From Bisporella sp. PMI_857 (Eukaryota; Ascomycota; Leotiomycetes; Helotiales; Helotiaceae), in contig JAJSPD010000022.1 of assembly GCA_021307315.1 (NCBI GenBank), positions 186,001 to 250,000 of the forward strand: a stretch of 64,000 nucleotides of DNA. Direction: 5' to 3'. A program made the translations under genes and the position numbers. Under the pieces are notes generated by a model, which was given only the letters and a program-made list of their open reading frames with translations, was not told the origin of the DNA and ran no database searches. This document shows positions 1 to 64,000 of this stretch, piece by piece; position 1 is the first letter of the stretch; each line of letters begins with the position of its first letter.

Positions 1-526
1 TCAATCACCTCCCAGAAGAGAATGCGTTTGCCGCTGCCGTATTTCATAGACTGAAAACATCCAAATAGGAGAAGCAAGCGATCGCAAGTAAATATCCTGG
101 CACTGGGTGGAATTCATGGTTTCCTGACTTGCTTTGCGTTTCAACAGCACAAATTCTCTGGGATGTCCCACATGCCTGTGTATCTATCTGTCGTTGCCTT
201 CTTAAACTTACTGGTAATAGGGGCGCAGGATTTGAGTCCAAATATGCCATCATCTTATCTGCGAGGTAGTTACATTTGTTGGCAGCGGAATAGAAGGCGG
301 GTATGCCCTTAATAAGTACAAAAGACTACTCATTGAAGTTGGTAAGTGATGAATTCATTGCTGCTTCCCTTGCACCGAGAATATTACGAAGACTAACTCT
401 ATTGTATAGCAACAAAGCGCATGCGCGATTCCGCCTCCAGAAATCTAATTCGAAGCGAATAAAAGAGCAATAACTCCCTACTCCCGTTGCCACAATATAT
501 GAAAGTCGTCCCCTAAAAATTGCACT
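1..526. other. No recognisable gene
   Basis: I see no conserved reading frame here. The short frames present have no family resemblance. The stretch is probably flanking DNA of the transposase remnant that follows. Confidence 0.5.
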
Positions 527-1560
527 TTAGTACATCCGCGCTACTGGTGCACTCCATGTTTTTGGCGGTATGATCCTCCGTGCCGATTCTGGCACTGGCA
601 TTTGCTCTGGCTCTGGTTCTGGCTGGTCTGCCTCTGGAGCAATATTCTTACGCTTCCGAGCACGTTTTCTAGTACTCTTTATGGCCTCTTTCGTAGCACG
701 CGCCACTTTCGGCTCTGGCTCTAGCTCCGGCTCACCTTCATCTAGAGCAGCACTCTTACGCTTCCGGCCGCGTTTTCGCTTGCCTTTGGCGCCGCCTTTC
801 GCAGCATGCGCTGCTCGTGCCACCTCGATGTCCTCAAAGCTCATTACCTTCGTCTTTCCGAGTACAACTGACTTGGTCGATCGTCGAACTTTGGCTTCAT
901 TGTTCATTTTCGTCAAGGATTGATTTTTTTCATCGAGAAGGGCACAATAAGCAATAGATCTTTGGCCAGCACTGGCAAGCTTCTGCAAACGCCTCTGTAG
1001 CCGTGGTATGCTTGTTTCGTTCAGTGTATGGATATCCTGTTTTATCAGGTTATACAGTGGCATAAAAGCATCTGCTGTTACTGGCGCCACAGGCGTTTGT
1101 GATATTTCGTCTTGCTGATATAAACCCACATTTATCTCACCGGCCTCGAAACAATTGATTGAACGGGGGGCTTCGGTATCTTCCTAGGTACTCTGTCTAG
1201 GTTAAGCGGAAACAACCCACTTGCAGCCTACGCAGCAGTGATATTCCTCTTCGTGAACGCCTAGTCCTTTGCAGGGCTATGCAGTAGGGCGAAATGTCCT
1301 TTACGGACTGCGTTTACACCTCTTTGGAATAGTCGTTCAACTTTGTCGTGATGGACGGCCTTCAAAAGTGCAAAGACTCCAACATCACAAGGCTGGAGCT
1401 TATGGGAGGTATGAGAGGGCAGGCGATATAAGGTAATATTGTTTTCAAAACAAAACTCTAGGATTCCAAGGGTCTCGTACGTCCCAAAGCCGTCACATAT
1501 CAGCACGCGCAGCTTCTGGTTAGCCTGTTCTCCAGCATAGCAGCTGACTTAGCTGCTGGA
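527..1560 (-). pseudogene. Fot1/pogo-type DDE transposase remnant
   Basis: Two separated minus-strand frames look like the 3' half of a pogo/Fot1 transposase of the Tc1-mariner superfamily. The frame at 1261-1506 carries the DDE-superfamily segment with LICDGFGTYETL, then ENNITLYRLPSHTSHKLQP and CDVGVFALLK, typical of the second catalytic Asp region. The frame at 527-1129 (200 aa) is the usual tail: a helical stretch, a KRKRGRKRK basic block and Glu-Pro-rich repeats. A stop and a gap separate the two, and the N-terminal HTH half is missing upstream. I read it as a dead, truncated element. The family call is firm for 1261-1506 and inferred for the tail. Confidence 0.75.
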
Positions 1561-1714
1561 TCCGAGAATGGGAAAATTGAATTGATTGAACTAAGGTAAG
1601 AATAGTAATCGGGCCGGTCACGTGTTTTAATATGACAATCGTGACGGTTTTTATACATGACTAAACGCTCCATCTCGGTGTTTAGTGCTCAGGACACGAA
1701 GAACCTCTTGGTGG

Positions 1715-4700
1715 CTAATGAAAACCCTGTTCCCTTCTAGCATTTATCCACTCTTGAGCACCACTCTGTCGATCAGCAGGCTGCTCAATTGGGAGCTTCT
1801 GGTCATCTTGCGTGTGAGGACGGTTTAGGCTCACTGCTGAGTCACTAGGTTGAAGGCTGGAGATGACGGATTGTGCCATGGACGCTATGGCGTAGCCATG
1901 GAGTTCTTTGTCTTCTCGGGCATCCTCCTTTTCGAGGCGGAAGCGCTCATCCCTTGACATGTTTGATCGTCGAAGACTACGGATCTCATTGGTGATATAG
2001 AGCATGGCTTCCTCGGTACATCTGCTGCGTTCAAGTGCGTGCTCGGTTTTCCGCACATATCGACGAGTGACATCAGTTGCGCCGTCGATTGAGAAGGCAA
2101 TGCAGTAAGACATCTTCTTCATCCAACCCACTGTATATATCTGTGGCATGTCCCATGCCTCTTCACAGGCATCAACATGGATCCATCGATTTTGTACATT
2201 TGAATAGACCTCAGTCCAGACATGGTCCTCAGCGTTCCATACCCATCTAACACGACTGCCAACTGCGCGACACAACATGCTGAAGGCGTTGGCCCATTCT
2301 CCATTACGGCCTCTTCTTGTTCGAATTAATTGCCACACGTCACCGTACCGTGGGAATCTTTCATATGCTCCACAATTAACAGCTGAGCATTGGTACAATT
2401 CGACTCGAAGCGCGTTGTACTCTGACTCCTCAGGTGTTGGAGTTGTTAGCCCTTGATTAATTGTGTCCGACATACAGACCGAACAGAGTGGTTTGTTGAC
2501 CCATGAAAAGAACGATCGCTTGAACCATCTAGGCCGAAATTATAAATTATTCATAATTAATTGTGGGGAATGCAACATACCTTAGTAATGCGCGGATCAC
2601 GCAATCCTGATAGCCCCATTCAGCTTGTCGTCCATCTCCCATACTCTCTGCCTGTGCTTGTAGTGCTTGCCACTCTTGCTCTGCCTCGCCATATATTCTA
2701 TCCAGTGGAATAATCTGCAAAGCCTCATCCAATAGCCCGGGGTTTTCGTACTTTGTTGGTGTTACTGATAATGAGGTCAAGAGCCTTCGGAAGTTCTTTG
2801 ACTGCACGTCAGCAGGGGGGGAAGGAATAATTGGTTGATATCGTGGCGGTGCATATAAAAGAGGACTTGCGCTGAATCGAGAGCTACTCAATGTTGATGA
2901 TCGGTAGCCTGGTAATTGTGGCGGATTGAGTGAAGGCGATGCTGAAGGCGATGCTGAACCCATGGGGTTGGATGACAATGCCCTTTCTCGATGTGATGGT
3001 GACGAAGTTCGTGATTGGGCCAATCCGTCTAGTCTCTTCGTTCGTAATAACCCTTCAAACTGTGCTATCAAATTTTTTACCCGTGTTTCGTCGTAGTCTG
3101 TACTCTCCAGGTGCGACTTGAATGTTGAATGGCCCTTGTAATCTCCAGGCGGTGTTCCGAATCCTGGCTGAGAAGCATGGCCAGAGGATCGAGGGATCTG
3201 ACGAGCCGGCGTTCTGCGTTGTTGTTCGGACGTGATTTTCGAGCTTGAATCTTCGGTAGGGTCTTCTTGAATTTCGAGAGTAAGATCTCGAGCAGACCTG
3301 TGGGGTTGTGAATATTGAGTCATTTTTTGCGGAGTTAATGGGGCCGCAGATCCAGCAGCACAGTTCCCGCTCTGGGGGGCGGCAGTATCCTGTTTTTTAA
3401 CGTAAAATTGATTCTCTACTGCCATTGAAACAAAAATTAATTTGGCCGCATTCGCAACGTCAGTGTTGCCTGCCTCGGAGTAATGAGTGATGAGATTCGC
3501 CATCAAGAGTCCCGGGCTGGGCAAAGATAACTCTTTTGATCCAAATGCGCCGCTTATTTGGTGGAAGGTGTCTTGAAGAGGGACTACATAGGCTTCGCCG
3601 AGTGGATTCGACGCAACTACGTGGCCGTAGACTTCTAACGTTTCCTGGTTTACAATTAGCGAGCCACAGTCGCCATCGATAACACCTGGAAGGATACGGT
3701 TAGCCGAATATTTGCCAGAAGAATTCACAACTCACAGGCAGAGTTAGAAAGAATTACATTCCAGGCTTGGCAGAGGTTTTCACCTGGTTTACCTCCAATA
3801 TAAGAGTTGTGGTTAAGCATCAGACCTCTTCTTGTTCCGCTTGCCCCGGATATCATGAACACTGGAACTAAGTTGGTTTGGGGGGTTGCCGAAAGCTTTG
3901 CTAAGAACTTGGGATATGCTGGGTCCTCTTCTGAATAGAACGCGTTAGGTCGCTCGAAGTATCCATTATCAAACTCGATTAGGGCCCAGTCAAGGTATGG
4001 CGCCAGGCTACCTGTTCCATGTAAAGAATCCAGTTTGTGACCATTGATGGATGTGCCGTGTTCAGTCAGAGCATGGCCCATATCGAGAGTTACTTCGGCG
4101 TGGGATCGTCCAGGCGCCACTGATCCATTATCTGAAACCCTTTGGTCATTATCCAAGTCTTCATACGTCACATCATCAAGCCATGGACATTCAGCTTGAT
4201 CGCCCTCGATATCGCTTTCATCACACGAGATATTTGGTTCCATTGTAATCATTGATTGTTCTTCGTCTCTCTGGCTGCGAAACAGATGGTCAACAGTCAG
4301 GCCATAGAGCTTAGAGTCCACACTAATAATAAGGGCTAGAGTCGAAGTACGATCACCATACCTCACTAATGATCCACACATCGTGAGGAATGAATCATTC
4401 TGGGCGACCACTTGCTCTATTGCTGACTTTCGTTCTGTAGGTGTAATTACTTCCCGCCAAAATATGATCTTGAAAGGTACTATAACAGGAGCAGATGCTT
4501 GTGGATGAGGATTACTAGTGGCAAATGGGAACTTCTTCAGCGCAAAAGGCTTTTCCAACTGGTACTGTCGCCGGATATGCCTACTATTCAACAGTGATCG
4601 CAGGTGCTTGAAAATAGCTTCAGCACAGAAGATAATAATCGATGGAACTGCGTTTGACGGAGTGCTGCCACATAAACGTAGTTCGTAGTTGATCTTTGAA

Positions 4701-5266
4701 GTGTGTTGCTTTAAAAACTTATGGGAATCCACAGCCTGTTTGAAAAAATCGACAAGTTGTGGATATCGCTCGTGGAATTCGAGGCTAATCGGTGCACGGG
4801 CATAGATGTTCTGATCCGTACCAGGTACCCTTTTTGGGTCGGCATAGTCTTGAGAGAGTGGCTGAGACCTCTGTTCTATTGCACATGCAGTGACAGTCCG
4901 AGGAGGATTCTGCAAGGCGCTAAGGCAAACCCCTGACAACGGCCTAGGGTGATCTCCTCTCGTACCAGTGCCTTCGGAACTAGTGGCAAGGCAATGGGTT
5001 GTTGGAACATTTGGTGCGAAGGCCCGAAATGGAGAGAACTTCGATGTGGCAACCCCGTCACTGGTGGAAATCGAGTCTTGCCGTCTGATGGAATTTGATA
5101 TCGCACGGTGATTACTCGCATTCTCTCTCCAGATGGGAAGGCTCTTAGGAAGATCTCTTTTCCTCGGACCTGCGTGCTCGTTGGTTTGTATTTTGCTAGG
5201 TAGCTGTTTGACTAGGAGAGTTTCAGAGTTCATTACGTCAACCGAATGTTGTTGAGCTGCATGCAA
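1715..5266 (-). CDS. Fusion: GDCGS protease-like domain plus acatalytic PNG1 transglutaminase-like domain
   Basis: Three exons on the minus strand join cleanly: 5266-3736, 3685-2581 and 2528-1715 (3450 nt, 1149 aa). The introns are 50 bp (GTGAGT...TTCCAG) and 52 bp (GTATGT...CCTAG). Residues 150-600 resemble a chymotrypsin-fold peptidase: LTVDHLF (His327), DWALIEFD (Asp426) and GDCGSLIV with Cys517 at the nucleophile site, followed by YGHVVA (530-535). From about 707 the protein is PNG1-like: an N-terminal helix with [10 protein letters not shown], zinc-type cysteines C894/C897 and C926/C931, then the core [23 protein letters not shown] and HVDACEEAW. Family knowledge: PNG1 removes N-glycans from misfolded proteins using Cys-His-Asp. 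Here the Cys is Asn954, while His981 and Asp998 remain, so deglycosylation should be lost, as reported for the Neurospora homologue. An internal Met632 could give a separate PNG1-like product. I infer one fused gene from the uninterrupted middle exon. Confidence 0.8.
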
Positions 5267-5484
5267 GAGAGGAGCTCATCGATAACGAAATACGTCGGTT
5301 TTTATGAAGTTGGGTATGATTCTCGTTGTTACGTAGTTACGCAAGCAAAGTGGCAGTGCTAGATGCGGCTTGCGGCTGTGCAATTAATCACAAGTCATCC
5401 AACTTTGTTTTGTGCGATCGCAGGATGTGCTTTACAAGCTTCCTTTTGAAACGACGCACTTGAAACTCAAGGACATCATAGAAA

Positions 5485-6649
5485 ATGCGAATTGCTACAA
5501 CTGCCGAAAGAAGGTCGATTGTGAAAGACCTGTTCGGTGCTGAGGAAAAGTTCCATTCTTTCAATACGTACTTCAAGACATATGACGCACTGGTGACTCC
5601 CCAATACGCGACGGTTCAGATACATCCACCTGCCTTAAATTCGCACGACGATATTCGAAGGCTAGCTCTTAAATTAAGAACAAATCCACAAAGCACCCGC
5701 GAAGAATTCAAGAAAGAAGTTTTTCCTCAAAATCTAACAGATCCTGGGACTATCATCAACCAGGAGCGTGCAATTAATGTCGCTGTGCAACTTATGTTGA
5801 TGATTGATTGTTCTGACAAGGATCGACACTTTGAAAGCTACGAAGTCGGCGGTTTCAGACCGGTTTCCTGGGATGGCTCGGAGCGGTTCACCGATTTCAT
5901 CAGAAAGTCCTTTCCAACCAATGTCCACAACCAGGAGCAAGTTCGAACGGCATTGAAAGAGAAGAATGCTTTGAAATGTTGGAAGTTGAAGAAGCGCGCA
6001 CACATCAAGTTCCTACTGACTGACAATTTGGCGGAGCATCTTCTATACGACCCACAGGACAACGTCGTTCGTATCTTCCGCCAAACAGCATTTCTAAAAG
6101 CTCATCTCCGACTTTCTGCAAGTATGCCTATTAACTATGGAATTACCGAAAGTCTCGAAATGTAGGTTTATCCAATCTTGAAAAGATTCGTTTCATCGGC
6201 TTGGTCTAACTTGTGTTTGTAGGGGGACATTGCCACCACAACTGTTGCTAGAGACATTGCACTCTTTGCAATGTATACTTTTCCCTCCAGTCGATGAAAA
6301 GGCATCCCGATTCCTAGAAAATATCGTTCAAGATGCGGAACTAGGTTTCGACCCGGATTGTCTCCTTTATGAGGGATATAGCAGACCGGTACCCGAAGAC
6401 TTTGAATATCGCTATTGGGGGAATCGGCTTGCCAAGCTACACCATCTTGTTACAAACCCGCGGCCGAGTCATCGTATTGGCCAGTGGATACAGAGACATG
6501 CTTCGGAAAGGAATGCCTTGTTTGTGGCAATGCTGTCGCTTGTTCTCTCCGCATTTTTTGGCTTCTTGAGCGTTGTTATAGGACTTTTCCAGGCTTGGGT
6601 GGCGTACCAATCTTGGAAAAGCCAAGTGAATCCTTTATCTGTAAGTTGA
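5485..6649 (+). CDS. Fungal conserved protein with C-terminal membrane anchor
   Basis: Two exons, 5485-6161 and 6223-6649, encode 367 aa. The 61-bp intron starts GTAGGT, has a GTCTAACTT branch site and ends TTTGTAG; joining restores the frame as ...LEMGTLPPQLLLETL. I recognise the type as a widespread Pezizomycotina hypothetical protein, from segments such as GGFRPVSW, WKLKKRAHIKF, RIFRQTAFLKAHLRL and LHHLVTNPRPSHRIGQW, but no biochemical role is known to me. A hydrophobic segment near the C-terminus (NALFVAMLSLVLSAFFGFL onward) is a clear membrane anchor. The length matches what I recall for the family, so it looks intact. It is divergent from the PNG1 fusion with about 218 bp between starts, so the two may share a promoter. 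A GTAAGT overlaps the last codons, so a further 3' exon is possible. Confidence 0.75.
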
Positions 6650-6779
6650 TATTGGATGTGCGTGAGGGAAATGAATAGATAGAATGGGCACGATCTTCTA
6701 GGCCCTCAAATCTACAATGCTGATGAAGGCGACATGGGTAGAGATTATTTTGAGATTAGACAAGGAAAAGGTGTGCAAC

Positions 6780-7276
6780 AGCCGGGCATGTCTCTTCTAG
6801 CTCCAAGCAAAGTCAAGCTTCCCTCAAAGCCTCCTTCGAAATCAAAATAGCAAGACCATTCTGACGAATCCTTGCAATAAAAAACAGGACACGCCAGATT
6901 GCAAGCTTATAGTTCTCTGTGATGGCGTTTTGTAACAGATTGACGGCAGCAGGAGGGATTGCAATATAACAGGTAAGGACACTTGACGAAAGTTGTAGTT
7001 GCAATAGTGATGAATTGATTATAAGTATGCTTGTAAGTCTAACATGGAAAGAAAAACTCAAGCTTGCTTTGTTCAGAAAGCTCTGGCTGTTCCTTATATC
7101 TTCCACTGTGCTGTAGCTGTGAGCCTGTGGCTGCTGGAGCTGCTGTAGCTGTAAGCCTGTGGCTGGCCATGGACGGAGCGTGCCGCTTGCAGCCCTGAAA
7201 GTACTACAGCTGAAAAGCCTTCGGCTGGCTGTTAGGCTGTCACGATGGCCGTGTTAAACCGACCCTGGCTGTTACA
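6780..7276 (-). repeat. Degenerate LTR-like repeat, family A copy 1
   Basis: The right edge reads CCTGGCTGTTACA, so the element begins TGTAACAGCCAGG on the minus strand. Its interior matches the copies ending at 14003 and 17046: a GCAGCAGG-GGATTG block, an 'ACTCAAGCTTGC' block, and repeats of 'AGCCTGTGGCTGGCCAT'. It looks like a diverged solo LTR; the left edge is not defined. Confidence 0.5.
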
Positions 7277-7387
7277 CGTTTGCTGCAGTCATTGGGTCGT
7301 CCTTTTTGTGGCTTGTAGCTCAACATCGTGAAATTTCCATACTTTTTATAAAAATTTCACCATTTAAATATCGACTTCTTGTACAGA

Positions 7388-7561
7388 ATGATTACCAGGG
7401 ATACTTTATTTATCGCGACTCTGTGTGCGCTATTTCCATCGGCAGAAATTCCACAAATGTCTGGATGTAAGTCACAAGCCTGCAATTGCAAATTATTTTT
7501 CTTAGAAGCATGCATAAATAATTGTGTTGGCGAGACGGGACCTAAGGATTGTAAGAGTTGA
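7388..7561 (+). CDS. Possible small secreted cysteine-rich peptide
   Basis: A 57-aa frame starts at the second in-frame ATG. It has a hydrophobic N-terminus (TLFIATLCALFPSA) that could be a signal peptide, followed by a short tail with six cysteines spaced SGC, QAC, NC, EAC, NNC, KDC. Six closely spaced cysteines after a leader fit the general form of fungal small secreted proteins. I recognise no family. The frame is short, lies just outside an LTR-like repeat, and contains GTAAGT and GTAAGA sites that could be splice donors, so it may be chance or only one exon of something else. Confidence 0.22.
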   Translation: MITRDTLFIATLCALFPSAEIPQMSGCKSQACNCKLFFLEACINNCVGETGPKDCKS

Positions 7562-8324
7562 GTTGCTATTCGTTTTCCTAACTGCAATGAGATTGATTTC
7601 GTCATTACTCATTTATCATACTGCATTCAATATCGTAACAAGTCAGAATAGGAACATATCTAAAGTTGCTACTTCACGAAAGGCGATACCTTGTTACATG
7701 GATTACGAAACTCAGTGCGATAGATGCGTTTATCTATCTACAGACGATGAGGAGCAAGTGCACCGTTATCCCCATCCGCACCTTAAGACGATCATGGCTG
7801 GACCCGTATTATCCTTGACGGGCGCTATACTACCGATATTTCTGGTACATGGCATGTGGAAGTGGGACGGGAGCGACATATGTATATAGCTCCGTGCCAT
7901 CGTGGTTGGGGAAGGAATCAGAAACACAATTGTGGGGACTTAGCTCACATCAGCACAAAGCAGCTTTTGGAGGGTGATGCATACTACTGCATGATTTAAA
8001 ACTGTTATTGTCGGAATACCAAGTAGCAAAAGGCGTAGTAGCTGTGACCACGCTCTTGCTTGTGTGGTTCTGATATTCGTTGATTCCTTCTAAGCTACGA
8101 CCTATTGCCAGGTAGATATATAGGTGGTAGAAGACCCACAATCCCCGCGATATGGAACGCGTGAAGCTATGTACGTGCATTCCAACAATATCCTAACTCA
8201 TACAAATAGGTTTTCGGTTCGTCTAGAGTTACTGCCATAAGTTTACTTGCCCCCATTTGCTATTAGCCTAGATGCGGCACTCTAGGTATCACTTATACGC
8301 ACCAGGCAAGGCGGAATCATATTT
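7562..8324. other. No recognisable gene
   Basis: Frames of 70-120 codons occur on both strands, but none shows a domain, splice-consistent continuation or family resemblance. Confidence 0.4.
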
Positions 8325-8850
8325 CTAGCTCATCTCGCATTCCCCTCCTCTCATCTTCTCAGCATGCCTCATCCTCTTCCACGTTACGCCCGCACCGTGC
8401 GGCGCCAGGGGCCTCGGGTGACCTGGGGCTTGGGGCTTGGTGCTCTCCTCATTCCGAATCATCTCATCTATCCCCAGAATTAAATAGCTAGCTTCAGTGG
8501 CTGCCTGGATAGCGTTGATCTTGACCAATACTGGCTCCCACACGAGCGTCTCCATTATGTAGCTTGGATAGCACTACCTTGGCGCCTGTTAAGTATACCA
8601 CTTCAAGATTCTTGTAGATGATTTGCCACCCGACATCTACGATAGCCTGGTATTCGGAGACCTGCTCGACCCGCATCTCGGCATTGCGCTTCTCTGCCTT
8701 GAGCTCTAGCTCTACATATAGACACACAATCTTAAGCCTAATAAACGACTTGGGATGTTGCTCGAAACCGGCATACAAAAGCGTCTTCTTGAATGCCACG
8801 CCGTTGATAGATAGGGAGTCGGTCAGCGAGCCGCTTGTGATCTTTTTCAC
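8325..8850 (-). pseudogene. Internally deleted fragment of chaperonin subunit CCT7 (eta)
   Basis: Two overlapping minus-strand frames match separate parts of the cytosolic chaperonin TRiC/CCT eta subunit. The first (8850 downward) covers the apical-domain start: [53 protein letters not shown] and GAKVVLSKL. The second resumes at the C-terminal equatorial part: [32 protein letters not shown], then the QAPG tail. The intervening apical and intermediate region is missing, and the junction is frameshifted at about 8555. It cannot encode a working chaperonin subunit. No introns are seen in either part. Confidence 0.8.
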
Positions 8851-10351
8851 TCCTGTCGTAATAGGGTCTAGTTGAGGATCAATTGATTTCGTTGTCCCCT
8901 GGATAAACTAGTGGCCTACGATTGCAGCATGATGTGTTGGTCTTAAACAATCAAAGATGTCTTCATCGACTCATGTGGACGATGTGGGATAGATGATGCT
9001 CTGAAATAAAGCCCTAAATGGTAGGACATGATAGACCACTGGAATACATTTAAGCTCTGAATTGCCGGGTTGACTGGGGGTATGAACCCTGGAGGCTCCA
9101 TTGCGTGTCCTGGCAAGGCCCAGTTTTCACTTTCGCACGAGCCGCAGCAATGCGAGAAATCAAACCCTTAACGAGACAGGGATAGCTTGACTAGCTAAAA
9201 AGGTGCTTAGCTTGCTCCACCAGACCCAGTTTTACCCTTATCCAGTGGGGAAGATACTGCAGTAGGACTTCTGAGCTACGGAGGCACCCTGGGAAGCCCC
9301 TAGGGAAGTCCCTAGGGAAGTCCCTAGGGGAAGTCCCACTGAAGGGCCAAGGCGGAGCGAATGAGGTTTTCGCAACAGGCTGGAGTTGGAGTCTCAACTG
9401 AGCTCTGTTCATATCATGTTGTATATGTATGGCAACTTTCTATATAATAGACCAAGTTCAGCGCTCCGCTTGATCCTGTCTCGAGATCTCTCGTTGTAAG
9501 CAATCACAACACAATCACTATCAATTCAATTCCGATCTACTCTCTACCAAGCCTTTTTTTTAGTTAGGCTTTCACTATGCCCGACATCAATTCAACTGGC
9601 GGACCTGAAGTTTCTCAGAATGTGATTGATACTTAATACCTCGTTCTTGGTGTTTTTTTGGGTCGAGCTGCCCGTACATTGACAGCTCCTCAGATATCTA
9701 GTATTCAATCAAATATATACTTTTCGTACTTATAGCAACCCTTGATTCGACAACCCATTTCTTGTAAGATTGACAAGGTTTTGATCAAAATATGCTGTGC
9801 AGCATTTAGTTGCGGCGCCATAATCGCTGACACGAAAGCGCTAACTCTAGTGGGGTTAGAAAAAAAGGAAGGAAAGATAGGAGGTAAACCGCTAATTCTG
9901 CCACTGCAGGCCGGAAATGGACTCCGCTAAAATAATCAACAGAAGACAAGCGACACCCAATTCGCCTTCTACCGTATTTACAGCCACATTAGTACATTAT
10001 ATTATATACCATACGGAATTCAGTCGAAGTGTGGCGTTCTTTTAGAAGTTTCTATGGCCAACCATATGCTTGCCTCGCAGGCAATCCCCACCCAAAGCTG
10101 AAACGGACCCAATCATATTATATATTAAAGATTATTGAACCGGTACAACGGTAGTGTGTTTCAAACCTAATTACGCCGCATAGAACTGCTGTTTGAATTA
10201 TATATAACTAAGCATTAGTTACAGTATCCTCAACTAAGCCGGGGCCTATCCAGGAGTTTCATATATTAAACAAAAGCTATTAGAGTTACTTGCATAGCTG
10301 TAAGCGACTATTCCCTCATCTTCTCCCCTACACTGTAGTCCTCCAGCAGCC
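8851..10351. other. Non-coding, probable retroelement debris
   Basis: No conserved frame. At 9292-9332 the unit 'CCCTAGGGAAGT' is repeated about three times. At 9410-9510 a TATATAATAG stretch followed by CTCTCGTTGTAAGCAATCACAACA resembles the 3' part of a Copia-type LTR, and a short frame from 9577 ends quickly in a stop. I cannot place element ends. Confidence 0.35.
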
Positions 10352-12244
10352 TCAACCACCAAATATGCCTAAGATTTGTTCTAGAATACCAGTTCTTCCT
10401 TCATTGTTACCCTCAGGTGGCTTCAAGTCACTCGCTTTCAGAACAACCAGCGCAAAGACGCCAGAGATTGTCATGAGCAGACCCACTCCCAGCCATGCAA
10501 ATACACGGGCAAAGCTAATATCAGCAACAAGTCTTGTCTCCGCCCGAAAGCCATTATTCGAAGGCCTCTTTTCGTCATCGAAGCTATGACTGAGCATGTC
10601 CCACGCGCCGAGGTACCCTTGACGGACGAGGCTTTTGACATAGTTATCGAGGTTATTGAAAGTTGATAGCTGCGACACGTTCGAAAGAGAAAGCATGGTC
10701 AATAGGTCGGGGAGCATCCATATAGCCTCTTGCACCCATGGGTTAGCCTCGTACACCACGTCTTGGATCGGCGTCATATCCTCTACGACGCGGGAGCTGG
10801 AACCGATATACGTGGCGCGTGAGCTTTTCGTAACCCCTGCACTAAAATCGATCTTTCCGAGCAGAAAGCAGTTCTCGTCTGCTTCGGTACCCATAGTGCC
10901 CTGGACGAGATATGGCAAGGTATTCATGTCTCCGAAAACCGTATTGGGGATTTTAGGACACTCCGGGTCTGTGTACTCTTCGCTATAATGTCGTCGAAAG
11001 ACCATGACTGCCACTGTCATAGTGCCGGAGAATTTGATGGCTGGCGGTGGCTTGACGGTGGTTTCTGGGCCGTTCTGTAGATTTCCCATGTCATACACGA
11101 GTGTAATGCCTCCACGAAAATAATACATTGGGTCGTCTTCGACCAAGGTCAGCTTCTTGCCGTCGATGGGCCACTCGTTCTCCATCACCTCGTCCTTGTT
11201 GCGATACCAGCGAATGCCATTAATATTGATGCATGGAATAGTAACGTCGACTAGAATCGAGTTCTGGGGTAAGGCGTCGTTATTCACAACATGGCGGCAT
11301 CCGTTTCCTACCAGGGACTTGCCTTGTTTGTCCACGGTGGATGTGTCCGCCCAAGCTAAGTTGGCATATCCCGCCGCAGACCTTAGGTATCCCCTTTTTG
11401 TTCCTCCTTGCATGTTGTACCACTTCCACATACTAATGTTTGCCGTCGGGTCAACCGGATTCACGAGAGTGGCGTTGGTGGAAATATGAATGGCCGAGTT
11501 CCAGTTGACTGACCCCGTGATAATAGGGCCGATGAAAGCTTGGATAAAAGCGGCGATGACTGCAACCGATATGATCCAGTTGCTCAAATCTCTCGATGTA
11601 TCCTTTAGACCTTGAAGCACAAATGGTAAACGCCATCGGATCATCTTTGATACTTGGGCAGGGGACGCTGGCTTGTTGCTGGTTAACATATGTCGGCCAA
11701 AGGCCCACAGGACAATAGTGGACCACACGCTGACGATAATCTTGATGACTACTAAGGCGACGGAAACTAGCGTTGTTATGTCAGAGACACGAAGGAGTAA
11801 CTTGCCTTCGACATAGCGTGGGCTAGACTTATCTCCTGCCTTGTATCCATCCAGGGCAAGTGATATGGCTAACGCAAGTGCGATGCAGCACGCTCCGTGG
11901 ATAAACAGAATAAACCACGCCCTGGCCGCGGCCGGGACTGTGTGCCTGCTTTTCTGAGTGCTGGGTGGTTCCGAAACGACTTCTGTCTCTGCCACTGGTG
12001 ACTGCTGCTCAGCGACAACATGGGAACCATTTTTAGTGTCCATATCGCGAAATGTAATGGGATACAGGCTAGGTATTTCTCCGGTGTTGGGAGCTGCTGT
12101 AATTTTCACAAATTGAGGTTCAAGGTGCATACTTATCTTAAGGAGCCCGCCGTTCGAGGACTCCGATGACCAGGAAAAAGTCGGATTGATTGTGCAACAA
12201 TGCTCCCTCCCCCATGTTTCGCAATAGCGATGTGAAATAACCAT
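10352..12244 (-). CDS. Multipass membrane protein with large extracytoplasmic domain, unknown function
   Basis: One uninterrupted 630-aa frame. The first ~70 residues are not hydrophobic, and Met68 (position 12043) is a plausible alternative start, giving about 563 aa. Hydrophobic segments lie near residues 108-132 (WFILFIHGACCIALALAISL), 152-178, 224-248 and 590-615. Between the third and fourth is a ~330-residue loop with several N-glycosylation sequons (NAT, NIS, NVS) and a few cysteines, suggesting an extracellular or lumenal domain. The final tail is short. The layout (three TMs, long loop, one TM) occurs in uncharacterised fungal proteins I recall only loosely. No enzymatic motif is visible. 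Codon structure looks intact, and there are no stops in 1.9 kb. Confidence 0.75.
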   Translation of the reverse strand: MVISHRYCETWGREHCCTINPTFSWSSESSNGGLLKISMHLEPQFVKITAAPNTGEIPSLYPITFRDMDTKNGSHVVAEQQSPVAETEVVSEPPSTQKSRHTVPAAARAWFILFIHGACCIALALAISLALDGYKAGDKSSPRYVEGKLLLRVSDITTLVSVALVVIKIIVSVWSTIVLWAFGRHMLTSNKPASPAQVSKMIRWRLPFVLQGLKDTSRDLSNWIISVAVIAAFIQAFIGPIITGSVNWNSAIHISTNATLVNPVDPTANISMWKWYNMQGGTKRGYLRSAAGYANLAWADTSTVDKQGKSLVGNGCRHVVNNDALPQNSILVDVTIPCININGIRWYRNKDEVMENEWPIDGKKLTLVEDDPMYYFRGGITLVYDMGNLQNGPETTVKPPPAIKFSGTMTVAVMVFRRHYSEEYTDPECPKIPNTVFGDMNTLPYLVQGTMGTEADENCFLLGKIDFSAGVTKSSRATYIGSSSRVVEDMTPIQDVVYEANPWVQEAIWMLPDLLTMLSLSNVSQLSTFNNLDNYVKSLVRQGYLGAWDMLSHSFDDEKRPSNNGFRAETRLVADISFARVFAWLGVGLLMTISGVFALVVLKASDLKPPEGNNEGRTGILEQILGIFGG

Positions 12245-12454
12245 GAATATACCAAAATGGGTCGGGTGTCGCTGCAGGATAGTGTAGCAGCGGACCGATT
12301 CTCGCCAAAGTGAACTGCTTTAAGCCAGTTATTTGCGTTGGCGGAAATAGTAAGAGCTTATTGGCCGGCGCACACGTTCAGCTCATATAACAGATGAGCA
12401 CCGTAATTCTTCATGCATCTTTGACAGCTGTCAGCACGGTTTCTGGGCGGAGTG

Positions 12455-12700
12455 AATCTACTTTTCTAATTGGTCGCTTACCACTTCCCTTAGCGGGCCC
12501 GGCCGAAGCAGACAACGCCTTGCTCTGGAGGTGAGGCTCTTGTACAACAAAGAGCTGAAAAGTTGGGATAGAATTTAGAATGGGAGGTATTCAGAATATA
12601 TTGAGGAGGGCAGCGCTGGGGCGTTTTAATTAAAATATAGATTGAGGCACCACTCCACTTGTAGCAACGCCACGTACTTGACACTTGGTTGCTGGTAAGT
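12455..12700 (+). repeat. Dispersed repeat, family C copy 1
   Basis: Aligns by eye with 43910-44115 in the same orientation. Shared blocks are 'ATTGG(T/C)CGCTT', 'GAGGCTCTTG..CAACAAAGAG' and the end 'TTAATTAAAATATAG / TTAGTTAAAATATAG'. Both copies are followed by a family-B element. The content is probably the decayed 3' end of a transposon. Confidence 0.5.
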
Positions 12701-12916
12701 AGAATGTGGTAAATTGTGTCTGATTGTTGCTACTACTCCAATACGATCTTTTATATGCTACAGGCGGGTTATGCGACCGAATCCCCTATTCACTCCTCCA
12801 TTGATTCAGGACCCACAAAATCCCTTCACGTGACTAAAATTCCAACATAGATATTTTATGATAGCCTGACTATCGTGGCTTTGGAATGTCCATTTTGCAA
12901 GTTGCGACGACGGACT

Positions 12917-13070
12917 TGTCGACATTACTACGGCACGCGCTGTACATTTACGGATACCGTATATAGAGCCCGCTCTCCCCCAGCTCCTTTCTCTTCCTTA
13001 GCCTTAGATTCTTACGTATTATACCACCGTTGCCCACTGTATCTGTAGATCCCCAGCGCATATCGTGACA
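12917..13070 (+). mobile_element. MITE-like element, family B copy 1
   Basis: About 154 bp. The right end, GTATCTGTAGATCC then CAGCGCATATCGTGACA, is an imperfect inverted complement of the left end, TGTCGAC...GGCACGCGCTG...TTACGGATAC, giving ~30-bp terminal inverted repeats. Related copies start at 44137 and 61853. There is no coding capacity, so it was presumably mobilised in trans. Confidence 0.5.
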
Positions 13071-13479
13071 ACTTAAGCCTAAAATCTGCCATTTCATGAC
13101 TTTCACCAGCATTGCTCCAATACTACCTTCCTAGGGTTTCCTTGTTGATCAATATCGCTTTTCGTCCATCTTTAAGACAAACTATTTTAGACTCCTCTAC
13201 TGTTCCAATATTGTTGTCGGCAATTTGACTTTCATCAACGCAATCCGGTCATTGAACGCCGGGCGGTTGAAATTTTTCGGACATCTAAAAAGTTTAAGCT
13301 TAAAAACAATAAAAGACTACGCACTATTGCTCGCCTTGTACTAATTGTTTGCGTCTATTTGTAAAGCTTAAGACGGGATACAATGCAAACGGACACGCAA
13401 CAAAGACTCTGACTTTATATTAAAATGACTGCCAGGTAAGCTTAACGCTAAGTGCGTTGGCATAACCAAAAAAGCACGC

Positions 13480-14003
13480 GCTTAAACTTCGTTTATACAG
13501 GGTTGACAAGTCTTCAATTTGCAGTACTTGCACTCAAATATGTACCAATGAGGTACAGAGTAGCACATAGATGTAACAAACAGTGGGCAGCAGGAAGGAT
13601 TGTAATATAGTAGGTGAGGATACACGACTGGCAATGCAAAAGTAATAGTATTGTATCGATATGAAATGTAGGCCTTTGAATTTATGAGAGACTCAAGCTT
13701 GCCCTCTCTCAAAGAGTTCGAACTTCCTTTTATGTCCTTCGCCCCTCGACTGTGTTGAATTATTTTCCTACAGTGTCACCAAGCTTGTGACTTTAGTATC
13801 TCCGAAGGCATTCTAACAGCTGAAGCCCACGACAGTCTAACCCATACGCCTTTGTAGTGGCTGCAAGCCTGTGGCTGGCCATGGGCGGTTTACGCCGTTT
13901 GGGGCCCTGATCGTTGTGTAGCTGAAAACCTTAATTTTTCCTGTAAGGACTACTTTCCCATATCCGGGGTCTTGAACTGGTTTGACGGATCCTGGCTGTT
14001 ACA
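13480..14003 (-). repeat. LTR-like repeat, family A copy 2
   Basis: Ends CCTGGCTGTTACA at 14003, so it begins TGTAACAGCCAGG on the minus strand. The last ~265 bp align closely with 16785-17046, and the earlier part aligns more loosely with 6780-7276. Its edge abuts the truncated NACHT sequence at 14012, so it probably inserted into, or truncated, that gene. Confidence 0.55.
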
Positions 14004-14011
14004 GCATGCTA

Positions 14012-15706
14012 CTACACACGATCCAAGGTGATAGCGTCCGAGATTTTCTCCACACCCCCATGGGCAAATGATCTCTCTATAGCCATGGAGGAGCGACTAG
14101 TCATAAAGATCCGTAAGACGAATTTCTCACCAATCTTGGCTGGAAAGGGGGTGAGTGCAGAATAGCTCACACATTCGTCAAGCGCATCGATCACCCAATA
14201 TTGTAGTTGGTATAGTTCAGTGCACAGAAAGTGTCGTAGAGAGTTCGCCAAATGGAACTCTCGTCGTTCCTGTCGATCAGGGTCCCTTCTTTGTGCATAG
14301 CGAGCTTATCTCGAATAGTCGTGTTTGACGACGCCATCTACCCAGCCATGGAGCGGAGAAGTTCTGCAACCGCCGACTTCCCAGTATTGCTGCCTTGGAA
14401 AAGAAGTATGAACAGTCGCAGTCACATTCCTCAAGGTATTTAACGACATGGCCCGCGATGGTAGATATTTCCTGAGGCTGGCTCTCCACTCAGCAGGTAG
14501 CATTTTGGTGACTGATCAAATCCTTCTTGCCAATTCAGGGAGAGGGGGCTATCTATGGGTCAGGTACAATAACCATCAGCCTGATGATGTACCGTATTTG
14601 CCAGATCAGCTCTTTGTCGCTTAGTAAGTCCCAGATAACGTGAGAGGATTTTCATCTGATCTTCGCGCTGTAGTGTATACGGCGGGAAATAAGTTGTTGA
14701 ACAGGCTAGGTCTAAGGATCATACCTAGCCTATTGGGGAAGTTGTAGGTATGCTTGCGCAAGATGCATACGTACTTTTGCCTTTGATGATGAATCTACTG
14801 ACGTGTGCGTTACGTCGTATGTGATACTCACGTGTGAGTATCACACCTCCCTAAGTAGAGAGATTCCCTCCTATAGTTTACGTTCTACAACCTTCAGCAA
14901 TTGACTCGTTTTACCCCATACTCTCTGACGGCCCCGTGACTCTCTTCTTCTATTTCTACATAAGTCTTCTCAATGGAAGTAATCGTACTGGCAAACGCAT
15001 TTCGGAGGGCACAGTAGTTGCTATCGGAAGGACTATCGAACTTGCAGATGTTAGAATGGTCGGCATTAATAATTTGGACCTCTTCCACAGGAAGTTCAGG
15101 GATAGCAGATCGTTTCTCGACGATCAAACCCAAGGCAGTTAGCAATGCCTCGAAGAAGGATCGCGGACGGATCCCTTTCTAAGCATAGCAGAAATTATCA
15201 TTCATTGTATGGCCGCGGAATTTGGAGACAAACTATCCACATAGGCTTTGGATCCATGATCAACAGCGAGTTTAAGGACTCTACCCAAAAGATCTGCCAC
15301 ATCGGCACCTCTGTGGGTAGTAACAAGGAAGAACAAACTGTGGATGCGGGAGGCAATTTTCGTGTAATTCGGGTCCTGCTTTGCTATAAGAAGCAGCTCC
15401 TTGATGACTATTCCTGCATACTATGTCCTACCAGAACGATTGGGGTATCCTTCTCATTTTTATTCAGAGAGAGAGAGAATTGTGCATCTCAGCTAGCAGA
15501 GCCTGGCCAAAGTTGTGGATAGTCAAGGTGCTCGCCCTTCTCTTCCACCAGTTGGAATCATATCCGAAGGCGTGCACGCGCACGTTCTTCAAGCGTGCTC
15601 CCTTTGGCAACCATTGCTGGGGCCGGTAATTGGCAATATGAGGTGTCTTGCTCCATGTTTTCCTCGAGCCTCCGCCAAGACTATGCACGAAGTCGAAGTT
15701 AATCAA
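14012..15706 (-). pseudogene. Disrupted SesB-type alpha/beta-hydrolase + NACHT gene
   Basis: Read on the minus strand from 15706, several broken frames give the order of a SesB/NACHT death-related protein. First: DFVHSLGGGSRKTW, HIANYRPQQWLPKGA, VRVHAFGYDS. Then: TPIVLVGHSM, where the frame shifts inside the lipase nucleophile elbow, followed by KQDPNYTKIASRIHSLFFLV and THRGADVADLLGRVLKLAVD. Then (15145-14894): DHSNICKFDSPSDSNYCALR. After a 14.69-14.87 kb LTR-like insertion come NACHT parts: ESQPQEISTIAGHVVKYLEE and CDCSYFFSKAAI (14503-14277), and YWVIDALDECVSYSALTPF, LRIFMTSRSSMAIERSF (14251-14012). Several stops and frameshifts prevent expression. The rest of the NACHT and any repeat domain are absent beyond the family-A repeat. 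Known role of intact relatives: non-self recognition and cell death. Confidence 0.8.
14692..14870. repeat. LTR fragment inside the SesB-NACHT pseudogene
   Basis: Starts TGTTGAACAGGCTAGGTCTAAG and contains GTAGGTATGCTTGCGCAAGATG and the palindrome TGATACTCAC-GT-GTGAGTATCA. It is the inverse of 62392-62806 with an internal deletion joining 'CCTAGCCTAT' to 'TGGGG'. It separates hydrolase from NACHT sequence. Confidence 0.55.
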
Positions 15707-16784
15707 GGGTTCTGAGGGTTCGTGAAGAAGCGTGAAGCCAAGCCGGCCGGCCCCAAGTGTCGTCGCTTGAGTCAGGGGAGCCGCCGATGCTTGCTATGCT
15801 TGGTCTTGGGTTTGGGGACAAGTTGCTAATGTGACGAGCTGTAAATCTTGTGCCCAGAGGAGATTTGCGATGGACACCTTTCGGGTTGTGGCGCGAGCGG
15901 TAGAGGTGATGATGGAGGTGGAGCCTGACAAGTATTCAAAAGTTAGTGAGTGATGCGTACTATGGATCAGAACGCCAGTCCAGTAACATTAAGCATAGCT
16001 TGGACACGAGGCCACTTACCATGTTTATGTCGTGTCGTGCCGTCAACGTCTCCATCTCCCAGTATCTCAACGGGCGCATGTGTGGATAATTGTTCTTCGT
16101 TGTATTGTATTATACTATCTGGACGTCAATATTCGAATGAATACGACAGAAGGTCAGGAGTGGAGTGAGATTCTCGGGTGCCTGGCGTTGCTGTATCCTT
16201 CAGCTCCTGCAGGCAAGTTGTGGGGTTTCGAGCGGCCCAACCCGACATATTGTAATATTACCCTCGTTATGAATCACTCGTTATACAGCACGGTGGTGGT
16301 GGGAGATGTACAAGGCGTGGAGTGTGGACTATAGTGTGTGAGTGGTGTCCCAGTTGCAGCAGCGGATGATTAATGTCCCTCTTCGCGAGAGGAACTTGAT
16401 CCTTACTAAGTGAGGTGCGCTACAAACACACCTGCATCTCTAAATACAAATATTGTGTTTCATTCACTTAAGGTTAAATGAAGCACTGCAGAGCTGTCCG
16501 TCGGGTGTCCAGCGCATTTGCAGCTTTCAACTAACGCTCATCCTTTCCGCGACCCCCCCAGCGTATTTAGCAGAGCCAAATGATCTACCCAATTCCTTGA
16601 GTCACCTTCGCCCCACCTTAGTCCTCGTCGGCCTGGTCGAAGAAGTGCGTCTTGAGGTATCTACCTCCACGGTGATTTATTAATCGCTACCTACCCATCT
16701 ACCTACCTATCCGAAACTCTCCTCTCATAGCCAAGCCCCAAGGGCTTTAAGCGAGATAGGGCCAAGGCCGTGACATCTAGCTTC
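15707..16784. other. No recognisable gene
   Basis: Short frames only, none with family resemblance or splice-compatible continuation. A CTACC-rich micro-repeat lies at about 16685-16712. Confidence 0.4.
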
Positions 16785-17046
16785 TTTTTATATCCTTCGG
16801 CCCTCGACTGTGTTGTATTCTTTTCCTACAGAGTCACCAAGCTTGTGGTTTTAGTACCCCCGAAGGTACTCTAGCAGCTGAAGCCCACAACAGTTTAGGT
16901 CATACGCCTTCGTAGTGGTTGCAAGCCTGTGGCTGGCCATAGGCTGGTTGCGCGTTTGCTGCAGCCGAAAACCTTAATTTCCCCCGTAAGGAATTTTATT
17001 CCATATCCGGGGTCTTGAACTGGCTTGACGGATCCTGGCTATTACA
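16785..17046 (-). repeat. LTR-like repeat, family A copy 3 (partial)
   Basis: About 262 bp closely matching 13740-14003: 'CCTCGACTGTGTTG', 'TCACCAAGCTTGTG', 'GCAAGCCTGTGGCTGGCCAT', 'TATCCGGGGTCTTGAACTGG' and terminal GATCCTGGCTATTACA. Most differences I noticed between the two copies are transitions. Confidence 0.6.
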
Positions 17047-17546
17047 GTTTCCTTTGTGCTTAGAATTCAATTCAACCACTTTACCCGTATTGACCTACAG
17101 CTCTACGAGCTACAATACACTTTCTGCTACGTTTATTGAATTCATATGTATAACGCAACAATCATATATGATGTCTTCGGCTACTTCGCTCAAACTATCC
17201 AAGGTAGTGACATCCTGACAACATCTGACAAGCACTAGGACAAGGCGTTTATGCCTGACTTTTTTGATGGCGAGCCAGCAAACACGGCCTGGTCATCCCC
17301 CGGACTACGATACCAAGAAAGCAGCATTAGGCAGTATATCTTCCATAAAGACCTAGGGATAGATAGAAGACCGAATGGTATAACCTTTATCCTATTCTTC
17401 TAAACTAGGAAGCTCCGACTAAGGCTTACTACGTCACTAGAGGTTTCTTTATCTATAAGTCAGGTATCTCTCTAGTCATGAGAGAGCTACTCATGGCCTG
17501 GAAGGTCAGTGTAAAAATAGATCTTACTAGAGATAACAACCGTAGT

Positions 17547-17800
17547 TGTAACAACTCAAGCTGAACAGGGATCTCGATCCGTAGATCCAGGTGGAAGGAC
17601 TCAAAAGTGTGAACAACTATCAATTGCTATAACTAAGAGAACAAGCTACAGACAGAAGAAGGGAAGGAAAGCAGCGCTCTATATACAGGAAGCTGGCCGG
17701 AGGCCAGTATAAGCGAGCTTTAGGATGTCTGGTGCTGAGCTCCGTCCGAGCTCTGGCGTGTCCGGTGCTGAGCTCCGTCTAAGAAGTCAGGGCCGTGACA
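17547..17800 (-). mobile_element. Solo LTR, 254 bp
   Basis: Bounded by TGTAACAAC on the left and CCGTGACA on the right, i.e. TGTCACGG...GTTGTTACA on the minus strand. Flanks are GTAGT and GCAGT, an imperfect 5-bp target-site duplication. Near its right end a GGTGCTGAGCTCCGTC unit is duplicated. There is no internal retroelement sequence. Confidence 0.55.
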
Positions 17801-18291
17801 GCAGTATGATTTTTAAGCCGCTAAGGAGGATATTTAAAGCTGATGACATTACACTTGCAATTTGTACTTTTGATATCTCATCGCAGACCTTATCGTTATC
17901 TACCGAGTTGCGAATACCAAACGTCTATTAATATTGCAAACCACGACTGTAGCGAGGTTGGCAGAGTTCATCACAGCCCTCGAATTCATTCTCTAGTTTG
18001 AATTATTCACTCGTCCGGCCATCAGTTGGTCAAGGTCGCAGAGGTACAGGCGGAAGCTTTAATGTGACACATCGGACCATTTAATAAACACCTGGCCTTG
18101 TCATAGGCTTTATTCTGAGAAAGAGTGTGAGCGGACTTCGTATTAATGGGTGGATGGCAAGGGAAGGTTACGTACTGCTTCATTTCGTCGGTGGAGATCC
18201 CAGAAACATTATCTCTCTTACACAACTGCGAATCTTACCTGGGCAGTAATTCCATACTCTGGGGGTTTCAATATTTACAAGTTCAGCTGTC

Positions 18292-19318
18292 TCATGAGAA
18301 CAGAATAGAAATTTGCACTTCGTCGGTTCTTTTGCTATCTGAGGGCAGTTTATTTGAAGCGCTGCGACTAGCTGAGAGCCATGCCGCCAGGCTCGAATGA
18401 ACCTCGATCTCCCCCTCACCAACTCCCTTCTTATCGAGGAAGCTTTGGCTCTGCAAGTCAATAGAATTTTCAGCTTTGCTCATGGGCGACGAATTGCCAG
18501 TCAGGTTACCAGATTCGCCATCTGAGAATGGCGATTGGTGGTTCCACGGATCCACGGAATCCTTTTCTGCCCCAAGAGTGGACTTTGACACCGACTCTGA
18601 GACATGAGGTAACTTTTCTGGTGGTGAAAGGGGTGATACGGCGTCCACCTGTCTCCCTGGATCAGGTGGAGGTATGTACTGCGCTCGAAGTGCTTGAACT
18701 TCTAGTAGAAGCTCTCTCAGACATGTCTCGTTCTTCGTCCCGACATTCAAGACGGCTTTCAATGCTTCCCTATTTACATCAGTCAAAGGCTCTTCAAAGA
18801 GATTCTAGGATAGATCCGAGATCAACATACAGGCTCTGAAGCTGCAGTGACATGAGGATGGACGTCTTGCTGTACTCCAACTGCACTCTGAGATCTTGGA
18901 GTTCCTTCCGCACTGTCACCCAAGAGTACTGCGATATGAGCTTATCAAAAGAACTCCCCCCTTCCATCAGACTCTTGACGCGGGTTGTCTTCTCCCGTAT
19001 GTCTCGCATCGTAGCCTTGCACGCAGTCAATGCAAACCCCATGTCGGGAGCAGTGGGTTGCACTCTAAGCACATTCGAGAGCTGATCTTCCTCGAGAATT
19101 ATCCGCAGACGATGCAAAACAGCTCGCAAAGCCTTCACTTCTTGGCTAATCTGAGTGAGCTCTTTCGGGGCGTTTTTTGCATCCTGGATTGTAGTGGTCA
19201 AAACTGTTCCGACCTTGACTGTGAGCGACAGTAGAGCAACAACGCTAGCTGTGACGGAAAGGGGATCCATATTCAGCACTTGAGAATTGACAATGACTGA
19301 GTATTTCTTAGAGAACAC
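18292..19318 (-). pseudogene. HeLo-like N-domain protein, split by a frameshift
   Basis: The frame 19318-18794 contains MDPLSVTASVVALLSLTVKV, the classical start of fungal HeLo-like/STAND N-terminal domains, here likely from Met17 (about 19270). It is followed by DAKNAPKELTQISQEVKALR and long amphipathic helices ending VDLGSILESL. The continuation is in another frame (18786-18292): EEPLTDVNREALKAVLNVG, then QYIPPPDPGR and a Ser/Pro-rich tail. At the junction the bases CTTTGAAGAG give ESL-stop. Removing one T would restore ESLEEPLTD, so a single-base insertion is the simplest explanation. There is no NACHT or NB-ARC after it. It could be a recently killed stand-alone death effector, or a sequencing error in an intact gene. 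Confidence 0.65.
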
Positions 19319-19742
19319 AGCTTGAAAATTTAGATGAAATCCACAGTCAACGTGAGAATCAGTGAATCATGTGGTTTGTAAGCAGGTGTTGCGGGTTGTG
19401 GCCCTGTGTCTGCCTTGTCGTTTCTGCCCAATGTTCCAGAAATGAGGTGGCTGGCGGTGGACTGCTCAGCCTTGCCACAGGCTTCATGAACACCAATTAT
19501 CTCGCGGCAACCTAACTCCAAGCACTCACCGGCATTAAGGAATTTTGCCATCAAGCAGCCAAAGTGAAGCTTCCTGCAGCAACTATGTAGATGAGTTCCA
19601 CTATGTTTTGTGTTCAAGGTTTCGGTATCGTCACCAGTTCACACCTTTAAAGCTGCTCCTTTCCGCTCTCTTTGAAGAATCCCGGACTACCTGGTAATAT
19701 ATCATCAACCACTGTGGACCAAATGAAACCAATGTTGACAAT
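19319..19742. other. Intergenic; one unsupported short frame
   Basis: A 95-codon minus-strand frame (19617-19330) has seven cysteines but no leader or family resemblance. I do not call it. The region probably holds the divergent promoters of the flanking genes. Confidence 0.35.
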
Positions 19743-22003
19743 ATGGCATCCATTTCATCATCAAGAAGACATTGTAGTACTCCAAATTTAACCAATGAGC
19801 TCAAAGATAATACCGTCCACTTACACGATCTCCAAATCTCCTTCCGACGTACTATTCGAGTCCCTGACAATGCCCAAAGTTCCAAGCTGCCCCCATCGCT
19901 TGGAAAATTCCCACTCTATCAAGTGAAGAGCTATAGATCCCAATTGCCCCCCGAAATGGTGGCGAAGGGTGGCCTTTTCTTCCCGATGTATCGTGAGTTT
20001 GGACATAGCCCTTCTAACTTGATCCTTTGGCTGACATTTCCGTAGAGAAGGAGGCCATGTGGATTAGATTTCGTTCGAAAATGCCGTATGCCATCAAGAT
20101 TTACGTAGGAGCTGTTAATGCAATCTCTGGCGAACCAGCAGTAGAAACTGCTGCTACGAAACTGCGTCGCCAACGGTTACTCTCCGAGAAGAAGTCTATA
20201 CAGGACTACGTAGTTGTCCCTGAACAATACTGGCTGGATGGAATTGCAACTAGCGAAGGCAAAGTGCGGCAATTCGTTGCGATGCCCATTGGGAGTGGCT
20301 ATTCGGTCGAGGCCCAGGTGACTGGGGAAGATGTTACTGGAGGTCTGCAGTTCGAAATTACGCCCGCGACGGAAGAGTATCGCAGAACATATAACACTCC
20401 CTTGTCAGTTACTGTCCAAACGCTCACTGGCAAGGCTATTCTGCTGTCACCTTTGGCATCAAACACAGTCAAGGATCTGAAGAAGATGATCCAGAAACAG
20501 GAGACCATGCATGTTCATAAACAAAAGCTCATATATCAAGGTCGAGTTATGGAGGGTATGTCAGTCTCATGGTATATTGATAACATAGTTGATTGACCTT
20601 CCATAGATGACGAGTTGTTGTCTTATTACTCCTTGGTTGATGCAAGTTCCACTTTAATCTTTCCAGACCTCAAGGCTTATAGTTTGCGCAGGGCTCAATC
20701 ATCAATCTTGTACTCGACTCGCGTGGAGAGTGGCAGGAGTCCATTAAATTTCGGCCGTTGGGATCAGGTGGCACTATTTATATCGATACATTGACAGAAA
20801 GGATAATCACCATTTTCGATGTTCGCAGTGAGGACACTACTGATAATCTCAAGTTAAGAATTCAAGATATAGAAAATATTCCTCCAGATATGCAGAGGTT
20901 TATATTTGACGGGAAACAGCTTGAAGGTGAGTTCTATTATCCACTTTAGGCTACGCTTGTTGACATTATACAGATGGAAAAACGCTAGGAGATTATAACA
21001 TTTATTGCGTAAGTAGTTTTCACCTGTTCGCTACAGAGTACTTTGTTATAGATACCTTCACTAGAGCTTGAGAAGCCTCATTGTTTATCTGCTAAAAGAA
21101 ACCCCATAGGAATCTACTGTCTACATGTTAGTGCGGGTTGTGGGAGGCGGTACGGGAGGGCGCATTGAAAGGGATAGAGTCACAGCACGCCCTGCCGATT
21201 CAATTAGTACCAGGAATCATCGAACTACTACCTCCCAGTTCCCACCCGTGAAAGCAAACAGTGTGCCCCCTCCGTTTCCAAGGCAATCAACCAGTAATTC
21301 GGAACGTCTTGCCCAATCAACGAGCACTAGGTCTCATCGGAGTTCCAACTCCCAGCAACCACTCGCAAAAGAAATGAACATTGCTCCCGGCGGCCTGATC
21401 ACTCAATCCATCGTACAAGATTCAAGCGCGAGCAACGTACTTGGCCAAGCCTCGGTTTGGGGTGCTTCCCGCACGAAAGTCTTCAATGTCCAGATCCTCA
21501 ACACCGCCTACTTCCAACAAGTGACTGGATTCCCAGCGCTGGAGTCGCCTGTCGATGCCAAAACCTGCGCCGCGTATGGAATCCCTTTCTACGATATGAA
21601 GGAGGCACCGACAGAAGTGGCGGGCGACTTTCGAGGCGTGAAGTCGATTGCACAGATGGATGGAGTTGTAGAGCCGGTCGTGAGGCCGTCAAGGATCCTT
21701 CAAATTCGAGGTTTACCCTCGTCCTCCCCTTCCTCGTCATCGCCTTCGAGATCGACGCCAAGATCATCGTCTGCGGGCCCCTCAACACTCTTCAAATCAT
21801 CTTCCTTGGCAAAGGGAGAGTCGAAAAGTACACTGAGTGAGGACTCTTCTGGGACTTCAACATCGATGATGAGTGACTCTACTTCGTCAGGGAGATCAGA
21901 TATTAGACCTGCATTTTGGAATAAGAAAGGGCCAATGTCGCCGTTCAGAAGTGTAAGTGAGATTGAGAAAGAGTTGAGAGCCAGGGAGATTGTCACTTTT
22001 TGA
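19743..22003 (+). CDS. Fungal multidomain protein with two tandem ubiquitin-like folds
   Basis: Six exons join in frame: 19743-19992, 20046-20555, 20607-20635, 20692-20926, 20974-21008 and 21110-22003 (650 aa). The N-terminal ~200 aa are a fungal-specific domain ([89 protein letters not shown]). Ubiquitin-like fold 1 starts near residue 203 ([20 protein letters not shown]) and ends [14 protein letters not shown]. Fold 2 starts [20 protein letters not shown] and contains [20 protein letters not shown] and [19 protein letters not shown]. The C-terminal region has [32 protein letters not shown] and a Ser-rich tail. Introns sit at equivalent points in both folds. The third intron has a weak donor, GTTGAT. 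No free GG terminus exists, so conjugation is unlikely; a scaffold role is a guess. Confidence 0.85.
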
Positions 22004-22130
22004 GATGGGTCAAGATTGAATATCGAACCCTTCAATTGCTTTGTCAAAACTGGATATTAAGCAATTGCCATTATGTATACAGCAAATATTTTCGTGTGAC
22101 TCTGATGAAGAGAGTATCAATCCATGCCCT

Positions 22131-22447
22131 TTAACTTGAGAACGCCATTCGCCCCATTTTTGTCCTTCTCACTCCGCTTGCGCTTCTCCTTGCGCTTTCG
22201 CTCCTCTTCCTTATCACAGCTATCCTATTGTTCGTCGCTGTCATCGCCGCTATCACCATCGCCCAACTGCCGCTCCTCGCTCCGTTTTCTTCATCACTCT
22301 CCTCGTCCTCTTCATCATCGACTACCATTCTCCCCTCCAAACCTTGATCATTTGACCACCACCACTGATCATCCTGCCTCCAACATCAAATCCAAGTCCC
22401 ACCACGCCTTCAGCCTCATCGTGCCTGAGAGACTCTCCCACAACTGA
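22131..22447 (-). pseudogene. 3'-terminal fragment of a JIP5-like WD40 gene
   Basis: The minus strand from 22447 reads [36 protein letters not shown], then a stop and a frame change into an acidic tail with VDDEEDEESDEENGAR. This resembles the last WD40 repeat and acidic C-terminus of JIP5/WDR55, a nucleolar ribosome-biogenesis factor. A TTTTCAG just upstream of the fragment resembles a retained intron acceptor, so it would come from genomic DNA rather than a processed transcript. The rest of the gene is absent. Confidence 0.55.
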
Positions 22448-23230
22448 AAATATTTTTGTTAGGAATACTGCTTCAGCTGAAAGACTTTATTGATACTGAC
22501 CTAAGATAGTGGGATGATTCTGAGTGGCTGTTCTTCTTCTACTTGATAGTTCTGGCACATATCGCATGGGCTATGCTCTGAGGCCTTGATCCGGAACGGC
22601 CGAGAGAGGTTGGCCAACTTGCCCTTCAACCATGAGCGCTTCTGACCTCCGCGCTTGCAACGGCCGATGTCTCTAGTGCTATCTTCGGGTTCCGTTTATC
22701 GATAGGGTTACTTATTTGAACATTTTGGCCAGGCCGTAACTGGTACATGTGGGTACAGGCACGGGAATACACTCACCGTAGTTCGTACAACAGAAAGCAG
22801 TGGCTTTCGAAAGCCGTGCACATCTTGTCTCGCAGTACGAAGTTATTCTACGTTAGCGATTGTCCGGTGATAGGTGATGTTAGAATACAACTGTTCAGAA
22901 CGCAGCACAGTTGGCTGACATGTCTTCAGTAGTGGTGAGGCTGCTGATGCTTCGTGAATTAACACTTTTTAAAATCCGATTATGTGTGTGCATGGCTAAA
23001 AGTTGGTCATCGCGGCTGGCCATTGCGACGGCACAATAATCGTGCTCCGCGATACCTTGTCATCAACCCCCTTCTTTTCCTTTCTACTATTATCAGACCT
23101 GCAACTCTACAGTAAAAGGCGATTGGATGTTGCTAATCTTTTATGTGATTTTAGTGGGGTCCATTTCTACGGAGTAGACAGTTGTGGCTGGGCACCCCTG
23201 CCGGGTTATAAGCGAACGGCGCAGCCCTTC
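22448..23230. other. Intergenic, no recognisable gene
   Basis: No conserved frame. The last part must contain the promoter of the F-box gene at 23332. Confidence 0.4.
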
Positions 23231-23240
23231 TATATATAAG
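23231..23240 (+). promoter_or_regulatory. TATA box candidate for the H3-tail/F-box gene
   Basis: TATATATAAG lies about 100 bp upstream of the ATG at 23332. It is followed by a CT-rich leader (CTTCTTACTCCCTTCTG), a common arrangement at well-expressed fungal genes. This is positional evidence only. Confidence 0.4.
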
Positions 23241-23331
23241 TAGATGACTCACTAACTTTACAACCTTCTTACTCCCTTCTGCTACCTAAGGATCTCTCTG
23301 CTTAACCATCCAGCGCACGTCATTACTTACA

Positions 23332-24378
23332 ATGGCTCGAACAAAACAAACCGCCCGCAAGTCAACAGGTGGTCCGGCGCCTCGGAGACGGCTCGCTGGC
23401 TCTCATGGAGTATATTATGACTTGGTGGACAGAATACCTTCATTACAACAGCATATTGTCCCGAAAAAAGCTATGACTCCTGATACAGCGATGACTTCAA
23501 ATGCAGCAATAACATCAAACGCTCAAAAGACGGTGTTGTCCACTCCAGACCTTCTTGTCCTCATTCTATCTCAGCTTCCTCACTCCTCCTTGCTGAGAGC
23601 CAAACTGGTTAATAAAACATGGGCAAGCCTTTTTGAACACGTGGAAATTAAGGTTGCTTTATTTGAGCGCCCTGGGCCTAAAGGTTCGGCCTTATACACT
23701 GAAACATATTCAGATATATTGATGGACAAGTTCTCAGTTTTTTGGCCAATCAGTGGAGAAGAATCGGACAAAGTGATGTTGACAAAATCTTCTAAGGAGA
23801 GCAACGAAATGCCTGTCGATGAACCAAATATTCATGACCAATCAGAAATGCATTTACAGAAAACAAAGACTCTTCAACCGCGGCTACAAGGGTACGCAGA
23901 CAATTGTCACAATTGGCAATGGCGACAACTTCTTCTCTGCCAACCCGCTGTCGAAGCTCTAGAGATTGTGCAAGAGGTCGAGCAACGTGGCGGCGGTATT
24001 TTAGAATTCCGAACTATTATTCCTCGCCCTAACGGTTTGCGGATGGGGTTTCTTTACGATGCTGTTAGATATTGGCATAAAGTCGAAAGAAGCCCTGTTG
24101 AGCTGCTTTGGAATAGGAGAACCGGGGACCTTACCAATAGGAAGCATATTTACGTAGATGGTCCTAGTTACAAAACGGTTGAAGACCAGCCTTGCGTAAC
24201 TATCTCTGGACAGACTAGCGTAGGATGCGGACAATATGGCGGGCTTACGTATGAGAACTATGCATCTGCGCATTCTCATGCGCAAACACATAAGCCAAGA
24301 GCTCGGGTTATAAAAAGTGGTGATGAGGAGGTAGAATTTTTTATGTCGGAACCTAAAATCATAACCTATGATTGGTAG
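23332..24378 (+). CDS. F-box protein carrying a histone H3 N-terminal tail
   Basis: An uninterrupted 348-aa frame. After the initiator Met, residues reproduce the H3 tail: ARTKQTARKSTGG, then PAPRRRLA. Against canonical H3 residues 1-21, only positions 14 (K to P), 18 (K to R) and 19 (Q to R) differ; R2, T3, K4, R8, K9, S10 and T11 are kept. Residues 47-65 hold a degenerate triplicate (AMTPDT, AMTSNA, AITSNA). An F-box follows at about 70-102 (TPDLLVLILSQLPHSSLLRA, KLVNKTWASLF), the Skp1-binding module of SCF ubiquitin ligases. The C-terminal half (GGGILEFRTIIPRPNGLRMG, VGCGQYGGLTYENYASAH, then the GDEEVEFFM end) resembles a fungal F-box family I recall loosely. The protein could present an H3-like peptide to histone readers or modifiers and link them to ubiquitination; that role is inference. 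The start is fixed because the mimicry begins at the first Met. Confidence 0.85.
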   Translation: MARTKQTARKSTGGPAPRRRLAGSHGVYYDLVDRIPSLQQHIVPKKAMTPDTAMTSNAAITSNAQKTVLSTPDLLVLILSQLPHSSLLRAKLVNKTWASLFEHVEIKVALFERPGPKGSALYTETYSDILMDKFSVFWPISGEESDKVMLTKSSKESNEMPVDEPNIHDQSEMHLQKTKTLQPRLQGYADNCHNWQWRQLLLCQPAVEALEIVQEVEQRGGGILEFRTIIPRPNGLRMGFLYDAVRYWHKVERSPVELLWNRRTGDLTNRKHIYVDGPSYKTVEDQPCVTISGQTSVGCGQYGGLTYENYASAHSHAQTHKPRARVIKSGDEEVEFFMSEPKIITYDW

Positions 24379-24381
24379 TTG

Positions 24382-25080
24382 CTTTGGCCAAAGGAAGCAT
24401 CATGCGAGCCATTCCTTGGAAGAGCTTCTGTCTCCGAAGTGGATCATTCCGATGCTCCTTCCACGCCTTCGAGAGCATCTGGCCGGTATTAGGATCGAAA
24501 TACTCAAGTAGCATGTATGCGGTAGGAGGTTGTCGGCTAGTTGGATGGGCGGTATAGTACGAGAGGGTAGGATATCGAAGAGAGTTGCGAGGGCGGCGTT
24601 GGGATATGCGCCAAAGGCGGAAATAGAACGGCCTTGGTTGCTCATGTACAAACTATATGCCAGCAGCAAGGAAAGTATAAAGCAGTAAAGTTGGCTTACA
24701 TGGTGATGGTCAGAGAGGCCGAAGCCGTACAAGCGTGGAATACGAATATTGGGGCATTGATCTTGCATCCACACATACATTCCCACCTCGGGGCTCAGCT
24801 TTTCATCTACTATGCCAGAGTACTTGGCTTCAGCAAGCTTGCGTGGCATAGGACAACGGAAGATAAGCTCTTTGTGGAAGCGGGCTGATCGTACTTCGAC
24901 AGTTATATACACGTTGAAGCTCCCTCGAATCCATTGATCCTGTGCTTTAACAATACGGGTGGCTCGATTGCCGAGCCTCAAGTGGTGCTTAGCAAGAACC
25001 TGAATAGTTTTCCTCTAATCCCAGGGCGCCGGATAGAGCTCCTTCGTTGCCTCGAAGTATGCTGCTTGGGTCTAGCATAC
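24382..25080 (-). pseudogene. Truncated APH/kinase-like gene
   Basis: The minus strand reads AAYFEATKELYPAPWD, then a stop, then HHLRLGNRA, QWIRGSFNVYITVEVRSARF, KLAEAKYSGIVDEKLSPEVG, YVWMQDQCPNIRIPRLYGFG. A GTAAGC intron follows, and in another frame FVHEQPRPFYFRLWRISQRR, PPTAYMLLEYFDPNTGQMLS and LFQGMARMMLPLAK. This is the first half of a fungal aminoglycoside-phosphotransferase-like (protein-kinase-fold) gene, including the ATP-site region and the hinge (MLLEYF). The catalytic-loop half is missing where the F-box gene ends. The internal stop near 25025 and the 3' truncation make it a pseudogene. Confidence 0.7.
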
Positions 25081-25793
25081 AGATCTCTGGTAATTTGTGT
25101 GAGAAAAATCTTCTGCGCGGCTAGAGCAAGGCGAGAAGCGCAACGAGAAGGTGGTTCTTGTTGAGGATATCAAGAAGCTAAATGTCGTTCCGGCTCAGGC
25201 GGAAGCACCTTCTATTAGTATCGATGCAGGGGACTTATACTATATCTTTTCAAAGACTAAGTCGTTAAAAAAAGGGGTATTCTGGAAAATTGGCAAAATT
25301 ACTGTTTTTGCTATGCAGACCGGTGCGCTTACGCTCCTACTTTTTTCAGCGGAAAGCACAACACCCGCAACCACTATGGCAACAGTCAAACATCGATCCG
25401 ATCCTCACGACGAATCTTCGAAACCACCGAATCTTGACGGTCTCAGCACTAAAATCAAGAAATCGACCTTTTCCTACGTCAAACCGTGCAATAATCTGGT
25501 TTTTCGAACTTGAACCCTAATATATTGCATTCTACAAGCCCCAGATCTGTTTGCCTTAGCCGGAACTTGAAGCGCTACCGAGATTTTGAAGATATGCCCT
25601 GATCAACCAATCCGTAGCGACTTCTTCGTAGATAGCCCAACTATCACTTCATCAGTTTCCAGCTTCGATCCAACTCAACAGCAATCTTTTCTCCCCTAAG
25701 GATTCCCCCCCTACTCCATTGGTACCTAGCTTTTCAGAATCAGCGTACTAGTCAGAGGAAAGTTATCTTTTCCGATTATCCCACTATCCAGAA
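25081..25793. other. No recognisable gene
   Basis: A 120-codon plus-strand frame (25151-25513) has low-complexity composition and no family resemblance. I do not call it. Confidence 0.35.
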
Positions 25794-26135
25794 ATGTCTC
25801 CTGTGAACAGAAAAGCGAAGATCAAGACCGCAGTCCAGTTTCTTAAGGATCACCTTCCCGAACAACCCGTTACCGCCACTAGAATACACGCCGGAAGGGA
25901 TCATCTTGGCCGTCTTTCCCATCCAATTCGTACCGCAATAAGGAGAGCAATCCACCGTCCAAGACACATACAACCGAAAATTGACGCCAGTAGAGCCTAT
26001 GGAAGGGAAATAGACTGCTGTCAGATACGCAGGAAGAGGCTTTAATGAGATTTATCGAGTTGCAGGTGTTAGAGAGGGTGGGAGCGACGAACTCCATGAT
26101 ATTCGCTGCTATTAGATGTTGTGGTTTAACCCCTA
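25794..26135 (+). pseudogene. Transposase N-terminal (Psq/Tc5 HTH) remnant
   Basis: The frame starts MSPVNRKAKIKTAVQFLKDH and continues PEQPVTATRI, then shifts. A later frame gives MRFIELQVLERVGATNSMIF, AAIRCCGLTP. This is the order of the two helix-turn-helix domains at the start of fungal pogo-type transposases (a Psq-like domain, then a Tc5-like domain). The DDE domain is absent. The remnant runs directly into the epimerase fragment. Confidence 0.5.
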
Positions 26136-26141
26136 CCATGC

Positions 26142-26345
26142 GAAGGACTTGGCAGAAGGACAGACGATTTTCTAGATCTTACTACGAACCCAGCACGAGC
26201 AAACGAGGAGTTGAGATGGAAGACAGATCTCGCCTTGAAGAATGCATGCCAGGATCTGTGGAGGTGGGCGAGCAATAATCCGCAGAAGTGTAGACAAGAT
26301 GCTCCCGATGCCCTGATTAAAGCCGTGACGGAGAGCAAGAAGTAG
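26142..26345 (+). pseudogene. C-terminal fragment of a UDP-glucose 4-epimerase (GAL10-like)
   Basis: The plus frame reads EGLGRRTDDFLDLTTNPARA, NEELRWKTDLALKNACQDLW, RWASNNPQKCRQDAPDALIK, then a natural stop. The GRR..D..DLT..P.RAN.EL.WK pattern and the terminal DLWRW.SNNP are hallmarks of the C-terminal substrate-binding part of UDP-galactose/glucose 4-epimerases (SDR family). The Rossmann NAD domain and catalytic YxxxK are missing. It is fused to transposase debris on its 5' side. Confidence 0.65.
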
Positions 26346-26486
26346 GTTATAGCTAGACTTGCTTTCACCTGTTCAAATCTCATGCATGCTGTAATAAAGG
26401 CTATCCGAAAGATCGAATAGTAAGTAAAGATTTTCTGCATTAAGTTCAAGGCTTTACTAGAAACAGAACGGCTATTTGTCGGCTAT

Positions 26487-27741
26487 CTATAGTTTCAAAA
26501 GCAATTTACCACTCGTCTTCCTTCCCTCCAAATCAGTATGAGCCCTGGCTACATCCTTCAATGTATAAGTCTCATGAATCTTAACATTCAAGTTATGGTT
26601 AGTGATAGCGTTAAAAAGCAGAGAGGAGTAATGCTCCAATTCCTCTCTCGTCTCTAGATATCCTGATACCGTGGGTCTCAAGACCCTGATGTTCTTGCCC
26701 GCCAACCTCGAGATCGCAAAGGGGGGTACTGCTCCACCCTATTGGTGATGTTATTATACTTTCAAAACGGGACAGCAAAAGAGGAGGACAACTTACGCTA
26801 TTCCCATAGCTAACTAACACCCCCTTCCTCTTCAACACCAACAAATCATTCTCGAACTGCCCCGCTCCCGTCCCATCAAACACAACCTTCACACCCTCCC
26901 CGTCTGGCGTGATGGCCTTAATCTTCTCAACCAACGACTCAGCATCCTCTTTATAATTCACCATAAACTCGGCTCCATTCCTCTTCGCCTCCTCAATTTT
27001 CTCCGCCGTGCTAGCCGTCCCGATAACCCTCACTCCCAAACCCGCCAACAGCTGACACAGCAAGAGCCCTACACCTCCAGCTGCGGAGTGCACGAGAACA
27101 AAATCCCCTTTGTTGATTGGAGCACCGGCTTCGTGTATAAGCGTTAAGGCTGTCAGGCCTTGCAGGTAGGCAGCGCATGCGATTCCCGGCGGGGTCATGC
27201 TGGGGATAGGAGAGGCTTTGGAGGCGGGGAAGACGGTGTATTCTGCGTAGGTGGAGGTCGACATGTAGACTACCTTGTCACCTTTTTTAAGGCCGTATTG
27301 GGGAGTCGGGATCGAGACTATGGTGCCTTCTGCTTCGCGGCCGAGGATGGACGGGAGCGAGGAGGGGTAGAGGCCGGTTCGGAAGTATCTAGAGAAGAAA
27401 ATTTGAGCTTGCTGGGAAAGGGTGGCAGAAACGAAGGATAAAGGAGGGAAAACGTACGTGTCGATGTAGTTGACACCCACAAACTCATTCTTTACTAGTA
27501 TTTCTCCTTTTTTAGGTGAGGGGACTGGCAGGTCGGTTTTATATTGCAGAACTTCCACTCCACCGTTTTTCTCTATTATAACACCCTTCATCGTTTTGGG
27601 AATTGAGGTCGCCATTGTGCGAGCCAGGGAAGGGAATGGATATTTCAACCGGGACTGAAGCTGCGTGAGACGAAGACCGCTTTTTGAAATTGAAATCGGG
27701 GTGAGCCTTTGAGCGGAGAAGACGCGTTGTATGTCTTGCAA
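26487..27741 (-). CDS. Quinone oxidoreductase / zeta-crystallin-type MDR
   Basis: Three exons, 27741-27458, 27388-26797 and 26738-26487, encode 375 aa; introns are 69 bp (GTACGT...CTAG) and 58 bp (GTAAGT...ATAG). The protein is an NADPH:quinone reductase of the medium-chain dehydrogenase family: VLQYKTDLPVPSPKKGEILV and GVNYIDTYFRTGLYPSSLPS in the N-terminal GroES-like domain, ILGREAEGTIV, then the Rossmann segment VHSAAGGVGLLLCQLLAGLG (AAGGVG cofactor motif), YKEDAESLVEKI, VVFDGTGAG and the tail AHTDLEGRKTSGKLLLKL. It lacks zinc ligands, as usual for this subfamily. The first 42 residues are basic and Ser-rich and could target mitochondria; Met43 is the alternative cytosolic start. It looks intact, surrounded by fragments of other genes. 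Confidence 0.9.
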
Positions 27742-28085
27742 ACATGGACTGGAGGCGACGCTTCCACGTTTGAGCTCGAGCGGAGTTCTTGGTCAATTAG
27801 CGTTCCTTTTATAGATATTAATAGCTATCTTTCTCGGGGAAATCATACTTTCACTTGGAGAAGATCACGCACTCCTCGACTTCTCTCGTGGGAAAGCGGT
27901 TCGGACTTTGTGGATTTAAAAGGTAAAATCCATGGAAACCACGACCTACCTAACCATCACGCCCTTCATAAAGTGCTCGACAGCCCCGCGTAAACTCCGT
28001 ATCGCTTCTGATATTAAGCGAAAACGCTAAAAACACGAGCAAAAAAAGGAAGAAAGAAAATTGCGTTCCACAACGAACAACAATT

Positions 28086-28400
28086 ATGCCACCACCACAA
28101 CGCACTCCTCTCGGCGTGGTTTGGGGTAGTCAATTGCCTGGCTATGAATTAAAGCCCTTATGCCAGGGTTAGGTACAACAGTAGAAATGTTGATTCATCT
28201 TCTCATCCTGCTATTGAAAGATTTGAGTAGCAAAACCGATTGAGCTTCACTTTCAGGTCGAAAAGGACGTTGTGTTAAGGCCGAGGAGTTTATACTGCTT
28301 TACAGACATAAAACAATTCCCGAGAGTACGGAAGTTAATGACCGCGCATGTGAAGTAAATACCTGGCATGGAGATTATAGGGCATCCAACATGCAGTTTT
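28086..28400 (+). pseudogene. Tc1/mariner transposase 5' remnant
   Basis: The frame from 28086 begins MPPPQRTPLG and GSQLPGYELKP, resembling the start of fungal Tc1-like transposases (MPP.RTPLG..SGN..RG.ELSP). It stops within 30 codons, and the following 200 bp hold only short broken frames. Low to moderate confidence because the match is short. Confidence 0.35.
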
Positions 28401-29140
28401 GGTGGTGTGAAAGCGTGATGGATTCCTCTCGCTCACTGGCTTCGTGGTGTTGCAAATCGGAAAGTTGACAGCCTAATTGATGCTATATTCTTGTTCCAAA
28501 CCCTCCAAAGATTTTAACTTTCTCAACAACACGGTGATATCCGAAAGCTGAAAATACATCGAATCCGGCCTTAAGCCTCAGTCTGCTATGTTGTGTTTTC
28601 GAGCTACACAACCCCAGCACTTGACATATTCTGAGAAGGACGGGGACTCGGGGCTTCGGCACTCGCCTCCCTATGCTTGAATTCCGGAGACCATGTGGGG
28701 CAGTTAGTAAGTTCGATCCCCTCCAGAACACTAGGCTTGGCAAGGATTCTAGGTTAGAGAAATACGTGTTCTGGGAAAAAGGAGGGAGTAGTTTTGTTTT
28801 GAAGTAGTTGTTATTATTGCGGAATATGTCGCACCATTTTTTTTGGGATGTGGACTTAGCATATCCCGCGACACAGCCAATGCGTTGTTTCAGAGAAACC
28901 CTGATTGTGGACATTGAATCCAACTACGCTTAAACTTTAATCATAGTGCCCCTAAGAAAACCGCATATGATTTGATTACATTCAGAGTACACATTTAGAG
29001 TACATTTCCTTCCTTTGTTTCTTTTTGGGGGTTTTTCCTCTCGACAATCATCCTACAAAAACTACTCTTGCGTATATTCAACTTTCTCAATCATCACCTA
29101 CCCCCTTACCCTCGTTCGATCTCGTTCAAAATAATTAACC
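28401..29140. other. Intergenic, no supported gene
   Basis: A 146-codon minus frame (28923-28483) has no family resemblance. The last 150 bp are CT-rich leader sequence of the DUF3533 gene. Confidence 0.4.
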
Positions 29141-30538
29141 ATGTCCTCTCGCTACCTTTGGACAGATCCATTCTGGAATGGCAAACGACGACCATTTATC
29201 ATAGCGACAAGCGGAGCAACAGTAATGCTCGTCTGTCTCTTTCTCGCAAATCTTTCTTACCTCTATGGGTCTTTGTTCGAGGACGGTACACGAGTGAAAG
29301 GGATCAATATTCTAGCCATCGACTATGACGGCGGAGTGATCGGCCAGTCGTTGGCGGCTGCATATTCCAAACTTCAGTCAGACCACTTTCCTACAATCCA
29401 TTTCCAACCAGCTTCGGAATATGCCACGGTCGAGGATATTCGACATGCGGTCTGCAAAGGGAATTACTGGGCAGCAATCTATGCTCAAGACGGGGCTTCA
29501 AAGCGCCTTGAAGATGCATTGGGTGGCGGGCAGGCCGCAAACCAATACAAGGCCAACAATACCTTGACATACATCTGGAACCAAATCCGCTACCCAACCA
29601 TACAAGACGCATATATCTCCTCCAACATGCAGAACCTCATTGCCGCCTCTAGGGTTGCCTACAATTCCATCAATGGCACGAAAGCAGCCACGACAGTCAA
29701 TGCTACCGATCCAAACGCCGTCCTCGCACTCCTTAACCCTATATCGGCATCCTCAGTGAACATCAAGCCCGCACCCCAAGGTGCCAGAGTCACATATAAC
29801 ACCATCATTATCATGATGCCCATAATGCAGCAATTCTTTCTCCTAATGGCATTAAACGGGATCTCCAACCAGTTCGAGATCTATGGCCGGCTTAACACCG
29901 TCAACGTCGCAATGATCAGAATGATTGTCTCGATGGCATACACCATCCTCGCATCGCTCGCCACGGTTGGGTATCTTTGGGCCTTTCGAGAAAGCTTCGA
30001 TGTGAGCGGGAGGCAATTTGCTCTTTTATGGCTGGTGATGTGGCTGTACATGCACATCCACTTCCTCGTTCTCGACGCGGCAACGGCGCTGATCCCGCTC
30101 TCGTTTGTTACCTTCTTCGTTCTTACGTGGGCGATAATGAACCTCACAAGCACATTTTTGCCCTTCGAGCTAAGCCCTGGTTTTTACCGATGGGGATACG
30201 CATTACCGGCACACCAGGTTGTGGGCATCCTATTCCAGATCTGGTCGGGTGGGTGCAACAACCAGCTTTCGCGTGCTTTACCGGTCTTGTTTGCTTGGGA
30301 GCTGTTTGGTGGCGCCGCGGCGGCCTTTGGTGTCTTTTGGAGGAACAAAGCGGCAGAGAACCAGCTCATAAAAGAAGAGGTTCCACTGGGTGCTATTACA
30401 TCGACGGAGCATGATGGGCAACGTGGGAAGGCTGCGGAACTGCAACGCATTACTTCGAATAATGTTGAACTTGGAATTCCTATCCCTTTTGCGGGTACAC
30501 TGTATCTGGGATCAATTACTAGACATGGAACTGTTTGA
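29141..30538 (+). CDS. DUF3533 / SNG1-like multipass membrane protein
   Basis: A single-exon frame of 465 aa in a full-length context. The layout is typical of the DUF3533 family (yeast SNG1, linked to nitrosoguanidine resistance). It has one TM near the N-terminus (residues 20-42), a long non-cytoplasmic domain with INILAIDYDGGVIGQSLAAA and sequons (NNT, NGT, NAT), then at least five TMs in the C-terminal half (about 222-242, 256-282, 290-312, 318-345, 380-400). Characteristic segments include YNTIIIMMPIMQQFFLLMAL, NGISNQFEIYGRLNTVNVAM and GFYRWGYALPAHQ. The family resembles bacterial YhgE/Pip. The substrate is unknown. The CT-rich 5' leader and first-ATG start look normal. Confidence 0.85.
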   Translation: MSSRYLWTDPFWNGKRRPFIIATSGATVMLVCLFLANLSYLYGSLFEDGTRVKGINILAIDYDGGVIGQSLAAAYSKLQSDHFPTIHFQPASEYATVEDIRHAVCKGNYWAAIYAQDGASKRLEDALGGGQAANQYKANNTLTYIWNQIRYPTIQDAYISSNMQNLIAASRVAYNSINGTKAATTVNATDPNAVLALLNPISASSVNIKPAPQGARVTYNTIIIMMPIMQQFFLLMALNGISNQFEIYGRLNTVNVAMIRMIVSMAYTILASLATVGYLWAFRESFDVSGRQFALLWLVMWLYMHIHFLVLDAATALIPLSFVTFFVLTWAIMNLTSTFLPFELSPGFYRWGYALPAHQVVGILFQIWSGGCNNQLSRALPVLFAWELFGGAAAAFGVFWRNKAAENQLIKEEVPLGAITSTEHDGQRGKAAELQRITSNNVELGIPIPFAGTLYLGSITRHGTV

Positions 30539-32303
30539 TGGCAGCTAGTATTGACTTCGTTCTTAGCTTGTTAACTGTATAGAGGAAACTCTTAGTTTTA
30601 ATATTCACAAATACATTGCTTAAACGCAAAATTTTTACAGGGTGTAAAGTGTCACACTATACGCCGTCAACTTTACAATTCTTCAATTTGAAAGTAGAGG
30701 AGAGACAATAACGAAATTGGGAAGGAAGCTAGAAATAGGAGAATGCTCCCGGGTGCCAAAAATCCACTTCTAGATAGCTTCTAGGAGAAACATGTCTTCT
30801 AGGAGAAATTAATTTTAGAAGAAAATATCAGGAAGAAGAAACTGGCGGAAAATTTTTAACTTTCAAGAGAGGAATCAGTCCCTAGGAGAAAGTGAATTCT
30901 AGAAGAAAATGTCGGGAAGAAATAAGTGGAGAGACCACCAAGAAGGCTCTTCTCGTGAATTAGTTTCGTTGGTTGAATTAGCGCCAGATGCTGGAGTAGA
31001 TTTTTTCACAGAGTAAATAAGAGCTGTGGAGCAGCCAATCGGTGAGCGACGTGATATAACACTGTTGTAAAATACACGCTTAAAGAAAATAAGGGGAACT
31101 ATCAGGTGCCAGGATGTCACGTTAAAGGGGCAATCAGGGGGTTCGGTAAAGGCCCCGAGACTTGGCATGTATAGGCAGGTAGGGAGCCGCCAGGGGTACG
31201 GAGGGTATGAATAGGAGACTCGGGACGTAGTAGAAAAGGTAGAGATCGGTCTTCGCATCAATATAAGCTGATTTCTGCCACCTACTCCAGCACCTTTCAA
31301 CCGGTTTTTAATTGTGATTTATAATTTGCAATTATTCCCTATTGCTGTTTGCTTATATTGATTTACAAATTGCAAAATCGAATTGATTTCTAATTGCGAT
31401 TTGCGGTTTGCGGTTTGATTAAATATCAAATTCTATTACTTTATTTTGTGTTGTTGCACATCGGTCGTTAGTTCATGCCATAGTTAGTCGTTCTATCATG
31501 CATAATAGCTTGGACAGCGGTTGTTCGGGGTTTCGCTAGGAACCCTGCACAAACTAGGACTTGGTTAGGAATCCCGAAAACCCGAGCCGTCTATCTAGCA
31601 ATTTCCGTCCGTCTGTAAGAGTTAGGGTCGGTTACAGGCTGTAAGCGAACCATCAGGGTAACGAAAGCTAGATGATGGCTAGCTGAAGACTTGCAGCCAC
31701 AGGCTTGCAGCGGTATTGAAAAGTGCATGGATATGATTTTGAGAAGGTGTGATCGTTCATGAATGAGGGTGGAGTGAGATTTCATGGTTTGAGTTGGAAT
31801 ATACATCACTATGTAATGCGTAACAAGCGGAAATGCCTATAGCGCGTATCGTGTGACATTGAGCGCCTTAGCAAAAATTGGAAAAAGATTGCTCTGGAAA
31901 GGTCTTGTTCATGATTGAGAGTGGCTATGAAGGTCAGAATCGACGTCCAAAATACAGCCTTTGAGCAGGTCTACAGAATAATGCCAACTATTTCAGGATT
32001 TGTCCCCCCAAAGAACCTTCATGGCATTGAGGCCTAACCCTAGCGCCAAGTCTTCTATAAAATCACCCCTTCAGTCCTTTTTGTGAAATCTTATTAAGCC
32101 GAGTTTCTAGCTCGTTCAAAGACTCTATCTATATTGCCAAATTATCCACAGCCTAACTCTACCCATCCAACTCTCTCTCCATCCTAACCCTCCCCATCCC
32201 CCACACGCACCTACCACACTCGCCCAACACAGCACGACAAACACAGCATGCCAAACACAGCACGCCCAACCCAGTGAACAACCACCCATTCTCAACGCCG
32301 CAA
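30539..32303. other. Intergenic with simple and degenerate repeats
   Basis: At 30768-30915 a degenerate tandem unit 'CTAGGAGAAA...TTCTAGAAGAAAAT.TC.GGAAGAA' recurs two to three times. At 31315-31440, AT-rich 'AATTGCAAATTGCAATT'-type words recur on both strands. At 31610-31700 a GCAGCCACAGGCTTGCAG stretch may be a family-A remnant. At 32220-32275 a ~15-bp unit CAAACACAGCACGC repeats about three times. No gene is seen. Confidence 0.4.
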
Positions 32304-32729
32304 TCAGTCAACTAGCCACCATGCCCCCCTAGCACTGAAAGTATCCCGCATAAAATTATTCACCGCCACGCCGCTGGAACTCCCCGGGATGAACTCCGTC
32401 AACATCGCCGTCGCCACCTCGAAGATAATCATACTCCCGAGCCCAAAAAAGAAACCCGCAACCACCGGCGCAACCCAGAGAACGCCGTAGTGTACCGTCC
32501 AGCCGTACCAAATTAGTGCGTCGGGGAAGATCAGCGCAGCGAGGTAGGCGTTCTTGCGCATGCGGTCTTCGGGGTGGTAGACCAGCTTACCTCGCGAGTT
32601 GTACCGCTTTGCAGAGGGGTCAATATATCGCGATAATACTAGTGCCCACACCGGTACAGACCAAGGCCAGAATAGCAAAGAGTCATTGACCATTGAGCCA
32701 TCAACTACCGCCTTAGATCCTGCTCTCAA
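32304..32729 (-). pseudogene. MFS transporter fragment (QDR/TPO-like)
   Basis: The 141-codon minus frame includes LVYHPEDRMRKNAYLAALIF, WYGWTVHYGVLWVAPVVAGF, FFGLGSMIIFEVATAMLTEF and SSGVAVNNFMR. This corresponds to the central loop and roughly TMs 9-11 of a major facilitator drug:H+ antiporter (DHA1, quinidine/polyamine type). The 5' two-thirds and the last helices are missing, and the sequence diverges after NNFMRDTFS. The upstream portion (32814-32730) contains stops. Confidence 0.7.
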
Positions 32730-33383
32730 CTACGATCATGTTGATGGTAGCTTCGAGTTCGGAGGCATCCGAGCGAAGCTTGTGACGTACAAGTCGATAC
32801 CGGGTATCATTTAGATCAGTACCTCCAAGACTATAAGTGAATGGAACACATTACGTACACTCAACCATACCAATATTGTCGGCGTTCAAGATAGCCCATT
32901 CAAGTGCTGTTTGTAGGTCTGGTGTGGCGATTGAGCGAAGGCATAATTCAGCCTGAAGACGCTACTTTTCGGAACACTAGGTTTGGTTACTTGTACTATT
33001 AAGGCTCATATTAGGCCCTCAAAGGTCTGTTATGAAAACCATTATTCGTATCGTTCCTCCACGCTGTCAATCCGATCACGTCCTTACCAGAAGCACTGTC
33101 CTCAGTACAAGTCACAAACAGCACAACGCCGTCCTCCCCAAAACCAGAGGTCAAAGTGTCTGATAATATTTTCAAACTAGAATCGGTCTAACTCATCCCT
33201 TTGTGCCATTATTTGGTGTGTGCCACAATCATCGGGTTAGAAGTTCAGTTCCAGTATCGTCTAAAAGTGTCCTCGCTGCGGCGTAGGTGTAGCAAATGGC
33301 GTGGCGATTGGGCAGAGACTGGATCTAGTTGGTCTCCCGGCGCTCCTCGAAGGTTCATATGCAAATGTTGTCATTCAGACTGC
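32730..33383. other. No recognisable gene
   Basis: Only short frames. Separates the MFS fragment from the 3' end of the NLR gene. Confidence 0.4.
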
Positions 33384-36300
33384 TCATGATAGCAGGCGGG
33401 ACCGCAACAGCTTAACGACAGCTTCGTGCCCGTTCCGTGCAGCCCACTGGAGCGGCGTCCAGCCAGATTGATCTCTCGAGTCAGCGTCGACTTTGTCAGT
33501 ATCGAGTAGTAGCTTCACGACAGCTTCGCGCCCGCTCTGTGCGGCACACCGGAGCGGCGTCCGGCCAGATTGATCTCTCGAGTCAGCGTCGACTTTGCCA
33601 GTATTGAGTAGCAGCTTCACGACAGCTTCATGCCCGTTCTGTGCGGCACACCGGAGCGGCGTCCAGCCAGATGGGCCTATCGAGTCAGCGTCGACTTTGC
33701 CAGTATCGAGTAGTAGCTTGACAACAGCTTCGTGTCCGTTCTGCGCAGCCCCATGAAGCGGCGTCCAGCCAGATTGATCTTTCGAATCGGCGCCAACTTT
33801 ACCAGTATCGAGTAGCAGCTTTACAACAGCTTCATGCCCGTTCTCCGCCGCCCACTGGAGCGGCGTCCAGCTAAATTGATCTTTCAAGTCAGCATCGGCT
33901 TTGCCAGTATCGAGTAGCAGCTTGACAACAGCTTCGTGCCCGTTCTGCGCAGCCCTATGGAGCGGTGTCCAGCCAGATTGATCTTTCGAGTCAGCGCCAA
34001 CTTTGCCAGTATCGAGTAGCAGCTTGACAATAGCCTCGTGCCCGTTCTGCGCAGCCCTATGGAGCGGTGTCCAGCCAGATTGATCTCTCGAGTCAGCGTC
34101 GACTTTGCCTGTATCGAGTAGCAGCTTGACAACAGCATCGTGCCCGTTCTGCGCAGCCCTATGAAGCGGTGTCCAGCCATATTGATCTCTCGAGTCAGCG
34201 TCGGCTTTGCCAGTATTGAGTAGCAGCTTCACGACAGCTTCATGCCCGTTCTGCGCAGCCCCTTGAAGCGGCGTCCAGCTAGATGGGCCTATCGAGTCAG
34301 CGTCGACTTTGCCAGTATCGAGCAGCAGCTTCACAACAGCTTCGTGCCCGTTCTGCGCAGCCCCATGAAGCGGCGTCCAGCCAGATTGATCTTTCGAATC
34401 GGCGCCGACTTTACTAGTATCGAGTAGCAGCTTTACAACAGCCTCGTGCCCGTTCTGCGCAGCCCGCTGGAGTGGTGTCCAGCCAGATTGATCCTTCGAA
34501 TCAGCGTCGACCTTGCTAGTATCGAGTAGCAGCTTCACAACAGCTTCGTGCCCGTTCTGCGCAGCCCACTGGAGCGGCGTCCAGCCAGATGGGCTTATCG
34601 AGTCAGCGTCGACTTTGCCAGTATTGAGTAGCAGCTTCACGACAGCTTCGTGCTTGTTTTGCACAGCTTTATGGAGTGGTGTCCAGCCAGATTGATTTTT
34701 CAAGTCAGCGTCGACTTTGCCAGTATCGAGTAGCAGCTTGACAACAGCTTCGTGTCCGTTCCATGCAGCCCACTGGAGCGGCGACTGGCCAGATTGATCT
34801 TTCGAGTCAGCATTGACTTTGCCAGTATCGAGTAGCAGCTTCACTACAGCTTCGCGCCCGTTCTCCGCCGCCCAGTATAGTGCCGTCCGGCCAACGCCCT
34901 TCGCCTCCACGTCGGCCTTCGCCTCGAGCAGGAGCCTCACGACTGCCTCATGCCCATTCTCCACCGCCCAGTAAAGCGCAGTCCGGCCATCGCCATCCTT
35001 CACCTCTACGTCGGCCTTCCTCTCGAGTAGCCGCCTCACGACTGCCTCGTGCCCGTTCTGAGCCGCCCCGTACAGCGGCGTCCGGCCATCGCCATCCTTG
35101 TCTTTAAAACTTGCTCGCTTTCCTATTAGCAACGACACGATTTGATCATGTCCATTAATGGCAGCAAGCGAAAGTGGAGTACGCTTCTGATTTGAAGGTA
35201 TGTCAACTTTTGCCCCTTTCGCATTTGAAAGTAGCCTTGCTACCTTCACGTGGCCCTTCTCTGCAGAGTGATGCATAGCCGTATAACCCTCTCCATCTGT
35301 CTTGTTAACTGTGCAGACTCTTAACAGAAGTTCGACTACATCCTCAAATCCAAGTCTCGACGCCAAGTGTAGTGCAGAGAGACTGCCGCCGATGACCGGT
35401 GCATCGAAGAAATTCCTGGCACTATTGCGAGGTTCCGAAGCCAGGACAATGTCTAGGAGAGGTTTATGCTGCTCCTTCACAGCCCAACCAAGGAGTCCAT
35501 GTAGATGCGAGACTTGCGACTGGCCACTAGATATCCAAGGATGAAAATTCCAAGATCTGTTGGGATTGACGCTAAGCCGCTCGAACAAGTCCCAGACAGT
35601 AGATTGTCTGGTTATCATTTTTGTCTGTGTAGCCCAGTTTGCTACTGCGTAAGGAAGAAATTTATACTGTTCTTGATTTGCGATTGTTGTTGGCTTTCCG
35701 GGTAATCTTATAGAAATCGGTTTGTTTTGTTGGTCTGATGTCGGAGAAATGGCTCTACTAATTCTCGAGATGGCTGCTCCGAATCTGCCCAATGTTTGGG
35801 TCGCCATTAAGTCCTGTGGCATAACAGGAAGTCTTATATCTAAGTTCTTTTCTATTTGGAGGCCAAAATCGGAAAAAGAGAGGTAGGTGACACAAAACTC
35901 GCCGCACTTAAGCACGCCTTGTGTGGGATCAGTCGGGTATGAGTCGTCACTCCAATGTCTTTGGAGAAATTGCTTTACTGAGTGATGTGCGAAACGAACG
36001 CATTGATCAGTAGCATCTAACACGACCAGATTTGCACAGCAGCCAATCAAAAATGCCGATTTTGGTACTTTGCCAGAATCCCATGCTTTATCGCCCAAAT
36101 CAAAGGCCACTGCTTCCCTCAATTCGTCGATGTGGAGTGGCCGTGCGGCGTAGCTAACCCAATTTAGTACCTTTGTGGTATATTGCCTTCTATGACGGAT
36201 TCTTTGGAGACAACGACGGTAGGTCTCTTCTAGATCCCTTGGAAGATTTTTGATGGCTTCGTGCACATTACCGTCACTTGAATACGTATCCCATAGCGCT

Positions 36301-38731
36301 TCCACCTGAAGATAGACCCACAAGAACCTTATAAGTCAGTAGTCGTTGTGATAATACTACTCGAGGCTCTTGAAAAGACCTACATTCCTGATGCCCCTTC
36401 TAAAAGCTTTTTCTTAATCTCCTCCATTAGCGCAAGGTCATTTTTCAGCTCACAGACACCGAATTTATCTTCCACAATGGTTTCGATGTAAAACGACATG
36501 TCTGTTGTAATGTTGTTCGACGTGGAGATATGAACGGTGCCTGGGACGAACAGAGGCACCTTCAGGTACGGGGCGATCTCTTCTCTGCTAAAGATCGCTA
36601 TGCGCGAACCGTTCTGCTTCGCTTTACTTCCGAAAAGTTTCCGTGCAAATCGGAGCACTTTCTCTGCCTCCCTCTCGTCCAATTCATCAAGCCCGTCAAT
36701 GATGTAGATTATCTTAATCATGTTTTCGGATAGGCTTATGATGATATCACATAAGTCTTCGAAGTCAGGCTGTGTGAATTTTTGCCCGAAGAACCTCCAG
36801 ATCTGTTTCTGGACTTCTACTGGGCATGGGCTGTGAGTTGCGACAAGATGCAAAAGCACCTGCTTAATTAAACTGGCAAGTAAATCGGTCGCTTTTAGCA
36901 TATCGCGTTGGTTATATTCGCAATAGAAGTAGACGGTGATGTCTCCGGATCTCGCAGAGTTGCGCTTTGCAGCTTTTACGACTGCTGTGCTACACAATCG
37001 CCAGTCAGAAAAACATAACAAATACGCATACTATGACCTACGCAACCATTGTCTTGCCTGAGCCAACTATCGGAGTAATAATATCAGCCTCGACGATTGT
37101 TTTCTTGACGTGGACAAGTCATACTTATCCCCGAGCACCACAGAGACGAAGAGCCTTTTGCATCGAGCCAATCTTGAAATTCCGGAAGCTCTAAGAACCA
37201 CCGCCCGGTACCTTGGAGTCTTTTGCTACGGAGTCGACGATGTACCCTCTCATGGTCATAAACTGAGATCTTGTCAAATAGTTCTTGCTGGCTTATAATA
37301 TCCTCTGACTAACATCAATGCCTGCAAGGTAGATAACGCAAGTCAGCGCACTTACCGCATTTTTCGATCAGCAGCGGATTTCTCGGAAGAAGCGAGGTAT
37401 TCACATCTGGATACTCAAAAGGTCAGATATATTAGCTAAACCACTAGTAAACAGGGTAAACGGGTTAAGCGTGAAGTAGCATACTTTCCTTCTTTGACAA
37501 ATGTAAACGTTGTTTTAATAATTCATCATCTTTTAGAAACGCGGAATGTGCTAGTCGTAGTCAGCTAGAGACTAAGGATATACAAAATGGAAGGGTATAT
37601 ATTGCAAATATTAGGCTCATATTTAACAACTCGACACAAATAAATAGTCAGATGTTTGCTTAAATCTGACAAATAAAATTTTGATTCAAAGCCACTATAA
37701 GCCAATCGTAAAGTTCCAGTAACAATATCTTGGGAAATGTAGATGATTAAGACTAAAAAAGGCCACCAACTGGTCTGTACTTGTCCTGCTTTAGGTGTGA
37801 TGGTGGAGAGTATTCCTTTTGCATAAACAGCAGCAACAGCAGCTGCATATGGCTGCCAGTCCTTGTTCTTCTGACCGTCGCCGTAATCACAAACCCCTCG
37901 TATCACACCCGTTGGGAGTGTGTTCATAACCCCTGCTGCCTCCATCTCCAGCCCTATAAGATTGTATTCGTCTCTGAGCATATCCCTCCGTCGAGGATTC
38001 CGCATCATTGAACTTCCAGACCCAATATTGCCGTACCAGACCCGCGTGCGTTCGGACTCGTCGCGAGGTACCCTCTCAATCAGCTCTGGCACTGACGCCA
38101 TCTCTCCGGATGTTATGAACAAAATATCCTCCTTTTGACTCGGACATAAGAATTTATCTTCGTCCGCTTTCTCCTGAAACGCAGCTAGGTATCCGCCGAA
38201 AATATTTCCTGCCTTGAATGGCTTTTTCCTCCTGAGTTTGATATCTCCGATTGCGGCCCTCACGATAGCAGGAGTCTCTGCCTGGCGGCCGTTGGGCAAG
38301 AAGCCATCTTCCGTGTCTCTACCAAGATCGTAGTATATGATGCCGGTGCTGGCCTTTTCTGGTACACAGACAAGAACGTCGCCGAGCCGGATATCGCGAT
38401 GCTCTGCGGGAGGTTTCGGATAGATATTTGGGAGGCCAGCAGCTACTCCGACTAACAAAGCAAACCAGATGTTACGGAACCGCGCTTTTACTTGGTTGAC
38501 GAGAGCCGCGGCAGAGCCGACACCGTAGTTTTGCCCTGTCGGCCACGTTGCAACCACGACATTGTGCCCGTTGATCTCGCCCCCAATATATATGTAGTCG
38601 TCGCCTCGAACTGTTTCGAAATGCCCGTCGTGTTCCTTATCCAGTACACCCAAAGCGGCTTCTGCTTCGACGGGTAGCACAGCTATCCATGCGATCGTAT
38701 AATTATCGTAGCTTAGAGTTGGGGCCATCAT
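33384..38731 (-). CDS. PNP-NACHT-ankyrin NLR-like protein
   Basis: Minus-strand multi-exon gene. Exon 1 from 38731 encodes a nucleoside-phosphorylase-like (PNP_UDP_1) effector: YTIAWIAVLPVEAEAALGVL, LVGVAAGLPN, DIRLGDVLVCVPE, LIGLEMEAAGVMN, VIRGVCDYGDG. Its 3' edge lies between about 37780 and 37600. Joined exons then follow: 37550-37485, 37406-37368, 37304-37125, 37066-37042, 36989-36384 and 36327-33384. They restore NTSLLPRNPLLIEKC, GTGRWFLELPEFQDWLDAKG, the P-loop GIIGSGKT (split by introns), Walker B IIYIIDGLDELDE and MFLWVYLQVEALWD. The last exon carries about 20 ankyrin repeats. Family knowledge: such STAND proteins act in fungal non-self recognition, with repeats as sensor and PNP as effector. 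The exon joining PNP to 37550 is unresolved. The sequence otherwise looks open. Confidence 0.8.
33390..34815 (-). repeat. 102-bp coding minisatellite (ankyrin repeats)
   Basis: About 14 head-to-tail 34-aa units of the form GWTPLHRAAQNGHEAVVKLL + LDTGKVDADSRDQS. Units differ mainly at the residues after TPL (HR, QW, QR, HG, RC, QG) and in the D/S/K linker; flanking nucleotides are almost identical. The six ankyrin units upstream (toward 35400) are much more diverged. Confidence 0.9.
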
Positions 38732-39062
38732 GGGCAGGCGACTAGTTGCGGCAGAACTCTGATTTGGTCAGACATTTACGGATGAGGATGATTTGAGCTA
38801 GGGTAGCGAGAGGCCAAACAACGAGAGACTTAGCGCCCCAGTATTATCCTTTCCTTTAACGCATGTGGACTTCACTGATGGACGAAGCGTGTGGTATAGG
38901 GGTTCGAATCTATAGGCTGTCGGACAACAGTGGATAGCTAAAAGAAAGTGGGCTGAGGGTCCTAATCGTAGATCTGGAGATCTTTATTAACCGAGATCCC
39001 GTGACAAATCCCGTCCCGCATCAAATCCCACCATCAAAAACATTCTATATAAATCTTCAAAC
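38732..39062. other. Upstream region of the NLR gene
   Basis: No frame of note. Presumably holds the NLR promoter; I could not pick out a convincing element. Confidence 0.35.
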
Positions 39063-39410
39063 ATGAATAACTACGCCAAATCAGATGTTATTGACAAAGC
39101 TGTTAATTCAATTCAATCAAGAGAGTTTTTAAATCTTTCCTAAGCAGCGGCACACTTTGGATGTGATCGTACGTCGATTGCCAAAAGGCTGAAAAAGGTC
39201 AAACCTGTCAAAAATACAATGCAGGCTCTATTGGCCGACAATGCCTTACAGACCTTCAGGAACAAGAGCTCATTCGTAGGATTAACTATTTGAGTGAGAA
39301 ACAAATGCCTCCTACCGGTAGAACAGTCAGGAACCTTGCGGAAAAGCTAAGAGGCGAAGGTATTGGTGATGCAATTCAGGCTCTCTATCGCATGTGCCTT
39401 GTTAGCATTT
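39063..39410 (+). pseudogene. Pogo-type transposase 5' remnant
   Basis: From ATG 39063: DVIDKAVNSIQSREFLNLS, a stop, then AAAHFGCDRTSIAKRLK, a Psq-type HTH. In another frame come QEQELIRRINYLSEKQMPPT and GRTVRNLAEKLRGEG, the start of the second DNA-binding domain. The DDE part is missing. The stop and frameshift make it a dead fragment. Confidence 0.65.
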
Positions 39411-40206
39411 GAGGACACTAGCGCGAAAGATTTTTCTCTCACATAAATGACTAACTTACAGATCTATATGCTGACACAAGCAGTAGAGAGCCTGAACTGC
39501 ATCACCAATACCTTCCGATTATCACTGTGTATTCTATGTTCTAATAATAATGCGCGTACCTGTGAGATTATAGAAGAAGCATCTGACGAAGAGGGTTCTG
39601 AGTAGTTTTCTTTAATGATAGGTATTGTGATTGAATTACTGTAATATTTGCTGGGGGAGCGGCCCATCGGCGATGAATAAAAAGATGCCCATCTTTCGTT
39701 ACCCCACGTTCCAACCCTGGCAAGGAATATGTGGGGTGATGGAGGTGTCAGGCCTTGGCGCAGTATTGAGCCAACCTCAAACTGCTAATTCCGGCCATTC
39801 TGGGATATTGAGTATGAATAATTCGATGCGACAATGAGACGTGTTGATCGCGACAGGGGGTTCTGGAATAGAAGCTTTGGAGAGGCAATGTTGAGACTGT
39901 AAGCCTAGAATTTAAGTTGCTTACTCCGCCATCTCCGACCTCCAGCCTTTGCATCTAAACCCGCTGCTCTTCCAAGGAAAAGATTAGCTCGCCGACTTAT
40001 TAAATCATATAAAGTATTTCAATTCTTCTTGAGAAGTTTCAAGTTTTCAATTTAAAAATTATCCACCCCCAATCGTAATTTCAATCCCAGTCCAATCCGT
40101 TTTGTTCGGAATTCTTTACATCTTCAATAACTGGCGCATGCTCGTTTCGGAAAAGCCTGACTTGAATGGCTGCCTCTGGGGGCCATTTTCATAAAGCTTT
40201 AGCGGT
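39411..40206. other. Intergenic, no supported gene
   Basis: Several 65-70 codon frames without resemblance to anything. The region includes the promoter of the RGS-like gene at its right end. Confidence 0.4.
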
Positions 40207-43200
40207 ATGCCTTTCGCGCCTTCAGTCAATCGGCAACCAACACTGCAAGAGATTCTAGGGAATACAGCACCGGTCCCATGGACTCTCAGTGCTTTCATGG
40301 CATTTCTCTCACAGAACCATTGCTTGAAAACCTTGGAATTCACAATGGACATTCAGAGATATACCACACATTACAGATTTCTGATGGGGGGTCCTCCGAT
40401 AAGTTTGGACTGTAAGTATTTGTGCATGTTATGGGAAAAGCTGTTGGGCACTTATGTTGCATCGAATGGGCCAAGAGAAATCTCCTTACCCAACGATATC
40501 CGGGATCATCTTCCGTCTCTACCATGCGTCGACACTCCTCCGGATGCCAGCGAACTGGAATCAGCTGCCAGGATTAACTACGAGCTCATGGGAAAGAGTG
40601 TACTGGTACCCTTTATCAACTCTGTTGCGCCTGTACGGGCCCTGCAACCTTTGGATAGCCTATGGATGGGAGATGAGGCTATTCCCTATAATTGGTCACC
40701 ATCTTCTGCGCGATCTCGAAACCATACGGATGGCGGTATTAATGGACATGACACTTTCATGCAATTATGCGAAGGGCCGTCTCCGCGACTTTCACAACAA
40801 TCTCGCTTCAACGCTAACTTAGACCACGCCAATTCATCTCATCTTCCTAACTTCTTACCTGATTCCTCATCAGTATCACCTCCGATAGAGCAACTAGAGA
40901 GCCTCAAAGGTGCCAGAACTAACTCATCTTCGACATCCGATTTGAAACTAGTCTATCTTCCTAATTATAGTCGTAAATTTATAGATGATACAAGATTTTT
41001 CGAAGACGCTCCAGGGACAAATCCAAAGACCACCAGACCCAAAAGCAGCTGGAAGAAGATGGGTGAGAAGCTAAGTTGGAACAAGAGTTGGACAGATCAT
41101 AATTCAAGGTTCAATTTGAGTAATCGGCCGTACCCTGTGGATAGAGAAACGAGCAATAAAAATGACGCCAGTGGTTTAAAAGGGCAACAAGTCATTTCGT
41201 TAGCTGACGAATCCAGAACAAATCTCGCAACGACTATAACGGCCACAATGGCTAGTACTCTTATCGATAGCAGTGGAGCAATAGGAGCGCAACCTCGAGG
41301 CGGAGTTCATGAGTTTCAGTACAAACGAGCAGAAAGCAAGAGAAAGAGTTTATTGTACAGAGTTCTGAACCTCACTAAACGACAGGGTTCCGAAGACTCG
41401 GAGATGTCATATCCACTTCCATCTTCTTCAGATGGACGCATCACCACATCTCAAGCAGATCGCTCCCCATCACAATCTCTCGTTAGGCAACCCTTAGAGG
41501 CGCTATCGAAGCCTATCGGAAGCATTCCATCAGGATATAGCCCGAAGGATGCTTCTTTGATGCATCCTAAAAGCATTGTAGGTTTTGCTGATGTCGCAAG
41601 TAGGCCGCCAATGGTCCTAACTGCAGAGTTGTTGAATGAAGAGGAAAAAAGACAAATGGCTAAATATAGGGATTCTTATAGCTACCGCCTCGATGAAGAG
41701 ACGGCCTTCGCACCCGAGATGTATGGGCGACATCGCAGAGCAAGTAATGATAGTGGTAACTCCGGGCTATCTACTGCTTTATCGACTGCGCAGAGTATTT
41801 CCACTATAGCCAGTCTTTCGTCTATGTCATCTGTCTTAGGCCCGGAAGGGGCTGCGGAGCGGCTAATAGAGGTTCTACTGGGAGACTCAATACTCCGAAA
41901 ACTCTACCAAGAAGCCCTCTCAAGAGTTACTGTTGAAAGGCTTGAACGCAACCTTCACCGGATGTTCAAACTATTTGCTATTGAGCTGCACAAAGAAGCA
42001 AAAACTCCAGGGCAGAGAGGAGCCGCTAGATTTGTTCGAAATCAAGCGAGAAATTCCGCGCATATAATTTGCAACAAGCTTGGGCGAGGAACTTCTGTGG
42101 TTGAGCCGAAATCACTGAATCCTACCATTGAGCCAACGCTGGTAACTCAAGACGTACTGGGAGATGAATCAGATGACGATAGTGATTCTGATAGTCGAGA
42201 TGACGACCCTGTAGGATTGGAGCAGTTGGAGAGATTCATTGTTGCCACAATAGCTTTTGAGTCCCTTCGTTCGAATTTAAGACTATTCGTCTACCCAGTC
42301 GAAGCAGGTGAAATGAACGATAAAATGATTCACGATTCATTGGCCGAGGATATAATCCCCGGGGCAAGGGACCTTGAGAAGAATGACCTTCATGTGTCGG
42401 ATTGTCAATTATCCGGTACAGATGAGAGTAGAGCCGAATTAACGTATGCTGACTTGGCGGATGAAGGGCAACTATTGCCCCATCCAGCAAACGTGGAGCA
42501 AGAACATATGGCTAAAGAAGTAAACGAGTTTGGACGACACGAATATGGAGCGAGTTTGAAGAATATTCTATCGAATTTCGCTGCCGCTGCCGCTGCTCGA
42601 ATGCTGTGGTGATGGGAACCAACGATCTCGGATGGTAAGAGAAGAGTGAGATGGAAATGCGTAAGCCCATCCTCCGATTTCAATACGGTCAAATTATTGC
42701 TGAATCTTTTTATAGAAATGTGGTCAATTATTATATGATGACTTTGAAGAGATGCAGATAGGTGCTGCAGAGCGTCTCGAATCCTCTCTAAACAACCAAA
42801 GTTCCAACTCAAATGTTGGTACTAATAACCTCCATGACTCAGGCATACCTATTGCAACTATGCATAGTTTCATATCTAATAGTATTCAAAGCTTGAGGAA
42901 GATATTAGGAAAGAAAGACGTGGAACTACCGCAACATGCACCTGAGACAATATCAATGGCCCAGATGCCAGCTACTCCGCCTGATCCTCTACCAGAGATG
43001 CTATACCTTCTGCTCTGCTATCGCGAAGGCATATACGCTACTAAACTCCTTCAACTCCCGATCGCCGATCTAGTATCAGACAGTCAGCTCTTCAGAGCCT
43101 TACGTTCCCAATACAAATCCATGCGCGGCCAGTGGTGGTCATTCATATCTTTCCGCACACTCACTGGCATTAGGTTCGTCCGCTTCGAGATGTATAAGAA

Positions 43201-43645
43201 AAGCCAGTCTGTCGATATCCGCAAAAAGGATGACATCCCGCCTGCGGACCATATCGAGTACAAATATGCCCCGGTACCTATCGACATTATCCCGCCTGTT
43301 GGTGAGAACCAGCTTATGCACTTCTTTCATCATCCTGAGCATGCCGAAGATGAGCCTGCTTGCCTCGATCGCTTTCCGAAGAAGCTGAGAGAGCGGTTCG
43401 CTGTCTGCAACGGCAAAGCCACGGGAACCGGGTGGGGACTCCATCTTGTTGAAGGATGGGATTCGAAGAAGACGTGGATTATGTGTTTTGTTTTGTTTGG
43501 GCTGGGAAGCTCTTTGTGGGGGATACTGTGGACCGTGTTTAAGAAGAGCGCACAGGATGCTTTCGCGATTTCCGGATTTACGATTGCTGTTGCCCTATTG
43601 ACAATTGGCTTTACGCAAGCAATGACTGAAAACATAAATGTATAA
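40207..43645 (+). pseudogene. RGS-like / two-TM fungal protein interrupted by one in-frame TGA
   Basis: Two exons, 40207-42660 and 42716-43645; the 55-bp intron is GTAAGC...TTTATAG and joining restores VRWKCKCGQLLYDDFEEM. The combined length would be 1127 aa. The only interruption is TGA at 42610-42612 between ARMLW and WEPTISDGKRRVRWKC, in the same frame. The N-terminal ~170 aa resemble a fungal RGS domain (PTLQEILGN, PWTLSAFMAFLSQNHCLKTL, NYELMGKSVLVPFINSVAPV), normally a GTPase activator for G-alpha. The middle has AAERLIEVLLGDSILRKLYQ and a Ser-rich linker. The C-terminal part (YLLLCYREGIYATKLLQLPI, HIEYKYAPVPIDIIPPVGEN, GTGWGLHLVEGWDSKKTW) ends in two TM segments. It may be a recently inactivated gene, a TGA read through, or two genes; upstream of the TGA 801 aa could still be made. 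Confidence 0.65.
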
Positions 43646-43909
43646 TGTAGGCACCTAGCGCCGCTAAGTGGGCTACGAATATAGTTCGCGCCAAGCTAGA
43701 TGGGATATATAAGCCAAATAGAATGTACAAACCAGTTATTGCTTGCAAACCAGATGGTGCATACAAACTAAATAGCGTATCCGGTAGCCGATTGGTTAGG
43801 ATAGGGTTGGCTCAGGCGCCTTCTCAGTTAAAAGCCTTGAACCCAGAATAGAAGAATCAAGGAACCATGATCACACCCGCAAGAGCGTAGTCAATAGCCA
43901 CTACGACTT
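43646..43909. other. Non-coding
   Basis: A word similar to 'TACAAACCAAATAG..GTA' recurs three times at about 43712-43785. No gene. Confidence 0.35.
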
Positions 43910-44115
43910 TCGCCACGTGATAGGTATCCAACATGAATTTACCTTTCTGATTGGCCGCTTGCTATTTCTATTAGCGACCCGAAGCAGCCAACGCCCTGCC
44001 CTGGAAACGAGGCTCTTGCGCAACAAAGAGCCGAAAGTTGGGGCTGGATTTAGAACGAGAGATATTCGGGATATGTTGAGGAAAACGGCGCCGGGGCTTT
44101 TTAGTTAAAATATAG
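43910..44115 (+). repeat. Dispersed repeat, family C copy 2
   Basis: Homologous to 12455-12700 in the same orientation. A short frame through it ends FRTRDIRDMLRKTAPGLFS, suggesting it was once the 3' end of a transposon ORF. Confidence 0.5.
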
Positions 44116-44136
44116 GCTTTCAAACAGCCTGACTAT

Positions 44137-44315
44137 TGTCACGGCGCGCGCTGTGCATCTACGGATACAGGGGGCAGCGGTGGTATAATGCAAGAATTTA
44201 AAGCTGAAGAAGGAAAAGGTGCCCGTGGAGAGCAGGCTATATGTATACACGAGGGGCTCTGAAAGCTCAGCTGATATATGCCACGTGTGCTCCAGAGGAG
44301 GGACATAACAAAGAG
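44137..44315 (-). mobile_element. MITE-like element, family B copy 2
   Basis: Starts TGTCACGGCGCGCGCTGTG and ATCTACGGATAC, then GGGCAGCGGTGGTATAATGC. This is the reverse complement of the right half of the copy ending at 13070. The right edge is unclear. Confidence 0.45.
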
Positions 44316-44685
44316 CTTATGACAGCTGTTTGTTAGGTGCTTCATTTACGAAAATACTAAATTAAGGAGGAAAAGTAGAGCTCGAGAGCTGTGGCTAAGT
44401 CAGGTTCCCGGGCCATGGGCCACTAGTCCCAATTATGGAACACACGCAACTGGTAACGTGCTAATCGCGACAGTAGAGTCTGAAATCGGCTTCATTCGGA
44501 AGACTCAATGCCTTCGTACTTCTTAGCTTGCTAAGAGAAGAAGGGGCTAAAAAAAGCTTCCGACAAACTTTTTTGGGCCAAAATTTTGGCCCTAGTCCTA
44601 ATGAAGCTACCCAAAATTTTACAGAACGTGAGTATATCTCATACTTTGCTCTCGTGATCTTACTATTCCTGATTCGTCCTCTGGT

Positions 44686-47600
44686 ATGAAAATGACGTCT
44701 CGTCCTCCACCACTCCTTACGCCTCTTATGTCTCAAGCATCTAACTCCCCAAGGCTGCCTAGTCCAGATAGTGCTGAGTGGCACCTTGCAAATGAGCAGA
44801 GGTTAATTGCAATTAAACTTCAGAGGGGAAAGGTTCTGGAACTAGAGCAGACGCAGCAGATTGCAAATCAACAGAGGGTAGAACAAGAACTCCAAAGAGG
44901 AAAGGGTGACGTGTTAAATTATAAGGAGGAGATTCGAGAGCTAGACCGTCAAGCACGCCAGCGTTGGCTTGATGATACTGCTCGGCGACAAACAGAGAAG
45001 CTAGCAGCGGTTGATAAACTCCGAAGGCAAAAATTGGAGAAGCAAGACCTGAGGGAAAAGATTCGAGCGCGAGACCGACAGCGTAAGCTTGATGAAGATG
45101 CTGCTAGGCGCGCTGAGGTGCGAAGAGGAAAAGAACAACAAGAAGCTGAGCGTGGAGAGAGGTCGAGACTTAATAGTCTTGCCCTTGTTCTGCAGACAGA
45201 AGAAACCTGGCGTTTACGAGATGAAGCACGTACTACGAAGCAGCTTGGGCAAAAAGCATTACGAGACGAAGCTGGTATGAAAGCTAGAGGCCAATTTAAG
45301 CGCCCAGCGAGTACTCAGGAGGCTATTGACCCTAGTCCCAAGAAGACGCTAGGGCGATTCGACGGCAGACGATCAAGGTATGTTGGCCAGGTCTGGATCT
45401 AGGAATCCTGATCATGATTCCTTTCTAGGACGAGAAATCCTCGACGATTAAACCTCGACTTTAATGACGAGATCCCGTCTTTTCTACGACTAGAGTTTGA
45501 ATATATGGGGGACGTTTCGTCGGCTTTCCCGGAGGATATTACGTCAACTATCAAGATGTCATGTATGAGAGCTTATCAAAGGGCTATGGCGCACGCCTCT
45601 AGACGACTACCTTGTGGGATCTGTGGGGGGTTGTTCCAAGAGGATCATACCCTTTCTGTTTCTCTCCAAGATGAGAATCTACTACACTACCTACAAGTTA
45701 CTCAAACTAGTCCGGATTCCTGCGCAGTTACTGACAATCAACTGTCTGTTTGTCTGACTTGCAATTCTTGTATCGCCAATAAGAATATCCCGCCGTTGTC
45801 TGCTGGGAACTTTGTGAACCGATTGTTCTGTCAAGATTATCCCGCTGCCCTTCGAGACCTCAATACTGTCGAAGAACGGTTTATTGCTCGTGCTCATGTT
45901 ATTGGTGCTTTCCTAAAGCTTACCTCTGGTGCTCAGAAGGGTACCAGTTACAGGGGGGCGCGCGGTCATTATGTTGCTGTAAAGCAGGACCCGAGCAACA
46001 TCCTTTCAATCCTGCCTACGAAGAGACTACAAGATCACACTACTATTACAGTGAGCTGGGAAAAGGAGACTCCGCCGTCAGAAGAGAACCTGGCTCGCTT
46101 CTGCTCAGTCAATAAGAATAAGGTTTTACAGGCCTTGTTGTGGCTCTGCGCCCATAACCCTGTATATGCGTCAGTGACGATCGACTATGAGCTGTTAGAT
46201 TCCTGGCCTCAAGACCACATCCCGCAAGAGATTCGAGATGCATTCCTTGCTTTGCAGACCAATACGACTTCTGGAGTTCAAGATGAGCGGGAAGGTTACG
46301 CAACTTCTCTACAAGACGGCTTGTTTGAGAATGAGCTTGATACAGAGGTAGAAAATCCTGAGCCAGGCACAATTGTTACCCGGTCGTTCTTTTCCGACTT
46401 CCATGGCCAGGATCCACAGGCCACTACCGCCCTGCTAGCAAGTCTTCAAGCTGTTCTGGAGAGTAAGGATTCTGACGGTGTACACGGCATGTTTAAACTC
46501 CCTTCCGCTTATAATTGAGTCCTTTACTAACAGGTACTGCTATATAAGAGATAAACTCGGTTCCTCGCAGGAGAGACAGTACAAGCCCTAGTACAGAGCC
46601 TCCTCTTGATCCGGTCAACCCACACATCTCTTACAAGAGTGTTCCAGCACTACCACTCCTCGACTCCTTTACTGATCCTGCATACTTTACTGGTGCATTC
46701 CCAACCCTGTTTCCGTACGGTGTTGGGGGCCATCTGGGTGACATACATGGGAATCGACCTCAAAAAGTATCACTTCAAGAATTTGCTAAATACGCAATGC
46801 TACATCATTCTCACTTGTGTGTAATACCCTTTCAAAGTTATACATCATAACTAATATCCTAGATTTTCCCAACACCATAACTTCATGTTCTATCTTTACG
46901 ATCTAATCCTTATTCGACAAGCATGTCTCGGAAACTACCTCCAGGTCAAAAAGGGTTACTGGGCGACCGCTACCGCAGATCTTGCAACACTGACAGGCGA
47001 TGAGCTACATGCTGCTGCTACTCAATTTCAAAGCAAGACCAAGATCTCGAACCCAGTGATTCATACCTTAATTAACAACATGAGGATTATTTCGTCCTTT
47101 AATCCAGAGTCCTATGGGGAAAAGATTAGACTCCGGAATCTTATTTTCGGAAAGATTGGACGTTTGGGAATTCCACTTATTTGGTTTACCCTTAATCCTC
47201 ACGACATAGGGAATATCTTTGTAGTAAAGTTAGCTGGGGAAGATATTATGCTCGACAACACAGGGGTTAAGTCGCGCTTGCTTAAGTTAACATTGAAGAA
47301 CCCAAGTCTAGTGGCTCAGTACTTCCATACTATTATTACTGCCTTCTTCGACTGCTTCTTCAAGTGTCTTTCTAGAGAAGCAGGTATCTTCGGCACTATC
47401 TCTTCCTACTTTGGAGTAGTGGAGTCAACGACACGGATGATGTTACACCTACACGGATTTGCCTGGCTTTCTGGGAACTTCGGTGCTGCAAACCTATCCC
47501 AGAGGCTAATTTCTGACAGCCAATTTAGGGATCGACTCATTACCTACATAGAGTCAATAATTAAGGAGACGGTTGATCTTACACTCGGTCAGCAGTTTGC

Positions 47601-50600
47601 TGCAGCCGAACCTCCTGGCTCAGCTACCTTTAGCATGCCACACGATATGACTCCTGAGGAGTTTGAGGATAAGCTTAACATTGACTCTAACAATGTTGCT
47701 GCTAAGGTCCAAATGCATGTCCACTCTCATACATGTACTAAATATCAAAGGAAGGACATGAAAGCTCGTCTCGAAACCCAGCAACGAGAGAATAAGCAAC
47801 GGCTTACAGGCAATATCCAGCCAACATCAATAGTTCAGGAGCCCAAACCGCAAAGGGCTCTTCTTCAGATCTGTCGATTCTTGTTTCCGAAACCACTAGT
47901 CCCGGAGTCTATTGTGACATCCGAAGGTTTTATTCGAATGCAAAGGAATCATCAGTTTGTGAACAAGTACAATCCTGTTATCTCTTCTACGATTAGATGC
48001 AACCACGATGTCAATTTTACGCCCTCATCGCCCAAGGTCCTTGCAGCTGTCTACTATATGACCAATTATGTTACAAAGTCTCAAACGGATCGTGGCCAAC
48101 TTGTACTTGCCGCTGCTGTTCTAAAGAAAGCTCAAGAGGTCGCTGAAGCTGAAGCAGCTGCGGACGTTGGGCTACCAGTCCCTAAACCTCTAGATATGGC
48201 CAAGTTTGCGTTGAAGGCGTATCACAGGTTTACAAGGGATACAGAGGTTGGAGCTCCTGCAGTGGCCCATTTCCTCCTTAACCAACCGTCGTTCTATGTG
48301 CCACAAGGGGGCCGGTCTGTCACTATTAACTTTTACTGGGTGAAAGGTGCTTTCCGGACTGCGCTTGCTGCATTGCTAGACGATGTTGCACCGGATATTG
48401 CTGCAATGGAGGCAGAACAGTATACTCAGTTTGACTCGGAAAGCCGCCGTCCCTCTTTATATGAGAACTACAGAAAACGGGGTCAGAAGCTAGCGGGTCT
48501 TTGTTTCTACGAGTACGCTTCTCAAATCTTCGTACAGACTTTTGCGGCTGCTGCAGGGCGTGGCATGTGCTTTCTGTTCGAAAATACACACCCGCTGCAT
48601 ACAACGCATGTGCAAGTCTCGGTCAGTTCAAGAGAAAGTCTAGCGACGCCTTCTTTATGTGGGAGCTTTACACGATTCCCGGATACCGAAAATAGTGTTC
48701 TTTCCAGTACGTCTAGGACTCAGGATGAGATTGACGAGACTTTACTTGGCTTATTCTACCCTTGGAATAGACTCCCTTTGGATTTTCCACAAGACCAACT
48801 TCGGGATCTTAGAGCCTCTGAACATAAGAACACTTACATCTGGAACCTAGTTGTCAAATCTCTGCCCCCATATCTGGTACATCTATCTCAGAATGTTCTG
48901 CTCTTACAACGAAGTAAAGAAGCTGCTGATAAAGATCGGAAGGAGCGAGGAATCGAGTTCAACGACTACCTAGAAACTACAGATTGCAACGCTTACAACG
49001 ACGAGGAAGAGGTTAACATCGATCTCGATTTTGCTACACTCCTTCCTACACAACACCATCTACTCCAGGCAGCCCTCGATGTCCGTGGTGATGTGAACCA
49101 TGGCACTAATAAGCTACGGGTCTTGCTAAATCCATTAAACACTAGCACACATTTTTGTGATAGTGCAATGGTTAAGACGTGGGGCAAAGAACTTCAGCCA
49201 TCTTCAGGACTTGAAGCTGAAGCCTGTAATAGCGTACCATCACTTTCTACCACTGATAAATCGACCTCCCTGGTCCCCTCTCTCGACCTCTTACCTCTTT
49301 CTACAGCCTCAATACCTATGTTACGAGCTATGTTTTACGCTACTCCTACTACCGACTCTGTGATGTCCCTAATCAGAAGCCAGTACCGGCTTAATAGTAA
49401 GCAGACGCTTGTCACCCGAGCTTTATTCGACCGGATTCTACATCCTATTCCGATCAATACTGCCAAAGATCAATTCCTGCTTTACCTTGGGGGTGTTGGC
49501 GGCGTCGGAAAGACTTACTTGATTAAAGCCTTTCTTTTTGGCCTCTCTATTATGGAGAGACAAGAAGACGTTCTCTTAACAGCTTCAACCGGGGTTGCGG
49601 CTGCGAACATTGGTGGCTCAACTTACCACTCTGCTCTTGCTTTATATGGCAACCAACCTGTACGCCCAGCGACAAAATTGAGGCTTGCTCACAAAAAGAT
49701 CTTTATCGCCGATGAAATCAGTATGGTCGGCCTTGAGGGCCTTGTTCAATTGGACGACCGCTGCAATGCTATATGGGATCTAAACAGAGAGGGCTCAACT
49801 GTCTTTGGCGGCCTTCCTATCATTATCTTCTTAGGGGACTTTAATCAATTCACTCCTGTTGGTGGGCATGCGATCTGGAGGCAGGATATATTTTATAATC
49901 AGGTGCTTCAAGCTGGAAAGTCTATTTGGAACCAATTTAACAAGGTAGTTCTTCTCACAGAACAGATGCGCCAAGCGGAAGACCTTCCATTTCAAGCTAT
50001 GTTAGAGAGAGCACGCTCTGCAACATTAACAGAAGAAGATGTAGCTATCTTGAATTCTCAGACAGTAGCTGCAAGAGTAGCGAGAGGAGAGGACCCACCA
50101 GATCGAGCTGTAATCCGAGTCAATCAACTTCGCGAAGACGTAAACCTCACCCAACTCGAAATCTTCGCTACAAAAAATGCACAAAAAATCTATCTCTTCC
50201 CTGCTCGACACGATACGCCAAATATAGCTACTGCTGATCATGCTCTTCTTATTAGGATGATGTTCCGAGTAGGAGAAGTAGGCAAACTCAAGGGTCCTGG
50301 GTTCCTTGCGTTTACTAAAGGGATGCCTGTTATGCTTTTGCACAATACAAGGACGAGCTCAGGTTTGGTTAATGGTATGAACGCAACTGCTGAGAGAGCG
50401 ATCTTAGATACAGACGTCCAAGGTGCGTCTCCACTTCCTTTTAGATGTCATGTGTTAACCTTTCAAAGCTACCTGGATAGAGCTCGACGACCTATATGTC
50501 TTATGTACTTCCCCGCTTCTAAGCCTCCTCGTACGGCCTACGCACGAGCACAATCTCTCATTCTCTAACCTGCCTGAGACGCTCGTTCCGATCCTACCAA

Positions 50601-50944
50601 TCGAAATGACTGGAGAAATCGCTGAAATGTCAGACCTTCCATTCCGTCGGCACCAAGTTCCATTAACCCTTGGATTTGCCATTACAGACTACAAGTGTCA
50701 AGGCTCTACATTTGTCAACCTCATTGTCGATTTGAAATTTCCTGCTCAGCGGGGTCTTAGTGAACACAAAAAATGGACCTCTATCAACGTCCAGCTGGGG
50801 AGGTTAAGGTCGCTCTCTGGTGTCTGGTTACGAGAACCAATTACGCTTGCTGATGTCCAAGCTTCTCCTCACAAAGACCTTCAAATTGAGATCTTGCGTC
50901 TAGAGGATATCGAACGAAACACTATGCGGTCGTGGACTGTTTAA
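44686..50944 (+). CDS. Helitron Rep-helicase, 2009 aa
   Basis: Five exons: 44686-45377, 45429-46462, 46549-46816, 46863-50422 and 50469-50944 (6030 nt). N-terminal residues 40-230 form a charged coiled coil. Next are a Cys-containing region (CGICGGLF, CLTCNSCIANK) and a DUF6570-like segment (ARAHVIGAFLKLTSGAQKG). A Helitron-like N domain follows: GAFPTLFPYGVGGHLGDIHG, SFNPESYGEKIRLRNLIFGK, IPLIWFTLNPHDIGN. The Rep HUH nuclease motif is MMLHLHGFAWL (His860, His862), with catalytic-tyrosine motif YYMTNYVTKS (about 1062-1067). The C-terminal PIF1 helicase has Walker A GGVGGVGKT (about 1540-1550), TASTGVAAANIGGSTYHSAL, IFIADEISMVG, IIIFLGDFNQFTPVGG, LLTEQMRQ and VPLTLGFAITDYKCQGSTF. It would nick, unwind and replicate the element by a rolling-circle process. 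Intron 2 (46463-46548) is the least certain. Confidence 0.88.
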
Positions 50945-51207
50945 TATCGCGTACGTCCTCCTTAGACTAAGGGTCACATGTTACTTGACATCACATGAAG
51001 CCTGGGAAAAGCAAACACCGAAGAAGCAAGCACAGAAAGAGGGGTAATGAGGGCTTCACTCTTTTAGCGATTCTATCCTGCTTCCTTTCGTCCTTTATTC
51101 TTGAATCCTTTTCTATTGCAGCATTCAACAAGATTCTCAAATTTATCTTAAGTCTTTTCCACGTCTCCTTAAACCGTCACGGTCATAATAACTTATTCTC
51201 TTCCGCG

Positions 51208-52147
51208 ATGCCTATAGTTACCCGCGATAAACGGGGGAAGAGAGCTAGAGAAAGCTCCGACGAAGTTGAAGACCATGACATACAACTAGGACGAGAGACT
51301 GGCTTCGCAGACTTGGTGCGTTATTAATTGGAGACCGTGATGCCTTGTACTAAAACGGCTGCAGTTAACCTCATCTGTTACGGCAACAACAACAAACCAG
51401 ACGCTGGGCCTTAGCCCTTTAAGCACACCTTCACCTCAGGGTCCTTCCACATCCCACAAAGAACAGAAGCGGCTATCTACTCCTCCTCCTCGATCAACCC
51501 TAATTGGGGTTCCGAACATTAAATACTTCCGCGACCAGGAGATATTTGTAGAGAACCTTGCAGATCTTGTCCCACCACTTAGTTGGGACCTCATCCCAGG
51601 GTCGACTATGAAATGGCTCTCATACAATGACCCTCAGGAAGAATACGATGATGAGAACCCATTCGTAAAGTATGGGATGATTCTTATAGGCGAACTTGGT
51701 ACTTTTCTCAGCTTGAAAGCTGCAGAGAATCGTTTCAGCCCGGAAAAACCTGAGTTCTCTATACAGCTAGTGGTTGAAGACTCGACACTAGATGTCTTGA
51801 AGGATCTACTGTTACGTCGCGGAGAAGGCTATACTATTACCAATCCTTTAAGAATTAAGGTCCCTGAGTCAGAGCTTTTGTCAAACTCTTTCGATAGCGG
51901 CGACCAATTTCCTGATGGGTTTGACGGTACTTCTACTACCGATACCGACGACGGACCAAAATTAGCGGCTTCTGCTTTTACTGCAGGTGATAAAGTGGCA
52001 GTTCAGGCGTGGTTTGGAAGTTATAATTTCAACAACAGATCTGGACCGATGTTCAGATTGCTGAAACTGTGGAGGCTACAACCAAGTGTTTCTGGATCAC
52101 CGAAGCAAGGCAGGGACCCAATCACTCCACGTAAGAGAAGGGGGTGA
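51208..52147 (+). CDS. Helitron ORF2, probable OB-fold ssDNA-binding protein
   Basis: Two exons, 51208-51315 and 51365-52147 (296 aa); the 49-bp intron is GTGCGT...GCTGCAG and the join reads GFADLLTSSVTATTTNQ. The start Met is followed by a basic segment (VTRDKRGKRARESSDEVED), then a Ser/Thr/Pro-rich linker. The globular part (about 110-285) has alternating strands and ends with FTAGDKVAVQAWFGSYNF, NNRSGPMFRLLKLWRLQ. That pattern (a D.V.VQ.W...F..RSG..F.L..LW.L end) is like single-stranded-DNA-binding OB folds; plant and animal Helitrons often carry RPA-like genes. The assignment is inference from pattern, not a confirmed hit. It sits 264 bp after the Rep-helicase on the same strand, so it likely belongs to the element. 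Confidence 0.6.
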
Positions 52148-52370
52148 TTCGAACAGTCATGTGACAGATATGTGCAACGACGTCTCGCTGTACTCTTACA
52201 TGCTACCCTAGGAGGCACACTTGCCTAGACTCTGAGTCTTTTATCTCTCGACGGTCAATCTTGTAACTAATTATATATATGAACGTACATATCTTGATCA
52301 CGTGGTTTTGACCTTTGAATACCTCGATATTTTTGGCATTTTTTTTTAAAAAAAACCCCCCCTTTATAGT

Positions 52371-52399
52371 ACGAAGGCTTCGTGCGAGCCGCAGGCTAG
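52371..52399 (+). other. Candidate Helitron 3' terminal hairpin
   Basis: ACGAAGGCTTCGT (stem ACGAA/TTCGT) is followed by AGCCGCAGGCT and ends in CTAG, matching the CTRR rule for Helitron ends. The base after CTAG is C rather than the usual T, which weakens the call. A run of T8, A9, C7 lies just upstream (52339-52362). Confidence 0.3.
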
Positions 52400-52651
52400 C
52401 ACTCTCGTGATTGAAGTTTTGGAGACCCATATTTATAAGCGCTAACTTTTTATAGTTAGCCTATTTCCTGACTTATATTCGCTTAACTCCCTATTCCATA
52501 TATCATGTGGGATTTTGCCTAAAATTAACTAATATCACTAGAGGTTCCTAATTAAGGGCTCAAATACTAACAGCGGGTGCCTGTTTGCTTAACGCGTATT
52601 TATACAGTATTAATATTATACCATCCTATACGCTCAAAAAGTCTATCTAAT

Positions 52652-54929
52652 CTACCCATCTTTAGTACTTTGGACTGACAATATAGCACCCTCTTGCTCA
52701 GCCTTCCATGTATATAAAGCTGTGCAGGATGATATAGTATGTGGATGATTAAGCCCCAAGACACGTTTCCGTGATTGTACACATTCTTCCATAAGTTTTA
52801 CAGCTTCAATTTCTCGGCCGGTTCCTTTCCACGTAAATGCCAGATTGTTCATGCTGGTCAGCGTGTCTGGGTGGTCCGCGCCGAGTTTCTTTTTGCTTGT
52901 TTCTATCACTTGCACCTCTAGCTTTTCAGCAGCGTCCCACCGGCCTTGATTCCGGTACGTCGATGCTAAGTTGGCCATGCTGGTCAGCGTGTCAGGATGG
53001 TCTGCGCCGAGTTTCTTCTTGCGAGTTTCCATCACTTGCACAAACAGCTTTTCAGCAGCGTCCCACCGGCCTTGATGTCGATACGTCGACGCTAAATTAG
53101 CCATGCTGGTCAGCGTGTTAGGATGGTCCGCGCCGAGTTTCTTCTTGCGAGTTTCTATTACTTGCACAAACAGCATTTCAGCAGCGTCCCACAAGCCATT
53201 AAGCTTATATGCCAAGCCCACCATTACCATACTATCCAGCGTATCGTCGTGCTTATGGCCGAAAATCTTCTTTCGAACTTTCATTACCTGAACCGCCATC
53301 TTCTCCGCCTCCACCCCTTTCCCTATTCTCCAGGCGTACCATGCGGCTTTGTAAAGTATTGAGGCCCAGTCTGTTAACGAATCTCGCTCGTCCGGCTGCT
53401 GTGCTACTGCCGATTGCGCGTGCGGGAAAAGCATCTGACATTTCGCCCAATTCTCATACTCTCCTGTTGGAAACTCTGCGTAAAGACTCTTGACAAATTG
53501 CTGTTTCCACTTTTCTTGCTGCTTGTGAGCTTTAAGCCATTCTCGCGTAGCTAGCTGTACTAGTCCGTGCATTTCGAAGGTTGTACCGTCCATATTGACA
53601 AAGATGAACGAGTAATTTCGTAGGGCCAAGATATCGTCTTCAAACCCATCACTCACACTAGACTGTGATGTTTTATCCTCATTGTCATCACTATAATTAG
53701 CATCGTTGTTCAAAAAACTATTGTGCTCGTTTTTTTCCTGGTCTTGCCACGAGTTTCTCCGCTCGCTTCGATTTCGAAGTAGAGTCTCGGGAATTCCTTG
53801 CCGGTCAAAAAAGCTCATGAGTGACAACAAATCAGCGGCTGATGGCCTTATTTCACGAATATGATCGAATGATATTTGCCATGTAATAATAATAGAGTTC
53901 TTTGCCTCCCGATCTCGACGAAGCTGTTCGCTCTGGTAATTAAGGAGACTAGATTTTTTGTAATCACTTTTCCGAAAGTCCTCCAGATATCTTCGCACGG
54001 AATAGCGCGGCACCCTTTGGGAGATGTATCTAGCAGCCTGAGCGATAGCAAGAGGCATAAATTCAAGGGCTGCGACGAGCTCCGAAGTGTCACCGCTGTT
54101 GTCATGCTTTCCTAGCTTGTTCTCGAATAGTGCCAGCGCATCTGCCCTGCCCATCGGTTCAACTGTGATAATATTACGCTTATCAACCAGCTTTAGCGCG
54201 GCGCTTTCGCTTCGTGTTGTTATAAGAATCGATCCATTCAGGCACTGCGGAATATATTCCACCAGCGGTCGCGAGTTCCCACTCCTTATGCCGTTTGTTT
54301 GGCCATCCTGGCCGGCGCTTTGATCCTCCACGAGGAAGCCAGCATCATCCACATTGTCTAGTATAAGAACCCACTCTTTCCTATCATCGCACAGCCAGTC
54401 GTGTACGAGCTGGAAAATACTGGCCGTTGGATTCTGCCGCCCAAATATCTTGACACGGTCCGCAATATCTCGAAAGCTCTGCTCAAACCGGGCGGCATTG
54501 CTTGTGTGGGCCCAAAAAACCCACATTTTGGGGGATCGGCCTTTGATTTGATATGCGTATTCGATGGCGAGTTGCGATTTGCTTCACGGCAGTTAGCCAT
54601 TGTAGTAACAAAAGTGTTTGCGCCTACCCAACGCCGCCCAGGCCAACAAGCGCAGTTCGAGATCCTAAAACAGCGCATTTCTGATGGATCTGATCAAGTA
54701 TCCCTCTATGGACAAAGTCTGTGTCGCGACTGAAGGGTATGACGATTGATGGGTTCGGCGGGGTCTCTAGCCGCTCTGGAGCGGGCCGACGTTAGCGCCG
54801 TTAAGCTTGGACTTTTTGCACCTCACCAGGAGGGGTATGGTGGTGGATATTGACTGGACCGACCGAACCGCTGATGATCCCTGCCTGGAAGCCGATGTTG
54901 CCGTCGCCAAAAGATATCGCGGATGCCAT
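52652..54929 (-). CDS. Sigma-motif NB-ARC-TPR NLR-like protein
   Basis: Three exons, 54929-54827, 54775-54628 and 54581-52652 (726 aa); introns are 51 bp (GTGAGG...CTCCAG) and 46 bp (GTAGGC...GTGAAG). The N-terminal residues ISFGDGNIGFQAGIISGSVG form a sigma-type amyloid motif of the kind that templates SesA/SesB effectors. Then come IPFSRDTDFVHRGILDQI, P-loop GLGGVGKS (79-86), MWVFWAHTSNAARFEQSFRD, Walker B WVLILDNVDD (about 153-162), SILITTRSESAAL and MEPMGRADALALFENKLG-type NB-ARC features (reads VEPMGRADALALF), MPLAIAQAARYI and MHGLVQLATREWLKAH. The C-terminus carries TPRs (LGADHPDTLTSMANLASTYR units of 42 aa), at least three nearly identical. It likely oligomerises on ligand sensing and seeds death-effector amyloid; that mechanism is known for the family and inferred here. 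Confidence 0.85.
52830..53215 (-). repeat. 126-bp coding tandem repeats (TPR)
   Basis: Three near-identical 42-aa units (WDAAEKLFVQVMETRKKKLG + ADHPDTLTSMANLASTYRNQ + GR) at the 3' end of the NLR, with variation mainly at a few helix positions; a fourth, more diverged unit follows. Confidence 0.8.
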
Positions 54930-55119
54930 CGTATCTGTGTGGTTTCGCGACAGAGTATTGACAGCAGTTGAATCTGTCGATGTAGTTCGCCATTCTTCAG
55001 CCGCAGCGGCTTGTCATTATGTTACCCTCCAATCAGGTCGAACGGCGCCTCCAAAGCTTCAGCCCAAGTTTTATATCTTCGTTTTGCTCACGGCCTGGCT
55101 TCTGTCATAACAAGCACAT
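54930..55119. promoter_or_regulatory. Shared divergent promoter of NLR and sesA
   Basis: 190 bp separate the NLR start (minus) from the sesA start (plus). Head-to-head pairing of a sesA effector and its sigma-motif NLR is a known arrangement. No specific site can be named. Confidence 0.45.
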
Positions 55120-56048
55120 ATGGCCGATTCTCTTAGCATTACCGCTAGCATTGTGGGCATCACTGTGCCGGCCTTGCACGACACAAGACTGCTTCTAGAA
55201 GATCTGCAATGGCTCAAAAATGCACCCAAAATCATCAAGCGTCTAACTAATGACATGCACTCGGTCTACGCAGCGCTCGAACTGCTCGAAGATGTGAAGG
55301 ATGAAGATTGAAAGTCACTTGGTAAACGTGTAGCTGAGCAGTCAGAGGCGACGATTAGCAGCTGTACGCAAGCATGCGACCTTTTCAGGCCGATCTCCAG
55401 AAGTGGATTAGACACTCAAAGGACGGAAAGCTAGCATAGTTAGACCGAGCAAGTGTGGGATGCTTCAAGAAAGACCAAGTCAGGGCTGTATCGGAGCAGC
55501 TTCAAAGCTGTAAGCTCGCCATTAACCTCATAGTCGGCGTTGCAACTTTGAGAGTAGCTCCAGTTCGGCCTATGCAGTATAGAGGATGGACCAACCTTCT
55601 CACAGGTACAGCTCTGTCCGCAATAGCCATATCACGGAGGAAATAAAGAAGACAATATCTACAAAGCAAGCTGAGGTCAAAGATGCCATTACCACGGCGG
55701 ATAAGCAGCTGATGTGTTGGAGAACAAGGTGGAAGAGATGAACCTCAGCAACGATGATGAGGAAGCGGCTACACTGGCAGAAGGCAAAGCTGAAGCATTG
55801 CGGAAGCTTAAAGAAGGACACAAAGTACTAAATGCGTCACGGAAGTTGCTAGATAAGCTGCTATCTAAGGCGCAGGAAGACGCTGTTGCAATGCAGCTGC
55901 AGGGAACCAGAGCGGTTCAACCACTCTAACGTTTGGAAACTTGACGTTTGGTGGAGGTAACAAGAGTTATCAGGCTGTGCATATCGTAGGAGGAGATTTC
56001 AGAGGAATAAGGTTTGGGCGGACAGTGAGTATAATATCTGCGTTTTAG
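55120..56048 (+). pseudogene. sesA: sesA death-effector pseudogene
   Basis: Pieces in three frames follow the order of SesA. MADSLSITASIVGITVPALH, LLLEDLQWLKNAPKIIKRLT then VKDED-stop, where TGA replaces the expected Trp. Then KSLGKRVAEQSEATISSCTQ, frameshift, VGCFKKDQVRAVSEQLQSCK, LAINLIVGVATL, an apparent intron to about 55610, EEIKKTISTKQAEVKDAITT, frameshift, VLENKVEEMNLSNDDEEAAT, LNASRKLLDKLLSKAQEDAV, frameshift, AAAGNQSGSTTLTFGN. It ends in a sigma-like motif FGGGNKSYQAVHIVGGDFRG with stop at 56046-56048. Known role: a membrane-toxic HeLo-like effector activated by sigma amyloid folding. Here one nonsense and at least three frameshifts remove function. Confidence 0.8.
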
Positions 56049-56189
56049 GCCCCGCTGGATACTTTATTTAGTTGAAATATGACAGTGAACTCAAGCCACA
56101 TCTATCTCATCACTGCTCTATCCAGCATGCCTGAGGTGAACTCTTGCGCTCTGCTTTTTGGGTCTCACTATACTAACGCCCTATTCACA

Positions 56190-56600
56190 GCTGCTATGCT
56201 GACATTCCATTCGTCGAACCACACGAGGCGCTACAACAACACTTATGGGATTCACCAGTGCATGCCCTGTCCTTCGACTGTGAGACTTGTGATCGATCCT
56301 TCAGCAACGAGGAGGCTCTGGGGTATCACCCGCATTACTCTCACCAGCAGGATACAGAAACTCCTTTGGATGTCTTTTTCTGCTCTTTCCCATGTTTGAT
56401 TATGAACTTTCTCTCCCACCAGTTGCTTCGTATGCCAGCTTACTTTGTCGCGCGATTGATGTCGAGCCGCTTCCGAAAACGCGTGAGCATTGCGAGGAGG
56501 CGGGAGGCCGTGCAACGAAAGTTGGCGGAGTCATGCTGACGCGGATCATAGACTGTACGAAGGACACATGTTAATATCGTTGATTTGATTGAATGGGGAT
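56190..56600 (+). pseudogene. C2H2 zinc-finger gene remnant
   Basis: The frame at 56258-56400 has HALSFDCETCDRSFSNEEAL (C-x2-C...), an altered HPHYSHQQ and TPLDVFF.SFP. A shifted frame gives FDYELSLPPVASYASL, then LCRAIDVEPLPKTREHCEEA and a final VNIVDLIEW. This matches a fungal C2H2 family that ends in that block. The central ~60 codons are deleted and the first finger region (56190-56257) is in yet another frame. Confidence 0.6.
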
Positions 56601-57579
56601 GAAGACGTTAGAATAGCGAGGAAACGGATCAGACCTTTCGCAAAGAGCGCTTCGGCTCTTATTCGCTGTTCCAGCTCGGCGAGCTTCGCAGCTTGTAGTT
56701 AAACTGCTTGTTGAGCTTTTTTTTTTTTTTTTTGGCTAGCAGCCAGCTTGTTTTGTACTCGTAGCGGGGTCGATAGCAATATTTCCGTAGTTGGCAAGCC
56801 GAAAGTCCTGTTTCGTCGCCCTGAAAAAGGCCGGGGGTTTGTGTTCAGGACGCTTCTGGGAGTGTTGCGGCAATCTTGCTTTTGGCACCGCGTCGCGTAC
56901 CGGTGGTGTTAGCTATTGTTGTACTAGTAACAAAATAACAAAGTGAGTAAATCGAAGGATGGATATAGAATCGAGAGCTTTTTGATTGCGCGGGCCGTAG
57001 GCTTACAAGCCGCGGCTTCTTCGAAGAAAAAGAAAGTGGGCGAGCGCTGTTGGAGCGTCGGTATCCCTGTGGATACTATAAATAAAGAGCGCTTAAGGCA
57101 AAACTGTTCAGGTAAAATCCATACAACGTAGCAAAGTCGAAGTTCCTAGAAATACTATAAAGGTTGAGCTTGTGAACAGAATTAAAAGTTAGGATCCGGT
57201 TAGCTCGATGCTGAGCCTCACTTGAATGTGGCGCAGCAATGTAGTGATAAGATATATGGATGCCAAAGCATCACGTAAAGAGAGCGATATACTTTCGGGT
57301 TTGGTGTTGATATAAATCTTAATTCTCGTGAAAATGGCGTGGCAGAATTCATTTTTTGGTCCACTGCTAGTCGGTTTAAAGAAAGCACACTAAGTCAGGT
57401 CAGCACAGAATTTCACTTTGATTTCTCACAAATTAGTATAAAGCAACTACGATATCCGACAGGATTTATGAGTAAAAGGATAGCTGATAATAATACGATG
57501 CGGATATAAGAATAGAAATAGAAGTTGAGAAATGATCGCTTTATGGAAATCACAGCCGAATACGCATTTCGAACACTAA
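56601..57579. other. Intergenic, no supported gene
   Basis: Contains a poly-T run of about 20 at 56720-56738. No conserved frame. Confidence 0.4.
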
Positions 57580-58241
57580 GCCTAGACTGGACCATGTTCC
57601 AGCGTGTACGGATTGCAGGCTGAGTCCTGCCTGGGAATATTTTAAAGATCCACGCCCAAGTCTTGCCATCTTTTTTATATGTTAGCCAAGCGCTGCTTAT
57701 CTAGCTCTGGACACCGACTATGCTTACCCGTGCATATATGTTCCTGCTCGTCATCGCTTGAACTCCTCCGATCTTCGCCACTATTTTCAGGATCGCTGTC
57801 GCTCATACCGCTGTCGTCACTATTGCTAGGGAGCTTGGAACCTGGTGATACAAAAGCATTGGCGTTTACGGCTATGCCATGTTGGGGCCGAGGGTGCGAT
57901 ACATCCATGTGATTGTGGCCGGGCTCTGCTGTAGCTGAAACAGTTGTCCTGTTAGAAGGGAGCTGGGATAGTATGTAAGGGCTGAAGCCAGTCAAGAGGA
58001 ATGTATGCTGATCTGTTGGCTTAAGCATAAAGTCCTCGATCTTCCTATTATGGCCGATGCTTTGGATGAGTCGAGCCAGGTGGCTGAAAGAGACTCCCTG
58101 GCCATCATAGCCGTCCCAGATCAACGCTATAAAGGAGCAACAGTGCAGAGAGTGTGGGCGTAATGTGATCTCGGTCGGCGTTGGAAGGACAACTCCAGGC
58201 GAACCCCTACGGTTGCGACAGTATGCCGACTCTGTATCCAC
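57580..58241 (-). pseudogene. Myb/SANT-like fungal protein remnant
   Basis: The minus frame from 58241 reads PTPTEITLRPHSLHCCSFIA, LIWDGYDGQGVSFSHLARLI, an acidic linker with SDPENSGEDRRSSSDDEQEH, then GKHSRCPELDKQRL. At 57680 the frame shifts to YKKDGKTWAWIFKIFPGRTQ, PAIRTRWNMVQ, the rest of a Myb/SANT-like DNA-binding domain (tryptophan-spaced helices). I recall such proteins as common in fungal genomes next to NLR genes but know no function. The frameshift within the Myb domain makes it a pseudogene. Confidence 0.55.
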
Positions 58242-58274
58242 GGCCTTGCCCTGTCACATCGCTCGCATGTGGCG

Positions 58275-59124
58275 CTACCAACGTGTGTGTAATCTGCGTC
58301 GAAAAGAACATCTGACTTGACAGGCGGTCATCGATAGATAATGGGCCGCCTGGGGCCTTTGCAGCATTGCCGAGACGAATTCCTCCACTTTGTTGTCACT
58401 CATACGATGGTCTGATTGCATTCTACTCACAGCAGTGCTTAAGCGAGATGGTGGCACCAATAAAAAGCCTTCCAGTTTGAATCCGTTGTTGGTGTCTCTT
58501 CCCATAGCATATTGCCCGTATGTCCCTTCAGAAACGCTAACAACGACGTCACCTAAGCGGATGTCGTGCTTAGCACTTAGAACACCCCTCCAATTCTTGC
58601 AAGGAAGCGCCATTGAATGGAAGGAAAGGCTCGGCCGAGGTTGGTAGCAACTATCGCCACGGCGGTCTTGTCTTGATTGCCTGGAAGCCAGGTAAGCACG
58701 ACATTGTGACCGCTCAGCTGGCCGAATATGTAGCCATTCAAGTCTCCTTACTTAGTAGGCGCGGATGTTCTTGGTCGAGCATAAAGCGGACGGCGAATTC
58801 CATCGCACACACCACTGCGACGAATAATAATTTCAAAAGACAAATATTCATGTCTCAAGCCGCTTTTCTTAGCCCTCGCATGCCAATTGAATTACTTCAC
58901 TGCCTAATATTCCGCAACGCATAACCATCTGACCAAGCATCTGTGATCTTACGAATGTGTAGCTTCGGATTAGAGGTTATTCCGGCTCTATACCCCTCAA
59001 AATTCCGGGGAAGTTTCAGCTGGAGGCAAGATTTGTAGATGGTTCGGGCAAGAGTCGATTCGCGTCCCCCTAGTGCACAGCCTTCTGCTATTAGTTCCAG
59101 TGCCCATTCAGCAGTTTCCTCCAC
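58275..59124 (-). pseudogene. PNP-type (nucleoside phosphorylase-like) NLR effector remnant
   Basis: Broken minus-strand frames. From 59124: AEWALELIAEGCALGGREST, LARTIYKSCLQLKLPRNFEG, HIRKITDAWSDGYALRNIRQ, a leader of uncertain origin. About 58820-58600: YIFGQLSGHNVVLTWLPGNQ, AVAIVATNLGRAFPSIQWRF. 58613-58275: KHDIRLGDVVVSVSEGTYGQ, VPPSRLSTAVSRMQSDHRMS. This is the first ~60% of a PNP_UDP_1 domain like that of the NLR at 33384-38731. Stops and frame changes separate the blocks, and no NACHT follows. Confidence 0.65.
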
Positions 59125-59264
59125 CCCAACGACCCGACCTTTGACAGGAAAGGCAACGGTCGATCATTAGCAAGGCTAATATCATTTTAAAAATCCCAAA
59201 ATCCGCGACTCCTCTTTGTATTGTACTGACAAGTGTTAACCTATCGAAGATCAAAACTCTCGAC

Positions 59265-61394
59265 ATGTATGGCTACATTTCCATGACTGCTTCGGCGATG
59301 TCTAGCCGATCTCCCCTCCTTAGGGTCAACAATGCCATACAAGAGCGTCTATATGATGCCATGGAAGTGATGGCAAGAAAGTGGCACCATTATGGAGAAA
59401 CAAACAGGTACTCCAAGGAGCCGATTGAGCTAAGTGACGGACCACCGATCGAAAAACTGTGTACCTTAGGAAGGCTTCAATATCAGCGTCACCGGTACAG
59501 CCCACTTTATCACGATGAACTAGCAGCCACATCGGTTGTAGGCGAAAAGAAGCCTGTCAGATTATTGGAGCTTTTGCAGCCCGAAACCACGAACAGCGAA
59601 TTAATCCGCTGCAAGCTACATATATATTCTCTGGACGAAGCGCCAGAGTACGAGGCTATCTCGTACACATGGGGGGTCGTAAATACACAAGACTTTCCGG
59701 TCATTGTGGTCACGGGCGTTACGACTCATGACAACACACTAGAGCCCGTGAAGGTGGAAGCCGTAGAGATCACGCATCATTTATACGCAGCGCTGAGGAG
59801 ACTACGCCATCCTACCCAATCGCGGTTTCTGTGGGCAGATCAAATCTGCATCAATCAAGTTGACAAGGGGGAGAAGAGTAAGCAAGTGCGGCAGATGGGT
59901 GATATCTACAGAAAATCCAAGCACACGGTTATATGGCTAGGCGAAGAGGACTGGGACAAAGATGTGATTGCAGAGATGTTTACAGAGCTCAAAAACACAC
60001 CGTTCACCTCTGTGAAGGACGACTTCAAGCTATTCAAGAATCTCTTAGATCTCGAGGAGTCTGTCTATACAACACCACATATGACACCTCCCAAACAGTG
60101 GCGACGCCAAGCCGTGACTCGCCTTTTAAACCGAACCTGGTTCAGCAGAGTGTGGGTCTTCCAAGAAGCCGTCGTCTCTCCCGAGGTCGAAGTCATATAC
60201 GGCAGTCTAAAACTCCCACTCAAAGAGCTCTTCCGACTCACCCGTGCCGTCTTCGAAGTCGAGAGCGCCTCCGGCGGATACGCGCGCTCCATAGCCAAAA
60301 GGACAGTCGGATTTGACACTCTCTACCTGGTCCAACACAGCCGAGGCGGCTGCGGCGTCCCGGGCTGCCCACGAGAAAAGGTGCCACAGAATTTTTTTGG
60401 CCTTGTGATACAAGCCCTTCAACAGCTACACGCCACGAAAGAACTAGACTTAATCTACGCGTTTGTTGGATTCGAGAGTCCGCAGGCCAACCCAAAAATC
60501 GAAGTCGACTACAAATTACCAGTCCGCACAGTTTGGATGAATGCCGCTAGAACTATCATCCAGAACTCCCGCTCACTCGACATCTTTGCGGCTGCGAAGG
60601 GCGACGCGAGATGTGAGTATGACCTGCCATCGTGGGTCCCTGACTTTTCGAGATGCTATCCCTACGCGCGGCCGATCACGGCGCCGGACTTCAACACAGC
60701 ATTCAAGGCTTCAGGGGGCCTGCCGCACACCTGGGAAGGCGCAACAGATACAGAGACTCTTATTGTTAAGGGAAAGGTTATTGGCACAATGATGTGGTTC
60801 TCCCCGGTGAATTTCGACCGCAAGTACCATCTCGAGGAACCCCAGGGTACAAAGGCTGTGCTGGACTACGAAAATCACGCAACAGCGATGGCAGAATACA
60901 TTCGTGGTGTTGTAACGCCACAGAAAAGGCAAGAGCTAGTGGGATGCTACCACACACTAGTCCGTACTCTCCTTGCTGACGGGGCATTCGGCCATGAACA
61001 ACCGCTAGAGTATAGCATGGACAAAATCATCCAGGTGTGCGAGAACGAAGATAAGATCCAAGCGGCCAACGACACTGCTAGGCCAGGGCCTGCTGATAGT
61101 GATTATGAGATCCTAGAGAAATTGCGAGTGTGGGGTCTTATTGTCCAGCAAAAACGGTTGTTCCTTTCTGATAAACACGATATGGGTCTTGTGCCGAAGA
61201 CGGCGCATGAGGGTGACTTGATATGTTTGCTACATGGGTCGAAAGTCCCTTGCGTTTTGAGGCGGACCGGCGTTGGTGAGGAGACATATCGGATTATCTC
61301 GCAATGCTATTTAGACGGGAAGATGAATTGCAATGAATCACCTGAGAGGAGGGTATGGTTGGAAGAAGGCTCTGAGGAGTTTGTGCTAGTGTGA
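59265..61394 (+). CDS. HET-domain heterokaryon incompatibility protein
   Basis: One uninterrupted 709-aa frame. The HET domain (PF06985) lies at about 129-345, with the three hallmark blocks YEAISYTWG, RFLWADQICINQ and EKSKQVRQMGDIYRKSKHTV followed by IWLGEE. Then come LLNRTWFSRVWVFQEAVVSP, a Cys-rich insert (RGGCGVPGCPREK), DLIYAFVGF, LPSWVPDFSR and a C-terminal block ending near LVPKTAHEGDLICLLHGSKV, PCVLRR. Intact HET proteins cause or execute vegetative incompatibility. The first Met is used; Met7 and Met12 are alternatives. The length is normal for a stand-alone HET protein. It is the only intact gene between 55 and 64 kb. Confidence 0.9.
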   Translation: MYGYISMTASAMSSRSPLLRVNNAIQERLYDAMEVMARKWHHYGETNRYSKEPIELSDGPPIEKLCTLGRLQYQRHRYSPLYHDELAATSVVGEKKPVRLLELLQPETTNSELIRCKLHIYSLDEAPEYEAISYTWGVVNTQDFPVIVVTGVTTHDNTLEPVKVEAVEITHHLYAALRRLRHPTQSRFLWADQICINQVDKGEKSKQVRQMGDIYRKSKHTVIWLGEEDWDKDVIAEMFTELKNTPFTSVKDDFKLFKNLLDLEESVYTTPHMTPPKQWRRQAVTRLLNRTWFSRVWVFQEAVVSPEVEVIYGSLKLPLKELFRLTRAVFEVESASGGYARSIAKRTVGFDTLYLVQHSRGGCGVPGCPREKVPQNFFGLVIQALQQLHATKELDLIYAFVGFESPQANPKIEVDYKLPVRTVWMNAARTIIQNSRSLDIFAAAKGDARCEYDLPSWVPDFSRCYPYARPITAPDFNTAFKASGGLPHTWEGATDTETLIVKGKVIGTMMWFSPVNFDRKYHLEEPQGTKAVLDYENHATAMAEYIRGVVTPQKRQELVGCYHTLVRTLLADGAFGHEQPLEYSMDKIIQVCENEDKIQAANDTARPGPADSDYEILEKLRVWGLIVQQKRLFLSDKHDMGLVPKTAHEGDLICLLHGSKVPCVLRRTGVGEETYRIISQCYLDGKMNCNESPERRVWLEEGSEEFVLV

Positions 61395-61852
61395 TGAAGA
61401 AATTCAATGATCACAAGCAACGCGCACGCCGCTATACATGTTATGAGTTTGGAATGGCATTTCAGAATCACTCCAACCGGCCCAACCCCGACCAAATATC
61501 AGGCATTATTCTTCAGAGTCGGTACCGAGATGAGAACAGCTGCCCAAATGTAAGGTTTAGAAACGATATAATATGGTCTTGAGAGCACAATAATAGTATT
61601 CAGCAAGCTAGGACCAGTGATCGCAGTAGTACAGTGATATTTAGTGATATCGTGGCTTGAGACATATGAGATCGATTTTTTAACACTACGCTAGTATTAA
61701 TATGAGATATCTCGTAGAGTGCTAGTATTAATATGAAAATTTGATCTCATATTATATTGGCAATATACTATAATATTACGCCAAGGCTGAAACGCGGCTC
61801 TACAGCTAAAACGTACCTAAATTATCGAGGGTTTTCTGTTCCTTGTTATTAC
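61395..61852. other. AT-rich intergenic region
   Basis: Contains two copies of GCTAGTATTAATATGA about 36 bp apart (61690-61745). No gene. Confidence 0.4.
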
Positions 61853-62026
61853 TGTCACGTTACATCCCTAGAGCACACATGACTTATATTAGCCGTGCTC
61901 TTAGAGCTCCTCGTGCATGTATAGCCCGCTCTTTTCGAGCTCCTTTCTCTTCCGTAACTTTAGATTCTCTCGTTTTATATAACCGTTGCTTTTTGTATCT
62001 GTAGATCTACAACGCTCGTCGTGACA
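61853..62026 (+). mobile_element. MITE-like element, family B copy 3
   Basis: 174 bp from TGTCACG to CGTGACA. Shares AGCCCGCTCT, AGCTCCTTTCTCTTCCGTA, 'TTAGATTCT' and GTATCTGTAGATC with the copy at 12917-13070. Confidence 0.5.
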
Positions 62027-62269
62027 AGTTCTCAAGATAGTTCATTACGTATTAATAATTGGGAATAGCTTCACTTTAGGTCGATATCGTAGTATACCAC
62101 AGTATAGTATGATATAATACGATATTACAAATTTGGCCGTGATACGTATACAATTTTCAAATCTCATATTGCGTGGTGTATAGTATTCGATTTTAGGGGT
62201 CAATATATCGTGGTAATACTACCGCGATCACTGGCTAGGACCCCCTACAAACAGCTTTTCTTTAAGCTC

Positions 62270-62345
62270 AGCGAGTTTGTAGAAATAGAAGAAGAGAGTC
62301 ACGGAGCCTTCAGAGAGTATGGGGTAAACGAGTCAATTGCTGAAG
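62270..62345 (-). pseudogene. Second copy of the SesB hydrolase tail
   Basis: The DNA from GTAGAAATAGAAGAAGAGAGTCACGG to about 62345 is the reverse complement of 14885-14960 with few changes; it is only ~25 codons of the hydrolase C-terminus. It is joined to the same LTR fragment as at 14.7 kb. Confidence 0.5.
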
Positions 62346-62391
62346 GTTGTGAACGTAATCTACAGGAGAGGATTTCTATACTTATAGAGGT

Positions 62392-62806
62392 ATGATACTC
62401 ACACGTGAGTATCACATACGACGTAACGCACACGCCAGTAGATTCATCATCGAAGGCAAAAGTATGTATGCATCTTGCGCAAGCATACCTACAACATCCC
62501 CAATAGGCTGTAACAACCGGTATGCCCAAGGTGCGACACGGAGGTCATGGCACGGGATCAGGAGGTTGATGAACAGGGTATAAGGGGTTTCAGAGCAGAT
62601 ACGGAGTAGAGTCGGAGTCGCCTATATAAAGGCCTGTTCCTACTCTCTACAGTTGTTCCTCATGTTTTTGTATCCTTCGTAGCTAGACCTATAAGGCAAT
62701 CACTATCAGCCTGTTGTACGCACTCCCATATGCCTCTATTCTAGCCCGTGATTCCTTGCGTCGTTACATAGGCTAGGTATGATCCTTAGACCTAGCCCGT
62801 TCAACA
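62392..62806 (-). mobile_element. LTR (Copia-like?) copy
   Basis: On the minus strand it starts TGTTGAACGGGCTAGGTCTAAG near 62806 and ends near the palindrome at 62394-62415. It is longer than the copy at 14.69-14.87 kb, which lacks the middle. TATAAAGGC-type and promoter-like words lie inside. Ends are approximate. Confidence 0.45.
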
Positions 62807-62904
62807 GAGTTGGGTCTCACAACCCGTGAAGTTAAGATTTTTGTCGAATGGTATCACAAAAAAAGGCGTTACTGTCTATATAATACTACTTAGTATAGGG
62901 TAAG

Positions 62905-63342
62905 TCAAATGGTATATGCCATACCTTCTACACCTTTCGACTTGCTATCCTTGGATAATTCTTTTACTATCATGTGGAGCCGTTTCAGTGCCGCCTCCTT
63001 CCCCTCCCCATAAATAGGAGTCATAGACACCTTGCAGAAGCCTAATAAACAGTATACTATGTCTTCTTCCTTTGTTGCCTGGCGTTGTACTGCCCATTCT
63101 TTCCGCTGAGCTACCCTAAAGTCAGAGAAAGGATTTCCTCGCAGGGCCTGAATTGGAATTCTGGTGACCTCGTGAATAAGTATTTCGAGTGGTATTTTAT
63201 CACCTAATTGCATGCCCTCTTTGGAAAAGAATTCGACTGTTGCCGGAGCAGTAAGTTCTTGAAGAGCCCATCCTCGGGTAAACCATTTACCATCCCGAAA
63301 AGCTGGTTCCCATGTGCTCTGGTTTGCCTTATATATCTCCAT
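62905..63342 (-). pseudogene. HET-E-type incompatibility gene fragment
   Basis: The 145-codon minus frame: STWEPAFRDGKWFTRGWALQ, ELTAPATVEFFSKEGMQLGD, HEVTRIPIQALRGN, EEDIVYCLLGFCKVSMTPIY, GEGKEAALKRLHMIVKELSK. This is the second half of a HET domain of the HET-E/vegetative-incompatibility type with its downstream conserved block. The first half (LWVDTCCIDK-like region) is missing upstream and no NACHT follows; an LTR abuts its 3' side. Confidence 0.75.
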
Positions 63343-64000
63343 AACCTCATCGCTGACTTCCAGGTATGCCGCAACAAGACTAGCTTCTACCTACAGTTTT
63401 GGCGCCGATGATCAAACTTCGGGCGCCAAGATTGAACAGACAGATGCGTCACGTCCGATACGAAGGCGGACATTACCCAGCAATCGTTCCTTTTGCCCTG
63501 TTGAGAGATCAACGGGAGCGCGTACTTGCCGCCCGAGTTCAAGCAGATATTTGTGCACGATTACGGCTTGTTCGCCTGGTGAGAAAGGCAGAAATAGGAC
63601 GAAAGCTGATACGCGTCCTGTCAGAGGAGCCTACGGGAAATCCGTTAGCTCAACAACTTGCTTAAGAGACTGAATAGTATACTTACGTCAAGCCGGAAAA
63701 AGATGCTCTATTTCATTTCTTTAAATAAACTTTTCATGAGCTTTACTTTTTAAGATTCACCGTTATTAAGAAACAAGCCGGCGTAGTTCGCAGTGCAGAA
63801 GTCTTGGATTGCTGCGTTTAAAGTGTTCGTTGCTAAGTTCCAGATAGTTTTCGAGCCGCTGATATTAGGCAAGTGCCAACGGTTTTAGTATTCTCCCGTA
63901 GAAGTATTAGCTTTTTTCGAAAGTAATTCAAGCCAAAAAGAATGCTTACTATTATCAAAAGAAAGAAAAAAAGCTTGGTGGATATCTTTCGTTGTCTTTT
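63343..64000. other. No recognisable gene
   Basis: An 88-codon Arg-rich plus frame (63399-63665) and an overlapping 119-codon frame have no resemblance to a known family. I do not call them. Confidence 0.35.

Follow-up and report, generated by a model that had tools for sequence, protein, structure and literature searches.

Results

A gene whose product joins the histone H3 tail to an F-box

We found that a gene of Bisporella sp. PMI_857 encodes an F-box protein with the tail of histone H3 as its N terminus. This combination of tail and F-box is real and conserved; we hold both its existence and its conservation with strong confidence. The gene lies in a 64,000-nt stretch of the genome (contig JAJSPD010000022.1, positions 186,001 to 250,000 of the forward strand), hereafter the window. 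It consists of a 348-aa ORF at 23332-24378 on the forward strand, a single open frame in the raw DNA that starts at an ATG and is preceded by an in-frame stop 15 codons upstream, and the genome holds one full match of it. A preliminary description, made from the letters of the window, had reported an open frame with H3 mimicry from the initiator Met, a TATA box and an F-box at about residues 70-102. Our analysis recovered the frame, its start and the TATA-like box, and placed the F-box close to the described position (Table 1).

The N terminus of this protein (P0001) reads MARTKQTARKSTGGPAPRRRLAGS. It matches H3 at 19 of 22 residues when the Met is counted and, as had been described, at 18 of 21 without it, the departures being K14P, K18R and Q19R. 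In a phmmer sequence search of the PDB, H3 peptides were the top matches (E 4.2e-5, over residues 1-23). The F-box scored 26.9 bits versus a curated cut-off of 20.5 for PF00646. No histone fold (PF00125) was listed for the protein among Pfam matches at E<=1; the resident H3 gene has this domain. Furthermore, the Pfam matches included no H3 reader domain, and for the C-terminal domain no Pfam family was listed and neither a clear fold nor a convincing relative was found in the PDB. Directly past the tail, the start of the linker carries a partly conserved Y-x-Y-G-x-x-P-like stretch in many relatives.

Table 1. Features of the F-box gene and its upstream region (window coordinates)
Feature	Position	Strand	Remarks
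TATA-like box (TATATAT)	23231..23237	+	101 nt 5' of start codon; consensus match
H3 N-terminal tail, codons 1-22, MARTKQTARKSTGGPAPRRRLA	23332..23397	+	match to H3
Variable linker, codons 23-63	23398..23520	+	32% pairwise identity in tail rows
F-box (PF00646), codons 72-107	23545..23652	+	Pfam E 4.1e-6
Disordered variable spacer, codons 139-190	23746..23901	+	pLDDT <50; 30% pairwise identity over 141-193
C-terminal alpha/beta domain, codons 191-348	23902..24375	+	candidate substrate or partner domain

Elsewhere in the window, some 21 kb away from the F-box gene, a Helitron-like element at 45505-50568 comprises two adjacent ORFs, one with DUF6570 and the other with Helitron_like_N and PIF1 helicase domains. 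Ankyrin-repeat, TPR/DUF7779 and HET-domain ORFs were observed at 33384-35822, 52652-54526 and 59265-61394, respectively; proteins of these kinds are often met in fungal allorecognition.

A structure model of the protein, built with the 63 sequences of its family, had a mean pLDDT of 65. Values for the first 20 residues were about 46-52, giving no confident placement of the tail, and the segment 15-58 remained below 50, so that the tail is predicted to be exposed and disordered. The F-box was modelled as helices at a block pLDDT of about 50-65, and the C-terminal alpha/beta domain, from residue 201 on, reached block values of 74-95.

The tail is present across a family found in two fungal classes

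A protein search for the F-box family returned 63 rows, including the query. Rows were counted as tail-bearing when 14 or more of the 22 aligned tail positions agreed with H3. By this measure we found the tail in 32, a degenerate tail in two (P0036 and P0044), no tail in seven long, divergent rows (P0042, P0048, P0054, P0055, P0057, P0059 and P0061), and 22 rows that were fragments or began too late to be judged. Among the last group, P0049 from Zarea opens with MSQSNQTA like P0044, and by eye lacks most of the tail and linker. Of the 25 rows sourced from NCBI, 18 had the tail, six (P0049 among them) started late and one (P0059) lacked it. Because 32 of the 63 rows, query included, carry the tail, its H3 likeness is not a chance match. 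The possibility, raised in the preliminary description, that close homologues might lack the tail does not hold for the family as a whole, and applies to the seven long rows and one clade of five.

This clade (P0007, P0017, P0020, P0023 and P0041) comprises Venustampulla_b, Scytalidium, Xylogone and two rows from metagenomes. Its annotated sequences lack the tail, and the family tree places it among tail bearers. Either the tail was lost or is dispensable there, or the 5' end or an exon was missed. Tail bearers include Stipitochalara, Venustampulla, Pseudogymnoascus, Oidiodendron, Glarea, Cadophora, Aphanocladium and Lecanicillium; of the lineages that we looked up, Pseudogymnoascus belongs to the Leotiomycetes and Aphanocladium to the Hypocreales in the Sordariomycetes. 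Overall identity between P0001 and its Aphanocladium relative is 43%, yet the two have 19 of 22 tail residues in common as counted by eye.

Individual tail residues differ sharply in conservation

Pairwise identity among the 32 tail rows, which were picked for their H3 likeness, was 87% over residues 1-13, 65% over 14-22, 32% over the linker (23-63) and 78.5% over 64-111. Among 37 rows with letters over the tail, picked without an H3 condition, the values for the same four segments were 72.6, 57.4, 28.8 and 77.2%.

We next counted changes per site as the fewest required on a tree built without the tail, i.e. from residue 64 onward. The tree holds 61 rows, P0052 and P0062 being omitted; it was made by a quick method that left 25 of its 58 inner branches unresolved and set several tail-less rows on long branches. 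When the tail rows and the seven long rows without tail were considered, presence or absence of the tail required at least three changes. Over the 30 tail rows placed on the tree, A1, R2, Q5, R8 and S10 showed no change, T3, A7, T11, G13, A15, P16 and R17 showed one, T6 and L20 two, and K4 four. The fast sites were K14 and K18 (14 changes each), Q19 (11), K9 (9), and G12 and A21 (7 each), and linker sites mostly required 7-17. Thus, the tail is not conserved as a unit. K9, K14 and K18, together with G12, Q19 and A21, vary in the manner of linker sites, and the other sites are fixed or nearly so.

Residue counts in the 32 tail rows gave the same picture. R2, R8 and R17 together were kept in 95 of 96 cells, and position 4 was K in 27 rows, R in four and N in one. 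Position 9 was K in 21 rows, R in seven and another residue in four, and K14 and K18 were retained in only five and four rows, respectively. With K9 so variable, the reading of K9 methylation cannot be the general function of the tail. The idea put forward in the preliminary description, of an exposed H3-like tail on an F-box protein that might recruit or decoy H3 binders, is strengthened by the conservation of the tail in two classes and by its predicted disorder, but the emphasis on K9 is not supported.

The tail is diverged from the resident H3 gene

The resident canonical H3 gene, on contig C35, is oriented divergently from an H4-type match. Its codon R8 is interrupted by a 201-nt phase-1 intron, which the F-box gene lacks. 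The comparison with resident H3 that the preliminary description had proposed gave, over codons 1-22, seven identical, 12 synonymous and three nonsynonymous codons; 12 of the 19 residue-matching codons thus differ synonymously. By NG86, dN was 0.089 and dS was not estimable. This comparison covered the canonical gene on C35; the genome has other H3-like loci, e.g. on contigs C24 and C80. The missing intron and the 12 synonymous differences make recent copying of the resident H3 gene unlikely, and the tail likely originated in an old event, intron-free or intron-losing, from H3 coding sequence. Selection on the protein sequence of the tail is indicated by the residues that are fixed family-wide at the protein level, together with the synonymous divergence from H3. 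A role in phosphorylation, localisation or autoinhibition would explain the conservation just as well as the bait role proposed below.

An H3-like variant gene starting MARTKQTATKSARKPS was also observed in near-identical copies at L007, L008 and L010 (contigs C3, C221 and C14). The copies on C3 and C221 are 99% identical over 2206 bases, and the third has stops in its histone part and Ile in place of the start Met. In other fungi, Dothideomycetes, hAT elements capture and multiply histone H3, and in six species the repeated copies, apart from the presumed original, are RIP-inactivated, according to passages of PMC6710886. The damaged variant copy is reminiscent of such RIP-damaged, transposon-borne H3 copies.

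H3 tails occur on other non-histone proteins

An H3-tail search of the genome identified four places: H3, the locus L002, the F-box gene and a weakly matching stretch that contains a stop. A control search with the H4 tail returned just two H4-type matches. L002:250-2802 (contig C274) encodes P0070/P0071, P0071 being 100% identical to the L002 protein over the 121 residues searched. This protein has H3 residues 2-30 in an internal stretch from residue 418, in a region (407-465) that is disordered, with pLDDT <50. No Pfam family was listed for P0071; its model resembles reverse transcriptases (R2, LINE-1, group II), with a best Foldseek E of 2.2e-8 and low TM-scores.

We aligned 32 of the 50 proteins found, omitting 18 (11 that were partial or of other length, plus P0114-P0120), and at least 15 of 29 H3 residues were present, ungapped, in 22 of the 32. 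Arginines were largely kept (R2 25/27, R8 26/30, R17 27/30, R26 26/30), as were K4 (23/27), K27 (21/30) and Q19 (24/30). Other lysines were looser (K9 10/30, K14 17/32, K18 9/30, K23 12/30), and S10 and L20 were retained in 18/29 and 17/32. The parallel to the F-box family is therefore partial: lysines are loose in both, but here S10 and L20 are not strict and Q19 is kept. Pairwise identity among RT-like carriers was 55% for the H3 stretch, 40% and 31% for the flanking spacers and 61% for the RT part.

Nine further carriers were tabulated, and two of them have E3-type domains. Podospora comata P0067 is an F-box protein of a different family with an N-terminal H3 tail, whose convincing alignment with P0001 is confined to that tail; P0120, from EukProt, has U-box and VWA domains and an N-terminal H3 tail. 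Across the nine, R2, R8 and R17 were kept in 27 of 27 cells and K4 in eight of nine proteins, with K14 in five and K9, K18 and Q19 in four each. These carriers were found by tail similarity, are mostly single clusters and in some cases metagenomic, and are thus leads rather than a census. The table of nine omits three histone-domain hits and P0118, a VIT-VWA protein with a split tail. P0118 starts MARTKQTARGG, following H3 to R8, which is the intron position of the resident H3, and also carries STGGAAPRKQLASKAARKSAPS internally; this possibly reflects exon capture or a joined gene model.

Discussion

We propose that the tail of this F-box family is an H3 mimic that serves as bait: a protein that binds the H3 tail would bind it, the F-box would dock on Skp1-Cul1, and the binder or its cargo would be ubiquitinated. 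We consider this the most likely among several readings, and hold it tentatively, with somewhat less than even confidence. An initiator Met that precedes Ala is usually removed, and by this rule the chain would open with A1-R2-T3 as in H3. The tail, predicted to be exposed and disordered, would then act as the bait. The pattern of conservation suggests that the binder is a protein whose usual ligand or substrate is the H3 tail, and that it may contact A1-T3, Q5-R8, S10-T11, G13, A15-R17 and L20 and leave the side chains of K9, K14 and K18 unused. With K9, K14 and K18 so free to vary, H3 mimicry by the tail would not depend on their usual marks, and the tail would often be unable to receive them. 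The footprint of fixed sites speaks against a K9 reader, against K14 acetylation and against the tail being a simple import signal. Candidate binders are enzymes or readers with a grip on A1-R2-T3 and further contacts along the tail, such as LSD1-type and PHD-type proteins and kinases. Through its F-box, which probably docks on Skp1-Cul1, the protein would bring about ubiquitination of the bound chromatin protein or of its cargo.

Several other explanations were weighed against the bait mechanism. The tail might be a regulatory sensor, modified by H3 kinases (T3, T6, S10, T11) or arginine methyltransferases (R2, R8, R17), which would switch or destroy the F-box protein and tie SCF activity to the cell cycle. 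The fixed positions do include modifiable Ser, Thr and Arg, and R8 and S10 are present in 32 of 32 rows with a drifting K9 between them, which is the pattern that a basophilic kinase consensus leads one to expect; a kinase site alone, however, would not need the nearly fixed Q5, A7, A15, P16 and L20, and we regard this explanation as unlikely. It is rather improbable that the C-terminal domain binds the H3 tail and is occupied by the protein's own tail as a pseudo-ligand within the same molecule, a role that an H3-mimic sequence plays in Swi6/HP1. That domain, without a recognised fold and with 61% pairwise identity over residues 194-320 in tail rows, would suit such a role, and autoinhibition by an H3 mimic has a precedent (Canzio et al. 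2013, as cited in passages of PMC7192584). However, the model, at the low tail pLDDT given above, offers no confident place for the tail, and rows without the tail still align across the C-terminal domain.

A merely localising function, as a nuclear import or chromatin-binding peptide, would suit a tail that is basic, N-terminal and predicted to be disordered, but the fixation of A1, Q5, A7, S10, G13, A15 and P16 is more than a generic basic signal would require. Moreover, K14 is a key importin contact of H3 and is kept in just five of 32 rows, and we give this function little credence. Still less do we credit a decoy without ubiquitination, in which tail and H3 would be rival ligands of an enzyme or reader and the F-box would be incidental or serve self-degradation. 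It shares the tail logic of the bait mechanism, and an E3 domain is absent from most other tabulated carriers, e.g. the RT-like family; against it, the F-box stretch is conserved about as well as the tail (78.5% pairwise over 64-111), and a low-abundance protein would be a poor competitor of H3. Finally, a functionless relic of a captured H3 start, or a gene-model error, was already disfavoured and is barely credible. Capture and multiplication of H3 by hAT elements in other fungi, as described in part of PMC6710886, would provide a route to such a relic, but selective conservation across fungal classes, synonymous divergence from the resident H3, a single open frame in raw DNA and one full gene match in the genome all speak against it.

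If the bait mechanism is true, this family would be nature's equivalent of a targeted degrader, in that an E3 receptor carries a chromatin ligand as bait. The fixed and free residues would then amount to a ready-made mutational scan of the H3-tail interface across long evolution, one that points to a binder ignoring K9, K14 and K18. A wider version of this idea is that the H3 tail has been attached again and again to unrelated proteins in fungi and perhaps in protists, with at least two cases among fungal F-box proteins and one in a EukProt U-box protein. Such grafts would tend to lose some of K9, K14 and K18 and to hold the arginines together with Q5, A7, A15 and P16, and would be ubiquitin ligases that recruit substrates through a piece of chromatin, as bait for an H3-tail-binding factor indifferent to acetylation. 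We consider this generalisation doubtful at present.

Comparison with known systems

Among the matches listed in the open PMC literature, which mostly excludes subscription papers, none described an F-box protein that bears an H3 tail, and the combination is undescribed as far as open-literature searches show.

SNAG domains are short N-terminal peptides that are loosely H3-like, and the H3-mimic sequence of Swi6 is internal. Unlike SNAG, the F-box protein has about 20 residues of recognisable H3 sequence. The SNAG domain of Snail-type repressors is an H3-tail mimic in LSD1, as set out in passages of PMC10940100, and in both cases a protein segment takes the place of the H3 tail in engaging a chromatin enzyme, putatively so for the F-box tail. 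Passages of PMC7192584 (citing Canzio 2013) describe Swi6/HP1 as autoinhibited by its H3-mimic sequence. Swi6 resembles the F-box family in being a fungal non-histone protein with an H3-like stretch; it differs in that its mimic inhibits its own protein, whereas the F-box family has an N-terminal tail and no Pfam H3 reader domain. The EHMT2 targets WIZ and LIG1 carry H3K9-like mimics, according to part of PMC10611923, and share with the F-box protein a linear H3-like motif on a non-histone protein; K9 methylation is central to them, whereas K9 is among the looser sites of the F-box tail. With the hAT-captured H3 copies (Dhillon 2019), as portrayed in part of PMC6710886, the F-box gene shares H3 coding sequence in a new fungal genomic setting. 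Those copies are multiple and lie in repeats, whereas the F-box gene has one full genome match and no histone fold. Finally, the protein follows ordinary fungal F-box proteins (PF00646) in having an F-box and then a C-terminal domain, and departs from them in the H3 tail with which it begins.
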